From an uncultured Mycoplasmatota bacterium (GTDB lineage Bacteria; Bacillota_I; Bacilli_A; RF39; UBA660), in NCBI GenBank assembly GCA_948466395.1, contig CAOKAG010000010.1, forward strand, positions 1 to 39,903: a DNA stretch of 39,903 bases, given 5' to 3'. Position numbers and translations under genes: made by a program. Of the stretch, positions 1 through 39,903 are shown piece after piece. The stretch's first letter is position 1, and the number at the start of each line of letters is the position of its first letter. Below the pieces are notes generated by a model that did no database searches, was not told where the DNA came from, and saw nothing but the letters and a program-made list of their open reading frames with translations.

Positions 1-130
1 TTCCAATTTTAAATTTTTTAGAAAAACTATTGACTTTTAATAGTTAGCCTTTCTTAAGACTTTTTTCATAACCAAATAAGATTTTACCTTATTTGTATTT
101 TTATTATAAAAGACTTATTCTTCTTTTACA
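1..130. other. AT-rich intergenic DNA with two hairpins
   Basis: This stretch holds no gene that I can support. Two perfect AT-rich inverted repeats are visible: AACTATT...AATAGTT around 26-46 and AAATAAG...CTTATTT around 74-94. The second is followed on the plus strand by a T-rich stretch, so it could be a weak terminator for a plus-strand gene left of the window. They lie just downstream of the possible DGR variable region of the next gene, where such elements often carry a hairpin, but that link is only a guess. Confidence 0.4.
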
Positions 131-158
131 AAACAAAAAAACAAGCCCATTGGCTTAT
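131..158 (-). terminator. Rho-independent terminator of the surface protein gene
   Basis: On the minus strand the stem AAGCC/GGCTT closes an AATG loop and is followed by GTTTTTTTG. It lies about 40 bases after the stop codon of the large surface protein gene. Confidence 0.75.
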
Positions 159-198
159 TCTTCAGTTCTTTATCTTTCTTAATCATGTATAGGCTAAA

Positions 199-2127
199 CT
201 AATAGGCAAGAACAACACGGAAACTGAAGTAACTATCGGCACCACCACCAGAATAGTAGAAGCTGAAGACCCCTGCACTAGACGTACTATTATAGCCGCC
301 TCCACGAACGAACCATGGATTGCCCGAGTAAACAAAGAGCGCACTATCACCGTTCCAGCCTTTTGTTTCAGCAGTAGCATCACCTAGGATTCTTGTGGTA
401 TAAGTACTAGCACTATTTGCACTGGTTGAGTAGGTATCATAATATTTTTTATTATAGGTACTTACATCACTGGATGTAAAACCAGCACTTCCTGATGTTA
501 AACTTTCTCTTACTCCTGCTACTCGATCATAAGCTCCTCCACTTAGATCATAGATGCCACTATAATTTCCTGTACTACTCGCTTTGACACTACTAGCATG
601 ACTATAAGCATAACCATCATTAGTTGAACCACTTGCACTGACACTGGTTCCTGACCAACCGGTTATGAAATTACTATTATTATTGATGTACACTTCTTCA
701 CAAGTGGTTCCATTACATTTTCCATAGATAGAATGAGTTAAGTAAGCTACCGCTCCCCATTCAGTATTTTTCATCATGTGACTATCTAGATTTCTTTTAT
801 AATTATAACTTGTTTTAAAGGCATTTGAATTTGTGATATATCTCCATGAATTGACATTCGGTTTGATTTGAACTTTGGTTGAATCATTCACATTTCCTTC
901 TGTACTACTTGATGGAGCAGTTCCTTTATAGCCTGTTTCAAACTTTCCAACCCATAACCCTTTGACGTCTCCAAAACTTGTAAATGCGGGATGAGTCATG
1001 TATTTTCCTACATCACAACTTCCATTTTCTCCACTGACATTTGGTGCGATACATTCACTACTTGAATTGGTGGTATTGGCGGTTCCAAATTTGATTTCAA
1101 ATGGTTTATTTGTCGTATTGGTTCCTAAACTTTGAATCTTATAAGCATACTTAGGTATCCAGACGAAATAACTTTCAATATCTGATTCACTAATGGTATC
1201 TCCAACTTTATATTTATTCTTGGCACCATCAAGCAAGATGACTGCATTCGCCCAATTCTTATTAGCATAATTGTACCACTCTGTTTGGGGATTAGCATAA
1301 GTCACACTTCCACCATTTCCGATTAAGATTGGCACCATCTCATCTCCTAAGTTTGGATCCGCTCCATTTAAGGTGGCTTCATTATAAAGCGATGAGAACT
1401 TTATTGTACATTTTGTATTCGCATTTAACTCACTCATAACAGGTTTCCAATTAACTCGATCCCACGTTCCACTTCCATTCTCACAAGTAAACTCGATGGG
1501 ATACACTCCTTTTTCTGGCAAAGTTGTTTGTTCTTCCCCATTGACGATGATAGTTGTAAACAAGTAATCGTTTCCCGTAAACACCACATCACATTTCATC
1601 TCTGGATCAAAAGTACTCACATTGGGTTGCCACTCTTCTTTATTCCAACTCGCACTTCCTTTATCACAAGTCATACTCGTTTCATAATTTCCTTGACTTG
1701 GAAACGCATTGACTTGTTCTCCATTGACATAGATCGTATATATACTTTCAAAATTAACACTACACTTGGTAACCTCAGTAAAACCATCAATAGTAATGGA
1801 TCCTGTCTCATAATTCCATGTTCCTGTCGCATCATGATCACAAGTAATACTGACTTTATAACCTTTCTTATCTTCTGGGATACGTGTTTGTGTTTGACCA
1901 TCCACAACAATTGCAAGTTTTAAATCATTAGCAACAAAATTAGGCACTCTTCCTCTTATCACATTAAACGCGGCTTCTTCTTTATAAAATGCAAACGTTT
2001 TAAAAAGAGTAATGACTCCTACTACAAAAAGAATGCCTAACACCGAAAACAAAATCATTCGATTTCTTTTTTTATTTTTATCAAAACTTTCTAAATTCTT
2101 TTTCTTCTTTTTATAGTCTTCAAACAT
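199..2127 (-). CDS. Anchored surface protein with lectin-like C-terminus
   Basis: The product is 642 aa from the ATG at 2127, which has GGAAGGG upstream; the longer ORF start at 2166 has no ribosome site. A Lys-rich cytoplasmic tail is followed by one membrane segment near residues 25-46, then three tandem domains of about 60 residues (roughly 70-260), each with two Cys and a Gly-x-Trp-like core (GTWNY, ASWNK, GTWDR). The remaining ~370 residues resemble the C-type-lectin/formylglycine-enzyme-like domains common in gut Firmicutes surface proteins (GLWVGKFETGY, NTEWGAVAYLT, and a final FRVVL). The last ~40 residues, WFVRGGGYN to SFRVVL, look like a diversity-generating retroelement variable region rich in NNY codons; no reverse transcriptase or template repeat is in the window. 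The likely role is an exported, membrane-anchored binding protein. The architecture is clear, the ligand is unknown. Confidence 0.75.
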   Translation of the reverse strand: MFEDYKKKKKNLESFDKNKKRNRMILFSVLGILFVVGVITLFKTFAFYKEEAAFNVIRGRVPNFVANDLKLAIVVDGQTQTRIPEDKKGYKVSITCDHDATGTWNYETGSITIDGFTEVTKCSVNFESIYTIYVNGEQVNAFPSQGNYETSMTCDKGSASWNKEEWQPNVSTFDPEMKCDVVFTGNDYLFTTIIVNGEEQTTLPEKGVYPIEFTCENGSGTWDRVNWKPVMSELNANTKCTIKFSSLYNEATLNGADPNLGDEMVPILIGNGGSVTYANPQTEWYNYANKNWANAVILLDGAKNKYKVGDTISESDIESYFVWIPKYAYKIQSLGTNTTNKPFEIKFGTANTTNSSSECIAPNVSGENGSCDVGKYMTHPAFTSFGDVKGLWVGKFETGYKGTAPSSSTEGNVNDSTKVQIKPNVNSWRYITNSNAFKTSYNYKRNLDSHMMKNTEWGAVAYLTHSIYGKCNGTTCEEVYINNNSNFITGWSGTSVSASGSTNDGYAYSHASSVKASSTGNYSGIYDLSGGAYDRVAGVRESLTSGSAGFTSSDVSTYNKKYYDTYSTSANSASTYTTRILGDATAETKGWNGDSALFVYSGNPWFVRGGGYNSTSSAGVFSFYYSGGGADSYFSFRVVLAY

Positions 2128-2187
2128 AAGCGTCTTTCCCTTCCTATTATTAATACAACTAGCCATGCCTACTTTATAATTAATTCA

Positions 2188-2216
2188 ATTATACATAACG
2201 TTCTATTAATTAGCAA
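2188..2216 (-). promoter_or_regulatory. Promoter of the surface protein gene
   Basis: On the minus strand TTGCTA (2211-2216) and TATAAT (2188-2193) are separated by 17 bases, about 60 bases upstream of the chosen ATG. Confidence 0.6.
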
Positions 2217-2243
2217 TACTAAAATAGAATCATCTAAGTAGAT

Positions 2244-2268
2244 AATTGATAGCATTATTCTATCAATT
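2244..2268. repeat. Perfect 9-bp inverted repeat, possible operator
   Basis: AATTGATAG and CTATCAATT are separated by seven bases. The repeat lies about 30 bases upstream of the -35 box of the surface protein promoter and has no T-run, so a protein-binding site is more likely than a terminator. The HTH regulator encoded next to it is a candidate ligand, by proximity only. Confidence 0.4.
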
Positions 2269-2445
2269 TTATCAAATCTTTAATAAACCTTAACATATTA
2301 AATAAATATAATTTGTCAAAAATTGAAAAATAGACTCTAAATTAAATAAATTCCTTTATTAAACATTAAACCATTAGAGGTAATCCAAATCACTTATTCA
2401 TAACCTTATTTTTGTATACAATAAAGAAAAAAAGGAATGATTATT

Positions 2446-2667
2446 TTGATAAAACTAAATATTGAGCAACTTTTAAAAAAGAATCAAAAATCAAAATATT
2501 GGCTGTGTAATCGTATGAATGTAACCAATCGAAATTTAAACCGTATGATTCATGGTCATACCACTGCCATCTCTTTTAAATACATTGAAAATTTATGTCG
2601 CTTATTAAATTGTACTCCTAATGATTTAATTACAATCATTTTTGAAGAAGAGGTTGTAGAAAATTAA
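2446..2667 (+). CDS. Small XRE-family HTH regulator
   Basis: The protein is 73 aa from the TTG at 2446, which has AAAGGA nine bases upstream; the ATG at 2437 directly abuts that site and is unlikely to be used. It is a single Cro/C1-type helix-turn-helix domain of the YozG/HTH_26 sort: an N-terminal helix (IEQLLKKNQ), the recognition region NVTNRNLNRMIHG, and the typical ending IENLCRLLNCTPNDLI. A -10-like TATACAAT lies at 2415-2422. There is no ligand domain, so it is a DNA-binding protein only. Its targets are unknown; the divergently transcribed surface protein gene is the closest candidate. Confidence 0.8.
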   Translation: MIKLNIEQLLKKNQKSKYWLCNRMNVTNRNLNRMIHGHTTAISFKYIENLCRLLNCTPNDLITIIFEEEVVEN

Positions 2668-2724
2668 TTTTTTTCTCAAAAGAATCCATTTATGTTATTA
2701 TAAAGAAAGAAAGAAGTTGAAAAA

Positions 2725-3231
2725 TTGAAAAACAAATGGATCTTACAAGTTTTTATTTTATCTTTTATTTTATCTGCTCTTTTTAGTGGCTTATCATCCT
2801 ATTTATCTAATTTAAATGTTATCATTTTAACACTCGTTTTAATAATCGTAATTTTAATAGGCATTATTTTTGATATGATAGGAGTAGCAACTTTAACAGC
2901 GAAGGAAGCCCCTTTCCATGCAAGAAATTCAAAAAAAATAAAAGAGGCTGGTGCTTGTATAAAACTTTTAAAAAACAGTACGAAAGTCTCTAGTGTCTGC
3001 AATGACATTATTGGAGACATTTGTGGCATTATCAGCGGAAGTCTTGGTGCCTCCTTATCCCTCTATTTAATTACCCTTGGAATGAATGCTTTACTCTCAA
3101 CCATCTTAATTACTTCTTTTGTTTCTTCTTTAACGGTTGGCGGAAAAGCAATTTGTAAAAACATTGCCACAAAAAAAAGTGATTCAATTGTTCTAATCAC
3201 TGGTAAAATAATCAATATTTTTAACCATTAA
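2725..3231 (+). CDS. Small integral membrane protein, CorB-annotated family
   Basis: The protein is 168 aa with a TTG start behind a GAAAGAAAGAAG stretch. Two hydrophobic segments at the N-terminus (residues 5-25 and 30-55) and two near the C-terminus (about 105-140) flank a basic central stretch (HARNSKKIKEAG). It resembles short proteins in Firmicutes labelled 'Mg2+ and Co2+ transporter CorB', with the typical VATLTAKEAPFHA and SSVCNDIIGDICGIISG stretches, but it lacks CBS domains, so a transport role is unproven. It follows the HTH gene and may be read with it. It ends convergently with murD, the two stop codons overlapping by four bases. Confidence 0.6.
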   Translation: MKNKWILQVFILSFILSALFSGLSSYLSNLNVIILTLVLIIVILIGIIFDMIGVATLTAKEAPFHARNSKKIKEAGACIKLLKNSTKVSSVCNDIIGDICGIISGSLGASLSLYLITLGMNALLSTILITSFVSSLTVGGKAICKNIATKKSDSIVLITGKIINIFNH

Positions 3232-4571
3232 TTTAATTGAATCACATATTCTCTAAATCGGTCGCCCTTTTCTTCATAATTTTTAAATTGTTCATAACTA
3301 CTAGCGGCTGGCGACAACAAACAAAGGGTATTTTTTTTTGTCACTTTTTTAGCGACTTCTACTGCTTCTTTTAACGTCTCGACCAAAAAGACTTTTTCTT
3401 TTGGTAAATAAGTCGCTATTTTATGACCCGTTGTAGGCATACATATAAAGTGTTCAATCGAAGACTTTTTCAAATAATCAATGAGCTGATCATAAGAAAT
3501 CCCTCGATCCATACCACCAAAAATAAGTGTATTGACGTTTTCCAAAGCTTCAATATCATTGATAGTGGCTTCTGGAATAGTAGACAACATGGACATATAA
3601 TACGTCACATCATCGAATGTTCCAAGGCTTTCTAAACGATACGCAAGAGTTGTAAATTGATTAGCCACTCGTATCGCCCTTTCAAGATCTAAATGAAGAA
3701 GCTCAATCACGGTTAAGGCAAAAACAATATTTTCTAAATTATGATACCCCAGCAAATTTCTCTTAAGAGTCGTATCATAAATTTTTTTATCACGAAAATA
3801 AATCGCTTTTTCTTTACGATAAACCGTACCAGTAGAATGAACTAAATCAATAGAATAAGCTTGACTTAAATAACGATTTTGAGCAACTTTTAAAGCCAAC
3901 GTTTCATTAGAAGAAGAGTAAATTCTAAAATCTTCTTCTGTTTGAAATTTAAACATATTGAGCTTAATCGTGTGATAATGTTCTACGCTTCCCGCATGAT
4001 CTAAATGATCTTCAAATAAATTAAGAATCAGGCCAATATGGGGGGATACTTTCAAATATTCAAGTTGATGACTAGACATTTCTAAAACAAATAAAGTTTC
4101 ACTATCACAATCCTTTAAAACATCAAATATTGGAATTCCAATATTACCAGCAAGAATACAATTTTTATTTTGATCTTTAATCATTTCATAAATCAGTGAA
4201 CTCGTTGTACTTTTTCCTTTTGTCCCCGTAATTCCAATCACATTTTTTCGATTAACTTCTAAGAACAGTTCCATTTGAGAAGTAATTTTATCTTTAATAC
4301 TAGAAATCGATCTATCTTTTAAAGAAATACCTGGCGTTTTAATAATTAAATCATAGTCCTCCAAAGAATCTAAATAAGCTGCTCCAGTAATTAAACTTAA
4401 ATGATCATCTTTTGTTAAAACGTCATCAACAACAGGATTTTTATCTAAAATGGTTAATGTTTGCTCTTTTAAATAGGTTCTAATAAATTGATAAGTAGAC
4501 TTTCCTTCTCTACCCATCCCCAAAATAGCAAGATTCTTCCCTTTTAACTTATTAACAATTTGTTCAATCAT
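3228..4571 (-). CDS. murD2: MurD/MurD2-type UDP-MurNAc-L-Ala glutamate ligase
   Basis: This is an ATP-dependent cytoplasmic Mur ligase of 447 aa, a normal length. The N-terminal Rossmann region has GMGREGKST, the ATP loop GTKGKST lies at residues 116-122, the central-domain signature EMSSHQLE follows, and the C-terminal domain has STIPEATI and GGMDRG. GREGKST and TIPEAT resemble the MurD2 subfamily, which adds L-Glu rather than D-Glu to UDP-MurNAc-L-Ala. The upstream neighbour supports that: the gene overlaps by eight bases a MurL-like epimerase gene, which would turn the terminal L-Glu into D-Glu. Its ribosome site (AAAGGAAGCG) lies inside that gene, so the two are translationally coupled. 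The Mur ligase call is certain; the D-Glu versus L-Glu assignment rests on context and motifs. Confidence 0.85.
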   Translation of the reverse strand: MIEQIVNKLKGKNLAILGMGREGKSTYQFIRTYLKEQTLTILDKNPVVDDVLTKDDHLSLITGAAYLDSLEDYDLIIKTPGISLKDRSISSIKDKITSQMELFLEVNRKNVIGITGTKGKSTTSSLIYEMIKDQNKNCILAGNIGIPIFDVLKDCDSETLFVLEMSSHQLEYLKVSPHIGLILNLFEDHLDHAGSVEHYHTIKLNMFKFQTEEDFRIYSSSNETLALKVAQNRYLSQAYSIDLVHSTGTVYRKEKAIYFRDKKIYDTTLKRNLLGYHNLENIVFALTVIELLHLDLERAIRVANQFTTLAYRLESLGTFDDVTYYMSMLSTIPEATINDIEALENVNTLIFGGMDRGISYDQLIDYLKKSSIEHFICMPTTGHKIATYLPKEKVFLVETLKEAVEVAKKVTKKNTLCLLSPAASSYEQFKNYEEKGDRFREYVIQLN

Positions 4572-5898
4572 TTTTTATCGCTTCCTTTAAAAGAGTTTCA
4601 AAATGTTCATTTAAATGATGCTCTTCATTCCAATAGTTTTCTAACGCTTCATGATTAGATAATTCATAATGTTCTTTATAATAGTTTAACAAAAAAGGAA
4701 GCTCTCCCTCTAAATTCCTAATCGTTTTACTAATAGCGTAATTAATTTCTTCATAGGTACCAACACAATCAAAAGGTTTATTCTCTCCATACCCCAGTAA
4801 ATCTTTAAAAGTTTCTAATAACGCTTTATTTTCAAATAAATCCTCTTTAAAAATAGCCACTAACTCTTTCTTATATAAAAAGGGACTAAGCATTGAATAA
4901 ACAAATAAACATTTAGAACAATTAGAACACCAAATCCATGGTATGTTCTTACTACCTTTATTGCAACTTTTAAAAATGGGATGATAGTTTGGCATACGTG
5001 CTAAAAGCATTCCGATTTCGTATTCATTTAAAGGACGCAAGAAAGAAAAATAATCTATATCAACTTTAAAATAACGTTTTGCATAAAGATTAAAATCACT
5101 CTCAAACTCATAAGTTTTTGAATATTGATGATTTATTTTTGTCCCCATGACATTTGATTCATTAGCACTCGATTCATTAGATAAAACAATATACTTTTTA
5201 TCATTTAGATACGCTGTTAAAAAAGAGGTAAACGCAACCATAGCACTAAAAGGCGTATGTCCATTTAAAAAACCTTTTTTATTTAACTCTACAATTTTTA
5301 AATCTAAATTTCTTTTTATTTTTAGAATCGCTTCTTCTTTTAAACCCGATTTTAAAGCACACTCAATCATAACCTCTTTAGGATTAATAATAAAAGCACT
5401 ACGATTCGGTTCATTTTTCAAAAGTTCCAAACTAACACAAGAATCTTTTCCACCCCCAACACCAATCATAACGCCTTGGCCTTTGTATTCTATCGTCTCT
5501 AATGGTATGCCTTCACCTAAACATGTTATGGTCATAAAAGTATCGATATTGACATCAATGTTATTGGTATAAAAAAATTCGCCTTGCCCTAAAAAATAAA
5601 GTTTCTTAAACCATGTTATTTGTTCTTCATTTAAAGAACCACATTTTATAATAACATGAGGAGCCATACAACATTTCCAATAACTAACTAGTTCTACCAT
5701 TCCTATGTTAAAAGCTAGGGTTTTTACTAATGAATCAACCACTTTACTTTCTTTTTTTGGTAGTTCTAAACTTGGAGTAAACACCTCTAAATTAGGAATT
5801 GAAAAATAATAAGTAATTTTAAAAAAGGCACCCTTGTCTTCAATTTTGTAATCCTCATAAATAAACGTATCATATTTTCTAATTTCTTCTAAACTCAT
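4564..5898 (-). CDS. murL: MurL-like UDP-MurNAc-L-Ala-L-Glu epimerase
   Basis: The protein is 444 aa, the usual MurL length. Residues 147-153 carry a PP-loop-like VGGGKDS, followed by the family landmarks SNESNVMGTKINHQYSK, YFSFLRPLNEYEI, and a Cys-rich segment FKSCNK...WCSNCSKCLFV...LSPFL. In the family this enzyme uses ATP to epimerize the terminal L-Glu of UDP-MurNAc-L-Ala-L-Glu to D-Glu, bypassing glutamate racemase. The overlapping downstream murD-type gene is the expected partner. MurL was characterized in Xanthomonas and is otherwise known mainly from proteobacteria and actinobacteria, so its presence here is unusual. A -10-like TATAAT lies at 5923-5928. I am confident of the family, less so that the substrate is unchanged. 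Confidence 0.8.
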   Translation of the reverse strand: MSLEEIRKYDTFIYEDYKIEDKGAFFKITYYFSIPNLEVFTPSLELPKKESKVVDSLVKTLAFNIGMVELVSYWKCCMAPHVIIKCGSLNEEQITWFKKLYFLGQGEFFYTNNIDVNIDTFMTITCLGEGIPLETIEYKGQGVMIGVGGGKDSCVSLELLKNEPNRSAFIINPKEVMIECALKSGLKEEAILKIKRNLDLKIVELNKKGFLNGHTPFSAMVAFTSFLTAYLNDKKYIVLSNESSANESNVMGTKINHQYSKTYEFESDFNLYAKRYFKVDIDYFSFLRPLNEYEIGMLLARMPNYHPIFKSCNKGSKNIPWIWCSNCSKCLFVYSMLSPFLYKKELVAIFKEDLFENKALLETFKDLLGYGENKPFDCVGTYEEINYAISKTIRNLEGELPFLLNYYKEHYELSNHEALENYWNEEHHLNEHFETLLKEAIKND

Positions 5899-5968
5899 CT
5901 TATCCGTCCTTTTCCTTTATTATAAAGTATATGAAAACAAAAAAGAAGATATTTTTTCTCTCATCTTT

Positions 5969-6457
5969 TCAACAATACCATTTTTTTTCTTCTCCTAAAA
6001 AAGAAGAAGAACCATGACCAGGATAAATTTTAATTGTAGAGGGATACCTAAAAATTTGTTTTAAACTTTCTCGCATCTCTTTTTCATCTCCCCCTTCTAA
6101 GTCCATTCTTCCAATTGTGCCTTTAAATAAAAAATCACCTGTAAACATCACGTTTTCATTAGGAAAATAAAACGTCAAAGAATCTTTAGAATGACCTGGA
6201 GTAGATAGGATCTCATAGTTAAAATGTTTAATTTTATCATTAGCTTTTAACCCATACTTATTTAAAAAATAATCTAAGGCTCCAATATGATCAAAATGAT
6301 AATGCGTTACTAAAATGCCCACAACCTTTTTATCTCCAATAACGTGTTCTATTTTTTCCTTTTCATCTCCTGGATCAACGAGAACCATTTCTTCTCCCTT
6401 AGAAATAAAATAACAATTGGCTTGTAAAGGTCCAACTGGAAGCCCTTGAATTTGCAT
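5969..6457 (-). CDS. MBL-fold hydrolase, glyoxalase II-like, short form
   Basis: The protein is 162 aa from the ATG at 6457, which has AGAGGTG seven bases upstream; the longer ORF starts with a GTG inside that ribosome site. The metal-binding motif THYHFDH, the PGHS motif and the late TGD and YPGHG motifs are all present, as in YcbL/glyoxalase II-type hydrolases that split thioesters such as S-lactoylglutathione analogues. It is about 40 residues shorter than usual: between ALDYF and the PGHS motif the normal strand and helix segment is reduced to about 20 residues. All metal ligands remain, so the enzyme is probably active; the substrate is unknown. Confidence 0.8.
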   Translation of the reverse strand: MQIQGLPVGPLQANCYFISKGEEMVLVDPGDEKEKIEHVIGDKKVVGILVTHYHFDHIGALDYFLNKYGLKANDKIKHFNYEILSTPGHSKDSLTFYFPNENVMFTGDFLFKGTIGRMDLEGGDEKEMRESLKQIFRYPSTIKIYPGHGSSSFLGEEKKWYC

Positions 6458-6538
6458 AAAAAACACCTCTTTAAAAAGATTATACCATTTATAAGTAAAT
6501 AATTCTAAATTTATGTTATACTTAACTAAGGTGATAAT

Positions 6539-7084
6539 ATGAATTTTTTTACATTTTTATTAATCCTTCTAATCCTAAGTGGATCAGGAGCATTGGTTTA
6601 CGTTTTTTACTTTAATAAAATGCAATACTTAAGAACCAAAATTGAACACTCAGAAAGCATTATTGATGAAACGTTACGTATTCGTTATGATTATTTAGTT
6701 CGAATTGATAACATCACAAAATCTTCTCTAAACGATAGTAAAGAATACTTTAAAGAATACATGAACTTAAAAAATAAAAACATAACCAACTTCGAATTAG
6801 ATCGAAAATTAAAAGAAGCGTTTAACATTGTCTATAAATTAAAAGATGATTTTGAAGAACTGAGTAAAAATAAAGAATTTAAAGAAATCCTAAATAGCAT
6901 TAAAGAAACCGATGAAAAAATAGCAGCGATTACAAATTATTATAATAAAAACACCAATGATTTAAATGGGTTTATTCGTAAATTTCCTTCCGCAATCATC
7001 GCTAAAATTCATAAATTTCAAATTAAACCGTTCTTTGATGGAAAAGACATGACTGATGATATTTACGATGATTTTAAACTATAA
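6539..7084 (+). CDS. LemA family membrane protein
   Basis: The protein is 181 aa with one N-terminal membrane segment (residues 3-25), followed by a long helical, partly coiled-coil extracellular region and the LemA-typical ending (NDLNGFIRKFPSAIIAKIHKF, with KPFFD after it). Family length is about 180-190, so it appears complete. AAGGTGATAAT precedes the ATG, and a TATACT -10-like box lies just upstream. The gene is divergent from the MBL gene and convergent with a broken gene. LemA proteins are widespread but their job is not settled. Confidence 0.85.
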   Translation: MNFFTFLLILLILSGSGALVYVFYFNKMQYLRTKIEHSESIIDETLRIRYDYLVRIDNITKSSLNDSKEYFKEYMNLKNKNITNFELDRKLKEAFNIVYKLKDDFEELSKNKEFKEILNSIKETDEKIAAITNYYNKNTNDLNGFIRKFPSAIIAKIHKFQIKPFFDGKDMTDDIYDDFKL

Positions 7085-7903
7085 AGTTAAATTCCTTTGA
7101 TAAGTATGATCAATTAATTCAAGCATAGTTTCTCTTTCAAGAGTATAAGTTTGAATTATTTTTTTTATAAATTCTAAAGGTTTTTCTCCCATATAAGACT
7201 CTGGAAAATACAATTTTTTTTCAACAATATTTTGTAAAGCATTCATTAAATCATACTTCATAAAATCATTAACTAAAAAAGCATTGATTTTAAAAGTTTT
7301 TCTTGAAGAATCCAATAAAAAGCTAGTCACATTTACTTTAAAAGAATTTCCAGCATTTCTTTTTAAATCATAACATAATCAAGTAAATCCGTTTTTGTAA
7401 GGCGCTCATAAGTGTAAAGATAAGTTAAAATATTAAAAACTTCTAACCAATCTTTGCATAATCCATATCCTCCCCGATATTCCAGTATCGATTTTTTCAA
7501 TATAAGCCTTATGTTCTTTTTTGACTATATTTGATATAGTATTCTTATAAAAAAGCTTTTTAATCATAGGAGAAACAGTAAATTCAATTACTTTTTGTTT
7601 ATCATCAAGAGAATAATTTTCAATTTTTTGAACCAACATTTTAAATTTTTCTAAATCAAAAACCATTTTTTTCAATTGATACTTACTTTCACATAAAATA
7701 TCTTTTTCAATTATTTCTCGTAACTTTTTCTGAACATAATAAAAATGATGTTTAGACGATCCAGAAAAATAAATATAACTGTCATAACTAGATAAAACAT
7801 TATTTCTATTAAAGTCATAATTTTGAAAAGTATTCATTCCTTCATAACGATAGAATTTAGGAAAATCTTCTAACTTTAAATAAACTTCTTCATAAAGTGC
7901 CAT
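7079..7903 (-). pseudogene. Unrecognised gene broken by two frameshifts
   Basis: Three pieces in successive frames read as one protein of about 270 aa. The first (156-aa ORF, 7433-7903) starts MALYEEVYLK behind GGGGATGG and runs to about 7480, where the frame is lost near a GGGGA tract. The second continues GGYGLCKDWLEVFNILTYLY to LLDYV and stops near 7375. The third resumes at DLKRNAGNSFKVNVTSFLL and ends at 7079. Each piece is helical and ordinary in composition, and the pieces are contiguous without overlap, which argues for decay (or assembly error) rather than separate genes. A good promoter survives upstream. I do not recognise the family. Confidence 0.6.
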
Positions 7904-7932
7904 AAAAATCCATCCCCTTTAAAAACTTCTCT

Positions 7933-7961
7933 ATTTTACCAAAGAAAAACAACTTGTACAA
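7933..7961 (-). promoter_or_regulatory. Promoter with palindrome at the -35 box
   Basis: On the minus strand TTGTAC (7956-7961), 17 bases, TAAAAT (7933-7938). The -35 box sits inside the perfect 12-bp palindrome ACTTGTACAAGT (7952-7963), a plausible repressor site. It drives the broken gene downstream. Confidence 0.55.
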
Positions 7962-7997
7962 GTCGTTCTAAAACAAAATATCACCAATAAAATAGAC

Positions 7998-8072
7998 ATT
8001 TGATATTCTTTTTTTCCATTTGTTTTATCTATTTTATTACACCAACAAATGACTCTTTTATTTATATCAAAT
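7998..8072. repeat. Nested inverted repeats
   Basis: An outer pair ATTTGATAT (7998-8006) / ATATCAAAT (8064-8072) encloses an inner pair CATTTGTT (8017-8024) / AACAAATG (8044-8051). The element lies between the end of ung and the promoter of the broken gene, about 20 bases after the ung stop. It may be a terminator-like structure or a small decayed insertion. Confidence 0.4.
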
Positions 8073-8090
8073 CGATCTAATATCCTATTC

Positions 8091-8759
8091 CTACTTATTA
8101 CTCAAATCCCAATCAATTGGCTGTAACCCTTTTTTTTCTAAAAATTCATTGGTTTTAGAAAAAGGTTTGCTTCCAAAAAAACCATAATTAGCTGAAAAAG
8201 GACTCGGATGAGCACTTGTTAACACCAAATGCTGAGGATTAGTAATCAAAACTTTCTTTTCCTTAGCAAAATTGCCCCAAAGAATAAATACAACAGGTTC
8301 TTCTTTCTCATTTAATACTCGAATAATATAATCCGTAAGTCTTTCCCAACCTAAATTGCGATGACTGGCTGGGGTATCTTTCACAACGGTTAAAACTGCA
8401 TTAAGCATTAAAACGCCTTGCTTAGCCCATTTAGTTAAATCGCCTTCTTCATAAGGAGAAATACCCAAATCACTTTCAAGTTCTTTGTAAATATTTTTTA
8501 ATGAAGGAGGAAGTTTTATCCCTTTCTGAACTGAAAAAGATAACCCATGAGCTTCTCCTTCTCCGTGATAAGGATCTTGTCCTACAATAACGACTTTGAC
8601 CTCTTTATAAGGGGTTAATTTGAGCGCATTAAAAACATAATCCTTAGGAGGAAAAATGGTTTTACTATAGTACTCTTCTTCTACAAGATGATAAAACTTT
8701 TTAAAACCCTCACTTTCAAAGACTATTTTTAACACGTCATCCCAATCATTTTGAATCAT
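8091..8759 (-). CDS. ung: Uracil-DNA glycosylase
   Basis: This family 1 enzyme removes uracil from DNA as the first step of base-excision repair in the cytoplasm. It is 222 aa, the usual length. The water-activating motif GQDPYHG has the catalytic Asp at residue 62, LMLNAVLTV and the FILWG strand follow, and the leucine-loop motif HPSPFSANYGFFG contains the catalytic His. It follows the transporter remnant by only six bases, so it was probably the second gene of that transcript and may still depend on its promoter. Confidence 0.97.
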   Translation of the reverse strand: MIQNDWDDVLKIVFESEGFKKFYHLVEEEYYSKTIFPPKDYVFNALKLTPYKEVKVVIVGQDPYHGEGEAHGLSFSVQKGIKLPPSLKNIYKELESDLGISPYEEGDLTKWAKQGVLMLNAVLTVVKDTPASHRNLGWERLTDYIIRVLNEKEEPVVFILWGNFAKEKKVLITNPQHLVLTSAHPSPFSANYGFFGSKPFSKTNEFLEKKGLQPIDWDLSNK

Positions 8760-8765
8760 ATCTAA

Positions 8766-9931
8766 CTACCTACTTTCTTGATTTCTTAAATAAAGCGCAT
8801 AAAACGCTAAAATTATTTGAAGAATAATAGACACACTACTAACTAAAAAGATATAGCGTATGCCATATAAAAGAGCTATACCACACAAGAATACACCAAT
8901 ACTTGTTGCCACATACTCAATCATTTCTTTTAAATTATTAAAAGCTAACTGATCTTCATCATTATAACGATTAACATAAGGAGCATCCGTAATATCAATA
9001 TACGCATCACTACTAAGTTCCACAAAAATAAAAGCGAGTAAAATGAGTATTTTTTGATTAAAAAGAAAAGCCGAAATATACAAAAGAAGCCGTATTCCAA
9101 ACTTTAACGAAAGATTAATGTAATTATTTTTTAAAGTAAATTTCGCAATAACTAAAGAACCTACAATGACAGAACCCATTCCTAACAGAATGCTATAATT
9201 GGAAATAGTACGTGCTGAAAAATCAAAATAATCCGCTAATAATAAAACTTGTAACTCGGTAATACAACTAAATGACATCTCCCCAAAAAACACATAGCCT
9301 AAATAGACTCGAGAAATTTTATCCTTTTTTAGATTTAAAGTTTTCAAACTTTTTCGAGATTCAACCTTCTTCTCTTTTTTTACATAGGATTCTAAATTCG
9401 TTTTATATAAAATAATAAACGTTATAAAAGTAAGAATACTAGCAATCAAAATATAAAAATTATAACTAATCTCAAAACTACCAATACTTTTTCCAAACAA
9501 AAGGCCTGTAAAAAAAATACCAATATAATAAAAAGCATCATAAATAAGATCTCGAATCGCATAAATCTTATCTTCTTTTTTTATCAACGTAATTAAAGGA
9601 TACAAGGAAATCCATAACTCCACATCAATAACATAATCAATTATTATCAAAAATTTAATCAAAACATTTAATCCAGTTTGATTTAAAAAAAATAATAAAA
9701 GCATAACAATGGCTTTAAAGAAAAACAAAGAACAAGAAAACGTCTTCAATTTATCTTTTGTAATAAATTGCGAACACAAAAATATGACCGAAACGGATAA
9801 AATAGAACATAGACTAAAAACCGTACTAACTGATTTTGTGCCATCCACAATTCTTGAAAAATATAAAAAACACCACTTGATAAGGAATACAACCCTAAAA
9901 TAACAAACTATCTTTTTAGTTCTTTATTCAA
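8766..9931 (-). pseudogene. MFS-type transporter with broken N-terminus
   Basis: The open part (360-aa ORF, 8766-9848) is a polytopic membrane protein with about ten hydrophobic segments and a central basic loop (KKEKKVESRKSLK), typical of major facilitator family efflux proteins. The missing first helix is readable upstream in other frames. A TTG at 9931 behind GAAAGGA gives LNKELKR, then an in-frame TAG (9908-9910), then FVILGLYSLSSGVFYIF and WMAQNQLV; a single-base shift at a T5 run near 9816-9820 joins this to the open frame at FSLCSILSVSV. A stop plus a frameshift suggest inactivation. Partial synthesis from the GTG at 9848 cannot be excluded. Confidence 0.65.
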
Positions 9932-9966
9932 TACGACCCACATCCTTTCAAACCTAAACTCGAGTA

Positions 9967-10404
9967 TTACTTATGATAATTTTCATGATTGTTAATTTTA
10001 AATGCTCGATAGATTTGTTCAAGTAATATCCCTCGAAACAATCCATGTGGGAAAGTCATTTTAGACAGGGATAAAGGAAAATCACTTCTTTCTTTTATTT
10101 TAGCTGACAAACCTAAAGAACTTCCTATAACAAAAGTGATACAACTGGTTTTGATGAATGTAGAATCAAGCCTATTAGCAAAGGCTACACTATCTAAACA
10201 TTGACCTTCTATTTCTAAAGTAATCACATAATCTTTTTCTCCTATGTGTTTTAAAATACTCTTTTCTTCACGCTCTAAACTCTCTTCATCTTTTAATTCA
10301 ATGATTTCTATTTTATGATATTTAGAGATTCTTTTGGTATAATCAGCAACTAATTCGGTTAGATACGATTCCTTTAACTTCCCTAAACAAATAATTTTTA
10401 ACAT
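9967..10404 (-). CDS. rlmH: 23S rRNA pseudouridine-1915 N3-methyltransferase
   Basis: This SPOUT-class methyltransferase modifies m3-pseudouridine 1915 in helix 69 of 23S rRNA on the assembled ribosome. Visible motifs are the N-terminal LKIICLGKLKESY, the SAM-binding knot FVIGSSLGLS, and the C-terminal SKMTFPHGLFRGILLEQIYRAFKI ending in YHK. At 145 aa it is about 14 residues shorter than most, the loss lying in the linker before the knot. It overlaps walJ by seven bases and is the last gene of the rplI-dnaB-M23-walJ-rlmH run. Confidence 0.95.
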   Translation of the reverse strand: MLKIICLGKLKESYLTELVADYTKRISKYHKIEIIELKDEESLEREEKSILKHIGEKDYVITLEIEGQCLDSVAFANRLDSTFIKTSCITFVIGSSLGLSAKIKERSDFPLSLSKMTFPHGLFRGILLEQIYRAFKINNHENYHK

Positions 10405-11159
10405 ACAACCTCAGTAATTTCAGATTGCTTAGCACATTCAATATTTGAAAAATCAATATCATATTCCTTAAACGTTTCATGAATCATTTCTAATGCTTTC
10501 TCACTGGTATTATTAATATGACTTAAATGCATTAAAATAATTTTTTTCGTATGAGGACCAATCAGTTTCGTTAAGTAAAAGGAAGAATCCTTATTCGATA
10601 AATGACCATAACTTCCCACTACTCGTGTTTTTAACCATTTAGGATAAGGTCCATTCATAAGCATTTCAATATCATGGTTACTTTCGAATAAATAAATATC
10701 TTTATCTTTTAAAAGATTAAAATATTTTCGATTAATATACCCTGTGTCCGTCACATACACAACCGATTCTTTATGACTTTCTATAATAAAATTTCTAGCA
10801 TCTGGCGCATCATGAGAAGACTTAATTGAACTAATTTTAACATCTTTTAAATAAATAGTATCTTCAAATAAAATTAAGTTTTCATACTCTTTAAGATTTT
10901 CTAAATCGGGTAACATTTCTTTACTCACATAAACAGGCGTTTTATAACGGTTAGTAAAAGTTTTTAAAGCACTTGTATGATCTTTATGGGTATGAGAAAT
11001 AATAATGGCATCAATGTCTTTTGGATTCACTTCAATACTTTCTAATTTTTCGCGTATATATTTTGCATTTTTACCTAAATCCAAAATTATTTTAGACTCC
11101 TGAGTTTCAATATAGGTAGCATTACCTTCACTACCACTGGCTAAAACAACGACTTTCAT
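10398..11159 (-). CDS. walJ: MBL-fold WalJ/YycJ-type hydrolase
   Basis: The protein is 253 aa with the N-terminal LASGSEGNATYIE, the metal motif SHTHKDH (about residues 55-61), YVTDTGY and a late HLSHIN, matching the WalJ/YycJ group of beta-lactamase-fold phosphodiesterases. In Bacillus this gene follows the walRK operon and is linked to cell-wall and replication control; exonuclease activity has been suggested. Here the two-component genes are absent and it lies between an M23 hydrolase (one-base overlap) and rlmH. The YycJ-RlmH neighbourhood is conserved near the Firmicutes origin. Confidence 0.88.
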   Translation of the reverse strand: MKVVVLASGSEGNATYIETQESKIILDLGKNAKYIREKLESIEVNPKDIDAIIISHTHKDHTSALKTFTNRYKTPVYVSKEMLPDLENLKEYENLILFEDTIYLKDVKISSIKSSHDAPDARNFIIESHKESVVYVTDTGYINRKYFNLLKDKDIYLFESNHDIEMLMNGPYPKWLKTRVVGSYGHLSNKDSSFYLTKLIGPHTKKIILMHLSHINNTSEKALEMIHETFKEYDIDFSNIECAKQSEITEVVC

Positions 11160-12658
11160 TATCTAAACAAACTCCATGGATTAATCCAAGTTCCTTTATT
11201 TGGTTCTCCTTTAGAAACACCAAAATGCAAATGTGTACCTGTTGATGAACCACTACTTCCCATATAGCCAATCACTTGACCACGCGTCACCTGATCCCCA
11301 ATATTAACGTTTACGTTATTGGTTAAATGGGCATACATAGTATAATAGCCATTCTCATGACGAATCACCACATAATTTCCATACGTCCCACCACATTGAT
11401 TACGGTAATACCCCACATTAGGACAAGTATGAAATTGATCCACCACTTCACCCGCTTGAGAAGCGTAAATAGGTGAGCCCATTCCTGTTCCAGAAATATC
11501 AATCGCATCGTGAAAAGATCCCCAACGCCATTCAAAACCAGAAGTAATAACATAAGGACGATTCGTTGGCCAGCCCCAATATTTACCATTATCTTGATAA
11601 CCACCTGTTGGTTTATATCCACCTTTTGTTGTAATTTCATTTTGAGTCTCTCGAATCACAACATCACTAATCTTATCAAAACCTTGATTCTCTTCCCCAT
11701 TTACAATTTGTGTTCTCTTACTCGTTCGAACAATGCCTGGAATTCCTACTTGTGTAACTTCACTATAATCAAGAGGTTTACTAGAATCATAAACCACTTC
11801 TTTTTCATACACCTGTTCAGCATCTTCAACAGAATAAATGCTTTCTACTAACGTCAAAATCGGATTAATCAAGGTAATATTTACTTTTTCTCCGATTGCC
11901 AAAATACTCTCTTCACTCTTATATTTAGGATTAGCAATTAAAAACTCTTTTGTATTTAACTGATTATCAGAAGAAATAGAAGCAATGGTATCGCCAGATT
12001 TTACTGTATAACTACTTTGTTCTTTATTCGAACCAAAAAGTAAAAATTGAGTGAGTTCAATAGGATCCGTATATATTTTTTGATTCACACTTATATGAGC
12101 AGGTTTAATAGTAATCGTTTCTTCAAAAAACATATTTTCAATAATACGACCTACGTCTTCAATTTCTTCTTGTTTATTATTGATGTATTTATTAAAATCA
12201 CTTTCCTCAACAAAGGCATTAATAACGTTTTTTAAAGACTCTTCGAAAATTTGGTTATTTAAAACATATAAAACTAAATCCGCTTTTCCCTCTTTATTAA
12301 ACTTAATCTTAATCACATAACCTTCAATAGTAAAATCATCTTCATCTTTAATCTTATCATAAATTTCTTGAGCACTAATGACATTTTGATTATAAGTTTT
12401 ATATTCTTTAATTTCAAAACCATTAGGAGGATAAACATGATCCACTTGATATGTTTCCTTAATCTCTTTTTGTTCTTCATTAATAAGTGCATACAACTCA
12501 TCTTGATCATTAATTAAACCTAATTTGTTTCCATTTAAATACACTTGATAAACTTTATAAGCTTGATTATAAAGTCGTTCACTAAACCCCACAATCATGA
12601 ATAAAAAAACCAGTCCCATTGTTATAAAAATGGTGCGTATTTTATCTTTCTTTTTCAT
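11159..12658 (-). CDS. Membrane-anchored LysM/G5/M23 cell-wall peptidase
   Basis: The protein is 499 aa. A signal anchor lies at residues 8-27, then about 180 residues of unrecognised helical ectodomain, a LysM domain (SYTVKSGDTIASIS, about 215-265), a G5 domain (about 265-345), and a C-terminal peptidase M23 domain from about 365. The M23 part has the zinc ligands in FHDAIDI and HLHFG, plus YTMYAHL, so it is likely an active endopeptidase on peptidoglycan cross-bridges outside the cell. Its ATG overlaps the dnaB stop as ATGA and it overlaps walJ by one base, so it is translationally coupled in the replication operon, a typical place for growth-linked hydrolases. Confidence 0.93.
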   Translation of the reverse strand: MKKKDKIRTIFITMGLVFLFMIVGFSERLYNQAYKVYQVYLNGNKLGLINDQDELYALINEEQKEIKETYQVDHVYPPNGFEIKEYKTYNQNVISAQEIYDKIKDEDDFTIEGYVIKIKFNKEGKADLVLYVLNNQIFEESLKNVINAFVEESDFNKYINNKQEEIEDVGRIIENMFFEETITIKPAHISVNQKIYTDPIELTQFLLFGSNKEQSSYTVKSGDTIASISSDNQLNTKEFLIANPKYKSEESILAIGEKVNITLINPILTLVESIYSVEDAEQVYEKEVVYDSSKPLDYSEVTQVGIPGIVRTSKRTQIVNGEENQGFDKISDVVIRETQNEITTKGGYKPTGGYQDNGKYWGWPTNRPYVITSGFEWRWGSFHDAIDISGTGMGSPIYASQAGEVVDQFHTCPNVGYYRNQCGGTYGNYVVIRHENGYYTMYAHLTNNVNVNIGDQVTRGQVIGYMGSSGSSTGTHLHFGVSKGEPNKGTWINPWSLFR

Positions 12659-14016
12659 GAATTCACTCCTTCTTCATTCGCTACTTTCAAATAATTTTTA
12701 AAACAACTTTTATCGAGTTCAAATAAAAGATTGACTAATCCCGTTGAACCTCGACGATGTTTAGCAATAATGAGATCAGCGGGAACAATCGTTTCCTTTT
12801 TCTCACTTGTTTTGGCTTGATTATAATCCGCACGATCAATAAACAAAACCAAATCCGCATCTTGTTCGATAGACCCTGACTCACGCAAATCACTTAATTT
12901 AGGTTGCTTCGATTCCCTTCGTTGTTCTACCCCACGATTTAATTGAGCAAGAGCAATAACTGGAACTTTTAATTCCATAGCCAATGTTTTTAAACTACGA
13001 GAAATGTCAGAGACTTCCACTTGTCTAGACTCAGTTCTAGCGCCACTTGTTAATAACTGTAAATAGTCGATAACCACTAAAGCCAGTCCCTTTTCACCTC
13101 TGGCAAGACTTCGACACTTTGCTTTAATTTCAGGAGCGGTAATAGACGCATTATCTTCAATATAGATATTCGTATCCGCAAGCTGACTCATGGCCTCATT
13201 AAACTTTTTCCAATCGGTATTATTAAGCATCCCTGTCTTTAATTTGTCCGCTTCAATACTTCCCACCGCACTAATCATACGATTAACCAATTGGTCCGCA
13301 CTCATTTCCAAATTAAAAATAGCAATGGCTTTTTCAGTTGTTTTCGCCGCATTCACCGCTAAGTTTAAAGCAAAAGCGGTTTTACCCATACCTGGCCTAG
13401 CCGCAATAATAATAAGTTCACTTTCATGTAAGCCACTTGTTGCTTTATCCAAATCATAAAAACCGGTTTCCAAACCCGTAATAACACTTTTATTACGAGC
13501 CAAAATCTCGATATTTTCTTGAGCTCTTCTTAACGCATCCTTAATTGTAATAAATTCACTGGTTGTTCTTGCTCGTGCCACCAATGCCACTTTTCTTTCC
13601 GCCTGATCTAAAGTCGTACTCAAGTCTTTTTCTTCTTCATAACTCTCAGTAATAATATCCGTCGCCGCATCAATTAAATTTCTTCGAATAGCTTTTTCTT
13701 TAACAATTTTAATGTAAGAATCCACATTAGAAGCATTAACCACCGAATCAATAACTTCAGAAAGATAATCTAAACCTCCAATTGCGTTCAAATTCTTTTG
13801 TTTATCCAGTTCATCCGTGACCGTTGTAATATCAATCGGTGTTCCATTTTTATAAAGATTTTCTAAAGCTTTAAAAATTTTTTTATTGGCGTCATTATAA
13901 AACATCGATTCATTGACTTCTTCAACAATCTTTTCTAAAGCCGACTTATTTAAAAAACAAACCCCTAAAATACTCATCTCAGCTTCTTTATTCTGAGGCA
14001 TTTGTTTCACAGCCAT
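12655..14016 (-). CDS. dnaB: Replicative DNA helicase DnaB
   Basis: This is the hexameric 5'-3' helicase that unwinds the replication fork (called DnaC in Bacillus). It is 453 aa: an N-terminal helical primase-binding domain (MPQNKEAEMSILG start), a linker, and a RecA-like domain with Walker A ARPGMGKTAF, Walker B VVIDYLQLL, and the conserved SDLRESGSIEQDADLVLFI and AKHRRGSTG stretches. AAGGAGG precedes the ATG. It follows rplI by 12 bases. Confidence 0.98.
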   Translation of the reverse strand: MAVKQMPQNKEAEMSILGVCFLNKSALEKIVEEVNESMFYNDANKKIFKALENLYKNGTPIDITTVTDELDKQKNLNAIGGLDYLSEVIDSVVNASNVDSYIKIVKEKAIRRNLIDAATDIITESYEEEKDLSTTLDQAERKVALVARARTTSEFITIKDALRRAQENIEILARNKSVITGLETGFYDLDKATSGLHESELIIIAARPGMGKTAFALNLAVNAAKTTEKAIAIFNLEMSADQLVNRMISAVGSIEADKLKTGMLNNTDWKKFNEAMSQLADTNIYIEDNASITAPEIKAKCRSLARGEKGLALVVIDYLQLLTSGARTESRQVEVSDISRSLKTLAMELKVPVIALAQLNRGVEQRRESKQPKLSDLRESGSIEQDADLVLFIDRADYNQAKTSEKKETIVPADLIIAKHRRGSTGLVNLLFELDKSCFKNYLKVANEEGVNS

Positions 14017-14028
14017 AAAAGCGCCTCC

Positions 14029-14472
14029 TTACTTTTCTTTTAAATGAATCGTCACTTTAAATTGAACTTTTTTATGAAGCACAAATTGGATTTCATAAGA
14101 ACCCAAAGTGGTAATAGTATCAGATAAATGAATACATTTTTTATCTACAGAAATGCCTTGTTCTTTTAATTTATCACTAATTTGCTTAGATGAAACTGAA
14201 CCAAAAGTCTTTCCTTCCTTTCCTGTTTTTAAATAAAAAACTAAATTAGCTTTCTCAATTTTTTCTTTAACTAAAATTAAGGATTCAATTAAATTTTCTT
14301 CATTTATTTTTCTTTCTGTTTGTTCTTGCTCCAATACTTCTTTACTTCTTTTTGAATAAGGAACCGCTAATTTATTTTTAATTAAAAAATTATTAGCATA
14401 ACCATCACTTACTTCTATAATAGCATCCTTTTTTCCTTGTTTCTTTACATCCTGAAGCAATATGACTTTCAT
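14029..14472 (-). CDS. rplI: Ribosomal protein bL9
   Basis: The protein is 147 aa, normal for bL9. The N-terminal rRNA-binding domain has MKVILLQDVKKQGKK and VSDGYANNFLI, then a long helix (about 40-75) and the C-terminal domain with GKTFGSVSSKQI. It is the first gene of the run towards rlmH and has its own extended -10 promoter after the rpsR terminator. Confidence 0.97.
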   Translation of the reverse strand: MKVILLQDVKKQGKKDAIIEVSDGYANNFLIKNKLAVPYSKRSKEVLEQEQTERKINEENLIESLILVKEKIEKANLVFYLKTGKEGKTFGSVSSKQISDKLKEQGISVDKKCIHLSDTITTLGSYEIQFVLHKKVQFKVTIHLKEK

Positions 14473-14499
14473 AAAATCCCAACCTTTCGTTTCTTAAAT

Positions 14500-14509
14500 A
14501 TTATATCAC
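14500..14509 (-). promoter_or_regulatory. Extended -10 promoter of rplI-dnaB operon
   Basis: On the minus strand TGATATAAT is an extended -10 box about 28 bases upstream of the rplI ATG; no convincing -35 box is seen. Confidence 0.5.
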
Positions 14510-14554
14510 ATCTTTTAAAAGAAAGAGAAAATACTAACACAAGTCTTTTATTTT

Positions 14555-14585
14555 TTATCATAAAAAAAATAGACTTTTGTCTATT
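14555..14585 (-). terminator. Terminator of rpsF-ssb-rpsR
   Basis: On the minus strand AATAGAC-AAAA-GTCTATT is followed by a run of T. The stem starts inside the rpsR stop codon, so the end of the gene is part of the hairpin. Confidence 0.88.
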
Positions 14586-14796
14586 TAACATAAGGTATTA
14601 AAGCCATAAATCTAGCATATTTAATTTGTTGAGCAATATGTCTTTGATGTTTTGCACAAGCTCCAGTCATACGACGAGGTAAAATCTTTCCTTTTTCATT
14701 AATATATTTATTAATAATCATAACGTCTTTATAATCAACACTTTTACCAGCACACATTTGACAAATTTTTTTCTTTTTACGACGAAATTCTGGCAT
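14581..14796 (-). CDS. rpsR: Ribosomal protein bS18
   Basis: The 71-aa protein has the bS18 core KILPRRMTGACAKHQRHIAQQIKYARFMALIPY. The N-terminus carries a CQMC pair (residues 13-16); with the later Cys this is the zinc-binding (C+) type of bS18. It binds bS6 on the 30S platform. It follows ssb by 17 bases, with AAGGAAAGGAG before the ATG. Confidence 0.97.
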   Translation of the reverse strand: MPEFRRKKKKICQMCAGKSVDYKDVMIINKYINEKGKILPRRMTGACAKHQRHIAQQIKYARFMALIPYVK

Positions 14797-14813
14797 AATC
14801 TATTCTCCTTTCC

Positions 14814-15278
14814 TTAGAATGGTAAATCATCATCCGTTAAAGCAATTTCTTCTCCAAAGTCTTTGTAAGGATCTTCAGAAATATCTGAAGTTGGAAGATC
14901 ACCCGTTGAATAATGGTCAGTAGGATTAGAACTGTAATTGTTCTCTTTATTTTGACTATCACCTTTGGTTCCTAAAAAAGTAACATTATCACAAATAATA
15001 TCCGTTGTATAACGTTTTGAACCATCTTGAGCATCATAGCTTCCTGTTTGAATACGACCCTCAACAGCAACTTGCGTTCCCTTGACACAATATTTTGCAA
15101 TATTTTCAGCTTGTTTTCTCCAAGCAACACAATTAATAAAATCAGCGCCTCTTTCACCATTTTGATCCTGATAAGTACGTGTAACAGCAAGCGTAAATCG
15201 TGTAACAATTGATCCACTCATAGTACTACGCTTTTCTGGATCTCTAGCAAGTCTTCCAATTAAAATAACTTTATTCAT
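14814..15278 (-). CDS. ssb: Single-stranded DNA-binding protein
   Basis: The 154-aa protein has an OB-fold (MNKVILIGRLARDPE start; FINCVAWRKQAENIAKYCVKG and VEGRIQTGSY) over residues 1-105, then a disordered Ser/Asn-rich linker and the acidic tail DDDLPF that recruits replication and repair partners. It lies between rpsF and rpsR, the standard Firmicutes order. Confidence 0.97.
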   Translation of the reverse strand: MNKVILIGRLARDPEKRSTMSGSIVTRFTLAVTRTYQDQNGERGADFINCVAWRKQAENIAKYCVKGTQVAVEGRIQTGSYDAQDGSKRYTTDIICDNVTFLGTKGDSQNKENNYSSNPTDHYSTGDLPTSDISEDPYKDFGEEIALTDDDLPF

Positions 15279-15283
15279 AATTC

Positions 15284-15574
15284 TTACTCCTCATCTAATC
15301 GAATGATTAAATGTCTTAAAATATTTTCATTTAATGAAGCTTTACGATCAAGCTCACTTCGAGCAGCATTATCAGCTTCAATATGCATAACGTAATAATA
15401 ACCACTGATTTCTTTTTTAATCGGATAAGCTAATTTTTTCTCACCAAGCTCATTAAAATCAACAACTTTACCTTTATTATCAGTCACAATTGTTTTCATA
15501 GATTCAGCACATTTTTTAATATCCGCACTTTCTTGTGCAGACTTAACAATAAACATTACTTCATATTTTTTCAT
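15284..15574 (-). CDS. rpsF: Ribosomal protein bS6
   Basis: The 96-aa protein has the bS6 signature KYEVMFIV, LGEKKLAYPIKKE and GYYYVMHIEAD. It pairs with bS18 on the 30S platform. It is the first gene of rpsF-ssb-rpsR, with a perfect AAGGAGGTG ribosome site and a leader that probably binds the S6:S18 complex. Confidence 0.97.
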   Translation of the reverse strand: MKKYEVMFIVKSAQESADIKKCAESMKTIVTDNKGKVVDFNELGEKKLAYPIKKEISGYYYVMHIEADNAARSELDRKASLNENILRHLIIRLDEE

Positions 15575-15641
15575 ATTCTACACCTCCTTATGGTCTAACT
15601 CGGCTTCAGTTTTCCTAAAGCAAGGAGTAAATTCATACTCG
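15575..15641 (-). promoter_or_regulatory. Probable S6:S18-binding leader of rpsF
   Basis: The transcript leader can fold two hairpins: GAGTA-TGAATT-TACTC within an outer AAGC/GCTT pairing, then CTTTAG-GAAAA-CTGAAG directly followed by CCGAG. A CCG next to a hairpin upstream of rpsF is the mark of the known S6:S18 autoregulatory leader, which mimics the 16S rRNA site. I matched this from memory of the motif, not with a covariance model. Confidence 0.55.
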
Positions 15642-15647
15642 CTTAAG

Positions 15648-15676
15648 ATTATAACAAAAATAACCTTTAATGTAAA
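15648..15676 (-). promoter_or_regulatory. Strong promoter of rpsF-ssb-rpsR
   Basis: On the minus strand TTTACA (15671-15676), 17 bases, TATAAT (15648-15653), with a TGT extension before the -10 box. This is the best consensus promoter in the window. Confidence 0.8.
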
Positions 15677-15738
15677 CTATTTATTTTTTTTAAAATTATG
15701 ACTAAAACTTTATAATTGAATAACCAAAAAAATGATTT

Positions 15739-16452
15739 TCACTCATCTTTATAAGGTACTCTTATTCGTTCTAAATTAAAAAGACTTCCATCATTACTTT
15801 TTTCTTTTAGCGTGTCAAAAACTTTTTTGTATTCCCCTTTCATTTCTTCATAAGTTGGGTTAACCAAAAGTAAAAGCCTCACTAAAACCATAAATCTTTC
15901 ATGGTTCGATAAATAGCTATAAATAGCATTAATAGTAAGCGCATCTAATGCAAGAACCATTTTCATTTGTAAATAATCTGGAACTTTTAAAAAAAATCCA
16001 GCGTCATCTCCTAATTCACAAGTTAATTGATAAAACAGTTTTAAATTACCTTTAAACATCCTATTCTTTATTATATTTTCTAACAAAACGACTTGATTTT
16101 GAGACTGAATTTCTTTAAATAAAGGCCGAATCTCAACCTCGTTTTGCTTACGCTTTAAACTAGATTCATTAGCACAATCATCTAAAACATTTGTTATTTT
16201 AATGTTTTTTTTCAAAATATAGACTCTTAAAAATTCAATATCACTGGGTATAAAATTACCTGACTGAATTCTTTTTCTTTTGATATTGGCTAAAATTTTT
16301 TCTTTTTCAGAATCAAACCAAGCTTTTTCATTTTGAAATCTATAAGTATAAGAATCTATATTTTCTAAAGTTCCACTCATCACTTCATGAGGGATCGTTT
16401 CATTTTCAAAACCAAAAGTTTTTATTTCTACCATTAATCGACACAATTCCAT
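15739..16452 (-). CDS. Unrecognised 237-aa protein
   Basis: I do not recognise this protein. It starts at an ATG with GGAGGG six bases upstream, so the start is firm. It is soluble, charged and mostly helical, with no membrane segment or signal peptide; residues 45-65 are very basic (KEKILANIKRKRIQSG), and the C-terminal half contains a hydrophobic helical stretch (MKMVLALDALTINAIYSYL). It lies downstream of the Bax-inhibitor terminator and just upstream (divided by the rpsF promoter) of the replication block. A weak hairpin with a T-run overlaps its end. Confidence 0.6.
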   Translation of the reverse strand: MELCRLMVEIKTFGFENETIPHEVMSGTLENIDSYTYRFQNEKAWFDSEKEKILANIKRKRIQSGNFIPSDIEFLRVYILKKNIKITNVLDDCANESSLKRKQNEVEIRPLFKEIQSQNQVVLLENIIKNRMFKGNLKLFYQLTCELGDDAGFFLKVPDYLQMKMVLALDALTINAIYSYLSNHERFMVLVRLLLLVNPTYEEMKGEYKKVFDTLKEKSNDGSLFNLERIRVPYKDE

Positions 16453-16490
16453 AAATACCCTCCAAAATCATTTTAACAAAATGAACCAAA

Positions 16491-16514
16491 AGAAAAAAGA
16501 CCCATTAGTCTTTT
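16491..16514 (-). terminator. Terminator of the Bax-inhibitor-like gene
   Basis: On the minus strand AAAAGAC-TAATGG-GTCTTTT with trailing T residues. The left arm is the last codons and stop of the gene. Confidence 0.75.
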
Positions 16515-17152
16515 GATTTTCCAAGTAAATTCAATAAATCTAAGAAAATATTAATATAATCTAAGTATAAATTTAAAGCGCCGACGATACTTAAATTATC
16601 TTCTGGAATAGTACTGTTCTCAGCTAGTCTCTTAATCTTTTGAACATCATAAGCCGTAAATCCCATAAAGACAACCATACTAACTAAAGTTAATACAAAA
16701 TCGAATTGTTCGTAATTCAAAAAAAGATTAACTAAAAAGCAAATAATTACGCCAAATAAAATCATCATCAAATAGGTTCCTAGTTTTGTTAAATCCAATT
16801 TTGTAAAATAGCCAAGAAGACCAAAAACAAGAAAAACAACCGCCGCAATTAGAAAAACATACAAAATAGATGATAAACTATAAATAACAAAGATTGAAGA
16901 TAATGAAAGACCTGTCACAAAACTATAAATAATAAAACAAATTCTAGCCATAGTTTTACTCATCGAATGCACTTTTGCTGATAAAAAGATGACTAACAAT
17001 AACTCTACAATACATAAAACAATATAAATTGAATTTTTATAAATATTAATAATCATCGTTTCATTAGAAGCCACACCATAGCCAGTAATAAAAGTGACCA
17101 ATAGTCCTATAAACATCCAAATAAATGTTTTACTCATTAATTTACTTTCCAT
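16505..17152 (-). CDS. Bax inhibitor-1/YccA family membrane protein
   Basis: The protein is 215 aa with seven hydrophobic segments and the family's C-terminal pattern FMGFTAYDVQKIKRLAE followed by GALNLYLDYINIFLDLLNL. Bacterial members such as YetJ are pH-sensitive calcium leak channels, while YccA interacts with FtsH; which applies here is unknown. GGAGG precedes the ATG and a promoter lies just upstream. Confidence 0.9.
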   Translation of the reverse strand: MESKLMSKTFIWMFIGLLVTFITGYGVASNETMIINIYKNSIYIVLCIVELLLVIFLSAKVHSMSKTMARICFIIYSFVTGLSLSSIFVIYSLSSILYVFLIAAVVFLVFGLLGYFTKLDLTKLGTYLMMILFGVIICFLVNLFLNYEQFDFVLTLVSMVVFMGFTAYDVQKIKRLAENSTIPEDNLSIVGALNLYLDYINIFLDLLNLLGKSKD

Positions 17153-17178
17153 ACGATTCCTCCTAAATCAATATATGT

Positions 17179-17206
17179 ATTATATCACGCTTCCATACAA
17201 AAGCAA
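17179..17206 (-). promoter_or_regulatory. Promoter of the Bax-inhibitor-like gene
   Basis: On the minus strand TTGCTT (17201-17206), 16 bases, TATAAT (17179-17184), with a TGA extension. The -35 box lies just after the ychF stop codon. Confidence 0.6.
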
Positions 17207-17209
17207 AGA

Positions 17210-18310
17210 CTAGACATTAAAACGAAAATAAACAATATCGCCATCTTGCATCAAATAGTCTTTTCCCTCTAAATACAATTTACCACGTTCTTGAACCACT
17301 TTATCATCCTTTAATTCTTCTAAATCATTAAACTTCATAATCTCCGCTTTAATGAATCCTCTTTCAATATCACTGTGAATCAGTCCAGCACACGTTTTAG
17401 CATTCATTCCTTTTTTAAAGGTCCACGCTTTCACCTCATCACTTCCCACCGTAAAGAAAGTTTGTAAGCCTAAAAGCTCATACGTGGCAAATATAAGTTT
17501 ATCCAATCCACTAGAAGCAATCCCTAAATCATTTAAGAAAGCTTGTTTTTCACTACTTTCTAACTCAGCGAGTTCAGATTCAATTTTAGCACACATCACA
17601 ATAACCGAAGACTTTTCCTTGGAAGCATAAGAACAAACAGCTTTTGTGTAATCGTTTTCTCCCAAAACCACATCCTCTTCTAAAACATTCGCAACATAAA
17701 TCATGGGTTTTAAAGTAATAAAATTAAAAGATTTTAAAAGATTAAGCTCCTCCTCGGAAAAATCAATCAGTCTTAAAGGTTGATTATCTAATAAAGCATT
17801 TTGAGCTTTCTTTAAAGCTTCTAATTCTTGCAAGGCTTCTTTATCTTTTGTCGTCATCGCTTTCTTTTCAATCTTAGAAATACGATTTTCAATAATTTCT
17901 AAGTCCGCCAAAATAAGCTCTAAGTTAATAATCTCAATATCTCGTATAGGATCGACGTCGCCTTCAACATGAATAATAGAGGAATCTTTAAAACATCGGA
18001 CCACTTCAACAATCGCATCCACTTCACGAATATGAGACAAAAACTTATTACCAAGCCCCTCACCTTTAGAAGCCCCTTTAACCAGTCCAGCAATATCAGT
18101 AAATTCAAAAGTTGTGGGTACACAAGATTGGGGAACATATAAGTTTTCTAAAAACTCAAGTCTCGCATCTGGCACGGTAACCATACCAACATTTGGGTCA
18201 ATCGTAGCAAAAGGATAATTGGCGGCCAAAATATTTTTTTTCGTTATAGCATTAAAAAGCGTCGATTTACCAACATTGGGTAAGCCCACAATACCCGCTT
18301 TCAAAGACAT
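17210..18310 (-). CDS. ychF: Ribosome-binding ATPase YchF (Obg family)
   Basis: The 366-aa protein has the P-loop GLPNVGKST, switch motifs NYPFATIDPN and DIAGLVKGASKGEGLGN, the YchF-type NVLEED in place of NKxD (hence ATP preference), a coiled-coil insertion (about 130-175), and the C-terminal TGS domain (FFTVGSDEVKAWT). It acts in the cytoplasm on ribosomes and in stress response. It follows the AbgT gene by 13 bases with AGAGGTGAT before the ATG. ychF near ssb/rpsF and parAB is the usual Firmicutes order. Confidence 0.97.
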   Translation of the reverse strand: MSLKAGIVGLPNVGKSTLFNAITKKNILAANYPFATIDPNVGMVTVPDARLEFLENLYVPQSCVPTTFEFTDIAGLVKGASKGEGLGNKFLSHIREVDAIVEVVRCFKDSSIIHVEGDVDPIRDIEIINLELILADLEIIENRISKIEKKAMTTKDKEALQELEALKKAQNALLDNQPLRLIDFSEEELNLLKSFNFITLKPMIYVANVLEEDVVLGENDYTKAVCSYASKEKSSVIVMCAKIESELAELESSEKQAFLNDLGIASSGLDKLIFATYELLGLQTFFTVGSDEVKAWTFKKGMNAKTCAGLIHSDIERGFIKAEIMKFNDLEELKDDKVVQERGKLYLEGKDYLMQDGDIVYFRFNV

Positions 18311-18323
18311 AAATAATCACCTC

Positions 18324-19868
18324 TTATAACGTTGGAAAAGCATGAATTCCTATTGGAACCCCTACTATATACCAACCAATTAATATTGTCAATAATAGAA
18401 CAAGAGTCAAAAGACTAAATGGAAGCATATAACGAATGGATTTCAAAAGATTAATCGGTTTTCTTCCTTGATTGTATTTTTCAAGTAAAGCCAAATAAAT
18501 AACAAAATAAGCAAACAATGGCGTAAGACCAATACTGACCGACTCTCCAAAACGGAAAATAACTTGAGCAAACTCAGGAGACATCCCCGCTTTCATAAAC
18601 GCTGGAATAGCAACCCCTGATAAGATAGACCATCTTGAAAGGGAAGAAGGCAACAAAAACGTAGAAAAGACGGTAACAAAAAATAAAAGTAAAATAAGGG
18701 GAATGCCCGTAAACGAAGAATCTTCAATAAGAGTAGCTAAAAAAGTAGTGGCCACATTGCCAATATTCGTATATTTAAAAACATTAATTAAAATAGAAAC
18801 AAAGAAAATCAAAACCAGTGTCTGACCAATGCCATCCAAAGAATGACCTAAATCTTCACATAAATCTTTATTATTTCGAATCGTCTTAGCACCAATGCCA
18901 TAAAAGAAACCTAAAATAACAAAGCCCATAGTAACAATAAACACAAACCCTGTACTAAAAAAAGAATTATAGCTAAAAAGTTTATCAATATAAAAAACTT
19001 GACTCTGATCGAGCAATTTTCCTGAAAAAGGAAAACCAGGAATAATATTATACATAAAGATTAAAAAATAGATTAAGAAAGCAAACAAAGCAAAACAAAG
19101 GCCTTTTTTCTCATTCTTTCCCATAAAAAATTCTTCTTCAACTTCTGTTTCTGGAAAGTCATATTTATCCAGCTTATAAACGAGATACCTCTCGACAATT
19201 TGAGTAATAAAAATCGCCATAAGCAAAATAGCTAAAATCATAATGAATAAAAAACTTCCTACTTCAATCGCGTAATTTACATCCACCACTCTAGAAGCTA
19301 AAGTAGTCAAAGACAAAAGCGAAGAATCCATACTTGTAAAAATAATACTTAATCCATAGCCACACGTTAAACCCGCAAAAGATGCAATGATTCCTAAACT
19401 TGGATTTCTTTTACCATGTCGAAACAAAATACCTGCCAAAGGAAGCATAATCACGAAGGAAATATCACCGATAAAACTTAAAAGGATACTTAACAAAACA
19501 AGAACAAAAGTAACATGAATCTTTTTAGCATTTTTGGTAAGAAGAATAATGGCCACTTTTAAAAAGCCACTTTTTTCCATAATACCAATCCCAATTAAAA
19601 TAATCAGTAGACTACTTAAAGGCGTAAAAAGGGTAAAATTACTCACAGTACTTGTGAAAATATACTTTAAACCCCTCAAACTAAAAAGAGAAGAAACCTC
19701 AGCAATGTAGGTATTGTACTCTAAAGAAGTGGGACTAATTTTTTTAGAAGTCACCTGAACTCCCAGTAAAGACAACACGCCACTCAAAACAATTGTAACC
19801 CCAATCATAATTAAAAGGGTCATAATGGGATGTAAAGTTATTTTTTCTTTTAATTTATTTACGTTCAT
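18324..19868 (-). CDS. AbgT-family transporter
   Basis: The protein is 514 aa from the ATG at 19868, which has TAGGTGAT just upstream; the track's start is a GTG inside that site. About twelve hydrophobic segments are visible, with AbgT-like stretches such as SLLIILIGIGIMEKSGF, ISFVIMLPLAGILF and the late LTPLFAYFVIYLALL. Family members move p-aminobenzoyl-glutamate or export sulfonamide-like drugs across the cytoplasmic membrane, driven by ion gradients. Its start overlaps the DUF951 gene by 14 bases, so it belongs to the parA-to-ychF run. The substrate is inferred from family only. Confidence 0.88.
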   Translation of the reverse strand: MNVNKLKEKITLHPIMTLLIMIGVTIVLSGVLSLLGVQVTSKKISPTSLEYNTYIAEVSSLFSLRGLKYIFTSTVSNFTLFTPLSSLLIILIGIGIMEKSGFLKVAIILLTKNAKKIHVTFVLVLLSILLSFIGDISFVIMLPLAGILFRHGKRNPSLGIIASFAGLTCGYGLSIIFTSMDSSLLSLTTLASRVVDVNYAIEVGSFLFIMILAILLMAIFITQIVERYLVYKLDKYDFPETEVEEEFFMGKNEKKGLCFALFAFLIYFLIFMYNIIPGFPFSGKLLDQSQVFYIDKLFSYNSFFSTGFVFIVTMGFVILGFFYGIGAKTIRNNKDLCEDLGHSLDGIGQTLVLIFFVSILINVFKYTNIGNVATTFLATLIEDSSFTGIPLILLLFFVTVFSTFLLPSSLSRWSILSGVAIPAFMKAGMSPEFAQVIFRFGESVSIGLTPLFAYFVIYLALLEKYNQGRKPINLLKSIRYMLPFSLLTLVLLLTILIGWYIVGVPIGIHAFPTL

Positions 19869-20055
19869 TTGTATCACCTAATACTTTTTTTAATTTCCGT
19901 TCAAACTCCAATCGATCCATCATAATTTCTCGACCACAATGTTGACACTTAATTTTAATATCGACCCCTACTCTTGTAATCATCCATAAATTATCCCCAC
20001 ACGCATGCGCTTTTTTCATAATAACTAAATCGTTTAATTTATAATTTTTATTCAT
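19855..20055 (-). CDS. DUF951 family protein
   Basis: The 66-aa protein matches DUF951: DLVIMKKAHACGDNLW, RVGVDIKIKCQHCGREIMMDR. The Cys residues and a His suggest a small zinc-binding fold. In Firmicutes it lies beside mscS (YkuT/YyaF region) near parB, as it does here; the role is unknown. It overlaps mscS by eight bases and the AbgT gene by 14. Confidence 0.92.
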   Translation of the reverse strand: MNKNYKLNDLVIMKKAHACGDNLWMITRVGVDIKIKCQHCGREIMMDRLEFERKLKKVLGDTNERK

Positions 20056-20845
20056 GATGCACCTCTATCTGTTGATAAGGAATTTTAATCTTTTCCTCAT
20101 CATAAATGGTTTTAATAATTTTCAATGCCTCTCTTTTAATTTGCCATTGATCATCTTGTGAACAAGAAATACTAATAGAAAAATGGACAGCATGTTCTCC
20201 TAAAGAAGAAATCCCCATATATTTTGTTTCTTTTCGTACTCCTGTAATTTTCATAATTTCCTTTAAAATCTTTTGAATCGCTTTTTCAACGACATCCGTC
20301 TTAGATTCATAACTTGTAGGAATATCAATCACGACATTAGCACTTTTTTGACTAATATTAATAACTTCATCAATCTTGCGATTCGCTATGACTAAAACTT
20401 CACCAGAATACTTTTTTATTTTAGTAGTCTTTAATCCCATATCGATCACTTCTCCTTGAAACTCTCCAATTTTAACGTTATCTCCAACTACAAAATAATT
20501 ATCCATAATAATGGTAATACCACTGATAAAATCCTTAATGGCGTCTTGCAATGCTAAACCTAAAACCGCTCCAACGACTCCTAAACTGGCAACTAAAGCT
20601 TTCGTATCTACCCCATACAAATTTAAAATAAACAAAACCGCTAACACAAAAACCGCATATTTAAAAATATTCGAAATCATGTTAACAATCGTTCTTCGCT
20701 TTTTCTTTTCAAATTCGTTTTTACCTGAAATAATAATCTTTTCAATAACTACTTTACCAAAAGTATAAACGATAATAGAAACCAATACAATTAAAGCTAA
20801 GCCGTAAACTTCTTTTCGTCCTAAGAATTCAAAGATTACTTTCAA
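20048..20845 (-). CDS. mscS: MscS-type mechanosensitive ion channel
   Basis: The protein is 265 aa with a TTG start behind GGGTGAT. It has two N-terminal membrane segments, the pore helix region with alternating small residues (VDTKALVASLGVVGAVLGLALQ), the beta domain (IIMDNYFVVGDNVKIGEFQGEV) and a C-terminal alpha/beta domain. It opens under membrane tension to release solutes on osmotic downshock. It follows parB by two bases. Confidence 0.93.
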   Translation of the reverse strand: MKVIFEFLGRKEVYGLALIVLVSIIVYTFGKVVIEKIIISGKNEFEKKKRRTIVNMISNIFKYAVFVLAVLFILNLYGVDTKALVASLGVVGAVLGLALQDAIKDFISGITIIMDNYFVVGDNVKIGEFQGEVIDMGLKTTKIKKYSGEVLVIANRKIDEVINISQKSANVVIDIPTSYESKTDVVEKAIQKILKEIMKITGVRKETKYMGISSLGEHAVHFSISISCSQDDQWQIKREALKIIKTIYDEEKIKIPYQQIEVHHE

Positions 20846-20847
20846 AG

Positions 20848-21738
20848 TTAATCACCCGATATTTCTATTCCCAAAATTTCAAGAATTCTTTCCAAATCTT
20901 TTTCCCGATCAAAAGGAATCTCAATTTTATGTTCTTTTATTTTTACTTTTGTACCAATCTTTTCACGCATGACCTTTTCATAAATCAAATAATGAATATT
21001 TTGTTCAGACTCTTTACGAAGCACTTTATTTTTTTTGGGTAAATTTTCTACCGCAATAAGATGTTCTAAATCTCGAACACTTAACGATTCATTTAAAACG
21101 CGATCAGATAATTGATTAACCAAAACTTCATCACTAATTTTACTTAAAGCTCTTGCATGTCCCATACTAATCGTTCCCGATTCAACCAACTGTTTTGTAG
21201 CATTAGGAAGCTTTAAAAGACCTAACATATTGGTAACATGACTTCGACTCTTTCCAAATCTTTTAGCAAATTCATCTTGTGTTAAATGACTCAGTTCAAT
21301 AATGTTTTGATAAGCTAGTGCTTCATCAATAGGATTCAAATCCTCTCTTTGAATGTTTTCAATCAATGCAATTTCCATCATTTCTTGGTCATCAAAATCT
21401 TTTATAATAGCGGGAATAACTTCAAGTCCAGCCATTTCCGAAGCTTTCTTTCTTCTCTCACCAGCAATAAGTTCATAACCTTTAATGCTTTTTTTAACAA
21501 TAATGGGTTGAACCACACCATATTCTTTGATGCTTTCAGCAAGCTCTTGTAAAGAGGCTTCATTAAAAGACTTTCGTGGCTGATAAGGGTTACTTCTAAT
21601 TTCTTGTAGAGGAATCTCTACAATGTCATTAACTTTTGTGTTATTCACAATATCTCTTTCAAAAGCATCAAAGTTAATGACTTCATTAGAAAATAATTGT
21701 TCAAGCCCTCTTCCCATCACCTTTCTTTTAGTTTCCAT
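20848..21738 (-). CDS. parB: Chromosome-partition protein ParB/Spo0J
   Basis: The 296-aa protein starts with GRGLEQLF, then the CTPase/ParB domain (IPLQEIRSNPYQPRKSF, YELIAGERRKKAS, IALIENIQREDLNPIDEA) and the HTH that binds parS (LTQDEFAKRFGKSRSHVTNMLGLL). It loads as a clamp at parS and recruits ParA and SMC. It overlaps parA by 11 bases. I saw no parS (TGTTTCACGTGAAACA) in the window by eye. Confidence 0.96.
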   Translation of the reverse strand: METKRKVMGRGLEQLFSNEVINFDAFERDIVNNTKVNDIVEIPLQEIRSNPYQPRKSFNEASLQELAESIKEYGVVQPIIVKKSIKGYELIAGERRKKASEMAGLEVIPAIIKDFDDQEMMEIALIENIQREDLNPIDEALAYQNIIELSHLTQDEFAKRFGKSRSHVTNMLGLLKLPNATKQLVESGTISMGHARALSKISDEVLVNQLSDRVLNESLSVRDLEHLIAVENLPKKNKVLRKESEQNIHYLIYEKVMREKIGTKVKIKEHKIEIPFDREKDLERILEILGIEISGD

Positions 21739-22513
21739 CTCGACTAATCACTTCCTTTGCCAAATTTGCATACGCTAACGTTGCTCGACTCGTAGGATCG
21801 TATTCATTAATAGGCTTCCCATGACTCGGTGCCTCTACAAGTCGAACCAATCTTGGTATAATGGTATTAAAAACTTTATTTTTAAAATACTTTCTTACTT
21901 CCTCAATGACTTCTAAACCAATATTCGTTCTCCCATCAAGCATGGTAAGAAGAACCCCTTCAATTCTTAAATCAGGATTCATATTGGATTGAACTAAAAT
22001 AATCGTATTTAAAAGTTGCGTAATTCCCTCAAGTGCTAAATACTCACATTGTACAGGAATAATAACGGCATCACTAGCTACTAATGCATTTAAAGTGGTA
22101 ATGCCTAGAGCTGGCATACAATCAATAATAATATAATCAAAACGATCCTTAATCTCATTTAATCTTAAATTCAATTGATCATTTTGATGAAAATTTTTAT
22201 TCGCCACCATCGCTTTAACAAATTCTACTTCCACTCCCGCTAAATTAATCGTCGCTGGAATCACCGATAAATTTTTAAATTTCGTTTTAATAATGGCTTC
22301 TTTAATTGAACAAGCTCCAGTTATGACATCATAAATATCATTGTCAAAATCACTCGTATTTAAACCCAAACCCGTTGAAGCATTTCCTTGAGAGTCTAAG
22401 TCAATTAAAAGCGTTTTTTTTCCTTCACTCCCTAAGGCTGCGGCTAAATTAATACTCGTCGTTGTTTTTCCAACGCCTCCTTTTTGATTAACCAATGAAA
22501 TAACTTTTGCCAT
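21728..22513 (-). CDS. parA: Chromosome-partition ATPase ParA/Soj
   Basis: This 261-aa deviant-Walker ATPase has the motif NQKGGVGKTTTSINLAA, IDLDSQGNAS, and DYIIIDCMPALG. It forms ATP dimers on nucleoid DNA, is stimulated by ParB, and in Bacillus also regulates DnaA. It is the first gene of parA-parB-mscS-DUF951-abgT-ychF. AAAGGTGG precedes the ATG. Confidence 0.97.
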   Translation of the reverse strand: MAKVISLVNQKGGVGKTTTSINLAAALGSEGKKTLLIDLDSQGNASTGLGLNTSDFDNDIYDVITGACSIKEAIIKTKFKNLSVIPATINLAGVEVEFVKAMVANKNFHQNDQLNLRLNEIKDRFDYIIIDCMPALGITTLNALVASDAVIIPVQCEYLALEGITQLLNTIILVQSNMNPDLRIEGVLLTMLDGRTNIGLEVIEEVRKYFKNKVFNTIIPRLVRLVEAPSHGKPINEYDPTSRATLAYANLAKEVISRDGN

Positions 22514-22532
22514 AATACCACCTTTTTCGTTT

Positions 22533-22562
22533 ATTTTAATTACTAAAAATATTTTAACACAA
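22533..22562 (-). promoter_or_regulatory. Candidate parA promoter
   Basis: On the minus strand TTGTGT (22557-22562), 18 bases, TAAAAT (22533-22538), about 20 bases before the parA ATG. Confidence 0.4.
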
Positions 22563-22578
22563 TAATAATTATTTGTCT

Positions 22579-23046
22579 TTATAAAATAATTAAAATCTCG
22601 TTTATTTCCTCTTCTGAAAACAATTGCAATTGACTTAAAATTTTTTTAACTTCCCTTTTATTTTTCGTAAAAAAAAGACTCGCAAACAAAAGAAGACGTT
22701 TTTTTCTAGAAGGATGAAAAAAAGCATAAGGACAATATATTTCTAAATACCCAGGAATAAGATAAGTAAAATAACACTTAACGTGTTGATAACTAAAATT
22801 AAGATAAAACGTTTTAGAAGAATTGAAATAAGGCTTTGTATCCACAACCACGACGGTTAATAACTCTTCAGTATTCAAAAAAACAACAAAGGACAGAAGA
22901 ACATCGCTTTCTTTTACTTCCTCTTTCTTTATAACTCGAATCTGTTCTAAACCAAAAAATTCTAAAAGAAGAGAATCAAATTTTTCTCGATACTTAATTT
23001 TAGAAAAAACAGTATAAAATTGTTTTCGACCAAATATTTTTTTCAT
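22579..23046 (-). CDS. Unrecognised basic 155-aa protein upstream of parA
   Basis: I do not recognise this protein. The ATG at 23046 has GAGGAG eight bases upstream, so I prefer it to the ORF start 60 bases earlier. The sequence begins MKKIFGRKQFY, contains several beta-like hydrophobic strands (LLSFVVFLNTEELLTVVVVDTK, VKCYFTYLIPGYLEIYCPY), then a basic stretch (HPSRKKRLLLFASLFFTKNKREVKK) and an acidic C-terminus. It sits where rsmG or noc often lies beside parA, but it resembles neither. It is soluble or peripherally membrane-bound. Confidence 0.6.
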   Translation of the reverse strand: MKKIFGRKQFYTVFSKIKYREKFDSLLLEFFGLEQIRVIKKEEVKESDVLLSFVVFLNTEELLTVVVVDTKPYFNSSKTFYLNFSYQHVKCYFTYLIPGYLEIYCPYAFFHPSRKKRLLLFASLFFTKNKREVKKILSQLQLFSEEEINEILIIL

Positions 23047-23128
23047 AGCGTGGCTCCTCGAAATACAATTTTTTATTCTATTGAAACTTGATAGATCTGT
23101 AAACAAAAAGCGTTCGACCTAATTCGAC

Positions 23129-23152
23129 AAAAAAAAATCACTTTCGTGACTT
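23129..23152 (-). terminator. Terminator of the CapA-like gene
   Basis: On the minus strand AGTCAC-GAAA-GTGATT is followed by nine T residues, a few bases after the stop codon. Confidence 0.85.
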
Positions 23153-23156
23153 TAAA

Positions 23157-24350
23157 TTAAGAATCAAGACTCAACGTTCCTATTTTGATTTTTGGATCAT
23201 TGGTTTCATTAAGTAGAGCTTCATACTTAGCTTTCACTTTTGCAACGTCATTGCCAAGTTCACTCTTCGTTAATTTATAAAATGGGATGACTCGATACCC
23301 TTTGTGTCCTTTATGATACGTATACAATAAATCGCCTTTCACCTGATCTAATGTAATGGTAGACTGACCGTCTTCCACCACTTTATGAATATCCACAGAA
23401 GCAATTAAACCAATTTTTTTCATCAAATCGTCTTGACCTGAAATAAAATTACCTAAAGAGTAAATCACTAATGTATTTCCAATAAATTCAATAGGTTGAA
23501 TGACATGGGGATGAGATCCAATAATAACATCCACACCTAAATCACTTAAAAATTGCGCCCAATCCCGTTGTTCAGTTGTAGGAGTATGCGTGTATTCTAC
23601 GCCCCAATGCATCGCCACTAAAACCACATCTACTTTGTCGCGAACCGCTTCAATATCTTTTTGGGCTTGCTCCTTAGAAAATAAATTTACCACGTATTCT
23701 TTTCCTTTGGGTACAGGTATGCCATTCGTGCCATAAGTATAAGCTAAAAAAGCATAAGTGATCCCATTTTTTTCACCAATAGGAACTCGATTTCGATCAC
23801 TTTCAGAATCATAACTTCCCGCAGTCATAACAGAAGTTTGATTTCTCCAATACGCTACCGAATTTAAAATCGCTTTTGTCCCCTTATCAAGAGTATGATT
23901 ATTAGCAAGACTTACCAAATTAAAACCTGCTTTTATAAACGCATCGCCTACTTCTTGAGGAGAATTAAAACAAGGATAAGAAGACAGTCCTAATTCTTTT
24001 CCACCTAAAATGGTTTCTTGATTATAATAAGCCAAATCATAATTTTGAACAATAGGACGAATATCATCAAGTTGATGATCATAATTATAAGTCCCATCAC
24101 TTTTTAAACCATCTTTATAAGTTCCTGTATGATAAAGAGCGTCGCCAATCATTCCCAGCGTTAAATGGTATTCTTCTTTTTTAGGTTCCTCTACAGGAGA
24201 AGAAGGTCTCTCTTCCTGAGAAACAGAAGAAGGAGGTTTATCTTCAAAATGTCGATTCTTAAAAAACAAAAAAGCACTTCCAACACCAATAACAAATAGG
24301 AGAAGTAAGCTTAATACCTTATACTTCATCTTTAACTTACTCTTTTTCAT
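23157..24350 (-). CDS. CapA-family (PgsA-like) metallophosphatase-fold protein
   Basis: The protein is 397 aa from the ATG at 24350, behind TTGGAGG; the ORF start at 24383 lacks a site. A signal anchor (about residues 12-30) is followed by a Pro/Ser/Glu-rich linker, then the CapA domain: LGMIGDALYH, NQETILGG, SLANNHTLDKG, VVLVAMHWGVEY and DVIIGSHPHVIQP, all metal or active-site motifs of the family. CapA/PgsA proteins take part in poly-gamma-glutamate capsule assembly outside the membrane, but no CapB/CapC synthase is nearby, so a different envelope role is possible. It has its own extended -10 promoter and terminator. Confidence 0.9.
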   Translation of the reverse strand: MKKSKLKMKYKVLSLLLLFVIGVGSAFLFFKNRHFEDKPPSSVSQEERPSSPVEEPKKEEYHLTLGMIGDALYHTGTYKDGLKSDGTYNYDHQLDDIRPIVQNYDLAYYNQETILGGKELGLSSYPCFNSPQEVGDAFIKAGFNLVSLANNHTLDKGTKAILNSVAYWRNQTSVMTAGSYDSESDRNRVPIGEKNGITYAFLAYTYGTNGIPVPKGKEYVVNLFSKEQAQKDIEAVRDKVDVVLVAMHWGVEYTHTPTTEQRDWAQFLSDLGVDVIIGSHPHVIQPIEFIGNTLVIYSLGNFISGQDDLMKKIGLIASVDIHKVVEDGQSTITLDQVKGDLLYTYHKGHKGYRVIPFYKLTKSELGNDVAKVKAKYEALLNETNDPKIKIGTLSLDS

Positions 24351-24371
24351 AACGACCTCCAACTTAGAACC

Positions 24372-24380
24372 ATTATAGCA
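24372..24380 (-). promoter_or_regulatory. Extended -10 promoter of the CapA-like gene
   Basis: On the minus strand TGCTATAAT is an extended -10 box 22 bases before the ATG, just after the end of the upstream broken gene. Confidence 0.5.
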
Positions 24381-24385
24381 CAAAA

Positions 24386-25006
24386 TTAACGTGTGCGCTC
24401 TTTTTCCAAATAATCTCCATAATAAATGCCTTCACAACGCTCACGACAATAAGCACTGGCTAAATACATTTTACTAAATTCATAATTACATCCTTTACGA
24501 AAAGCATTAAAAACAACGAGTCCTACTAAAAATTGATTCATTAATTCTAAATTCTTTTTATATATCTGTTTTTTCAAAAAATCAACTTCTGTATTAATAT
24601 ATTGATAACTGGTTAAATCAATAAAATATCCCCCCCTCCCACTAAAGATATAATTATAGAAAATATCGTTTAAATAAAAACCATGATTAGACAAACAAAG
24701 CAACTCTTCCTTAATTTTTTCATAATCAATCACCCCTACATTTACTTTTTCTTCCTCTAAATACCTTTCTGTAAATCCAACAATTTGTTGATTTTCATAA
24801 ATAAGATCTAGAGGTTTATTAAAAACAGTTAAGTTCAATTCTGTTAATTTTATTAACCCTTCATTACTAATTCTTTTAAAATCTGAAAGTCATTTTAAAT
24901 GAAAAATTTTAATAACTTTATCATTGTAACGATAAACGGTCACTTCTTTTCCTCTTCCAATCACATTTTCTTCAGTAATATAAGAGCTTATCGCTTCATA
25001 ATTCAT
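24386..25006 (-). pseudogene. Kinase-like gene interrupted by an in-frame TGA
   Basis: The track shows only the 150-aa downstream part. The same frame continues upstream through a TGA (24890-24892) to an ATG at 25006 that overlaps the DHH stop as ATGA and has GGATG upstream. The joined reading is 206 codons: VIGRGKEVTVYRYNDKVIKIF resembles a protein-kinase glycine loop plus the ATP-anchoring Lys, and later GFTERYLEE, the catalytic-loop-like NHGFYLNDI, and a DFG-like FIDLTSYQY follow. TGA is a stop elsewhere in this genome, so the gene is probably inactivated; re-initiation at 24838 would give a fragment without the ATP loop. The kinase-like call is moderate. Confidence 0.6.
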
Positions 25007-25932
25007 TCTTCATCCATCCATTCAATATTCCCAAAAATAGATTCACTCATTTTTTTTAACCAATCTTTGGGTAAAGGACTTCCTCCAGCATGTTTATGAC
25101 CTCCGCCTTCGTAAATTAAAGCTAAATCATTGACATCCACTTCTTCTTTATTAGCCCGATAACTAACAGAGCGATTAACATTAATAATAACTGCAACATC
25201 AATACTTTCATCACGACACATTTCATGACCAAGAAGACTACGATGACTCTCTGCAAAACAAATTCCAACCTTTATCCCATGAATGATACACTTCTGCATT
25301 GTACTCAATTTTTCTTTGATATAACGTTTTGTTCGTTCTTCTTCTACCTTTAATAAAATCACTTCAACGTCACTAAACGTAAACGCGTCATTTTCTTTAA
25401 TGCGTTTTAAAAACTGAGAAATAAAATCTTCTCTTCCATAAATACTATATAAATTTCCTAATTTAAAGGCCTCTTCCTTAAAAGAGGGTTTAAAATCAAA
25501 AGTATCATTTTCTCGAACCAATTCAATTAACCATTGAACACAAGGCTTTTCTAATAAAGGAGAAGCAAAATTCTTTTTTAAGTATTGATAGAACAAAGTC
25601 GTTCCACATTCCTTTCGACCATTTAAAGAATCCACCACTTGTATAAAGGAAAAACGATTCAAAAAAAGATTGCTAATATGATGATCAAATACCATCACTT
25701 TCTCTTTTAAAACCGCATCGTTCTCTATAAATTCAGCCATGTCTTCACTTATATTTAAATCTGTAATATAAATACTTTCATAACGTTCTTGATCCTCTAA
25801 AACTTTTTTTAAAACTGCCTCCACTTCATCAAGTTCCAAAGAATACGTTTCTAAATCTTTAAAAATAAGTGACCCCAAAATAATTGGAAAAGCCCCATCT
25901 AAATCCGCTACATGACTAATAATACAAATCAT
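25003..25932 (-). CDS. DHH-family phosphoesterase
   Basis: The protein is 309 aa. The first motif is SHVADLDG (usually HxDxDG), the DHH motif is VMVFDHH, and the C-terminal DHHA1 domain ends with the substrate motif GGGHKHAGGSPL. It belongs with NrnA/cyclic-dinucleotide and oligoribonucleotide phosphodiesterases; the exact substrate is unclear. There is no membrane or PAS part, unlike GdpP. It overlaps the methyltransferase gene by four bases (ATGA). Confidence 0.88.
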   Translation of the reverse strand: MICIISHVADLDGAFPIILGSLIFKDLETYSLELDEVEAVLKKVLEDQERYESIYITDLNISEDMAEFIENDAVLKEKVMVFDHHISNLFLNRFSFIQVVDSLNGRKECGTTLFYQYLKKNFASPLLEKPCVQWLIELVRENDTFDFKPSFKEEAFKLGNLYSIYGREDFISQFLKRIKENDAFTFSDVEVILLKVEEERTKRYIKEKLSTMQKCIIHGIKVGICFAESHRSLLGHEMCRDESIDVAVIINVNRSVSYRANKEEVDVNDLALIYEGGGHKHAGGSPLPKDWLKKMSESIFGNIEWMDEE

Positions 25933-26645
25933 TTATTATCCTTCTTTCTAACAATAAAATACATTTTATTGTGAACCCGTTGTTCTTCATCTCCGATTTT
26001 ATAATCCAAAAGCTCAATTTTAAAACCACATTGCACCAAATTTTCTTTAATCTCTTCAAGACTATAAATTCTTTCAACAAGTTGATTTTCAAAAATCAAG
26101 GTTTTATTAACAAAAACTTGAATCGTCAATTCAATTAAAGCCTCTCCTAAATCATGAATCAAATACTTCACTTGCGCCTCATCACTACGGACACTAAAAA
26201 AAGGAACATCAAATTGAATCGACTCTTTTAAAACAACATCAAAAACAAAATACCCATCCTGATTTAATAAAGTAGACACTTGATCTAATAATTTTTTCAA
26301 CTCGCCTTCATGAATCAGATGATTTAAAGAATCACAAGTACAAGTGATTAAATCATAACGTTCTTCATCGTGATAATCAAGCACATCACAACATACAAAA
26401 TCAATTTCTTTATATTTAGATTTAGCCAGTTCAATCATTGACTTCGACAAGTCAACGCCTTTGGTAATCAAACCTTTGGTAGAAAAAAAATGGCATAGTA
26501 TCCCTGTTCCAGAACATAAATCTAAATGGTTTTTAATTTGAATGTTAGATTGATTCAGATAAGAATACAGCGCTTCACCCATTTTCAAGGCAAAATCATT
26601 CCATCCATACTGTTCATAAATCGACACAAAATCAGTGGTATACAT
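25929..26645 (-). CDS. Class I SAM-dependent methyltransferase
   Basis: The 238-aa form starts MYTTDFVSIYEQYGW; I prefer the ATG at 26645, one base after the upstream stop, to the ORF start at 26675, which lacks a ribosome site. Motif I HLDLCSGTGILCHFF, motif II KGVDLSKSMIELAK, and CCDVLDYHDEERYDLITCTCDSLNHL are typical of small-molecule methyltransferases of the class I fold. The substrate is unknown. It is part of the 27003-to-24386 run. Confidence 0.87.
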   Translation of the reverse strand: MYTTDFVSIYEQYGWNDFALKMGEALYSYLNQSNIQIKNHLDLCSGTGILCHFFSTKGLITKGVDLSKSMIELAKSKYKEIDFVCCDVLDYHDEERYDLITCTCDSLNHLIHEGELKKLLDQVSTLLNQDGYFVFDVVLKESIQFDVPFFSVRSDEAQVKYLIHDLGEALIELTIQVFVNKTLIFENQLVERIYSLEEIKENLVQCGFKIELLDYKIGDEEQRVHNKMYFIVRKKDNK

Positions 26646-26646
26646 A

Positions 26647-27003
26647 TCACTTTTCTCTTTTCTTTTTGACACCATTTTTGGGAAGTTTTATTTTTAACTC
26701 ATCATAAAGTTTATACAAATATTGCACGCCATTTTCCAAATAAAAATAATGAATCACATAAAAAATAAGAAAAGCAATTAAAAAGGCAAAAGGAATTAAA
26801 AAAAGATAAGAAAGCAACCCTAAGGTCATAAATGAAAGAGTTAAAAAAGAAAAAAAGAAGGTAACCAATAAATGAATCAAACGTTCATGTTGAAAAAAAC
26901 TAATTTTTTCTAACAAATCAGTCAATTCTTTTTCTGTACACTCTTTTTTATCTTCTAAATCTTTTTCTATTTTTTTTATAAATTCTTGCATATATTTTTT
27001 CAT
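26647..27003 (-). CDS. Small membrane protein with two membrane segments
   Basis: The 118-aa protein has an acidic/basic coiled-coil-like N-terminus (EKDLEDKKECTEKELTDLLEK), two adjacent hydrophobic segments (about 43-66 and 68-88), and a basic C-terminus (PKNGVKKKREK). I do not recognise the family. It is the first gene of the run to the methyltransferase, DHH and kinase-like genes. GAAAGTGAG precedes the ATG. Confidence 0.6.
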   Translation of the reverse strand: MKKYMQEFIKKIEKDLEDKKECTEKELTDLLEKISFFQHERLIHLLVTFFFSFLTLSFMTLGLLSYLFLIPFAFLIAFLIFYVIHYFYLENGVQYLYKLYDELKIKLPKNGVKKKREK

Positions 27004-27022
27004 AAAATCTCACTTTCTAAAA

Positions 27023-27048
27023 GAAAAAAATAGTAGAAACTATTTTTT
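27023..27048 (-). terminator. Terminator of the long TasA-like gene
   Basis: On the minus strand AAAATAGT-TTCT-ACTATTTT followed by T residues. It begins at the stop codon. Confidence 0.75.
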
Positions 27049-28501
27049 ATAATCCTAAACGATAAGGCTGATCTAAAGTACCATTTCCACTAATCTTTTT
27101 TATATTGGCTTTTAAATAAAAGGTTGGACGAACTTCCATAGAATTAGTTGTGACACTATGATGAATGTAACCTTCATTATGAATATAACGAATTTCATTA
27201 GCTGAACTACTCGTGCTAAATGTCCATTCATTTCCTTCTTTTAACCAAGAATTTTCAGTATAAACTTGACGATTATCATAAATTTTATTTGTACGATAAC
27301 GCGTTCCAATACTATAGGCATAATCGCTTCCATACATCAAACCAACTTTACTAACATAGCTTTTAGGTTGATTTGAAAATACAGAAGTACTTCGTTCAGA
27401 AGCGTACAATAAATCGGGTGTAATCGTTTGATAGCTGGTCATTGCATCCTCTTCTGTACTACTTCCACCAATGTACCAAAGCGCATCATCTATAAAACTT
27501 TCATATTCCCCTAAGCTTGTTAAATAGCTTCCATTTAAAACCGTTGCATTTAAAGAACTCGTAACAATATTATTATTCTCTCCAAAAGCTTGTGTTTCCA
27601 AACTGGTATCTTTAATTAATTTAACTCGACGATTGTAACTTTCATTCTCTTCATTTTGAGTAGGCATGACTCCAATGATACGATACAAATGATCCGCTTC
27701 GCAAGTTTCCTCTTTTCCTAAACAAACATAATTATGAGGTTGATTTCCAACAAATCGATACTCTACCATTTCCTTAGTTTGTTGGCTTGCAATTTGCTCA
27801 AATCTTTCAATACTAGAATCTGTTTGAGCCAATGAAACTAAATAATCACTAAAAACAGAACTAATTTGAACATCTTCATCGACTTCACCACTGACATCCA
27901 ATTTTAAATAGACATATTGCCCTATAACATCTAAAGGAGCGGTTTCATCAATCCAAAGTTTTAACGTAAATTCAATCGTTTCATTAGCATGAATCATTGA
28001 AGTTTCTAAAATGGTTTTATTATCTTGATTATGTTCTGTAATTGATCCAATTAGTTTATTATCATTAATAACAATATTAGCTTCATCACTTGTATTACGA
28101 TTGGAAACCTTTTTACTTAAAGAATGTCTAATATAATTATGATCAACAAAGGTACCATCACTTGGAATCGATTCTTGATCGTTATAAATTAATAATTGAT
28201 AATTCATAGGTAACGTTCCTGTATTATGAACACTTAAAGTAAATTTACAACCAGAATCGCCTGATCCTTCACTTTCACTCATAGGCAACAAACAATTTGA
28301 ATCATCGTCCTCGTTTACAGTAATCACATTGCCATTATCGTATCGAATAACTAACGACCCCGCTTCTACAATTTGATTATTTGTATTATTATTGACTTTA
28401 AAAAATAAAGCATAACTTCCACCGATTAAAACAATGGCCATCCCTATAACTGCAAGAGCAATCATTTTAGTTTCTCTTTTAAAAACTTTTTTATAGTTCA
28501 T
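27047..28501 (-). CDS. TasA/camelysin-like protein with lectin-like C-terminus
   Basis: The protein is 484 aa. The N-terminus is a SipW-type signal: a basic KRETK followed by a long hydrophobic stretch (about 14-32) ending GGSYALFFKV, then NQIVEAGSLVIRY, the hallmark of TasA-like subunits. Residues 30-215 form the fibre-type beta domain and are closely paralogous to the next gene (IVLIGGSYALF, LPMNYQL, LWIDETAP.DVIGQYVYL). After about residue 225 a second domain begins (YRFVGNQPHNYVCLG, LYRIIGVMP, VKLIKD) and ends VRPTFYLKANI...GNGTLDQPYRL, a lectin-like domain common in gut Firmicutes surface proteins. I infer an adhesive or tip subunit of the fibre. It has its own promoter and terminator. 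Confidence 0.8.
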   Translation of the reverse strand: MNYKKVFKRETKMIALAVIGMAIVLIGGSYALFFKVNNNTNNQIVEAGSLVIRYDNGNVITVNEDDDSNCLLPMSESEGSGDSGCKFTLSVHNTGTLPMNYQLLIYNDQESIPSDGTFVDHNYIRHSLSKKVSNRNTSDEANIVINDNKLIGSITEHNQDNKTILETSMIHANETIEFTLKLWIDETAPLDVIGQYVYLKLDVSGEVDEDVQISSVFSDYLVSLAQTDSSIERFEQIASQQTKEMVEYRFVGNQPHNYVCLGKEETCEADHLYRIIGVMPTQNEENESYNRRVKLIKDTSLETQAFGENNNIVTSSLNATVLNGSYLTSLGEYESFIDDALWYIGGSSTEEDAMTSYQTITPDLLYASERSTSVFSNQPKSYVSKVGLMYGSDYAYSIGTRYRTNKIYDNRQVYTENSWLKEGNEWTFSTSSSANEIRYIHNEGYIHHSVTTNSMEVRPTFYLKANIKKISGNGTLDQPYRLGL

Positions 28502-28518
28502 ACTATCACCATAACCTT

Positions 28519-28547
28519 ATCATAACAAAAATGCGATATATTTACAA
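28519..28547 (-). promoter_or_regulatory. Promoter of the long TasA-like gene
   Basis: On the minus strand TTGTAA (28542-28547), 17 bases, TATGAT (28519-28524), with a TG extension. It matches box for box the promoter of the paralogue upstream. Confidence 0.7.
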
Positions 28548-28569
28548 GTCATTGTTAATCAATGAAAGC

Positions 28570-28595
28570 AAAAAAAACAGTCTCAAAAAGACTAT
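28570..28595 (-). terminator. Terminator of the short TasA-like gene
   Basis: On the minus strand AGTCT-TTTTG-AGACT is followed by GTTTTTTTT; the stem starts at the stop codon. Confidence 0.8.
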
Positions 28596-29239
28596 TCATC
28601 CTTATTTAAAATTTCCTCACCATCTTCAACAACGCCACTAACACCATAACTTAAATAAACATATTGTCCAATAATATCTACTGGTGCCGTTTCATCAATC
28701 CAAATATTTAATGTATAACGAATCGTTTCATTTGATGGAATAACCGCTTGTTTTTCTAAAACTTTTTTGCCATCTGAATCGGTTTCCAACGTACTAAGTA
28801 AACTTGCATGACTTAACGTGACTCCTGATGCCTCTCCTGTTTGTTTAATTAACGTGATTTTTATATAATTAGGATCGACAAAAGTAGCACCTTCAGGCAA
28901 AGAGGAAGCATCATTAAAAATAGTTAAATCATAATTCATGGGCAATGACCCTCGATTATGCACTGTAAAAGAAAATTGACAGCCTTCACTCCCTGCACCA
29001 CTGACATCATCTTTTGGAATCAAACAACTTTCATCATTGGCATCCACATCACTTAAATCGATAATATTGCCATTAGTATACTCAATAACTAATGAACCCG
29101 CTTCTATAACTTGATTATTTTTATTATGATGAACTTGAACAAATAAAGCATAACTTCCACCAATCAAAACTATTGCCATACCAATAACAACAAACGCAAT
29201 AACCTTAGTTTCCCTCTTAAAAATATTTTTAAAGTTCAT
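28592..29239 (-). CDS. TasA/camelysin-like fibre subunit (short)
   Basis: The 215-aa protein has the same plan as the N-terminal half of its neighbour: a SipW-type signal (FKRETK, then VIAFVVIGMAIVLIGGSYALF), the post-cleavage GSLVIEYTNGN, one Cys pair (ESCLIP and EGCQFSF) and the ending LNIWIDETAPVDIIGQYVYL. It ends where the neighbour's extra domain would begin, so it may be the main fibre subunit with the long paralogue as a capping or adhesive variant. The signal peptidase upstream is the likely processing enzyme. Confidence 0.8.
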   Translation of the reverse strand: MNFKNIFKRETKVIAFVVIGMAIVLIGGSYALFVQVHHNKNNQVIEAGSLVIEYTNGNIIDLSDVDANDESCLIPKDDVSGAGSEGCQFSFTVHNRGSLPMNYDLTIFNDASSLPEGATFVDPNYIKITLIKQTGEASGVTLSHASLLSTLETDSDGKKVLEKQAVIPSNETIRYTLNIWIDETAPVDIIGQYVYLSYGVSGVVEDGEEILNKDE

Positions 29240-29256
29240 ACTATCACCATATTATA

Positions 29257-29285
29257 ATCATATCAAAACTGTTTATATTTTACAA
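29257..29285 (-). promoter_or_regulatory. Promoter of the short TasA-like gene
   Basis: On the minus strand TTGTAA (29280-29285), 17 bases, TATGAT (29257-29262), followed by the same GGTGATAGT leader as in the paralogue. Confidence 0.65.
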
Positions 29286-29345
29286 GTAAACACCTTTAAC
29301 TTTTTCCATTGTTTTCAAAAAATAGACAAATAAAAAAGAAAAAGA

Positions 29346-30170
29346 TTACCTTCTTCTATTTCTTCTAAATTCAGCTTTCGTATTTTTATAAAAGTTTTTG
29401 CTTAACATATCATCAGAATCCATTGCTTCAACAATTCTAGTTTTCTTTTTTGTAATAATAGGTTCAATAAATGCTTCATGTGAATTTAAATTCAATTTTT
29501 TCTTTAATCTTTCCTTACGAATCAATTCACTTTTCTCTTTATCCTTTTTTATCCGTTCATTACTTTCATTCATTTCATTAATCTTATTTTTAACACCTAC
29601 TAATTTGAAAATTTTCAAAATATCTGAAACGATAATAAATAAAGCTGGAATAATAATAGCAATCAACCATCCACCTTTTTTAGATAAAAATTCTTGAACT
29701 TTCCCAAGTTTAGGAATACGTAGAATTACTTTCCCTATTACATTATCAAACTCGGCTGGAGCAGTATCTGGACTTAAATTATTATCCCCTTGTGTCCTAT
29801 AAGCTACACCTAAATCCGTTTTGACGACTTCAATAACACGATGGGTAACCGTTAAACCTTTTGAAAGTGAACTTGTCGAAACAAAAGTAATGACGTCTCC
29901 CACTTTAATTTCTTTAGGACTTTTAACTCTTTTTGAAATCACTACATCATATATATTGATATTGGGTTCCATGGAGCCACTAACAATGGTATATAAGGAT
30001 ACAAAAGGTTCAAATTTTTCTCCTTTACGTTCATAAAGTTTATTATTAATAGTATAATAAGCTAAAAATAGAGCAAGCAATATTAAAATAATTAAAGCTG
30101 TCCATGTAATAACATTAAGGGCAAATTTAAAAAAACCTTTAAAACCACTATAATTTTCTTTTGCTTTCAT
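29346..30170 (-). CDS. sipW: SipW/ER-type signal peptidase I
   Basis: The protein is 274 aa. A membrane segment (about 18-42) precedes the catalytic domain with the nucleophile in VSGSMEP (Ser66), the His of TVTHRVIEV (His110) where bacterial type I enzymes have Lys, and the Asp in QGDNN (Asp129). The Ser-His-Asp set marks the archaeal/ER/SipW class. A second membrane segment (about 170-195) and a long basic C-terminal tail follow. In Bacillus SipW matures TasA and TapA; here five neighbours include three TasA-like substrates. It has its own TTGTAA-type promoter. Confidence 0.93.
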   Translation of the reverse strand: MKAKENYSGFKGFFKFALNVITWTALIILILLALFLAYYTINNKLYERKGEKFEPFVSLYTIVSGSMEPNINIYDVVISKRVKSPKEIKVGDVITFVSTSSLSKGLTVTHRVIEVVKTDLGVAYRTQGDNNLSPDTAPAEFDNVIGKVILRIPKLGKVQEFLSKKGGWLIAIIIPALFIIVSDILKIFKLVGVKNKINEMNESNERIKKDKEKSELIRKERLKKKLNLNSHEAFIEPIITKKKTRIVEAMDSDDMLSKNFYKNTKAEFRRNRRR

Positions 30171-30196
30171 ATTGCAAACCCTTCCTATTCTATTTT

Positions 30197-30225
30197 ATTA
30201 TAAAATAGCCCGCCTAAAATTACAA
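30197..30225 (-). promoter_or_regulatory. Promoter of sipW
   Basis: On the minus strand TTGTAA (30220-30225), 17 bases, TATAAT (30197-30202). The -35 box directly abuts the T-run of the upstream gene's terminator. Confidence 0.7.
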
Positions 30226-30250
30226 GAAAAAAAACTCTATTTAGAGTTTT
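30226..30250 (-). terminator. Terminator of the calcium-repeat gene
   Basis: AAAACTCTA-AA-TAGAGTTTT followed by T residues on the minus strand; a strong hairpin four bases after the stop codon. Confidence 0.88.
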
Positions 30251-30253
30251 TTA

Positions 30254-32362
30254 CTATTGGACAATTTCAGCAACAAGCTTAGCTGTAAACTGTTTTCCTT
30301 GATCAACATCTTGATTGACATCTAAATTATGAAATTGATAAACGATTTCATAACTATAAGTTGTCTTAGCTGGAATAATAATCCTTTCAACTAATTTAGA
30401 ATCAGTTTTAGGTGCATCAAAGGTTCCTTCTACAATTCCATCTCTCTTAAGTGTATAAGTAAAACCACCTGGCATCGTAAATGTATTGGTTACATCTATC
30501 CAATTAATATTAAAGATTAAAGTTTCATTAGATTGATTTTCAATAGTAAATTTTTGTGTATCAGTCCATCCTGGCTCAATATCTAAGGCTTCTATAGCTT
30601 TAATATAAGTAACATACAAAATGGCATTTTCAGAAGGATCAACGTCAATAATTGGATCATCATCGCAATTAACGTCACAAATACCATCCCCATTGGTGTC
30701 AATATTTTTATCAGGCTTTCCATCGCCATCCGTATCACAATTTAAGTCACAAATGCCATCACCATTATTATCTATATTTATATTTGGCTTTGGTGGAGTC
30801 GGAGGGTTAACTGGTGGAGTTACACCACAATGAATATTGCAAATTCCATCTCCAGTCAAATCAATTTTAATATCAGGTTTACCATCATCATTCGTATCAC
30901 AATTTAAGTCACAAATGCCATCACCATTGGTGTCTTGATTCACAAGATTTTTATCGGGTTTGTTATCGCCATTCGTATCCACATTAAAATGAGGTTTATT
31001 ATCGCCATTATAATCGAGATTAAGATCAGGCTTTCCATCTCCGTTTGTATCAACGTTAATATTAGGTTTACCATCTCCATCTGTATCAATATTCAGATCA
31101 GGTTTACCATCCCCATTGGTATCAATGTTCAAATCAGGTTTACCATCTCCATTTGTATCACAATTCAAATCGCATTTTCCATCACCATTCGTGTCTTGAT
31201 TCACAAGATTATCATCTGGTTTACCATCACCGTCTTTATCGATGTTAACATCTGGAATTCCATCGCCATCCGTATCGATGTTTAGATCAGGCTTTCCATC
31301 ACCATTCGAATCAACATTTAAGTCAGGGATACCATCGCCATTCGAATCACAATTCAAGTCACAAATACCATCGCCATTCGTGTCTTGATTACTTAAATTT
31401 TTATCAGGTTTTCCATCACCATTGGTATCGATATTTATATCGGGTTTGCCATCGCCATTCACATCAATATTAATATCAGGCTTTCCATCACCATTCGTAT
31501 CGATGTTTAGATCGGGTTTGCCATCGCCATTGGTATCGATATTTATATCGGGTTTGCCATCGCCATTCACATCAATATTAATATCAGGTTTTCCGTCACC
31601 ATTCGTATCACAATTTAAGTCACAAATGCCATCGCCATTCGTATCTTGATCACTTAAATTTTTATCAGGTTTACCATCACCATCCGTATCAACGTTAACA
31701 TCTGGTTTATAATCGCCATTTACATCAATGTTAATATCAGGTTTCCCGTCGCCATCGGTATCAACGTTAATATCAGGTTTTCCGTCACCATTCACATCAA
31801 TATTAATGTCAGGTTTACCATTCCCATTGGTATCAATGTTAATATCGGGCTTGCCATCGCCATCCGTATCAATATTTAAATCGGGCTTACCATTTCCATT
31901 CATATCTACGTTTAAATTTGGGTGTCCATCGCCATTCGTATCACAATTCAAGTCACAAATACCATCGCCATTGGTATCTTGATTAATTAAATTTTTATCG
32001 GGTTTACCATCGCCATCCGTATCTAAATTAAATAGAGCTTTGTGATTCCCATTATAATCTAAATTAATATCAGGCTTGCCATCGTCATCCGTATCACAAT
32101 TCACATCACAAATACCATCATTATTTAAATCTATATTTAAATCTGGAATTCCATCACCATCGGTATCAATATTTAATTTTGATTCAACTACATTTCCTCG
32201 AAATTTATAATAAGTATAACTTCCAAGCACACAAACACACATTATAATAGCTACTAACAAAAAAATAATAATCAATCTTCTTTTTTTATCTTTTTGTTCA
32301 TCCTCTTGCAATAAAACATATTGTTCTTGATAATCATTCAGATCTTTCTCTTTATCATCCAT
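30254..32362 (-). CDS. Anchored stalk protein with 39 calcium-loop repeats
   Basis: The protein is 702 aa. An acidic cytoplasmic tail (1-27) and one membrane segment (28-52) are followed by thirty-nine 12-residue units, consensus DTNGDGKPDLNI (residues 66-566), the DxNxDG calcium loop of thrombospondin-3/dockerin-type repeats, interrupted once by a Pro-rich stretch. Five units carry a three-residue extension (KNL-x-x-Q) and are followed by a unit with a Cys pair (GICDLNC); nine units have such pairs, 18 Cys in all. The last 136 residues form a beta-rich domain (VTYIKAIEALDIEPGWTDTQKFTIEN), like a TasA/camelysin-type or DUF11-like fold. I infer a rigid, calcium-stiffened, disulfide-stapled stalk that holds the terminal domain away from the cell. 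It has its own promoter and terminator. Confidence 0.85.
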   Translation of the reverse strand: MDDKEKDLNDYQEQYVLLQEDEQKDKKRRLIIIFLLVAIIMCVCVLGSYTYYKFRGNVVESKLNIDTDGDGIPDLNIDLNNDGICDVNCDTDDDGKPDINLDYNGNHKALFNLDTDGDGKPDKNLINQDTNGDGICDLNCDTNGDGHPNLNVDMNGNGKPDLNIDTDGDGKPDINIDTNGNGKPDINIDVNGDGKPDINVDTDGDGKPDINIDVNGDYKPDVNVDTDGDGKPDKNLSDQDTNGDGICDLNCDTNGDGKPDINIDVNGDGKPDINIDTNGDGKPDLNIDTNGDGKPDINIDVNGDGKPDINIDTNGDGKPDKNLSNQDTNGDGICDLNCDSNGDGIPDLNVDSNGDGKPDLNIDTDGDGIPDVNIDKDGDGKPDDNLVNQDTNGDGKCDLNCDTNGDGKPDLNIDTNGDGKPDLNIDTDGDGKPNINVDTNGDGKPDLNLDYNGDNKPHFNVDTNGDNKPDKNLVNQDTNGDGICDLNCDTNDDGKPDIKIDLTGDGICNIHCGVTPPVNPPTPPKPNINIDNNGDGICDLNCDTDGDGKPDKNIDTNGDGICDVNCDDDPIIDVDPSENAILYVTYIKAIEALDIEPGWTDTQKFTIENQSNETLIFNINWIDVTNTFTMPGGFTYTLKRDGIVEGTFDAPKTDSKLVERIIIPAKTTYSYEIVYQFHNLDVNQDVDQGKQFTAKLVAEIVQ
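30665..32167 (-). repeat. 36-bp coding repeats encoding calcium loops
   Basis: Thirty-nine 36-base units encode the 12-residue repeats; the count fits the region exactly when five 9-base extensions and one 54-base Pro-rich insert are added. Units differ at many synonymous positions (for example GGC/GGT and GAT/GAC), so the array is maintained at protein level rather than recently expanded. Confidence 0.85.
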
Positions 32363-32389
32363 GGAAAACTACTCTCCTTACTTTAAGTA

Positions 32390-32418
32390 AGTATAACATA
32401 GAATAGTTTAATCTTCAA
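32390..32418 (-). promoter_or_regulatory. Promoter of the calcium-repeat gene
   Basis: On the minus strand TTGAAG (32413-32418), 17 bases, TATACT (32390-32395), with a TGT extension. It begins within a few bases of the preceding terminator. Confidence 0.65.
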
Positions 32419-32419
32419 C

Positions 32420-32445
32420 AAAAAAAAATCTACAACTTGTAGACT
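32420..32445 (-). terminator. Terminator of the first TasA-like gene
   Basis: On the minus strand TCTAC-AAGTT-GTAGA is followed by eight T residues, just after the stop codon. Confidence 0.8.
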
Positions 32446-32456
32446 TTTTACACTAA

Positions 32457-33089
32457 TTATTTAACTTCTTTAAATCCAACTTGAACACTAAATGTTTGAC
32501 CAGCTTGATTATTTTCACCACTAGGATTTTGAACAACATCTTTATTTTCATATTCAATTACAATATAATAAGTTTTATCAAAATCTGGTGTAACCGTTAC
32601 ATCATGAGTAACCACTGTATTACCAGTAAACGTTCCATTACTTACTGCTACTTTATCTGTATCAGTACAAGTAGTAGTCATAAAATGTTGTAAACCTGTT
32701 TCATCAGTCGTTTCAGTTGGAACACCACAAGTTACTTCTTCTTCATAAATTGAATATTTTATATCTGAGCCAAAAGCAGCTGGTATATTAGGAGTTAAGG
32801 TTATTTGTGTTTTAATGGAAGCAGCCTCTGTATCCTTTCCACCTGTAATCTTAACGGGTTTAACCACTTTATAACCAGGCAATACGCCATCAGTAGGTGA
32901 AACATCACTTCCTAAATCCATTGATGCTGTTGCAGTCGTCTTACTTTTAACAGTAGTGGTTGGCTTCCCTCCAGTGCTCTCATTTGTACTAACTGATGCT
33001 GTAAAATAAGCAAAAGTTGCACCTACAACCGCCACTAATAATGTTGCAATTGCAATAACTGTTAATAATATAGTATTCTTCTTTTCCAT
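32457..33089 (-). CDS. TasA-like exported fibre subunit
   Basis: The 210-aa protein starts MEKKNTILLTVIAIATLLVAVVGATFAYFTA, a SipW-type signal with the AxFAYFTA cleavage region. The mature part is a Thr-rich beta protein (about 180 residues) with GGKPTTTVKSKT, one Cys pair (EEVTCGVP and TTTCTDT) and a C-terminal strand FSVQVGFKEV. It is not a close paralogue of the other two subunits and may be the major or basal fibre protein. TAAGGAGG precedes the ATG. It is the first gene of the locus. Confidence 0.78.
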   Translation of the reverse strand: MEKKNTILLTVIAIATLLVAVVGATFAYFTASVSTNESTGGKPTTTVKSKTTATASMDLGSDVSPTDGVLPGYKVVKPVKITGGKDTEAASIKTQITLTPNIPAAFGSDIKYSIYEEEVTCGVPTETTDETGLQHFMTTTCTDTDKVAVSNGTFTGNTVVTHDVTVTPDFDKTYYIVIEYENKDVVQNPSGENNQAGQTFSVQVGFKEVK

Positions 33090-33114
33090 AATCTATGTCC
33101 TCCTTACTATAAAA

Positions 33115-33143
33115 ATGTTATCAAAAATAAAGAAGGATTGCAA
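33115..33143 (-). promoter_or_regulatory. Promoter of the first TasA-like gene
   Basis: On the minus strand TTGCAA (33138-33143), 17 bases, TAACAT (33115-33120) with a TGA extension. An overlapping alternative is TTGTAA (33160-33165), 17 bases, TGCAAT, which would share the TTGTAA -35 box of the locus. Confidence 0.45.
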
Positions 33144-33194
33144 TACCTTTTTATCTAGTTTACAATTAAAATCACTTTTTTAATTTAAAAGAAA

Positions 33195-33437
33195 AAACGA
33201 CCAATAAAATAGTATGGATTTACTTTTTATTCCTTCATCAATAGCACTATTCACCATTTATTACTCGATTTATTATTTGTTCTTTTTCATAGTTATTATA
33301 ACGCTTTCAAATCCATGTTTATTAATTAATTTTTCTAAAAATTGGACGATCAACTGTAGTGTTATACTTGATAATAGAATATGTTTTTTTCTATCATAAT
33401 ACAAATTCACTTTATCTTTATAACTTAATTTTCCCAT
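33195..33437 (-). pseudogene. IS3-family orfA (transposase N-terminus) remnant
   Basis: A 54-aa reading from the ATG at 33437, MGKLSYKDKVNLYYDRKK, continues to LINKHGFESVI, the N-terminal helix-turn-helix pattern of IS3/IS150-type OrfA. After a stop (33273) the next frames give QIINRVINGE and then SAIDEGIKSKSILFYW, which match the second HTH of OrfA (family form 'AIDxGLxSxxxLxxWIK'). The element is truncated and frameshifted; no orfB and no clear end repeats are visible. It marks the border between the fibre locus and the accessory region. Confidence 0.6.
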
Positions 33438-33447
33438 ATAAAAACCG

Positions 33448-33469
33448 CATTTCTCTTGTCCAAGAAATG
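33448..33469. repeat. Imperfect palindrome beside the IS remnant
   Basis: CATTTCTCTTG and CAAGAAATG form a nine-pair hairpin with one bulge. It lies 10 bases upstream of the transposase remnant and could be the old IS leader. The rest of 33470-33675 shows no gene that I can support. Confidence 0.35.
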
Positions 33470-33675
33470 AGATTCATATCACCAAAGTTAAGTAGTTCTT
33501 TTTTTATTTTATGCAAGTTTCCTTAACCTATCATACTTTTATCAAGTTCATCGAAAAAGTTCAAGTTTTCTATCAATTTAGAGCGATTGGTTAAGCTATT
33601 TCAAACTTTTTCTCACTAATGAGAAATTAATAATTCAATATCAATTTCTAGTAATATTTTAACATAATTAAATTT

Positions 33676-34374
33676 TTATGAATTAAATATCCATTCTATT
33701 ATTAATTGCTTAATTTCATAATATTCTTGTTCTTCAAATTGCATATTGGCTATACAAAATCTTTTTGATGCTATATGTGAACAAAACATACACTCATACA
33801 AATCAAAGCAGTCTTGAATAAAGAATGAATGACTTACTTTATTAGAACAAATAACATTATAACTATTACTACAATCTTTCGAGTCATCGCATCTTATACA
33901 GAAATTACAAGTGCCAGACCTTTGAGATGCAAGTAAGAATTCACTATTACCACAAGAGTCGCAATAAATCATATTTTTTGAATCACTGCAGTCGGTACTT
34001 CTATAAACATTTTCACATCTATAAATCGTATCACTTTTTGCTACATGAATAGAGTCATAAACTCTTTCAGTTGTAGTTAAGTTAATGGTGTTCCATATAT
34101 CAATTAATTCTTGTAAGTTATTTATATCCTTTTTTGGGAGCATCCAACCTGTCTTTTCATCCCTTTTTTCCATATTTTTATTCGTTATGAATCTACCACT
34201 ATTAATAGAGTCTGCCCAAGTTATTTCATTTGTAGTTGAATCATTTACTTGCTTGGGTAATTTAACATCAAATGCGAACTTTTCTAATAATGTATCTAAA
34301 GAATAATTATTTTCTTTATCAAATATACTTTTAAATATTTTATCAACAATTTCTAATGCTTTATTATCATTCAT
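33676..34374 (-). CDS. Cys-rich repeat protein coupled to the ATPase gene
   Basis: The protein is 232 aa. Residues 1-100 are charged and ordinary; residues 105-215 contain 17 or so Cys in a short repeating pattern (IYRCENVYRSTDC, NMIYCDSCGNSEF, CNFCIRCDDSKDCSNSYNVIC, DCFDLYECMFC) and end RFCIANMQFEEQEYYEI. This resembles Cys-rich solenoid-like proteins of unknown function seen in candidate-phylum bacteria and mobile elements. There is no signal peptide, so it is cytoplasmic or a metal-binding partner. It starts three bases after the HerA-like gene, whose last codons hold its ribosome site, so the two proteins are probably made together. Confidence 0.65.
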   Translation of the reverse strand: MNDNKALEIVDKIFKSIFDKENNYSLDTLLEKFAFDVKLPKQVNDSTTNEITWADSINSGRFITNKNMEKRDEKTGWMLPKKDINNLQELIDIWNTINLTTTERVYDSIHVAKSDTIYRCENVYRSTDCSDSKNMIYCDSCGNSEFLLASQRSGTCNFCIRCDDSKDCSNSYNVICSNKVSHSFFIQDCFDLYECMFCSHIASKRFCIANMQFEEQEYYEIKQLIIEWIFNS

Positions 34375-34377
34375 TTT

Positions 34378-36234
34378 TCACACACCTTTCTTGCTTGTTG
34401 AATTAGATAGTAAAATATCTTTTAAACTGACATTACTATTTAAACTAAAATTAGTTTTAGAATTATTTATATTATTGTTGTTATTTTCATTGCTGTTATC
34501 ATCTATAATTGTTCTTTTAATTCTAGGAATGCTAGTATAATCTAATGTAATCCCTTTAAATGCTGGTAATAATACCCCATTTGAATCGATTCTAACAATA
34601 CATTCTCTGTTATTTAGTTCAGTTAATAATTTAATCTTTCTATCTTTAGAATCATCTAGAGGTATTTTCATATTAAAGTTATCAACTAATACATTAGCAT
34701 CTAATTTTGATACTCTAAATATAAAATAGTTTATTACATTAGCAAATATAGAGTTCTTTAATTCATCAGATATTTGGTTAAAATATTGTCCCGCTAGTAT
34801 TAAAGATAAATTATATTTTCTTGCTTCTGATAAGTACCTAGACAAAATGGGATTTTCAACAACAGCAACCTCATCAATAATAAATATTATATGTTCATCA
34901 ATCTCTCGTTTTTGAATAATAGTCAATAACTGTTGCATTATTAATCCTGATATAGTTTTAGTTACTTTATCCCCAAGTTTTGTTCTATCTAGTGAGAATA
35001 AAGTTAAGAAATTATCATGTATTGTATTTTTTAAATTTTCATTATTTTGCTCTGAATTAAATACTGGTATCATTTCCATTTCATCTATAAACCCTATAAT
35101 TGGAGAGATAGCATCACCATAAGATTTAGTTTTTAAATCATTAAAATCTGATAAAAAAAAATCTATTACACTAATAGGTAAGCTATATTTTAACTTCTTT
35201 ATTAATTCATTTCTATACTCTAAATCTAAAATAAGTTTTCTTAAATTTCTAAAATTAAATGATTCATCAGTTAATAGTAAATGTATAGAATGTCTTAAAA
35301 CTCTTTCTAGTTTTGAATTGTATTGGTCAGCAATTAATGATTTTAATAAATCTAATAATAATTCTGTAGAGGCTACAATATCATCATTATTATTAATAAA
35401 TAAGTCAATGCTATCTAAATTACTTTTAAAGTCAATTACCTTCCCAATACCACCTATATCATTTTCAAGTGCAGCATGAGGATCAATGACTACAACTTTA
35501 TATTTTTGGCGTATATTTTCATTTTTATTAATATTATTGATTAAAAGACTTATAAATTTAGATTTACCACATCCAGAAGAGCCCATTATGATAGAGTGTT
35601 TATCAAAACTAAAATTATTTTGATTAAGGTAGAAATCACCTTGTAAATAAGGAAATGTATCAACAGAGAGTAATGCGTTATTAGAGTCAGTATTTAATAA
35701 ATGTACTATTTTATTTATTTCTAAATATTTAGGAGAACTTTTATAAAAATATCTTTTATTCCCTTCAAAGTCTGCTGATAATATACTTGTTGGAACAGCA
35801 AATATAACATTATATATTTTTATTACACCATTTTTATTAAGAAAAAATCTTATTTTAGACTTAATTTTATCTTCAAATAGTTTTAAAAAACTAATTTCAA
35901 GATATTCAAGAGTTCCTTTATTTCTAATCTCACTATAATTTATTAGGTCAATAATACTACTACCAACTTTAGGCAGAGAAAGTAATGTATAGTTATGCTT
36001 AGGTGCTTTTATTTCTTTAGTAGATTTTAACAAAAATGAATTTAAATTATTTATTGTTGCAGGAAAACTACATCTAGTTTTAACAAAGTATCTTATTTGG
36101 TTTCTATCGTTAGTGATAATTATCTTCCATTTTCTTAAAACACCATTATAATTTGATATTGTGTTAATTAACTCTAACCATTCTTCCTTTGAAATAAATT
36201 TTTTAGTTAGATATATTTCTGACGTTAACCCCAT
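34378..36234 (-). CDS. HerA/VirB4-like ATPase
   Basis: The protein is 618 aa. An N-terminal domain of about 200 residues, with no hydrophobic segments, precedes an ATPase core with Walker A IMGSSGCGKSK (about 225-235), VVVIDPHAAL, Walker B IIFIIDEVAVV and the late GQYFNQISDELKNSIFANVINYFIFRV, which resembles the DNA-pumping HerA/VirB4/TraG class. The C-terminus is Asn/Ser-rich and disordered. There are no membrane segments, unlike VirD4 coupling proteins. GAGGTGACGG precedes the ATG. Coupled to a Cys-rich protein and beside relaxase debris, it may serve DNA transfer or antiphage defence; the sequence does not decide. Confidence 0.8.
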   Translation of the reverse strand: MGLTSEIYLTKKFISKEEWLELINTISNYNGVLRKWKIIITNDRNQIRYFVKTRCSFPATINNLNSFLLKSTKEIKAPKHNYTLLSLPKVGSSIIDLINYSEIRNKGTLEYLEISFLKLFEDKIKSKIRFFLNKNGVIKIYNVIFAVPTSILSADFEGNKRYFYKSSPKYLEINKIVHLLNTDSNNALLSVDTFPYLQGDFYLNQNNFSFDKHSIIMGSSGCGKSKFISLLINNINKNENIRQKYKVVVIDPHAALENDIGGIGKVIDFKSNLDSIDLFINNNDDIVASTELLLDLLKSLIADQYNSKLERVLRHSIHLLLTDESFNFRNLRKLILDLEYRNELIKKLKYSLPISVIDFFLSDFNDLKTKSYGDAISPIIGFIDEMEMIPVFNSEQNNENLKNTIHDNFLTLFSLDRTKLGDKVTKTISGLIMQQLLTIIQKREIDEHIIFIIDEVAVVENPILSRYLSEARKYNLSLILAGQYFNQISDELKNSIFANVINYFIFRVSKLDANVLVDNFNMKIPLDDSKDRKIKLLTELNNRECIVRIDSNGVLLPAFKGITLDYTSIPRIKRTIIDDNSNENNNNNINNSKTNFSLNSNVSLKDILLSNSTSKKGV

Positions 36235-36254
36235 AATCCGTCACCTCAGCAATC

Positions 36255-36263
36255 AGTATATCA
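36255..36263 (-). promoter_or_regulatory. Extended -10 promoter of the ATPase gene
   Basis: On the minus strand TGATATACT lies about 20 bases before the ATG, directly after the AraC gene terminator. Confidence 0.45.
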
Positions 36264-36272
36264 AAAACTCAA

Positions 36273-36312
36273 AATAAAAAACTGACTTTTTAATAATCAG
36301 TTTTGTCAGTTT
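36273..36312 (-). terminator. Terminator of the AraC-type regulator gene
   Basis: On the minus strand either AAACTGAC/GTCAGTTT or AAAACTGA/TCAGTTTT can pair, the second closer to the TTTTTT run. Confidence 0.7.
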
Positions 36313-37105
36313 AATAAATTGCAACTAGAAAATCTGTTACGCCATTGTGATAATATTCTAATTCAGGTAATTCCTTTAAGTTATATTTAACTGATGGTAA
36401 GAACTCTCCATAAAATTTATGGGATATTTCTTGTATATCTTTAGCATTCTGTGAATTAATTCTAAATCTAATCCACTTACTTTTAGGTATTTTAATATGT
36501 TCAAATTTTTCAATTTTCTTATCGTATAAGCAATAATACTTTTGACTTTCTTCACGTTCTATATCATAGGTAATCATTCCATATTTAACCTCGCCATACT
36601 TCTTTAAATATCTATTTTCAGTCTGTCTAAAAAATGTTGGTGCATCTTTGCCAATTTCATCATTGTTAGTATCAATACCAACACCATATAAATTTATTTC
36701 ATCTAGATTTATTATTTCATAATCTAATTCAGTAGTAAAGTTAATATCTTCATTAAAAACGATTCTAGGAAAAATTCTTAACTTTGTTTCTTTATTTACT
36801 AGACTAGGTTTGATACCATGAAATTTTTCAAATGATCTTGAAAAGGATGTGGCATTATCATATTGGTATTTTACAGCAACATCTATTACTTTTAAATTAC
36901 CTTCATATAAATCGTATCCTGCACAAGACAGCCTTCTTTTTCTAATATATTCAGATAAAGAAATACCTGCTATCATAGTAAATAACCTTTGCATGGCATA
37001 GACATTAACACCTAACATTTTTGCTAGAACTTCATAATTAATTTTTTCTTCTAAGTTTGCATCAATATATTTAGTAATTCCATTTAAACTTTTATAAATA
37101 TTCAA
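36311..37105 (-). CDS. AraC-type regulator with GyrI-like ligand domain
   Basis: The 264-aa protein uses the TTG at 37105 (AGGGGAT upstream, -10 box TATAAT close by); the ORF extends a further 33 codons through the promoter. It begins with an AraC HTH pair (YEVLAKMLGVNVYAMQRLFTMIAGISLSEYIRKRRL; NATSFSRSFEKFHGIKPS) at about 15-105. The rest is a GyrI-like small-molecule-binding domain (FYGEFLPSVKYNL and LPELEYYHN), as in Rob/BmrR-type regulators that sense drugs. It is a transcription factor; the target is unknown, and no efflux pump is adjacent. It terminates before the ATPase gene. Confidence 0.88.
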   Translation of the reverse strand: MNIYKSLNGITKYIDANLEEKINYEVLAKMLGVNVYAMQRLFTMIAGISLSEYIRKRRLSCAGYDLYEGNLKVIDVAVKYQYDNATSFSRSFEKFHGIKPSLVNKETKLRIFPRIVFNEDINFTTELDYEIINLDEINLYGVGIDTNNDEIGKDAPTFFRQTENRYLKKYGEVKYGMITYDIEREESQKYYCLYDKKIEKFEHIKIPKSKWIRFRINSQNAKDIQEISHKFYGEFLPSVKYNLKELPELEYYHNGVTDFLVAIY

Positions 37106-37124
37106 AGTACATCCCCTATATAAT

Positions 37125-37133
37125 ATTATAACA
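37125..37133 (-). promoter_or_regulatory. Extended -10 promoter of the AraC-type gene
   Basis: On the minus strand TGTTATAAT lies about 20 bases upstream of the TTG start; the -35 region is weak. Confidence 0.5.
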
Positions 37134-37136
37134 AAA

Positions 37137-37634
37137 TCATTTTTCAAAATCATCACTTTTATCCTTATTTTTATTGTTTTGAATAATTTCAATATCATCG
37201 TCATCTATGAAATCATCATATTTATTGTAGCGAAGAATTTAACTTGTAAGAATTTAATAAGCTTCTTCCATAACTCTTTAAAGTAATCCACTATTTTTTT
37301 GTATTTCTGATACCTTCTCTTCTAATTCTTCAATTCTATCATCACGAATTTTTATTTTCTTTTTCAAATTCCTAACTTCATTAGAATGTTCTCTTAAATG
37401 ATCTTCATATTTTTGTAAGACTATATTTATATCATTTGCCTCTCTCAAATTGAATGCAGTGTCATTAGTTTGCTCTATGTATTTTCTTATTTTGTTAACT
37501 TCTTCATTTGAAATAGTGAAATTATTTTTATTCATTATTGTTGGTTTTAGATTATCAATAATATCATTAATCTCATTAGATTTATTTTGTAATTCATCAG
37601 TTTTATTATTTAAGAAGAAGTTAATACAAATCAC
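37137..37634 (-). pseudogene. Decayed MobV/Pre-type relaxase C-terminus
   Basis: Three frames read on from one another. The 118-aa ORF (37278-37634) is a coiled coil (NEVRNLKKKIKIRDDRIEELEEKVSE). Then another frame gives YKKIVDYFKELWKKLIKFLQVKFF and a third gives RYNKYDDFIDDDDIEIIQNN ending at 37137. This order, coiled coil then 'DYFKxLWKKLIxFLQ' then an acidic tail, is how MobV (Pre/Mob) plasmid-mobilization relaxases end. The catalytic N-terminus is missing. At least two frameshifts make it non-functional. Confidence 0.55.
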
Positions 37635-37742
37635 TTATATTTAGTTAATTGTTTAATAAAGGTTTCGAAATCCTTTAATTCTAATTTATTTGATAGATTA
37701 CCTACATATAAAGTTTTAGAGTAGTTAAATGCAAGAAAAGTT
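37631..37742 (-). other. Peptide reading that may continue the next small ORF
   Basis: A frame without its own start reads ITFLAFNYSKTLYVGNL then KLELKDFETFIKQLTKYK and a TGA. It lies one frame off the CxxC ORF upstream and could be its lost C-terminus. I do not recognise it. Confidence 0.3.
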
Positions 37743-37902
37743 ATTCTTTAATACTATGGGGCTCGGCATCACTCAAATTCGTTCTAGTAATATTATGAAT
37801 ATTAATAATAGTGGGTTTTGTATTACAAAAATCACATATAAATTCTATTTTCCTTTTTAACTCACACCCAATCTCTAATTCCTTTGTAGTAATATTAATC
37901 AT
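37741..37902 (-). CDS. Possible 53-aa protein with a CxxC motif
   Basis: This ORF is too short for the track. It starts MINITTKELEIGCELKRKIE, has a zinc-ribbon-like FICDFCNTKP, and ends SIKE. The ribosome site is weak (CAGGG). It may be real, or the first part of a gene broken by a frameshift and continued in 37631-37742. The rest of 37903-38014 shows nothing I can support. Confidence 0.35.
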   Translation of the reverse strand: MINITTKELEIGCELKRKIEFICDFCNTKPTIINIHNITRTNLSDAEPHSIKE

Positions 37903-38014
37903 TTAAACCCTGTTCTTTCCAAACTTAAACACTAAAAAAGTACCAACTTCTCTTTGAAATTGATACTTATGTATTTTAAATCCTAAACTATAAAAGTTCG
38001 GACAGATTTCCCAA

Positions 38015-38059
38015 TGGAGGGCCTAGTCGGATTTGAACCAACGATCAGGGAGTTGCAGA
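38015..38059 (-). other. Truncated tRNA-Cys 3' half, att-like
   Basis: Read on the minus strand this is the 3' half of a tRNA: anticodon loop CTGCAAC (GCA, Cys), stem TCCCT, a four-base variable loop, the T arm GTTGG-TTCAAAT-CCGAC, acceptor TAGGCCC, discriminator T (typical of tRNA-Cys) and CCA. The 5' side (TTATAT) cannot pair with the anticodon stem, so the D arm and 5' acceptor are absent. Such 3' halves are the usual cores left by integrases using a tRNA gene. Confidence 0.8.
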
Positions 38060-38093
38060 TATAACCTTTACAATAGAATTTGTCATTTTTTTG

Positions 38094-38108
38094 AATTAAA
38101 TCGTCACA
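38094..38108 (+). repeat. 15-bp direct repeat, copy 1
   Basis: AATTAAATCGTCACA, also found at 39486-39500. Both copies follow a TTGA stretch. The pair flanks the DUF4143-type ATPase gene. Confidence 0.65.
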
Positions 38109-38120
38109 ATTTCGTCAATA

Positions 38121-39311
38121 TTAAATATTATCTAATGACTCTAATAGTAAAAAATCTTTTAATTTTATATGAGTTACCATGCTTGTAGAGTAATCAATCT
38201 CATCATTTGTTATAATGACTTTTTTTATCGTATTATCTAAGTTTTTGAATGCATTAAATTCTCTATTGTATGTTTTTTCATCAGCAATACTATAAGCAAC
38301 TTGAATATAATATTGCTTATTATCTTTAAAAATTAAAAAATCAATTTCTTTATCATTATTGTGAAATACATTAATATTGTAACCCATAAAAAGTAATTCA
38401 TTATATACTATGTTTTCTAAGTTATGAGTTAAATCATAACGATTGTCCATACATCTAATAGAGTTAAAAGCAACATCAGAATTATATATTTTAAAATAAT
38501 AAGCTAGTTCATTTTTAGTTTTGGTAGAATATGGTTTTATTCTTTCAATAATATAGGCTTCTTCTAAATAATTCAAATACTTAATAATTGTGTTAATAGA
38601 GCCATCAATGTGCTCATTTTTTAAGTAGCCTTCTATAGAACGAGCAGAAAAAATTCTAGAATTGGATTTTAAAACATAATTTGTAATTCTTTTAAAAAGT
38701 TCCATGTTTTGTATTTTAAATCTACTGATCAAATCTTTTTCAACAATAGAACTATTAATTTCATTTAAATATTTAATTTTGTCTGCTTCTTTTTGAAATT
38801 CAAATCTTTTAGGAAATCCTCCCCAGATCAAATAGTCCATAATACTACAACTAATTTTTAATTCTTGGCAATATTCCATTATCTCTTTATAAACAAATGG
38901 TCTAATCTGAAATGAAACATATCTTCCACTAAATTCTTTTGTAAACTCATTTGATAGTAGTTTAGAATTAGATCCAGTAATAAATACAGAGTGATTATCT
39001 AATCTTAAAGTTTTACAAGCAAGTTGCCAATCTTTAACTTCCTGAATTTCATCAAAAAACAAATAGTTTTTTCCATTTTTTCTATTTTTATTTATATACT
39101 CTAGTAATTGTTTGGCGTTTGAAATGGTAGATATAATTCTTTCATCTTCAAAATTCAAATAAATAACATTATCACTTTTATTTTTAATTTCTTCCATAAT
39201 TTGTTCTAAAATAATAGATTTACCAGATCTTCTAATTCCCATAATAATTTTAATTAAGTCTGAATCATAAAATCCTCGAATTTGTTCTAAATAGTGTTCT
39301 CTTTTTATCAT
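38121..39311 (-). CDS. AAA ATPase with DUF4143-type C-terminus
   Basis: The protein is 396 aa with an AAA_14 domain, Walker A MGIRRSGKS (about 25-33) and Walker B YLFFDEIQEV, the arginine/sensor stretch VFITGSNSKLLS, and a C-terminal DUF4143 domain (about 190-390) with a nuclease-like KEIDFLIFKDNKQYYIQVAYS, reminiscent of the PD-(D/E)xK fold. These cytoplasmic proteins are common in genomes and mobile regions; their role is not settled. AAGGTGG precedes the ATG and a consensus promoter with a palindromic operator lies upstream. The gene sits between two 15-bp direct repeats. Confidence 0.9.
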   Translation of the reverse strand: MIKREHYLEQIRGFYDSDLIKIIMGIRRSGKSIILEQIMEEIKNKSDNVIYLNFEDERIISTISNAKQLLEYINKNRKNGKNYLFFDEIQEVKDWQLACKTLRLDNHSVFITGSNSKLLSNEFTKEFSGRYVSFQIRPFVYKEIMEYCQELKISCSIMDYLIWGGFPKRFEFQKEADKIKYLNEINSSIVEKDLISRFKIQNMELFKRITNYVLKSNSRIFSARSIEGYLKNEHIDGSINTIIKYLNYLEEAYIIERIKPYSTKTKNELAYYFKIYNSDVAFNSIRCMDNRYDLTHNLENIVYNELLFMGYNINVFHNNDKEIDFLIFKDNKQYYIQVAYSIADEKTYNREFNAFKNLDNTIKKVIITNDEIDYSTSMVTHIKLKDFLLLESLDNI

Positions 39312-39328
39312 TTAACCACCTTGGCAAT

Positions 39329-39357
39329 ATTATACTGAACAATTTTTCATAATTCAA
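39329..39357 (-). promoter_or_regulatory. Promoter of the DUF4143-type ATPase gene
   Basis: On the minus strand TTGAAT (39352-39357), 17 bases, TATAAT (39329-39334). A TTGTTCAG half-site touches the -10 box. Confidence 0.7.
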
Positions 39358-39409
39358 TAAAATTGTTCAGCGTGCTGAACAATTTTGCAAAGAAATAACA
39401 TTTTGTTCA
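39336..39409. promoter_or_regulatory. Palindromic operator array
   Basis: A perfect 13-bp inverted repeat (AAAATTGTTCAGC / GCTGAACAATTTT, two-base spacer) spans 39359-39386. Further half-sites lie at 39336-39346 (TGAACAATTTT) and 39401-39409 (TTTTGTTCA). The main palindrome sits directly upstream of the -35 box and one half-site overlaps the spacer. Confidence 0.7.
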
Positions 39410-39485
39410 AAATTATTATGTTTAATTAATTAAAATATTTTAAGCCTAATTGTTTAACTTCTAATATAAATTTGAAAATTTTGAA

Positions 39486-39500
39486 AATTAAATCGTCACA
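39486..39500 (+). repeat. 15-bp direct repeat, copy 2
   Basis: Second copy of AATTAAATCGTCACA, 24 bases after the glyQS stop codon. Confidence 0.65.
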
Positions 39501-39523
39501 TATCCTCACATTTTCTTAATTAT

Positions 39524-39903
39524 CTAAAACATAGTTTTTTCAATTACATAATAAGGAATATCATCAATGTTCATTGTGATTTGTTCCATGGTATCTCTAT
39601 CTCTAATAGTAACCAAACCATTTTCTAACGTCGTATCATCAATGGTAATACAAAATGGAGTACCAATCGCATCTTGCCTTCTATATCTTTTACCAATAGA
39701 GGATGAATCATCCATTGTACACATAAAATAATTATTCAATTTGTCATAAACTTCTTTGGCTTTCTCTGAATGAATCTTTTTAATTAATGGTAATACAGCA
39801 ACTTTATATGGTGCTAATGCTGGATGAAGTTTTAATACATCTCTAATGCTTCCATCATCTAAAGTTTCTTTTTTTAAAGCATCACATAAGAATACAAGCA
39901 TCA
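39524..39903 (-). CDS. glyQS: Glycyl-tRNA synthetase, C-terminal part
   Basis: The reading frame runs off the right edge of the window; 125 or so C-terminal residues are present. They are the anticodon-binding domain of the dimeric class II glycyl-tRNA synthetase: LKLHPALAPYKVAVLPL, SIGKRYRRQDAIGTPFC and VTIRDRDTMEQ. It charges tRNA-Gly in the cytoplasm. The stop codon is TAG at 39524. Confidence 0.95.
   Translation of the reverse strand, partial: MLVFLCDALKKETLDDGSIRDVLKLHPALAPYKVAVLPLIKKIHSEKAKEVYDKLNNYFMCTMDDSSSIGKRYRRQDAIGTPFCITIDDTTLENGLVTIRDRDTMEQITMNIDDIPYYVIEKTMF

Follow-up and report, generated by a model that had tools for sequence, protein, structure and literature searches.

How half a tRNA gene came to stand alone near the end of a contig, next to part of a glyQS gene, is the question that this locus raises. 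The stretch analysed (the window, 39,903 nucleotides) is the entire contig C10 of the source genome G000, an assembly of 1.36 Mb in 65 contigs. On its minus strand, positions 38015-38059 read TCTGCAACTCCCTGATCGTTGGTTCAAATCCGACTAGGCCCTCCA, which the first-pass annotation had described as the 3' half of tRNA-Cys, from the anticodon loop to CCA, left behind by integration at the 3' end of a tRNA gene.

The displaced half of tRNA-Cys and its intact counterpart

The sole intact tRNA-Cys(GCA) of the genome was located on another contig, at C53:1216-1289 on the minus strand. Within G000, the half matches this gene over 47 bp at 98% (E = 5.6e-17), which excludes chance, and from the anticodon loop to CCA the two are identical over 44/44 bp; the 45th base of the half (T at 38059) already belongs to the element. 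A comparison with the intact gene, which the annotation had proposed as the check, therefore agrees with its reading. ARAGORN detected no tRNA in the whole window, Rfam returned nothing in it at the gathering threshold, and the folding of the region showed no structure beyond chance (z = -0.03). The 5' half of tRNA-Cys is absent from 38060-38120, upstream of the half, so a full tRNA does not fold at 38015-38059. Hits obtained for the region with Rfam at a loose threshold were chance hits, and weak BLAST matches inside G000 (C36 and others) aligned the A/T-rich flank alone and were dropped.

The segment very probably represents the right-hand border (attR) of a small mobile DNA inserted into the anticodon loop of tRNA-Cys. 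The crossover core, CTGCAAC, occupies 38052-38058 in the anticodon loop of the half, and the same junction point is found in two relatives, G013 and G024. The earlier proposal of an attachment-site scar is thus retained, with the crossover moved from the extreme 3' end of the tRNA gene to its anticodon loop. In Islander, tDNA islands are defined by a restored tRNA gene together with a displaced fragment, and 2,083 of the 3,919 islands have an anticodon-centred site (PMC4383910). In itself, the half in the window is an ordinary, well-known island scar and is best called a CIME-like remnant.

The complete unit in a relative and the reconstructed empty site

The entire arrangement is carried on one contig of G013 (C37, L074). 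Its order is an intact tRNA-Cys (L074:4042-4115), a left end with a terminator and a repeat, an AAA_14-DUF4143 gene (L074:4390-5580), a right repeat and the displaced half (L074:5720-5764). Core to core, this unit measures 1,649 bp and contains one gene; no integrase was found in it. At its left end, 76 bp match the DNA that follows the intact tRNA-Cys on C53 at 98.7% identity, which places attL on C53 and attR in the window. Beyond its half, the G013 contig continues with DNA resembling the segment that comes after the half in the window (86% over 132 bp). The restored gene and the displaced fragment that mark a tDNA island therefore lie together on a single contig in G013; in G000 they are divided between two contigs, which synteny and the empty site described below connect.

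The gene in the window that corresponds to this cargo, at 38121..39311 on the minus strand, encodes an AAA_14-DUF4143 ATPase of 396 aa, and its DNA is 98.7% identical to that of the gene lying between the intact tRNA-Cys and the half in G013. The protein is assigned by PADLOC to PDC-S01 (PDLC04787, E = 2.5e-118, residues 1-390), a common candidate defence family for which validation is still pending (PMC12988326). From its sequence, it is a candidate single-gene phage defence. Homologues at 73-75% in G010, G015 and G017 were rejected as copies of the same element, as neither arm repeat nor tRNA half was seen in their flanks. Inverted repeats around GTTCAG lie at 39350-39390, just upstream of the DUF4143 start; the same place in these three homologues holds repeats of other sequence, perhaps an autoregulatory operator.

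On the low-coordinate side, the half is followed by the native trailer of tRNA-Cys, a hairpin with a terminator at 37885..38011 on the minus strand, which is 95.3% identical over 128 bp to the DNA directly after the intact tRNA-Cys in G006 and forms the old chromosome side of attR. To reconstruct the empty site, the 5' half from C53 was joined to the 3' half and low-coordinate trailer of the window. The joined sequence aligns continuously across the junction with seven relatives: G006 (96%, 206 bp), G018 (91%), G021 (88%), G014 (88%), G010 (84%), G002 (83%) and, in another genus, G248 (91%, 367 bp, across its intact tRNA-Cys). Synteny agrees with this. In G006, G014 and G018, a single contig carries tRNA-Cys between the gene that adjoins it on C53 and window genes 30254 and 32457, and in G021 window genes 32457, 33676, 34378 and 36311 lie on one side of tRNA-Cys and the C53 gene on the other. 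The G013 unit, the synteny of relatives and the joined empty site all uphold the orientation suggested earlier, in which coordinates increase from the old chromosome towards the element.

Several further features of these flanks were noted. A small gene associated with the trailer survives in the window as a frameshifted remnant of 53 codons (37741..37902, minus strand) and is intact in G248 (91 aa), where it adjoins the only intact tRNA-Cys of that genome. Trailer and small gene (MI..KELE..FICDFCNT) recur after tRNA-Cys and tRNA-Thr (window 37741-38014; L022:3484-3669; L144:6685-6960), and the trailer is also seen after tRNA-Gly and tRNA-Leu. Within one genus, tRNA-Cys is inverted relative to its conserved neighbours in G006, G014, G018 and G021 as compared with G000, G010, G016 and G020. 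A HerA/TraG-like ATPase and an AraC-type regulator near tRNA-Cys (window 34378-37634) are shared with G021 (G021:C1), and a coiled-coil gene at 37278-37634 resembles one near the second glyQS of G020 (G020:C22:5642-5974).

The proximity of glyQS, only 1.5 kb from the half, had led the annotation to consider a rearrangement likely. The glyQS sequence in the window (39524..39901, minus strand) is the C-terminal end of a second, divergent copy that runs off the window. The housekeeping glyQS lies on C24, near an rRNA methyltransferase-like gene and rimM- and trmD-like genes (names from sequence). The window copy shares 73% identical DNA with the C24 copy and 92-94% with the extra copies in G019 and G020; the C24 and G020 copies score above the NCBIfam cut-off as glycine--tRNA ligase. 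This second divergent glyQS is full-length in G020 (467 aa, G020:C22:257-1660), occurs also on G019:C14, and apparently resides on variable DNA. The glyQS close to the half is thus an additional copy on the element's side of the junction, and its position can be explained without rearranging the chromosome. This copy is probably element cargo, and accretion or recombination between arm repeats may have brought it beside the DUF4143 unit.

Arm-type repeats and a related ICE in a split tRNA-Cys gene

A repeat, GTGACGGATTTGTGACG, lies at fixed distances inside the element ends, 94 or 116-117 bp on the left and 137-138 bp on the right. The distance from CTGCAAC to the left repeat is 116 bp in C53 and G020, 117 bp in G013, and 94 bp in each of G024, G248 and L156. 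In L156, which has tRNA-Cys and the arm repeat, no displaced half is present within the 8 kb examined. The right repeat lies 137 bp from the core in G024 and 138 bp in G013. In the window, the right repeat, TGACGAAATTGTGACGA (38101..38117, minus strand), is only 60 bp from the core, so this attR is short of about 78 bp, which were lost between A-rich runs; the loss would have crippled the site. A degenerate left repeat (TGTGAGGATATGTGACG; 39494..39510, minus strand) starts 13 bp after the glyQS stop, within a 50-bp arm segment that matches the left end of G013 at 94%. In this place the left arm is preceded by glyQS and not by tRNA-Cys, and the contig may be misassembled at the shared 'TAGATAATT'.

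Without mismatch, the repeat TCGTCACAWWTNCGTCA occurs in G000 at two sites only (window 38101-38117 and C53:1126-1142), both by tRNA-Cys sequence. The exact pattern GTGACGRATTTGTGACGAWT was found in 15 stretches in about 85,000 genomes, 12 of which adjoin a gene for tRNA-Cys or tRNA-Arg, or half of a tRNA-Cys gene; an exact search of viral contigs with the arm pattern matched none. The fixed geometry of core and repeat is as expected of integrase arm sites, and the repeats are accordingly spaced like, and may be, such sites.

The same heptamer and arm repeat bound a much larger element in G024. On contig C6 of this genome, tRNA-Cys is split at CTGCAAC into a 5' half (47838-47874) and a 3' half (83693-83737) 35.8 kb apart. 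The intervening DNA encodes a VirB4/TraG-type ATPase, a MobL relaxase, a T4SS-DNA_transf coupling protein, TrbL, a sortase, a SpaA-type surface protein and, at its right end, a 542-aa tyrosine integrase. Integrase, relaxase, coupling protein and T4SS ATPase thus all lie between the split halves, as is required of an ICE. Unlike the window and G013 element, this ICE splits tRNA-Cys without rebuilding it, leaving the gene unrestored at the left junction, and carries a whole tRNA-Cys gene inside (80892-80966, minus strand), the only intact one found in G024. The 5' half in G248 is split in the same way and accompanied by the repeat, and the only intact tRNA-Cys of that genome lies elsewhere, at C8:43071-43140. 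In a sample of 386 genomes of the family, which did not include G013, the only ones with a 5' half that breaks off immediately behind CTGCAAC (the following base being other than T) were G024 and G248, and 3' halves standing alone were confined to G000 and G024; both counts are lower bounds, as the search patterns were strict.

The arm repeat and core shared with the G024 ICE are consistent, at the sequence level, with derivation of a CIME from an ICE or IME. An evenly balanced interpretation holds that a single integration system, directed at the anticodon loop of the lone tRNA-Cys, has two solutions: an att site that carries the 3' half and rebuilds the gene (G000, G013, G020), versus the G024 ICE, which has a 7-bp core, brings its own tRNA-Cys and makes the host dependent. 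In the literature searched, with many subscription papers outside the search, no account was found of an ICE that interrupts a tRNA gene and substitutes a copy carried within the element; such a tRNA-replacing ICE is less ordinary than the scar in the window. In another Bacilli MAG (L164:4586-5028), tRNA-Cys stands by an arm repeat and a short frame similar to the C-terminal part of the G024 integrase; the locus looks like a decayed ICE whose replacement tRNA-Cys stayed behind. A decayed tRNA half suspected nearby (L164:5126-5175) scored 10 against a shuffle mean of 8.1 (sd 3.3) and was rejected as unsupported.

Proposed integration mechanism and alternative origins

Under the proposed mechanism, site-specific recombination at CTGCAAC in the anticodon loop of the sole tRNA-Cys would insert the element, whose att site would bring a copy of the tRNA 3' half. 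The tRNA would thereby be rebuilt at attL (C53:1216-1289) and the host's original half pushed to its place in the window. A tyrosine integrase like that of the G024 ICE, acting at CTGCAAC with the arm repeats, may have moved the element. With arm-type repeats, one AAA_14-DUF4143 gene and no integrase, the resident unit would behave like a CIME, relying on an integrase that comes in trans or from a tandem partner. In G013, a related integrase module on C77 (int 30% identity), cut by the contig end and adjoining two further homologues of G024-module genes, is a candidate helper. The left part of the G000 island also holds an IS110-type transposase and probably the second glyQS.

Alternatively, the half could terminate an intact ICE or prophage of large size that extends beyond the right edge of the window, with DUF4143 merely its last gene. 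We regard this as the most serious competitor, though an unlikely one. The left end of C53 runs on into an IS110-type transposase, and in the window the left arm comes after glyQS, so the G000 island exceeds 1.65 kb, and the G024 relative is indeed an ICE of 35.8 kb. However, the unit in G013 is complete at 1.65 kb with one gene, and G000 contains no homologue close to the G024 integrase at E 1e-10. The assembly is incomplete and has the two ends on different contigs, C53 and C10, so the G000 island is not visible whole.

Improbable, but to be weighed, is that the low-coordinate trailer and small gene form the left end of another tRNA-targeting element, so that the half is common to two elements in tandem. 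Such an arrangement would account for trailer-like DNA after tRNA-Thr and tRNA-Gly in G000 and after tRNA-Leu and tRNA-Gly in relatives, for the multiple copies of the small gene, and for the block 91% identical in another genus across the intact tRNA-Cys of G248. Yet the trailer follows intact tRNA-Cys in six members of the genus with the small gene decayed, and a simple terminator hairpin of this form occurs in G029 and G036, both of which observations read as native; nor was a second displaced half found. Partial tRNA duplications do happen in general, but a pseudogene that arose without a mobile element, through a chance duplication or the loss of part of a tRNA gene, is hardly credible here given the precise breakpoint that G000, G013, G024 and G248 share at the heptamer, the fixed spacing of the arm repeats and flanks that rejoin into an empty site.

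The preferred reading, a small element inserted at the anticodon loop, can be compared with two known classes. Like the anticodon-loop islands of Islander, it has a restored tRNA at one end, a displaced 3' fragment at the other and a crossover in the anticodon loop; unlike them, the complete 1.65-kb G013 unit lacks the tyrosine integrase expected within an island, and the G000 ends lie on two contigs. CIMEs keep attL and attR but have lost integration and transfer genes, and their tandem accretion with ICEs or IMEs is known (PMC5704250). The G013 unit likewise retains both att sites without integration or conjugation genes, G000 being judged on its two ends only, and accretion fits the glyQS/DUF4143 composite. 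It differs in its single cargo gene and 1.65-kb size and in that its genome yielded no parent element.

These results establish where a mobile island ends in an uncultured lineage that is Tenericutes/Bacilli-like, and they remove the false puzzle of a glyQS 'rearrangement'. They point to a tRNA-targeting integration family with recognisable arm repeats, in which a candidate phage-defence gene resides in a 1.65-kb unit without integrase. If the replacement of tRNA-Cys by the ICE is true, mobile elements can take over tRNA genes, and such takeover would be relevant to the changes of position and orientation that tRNA genes undergo in these genomes.
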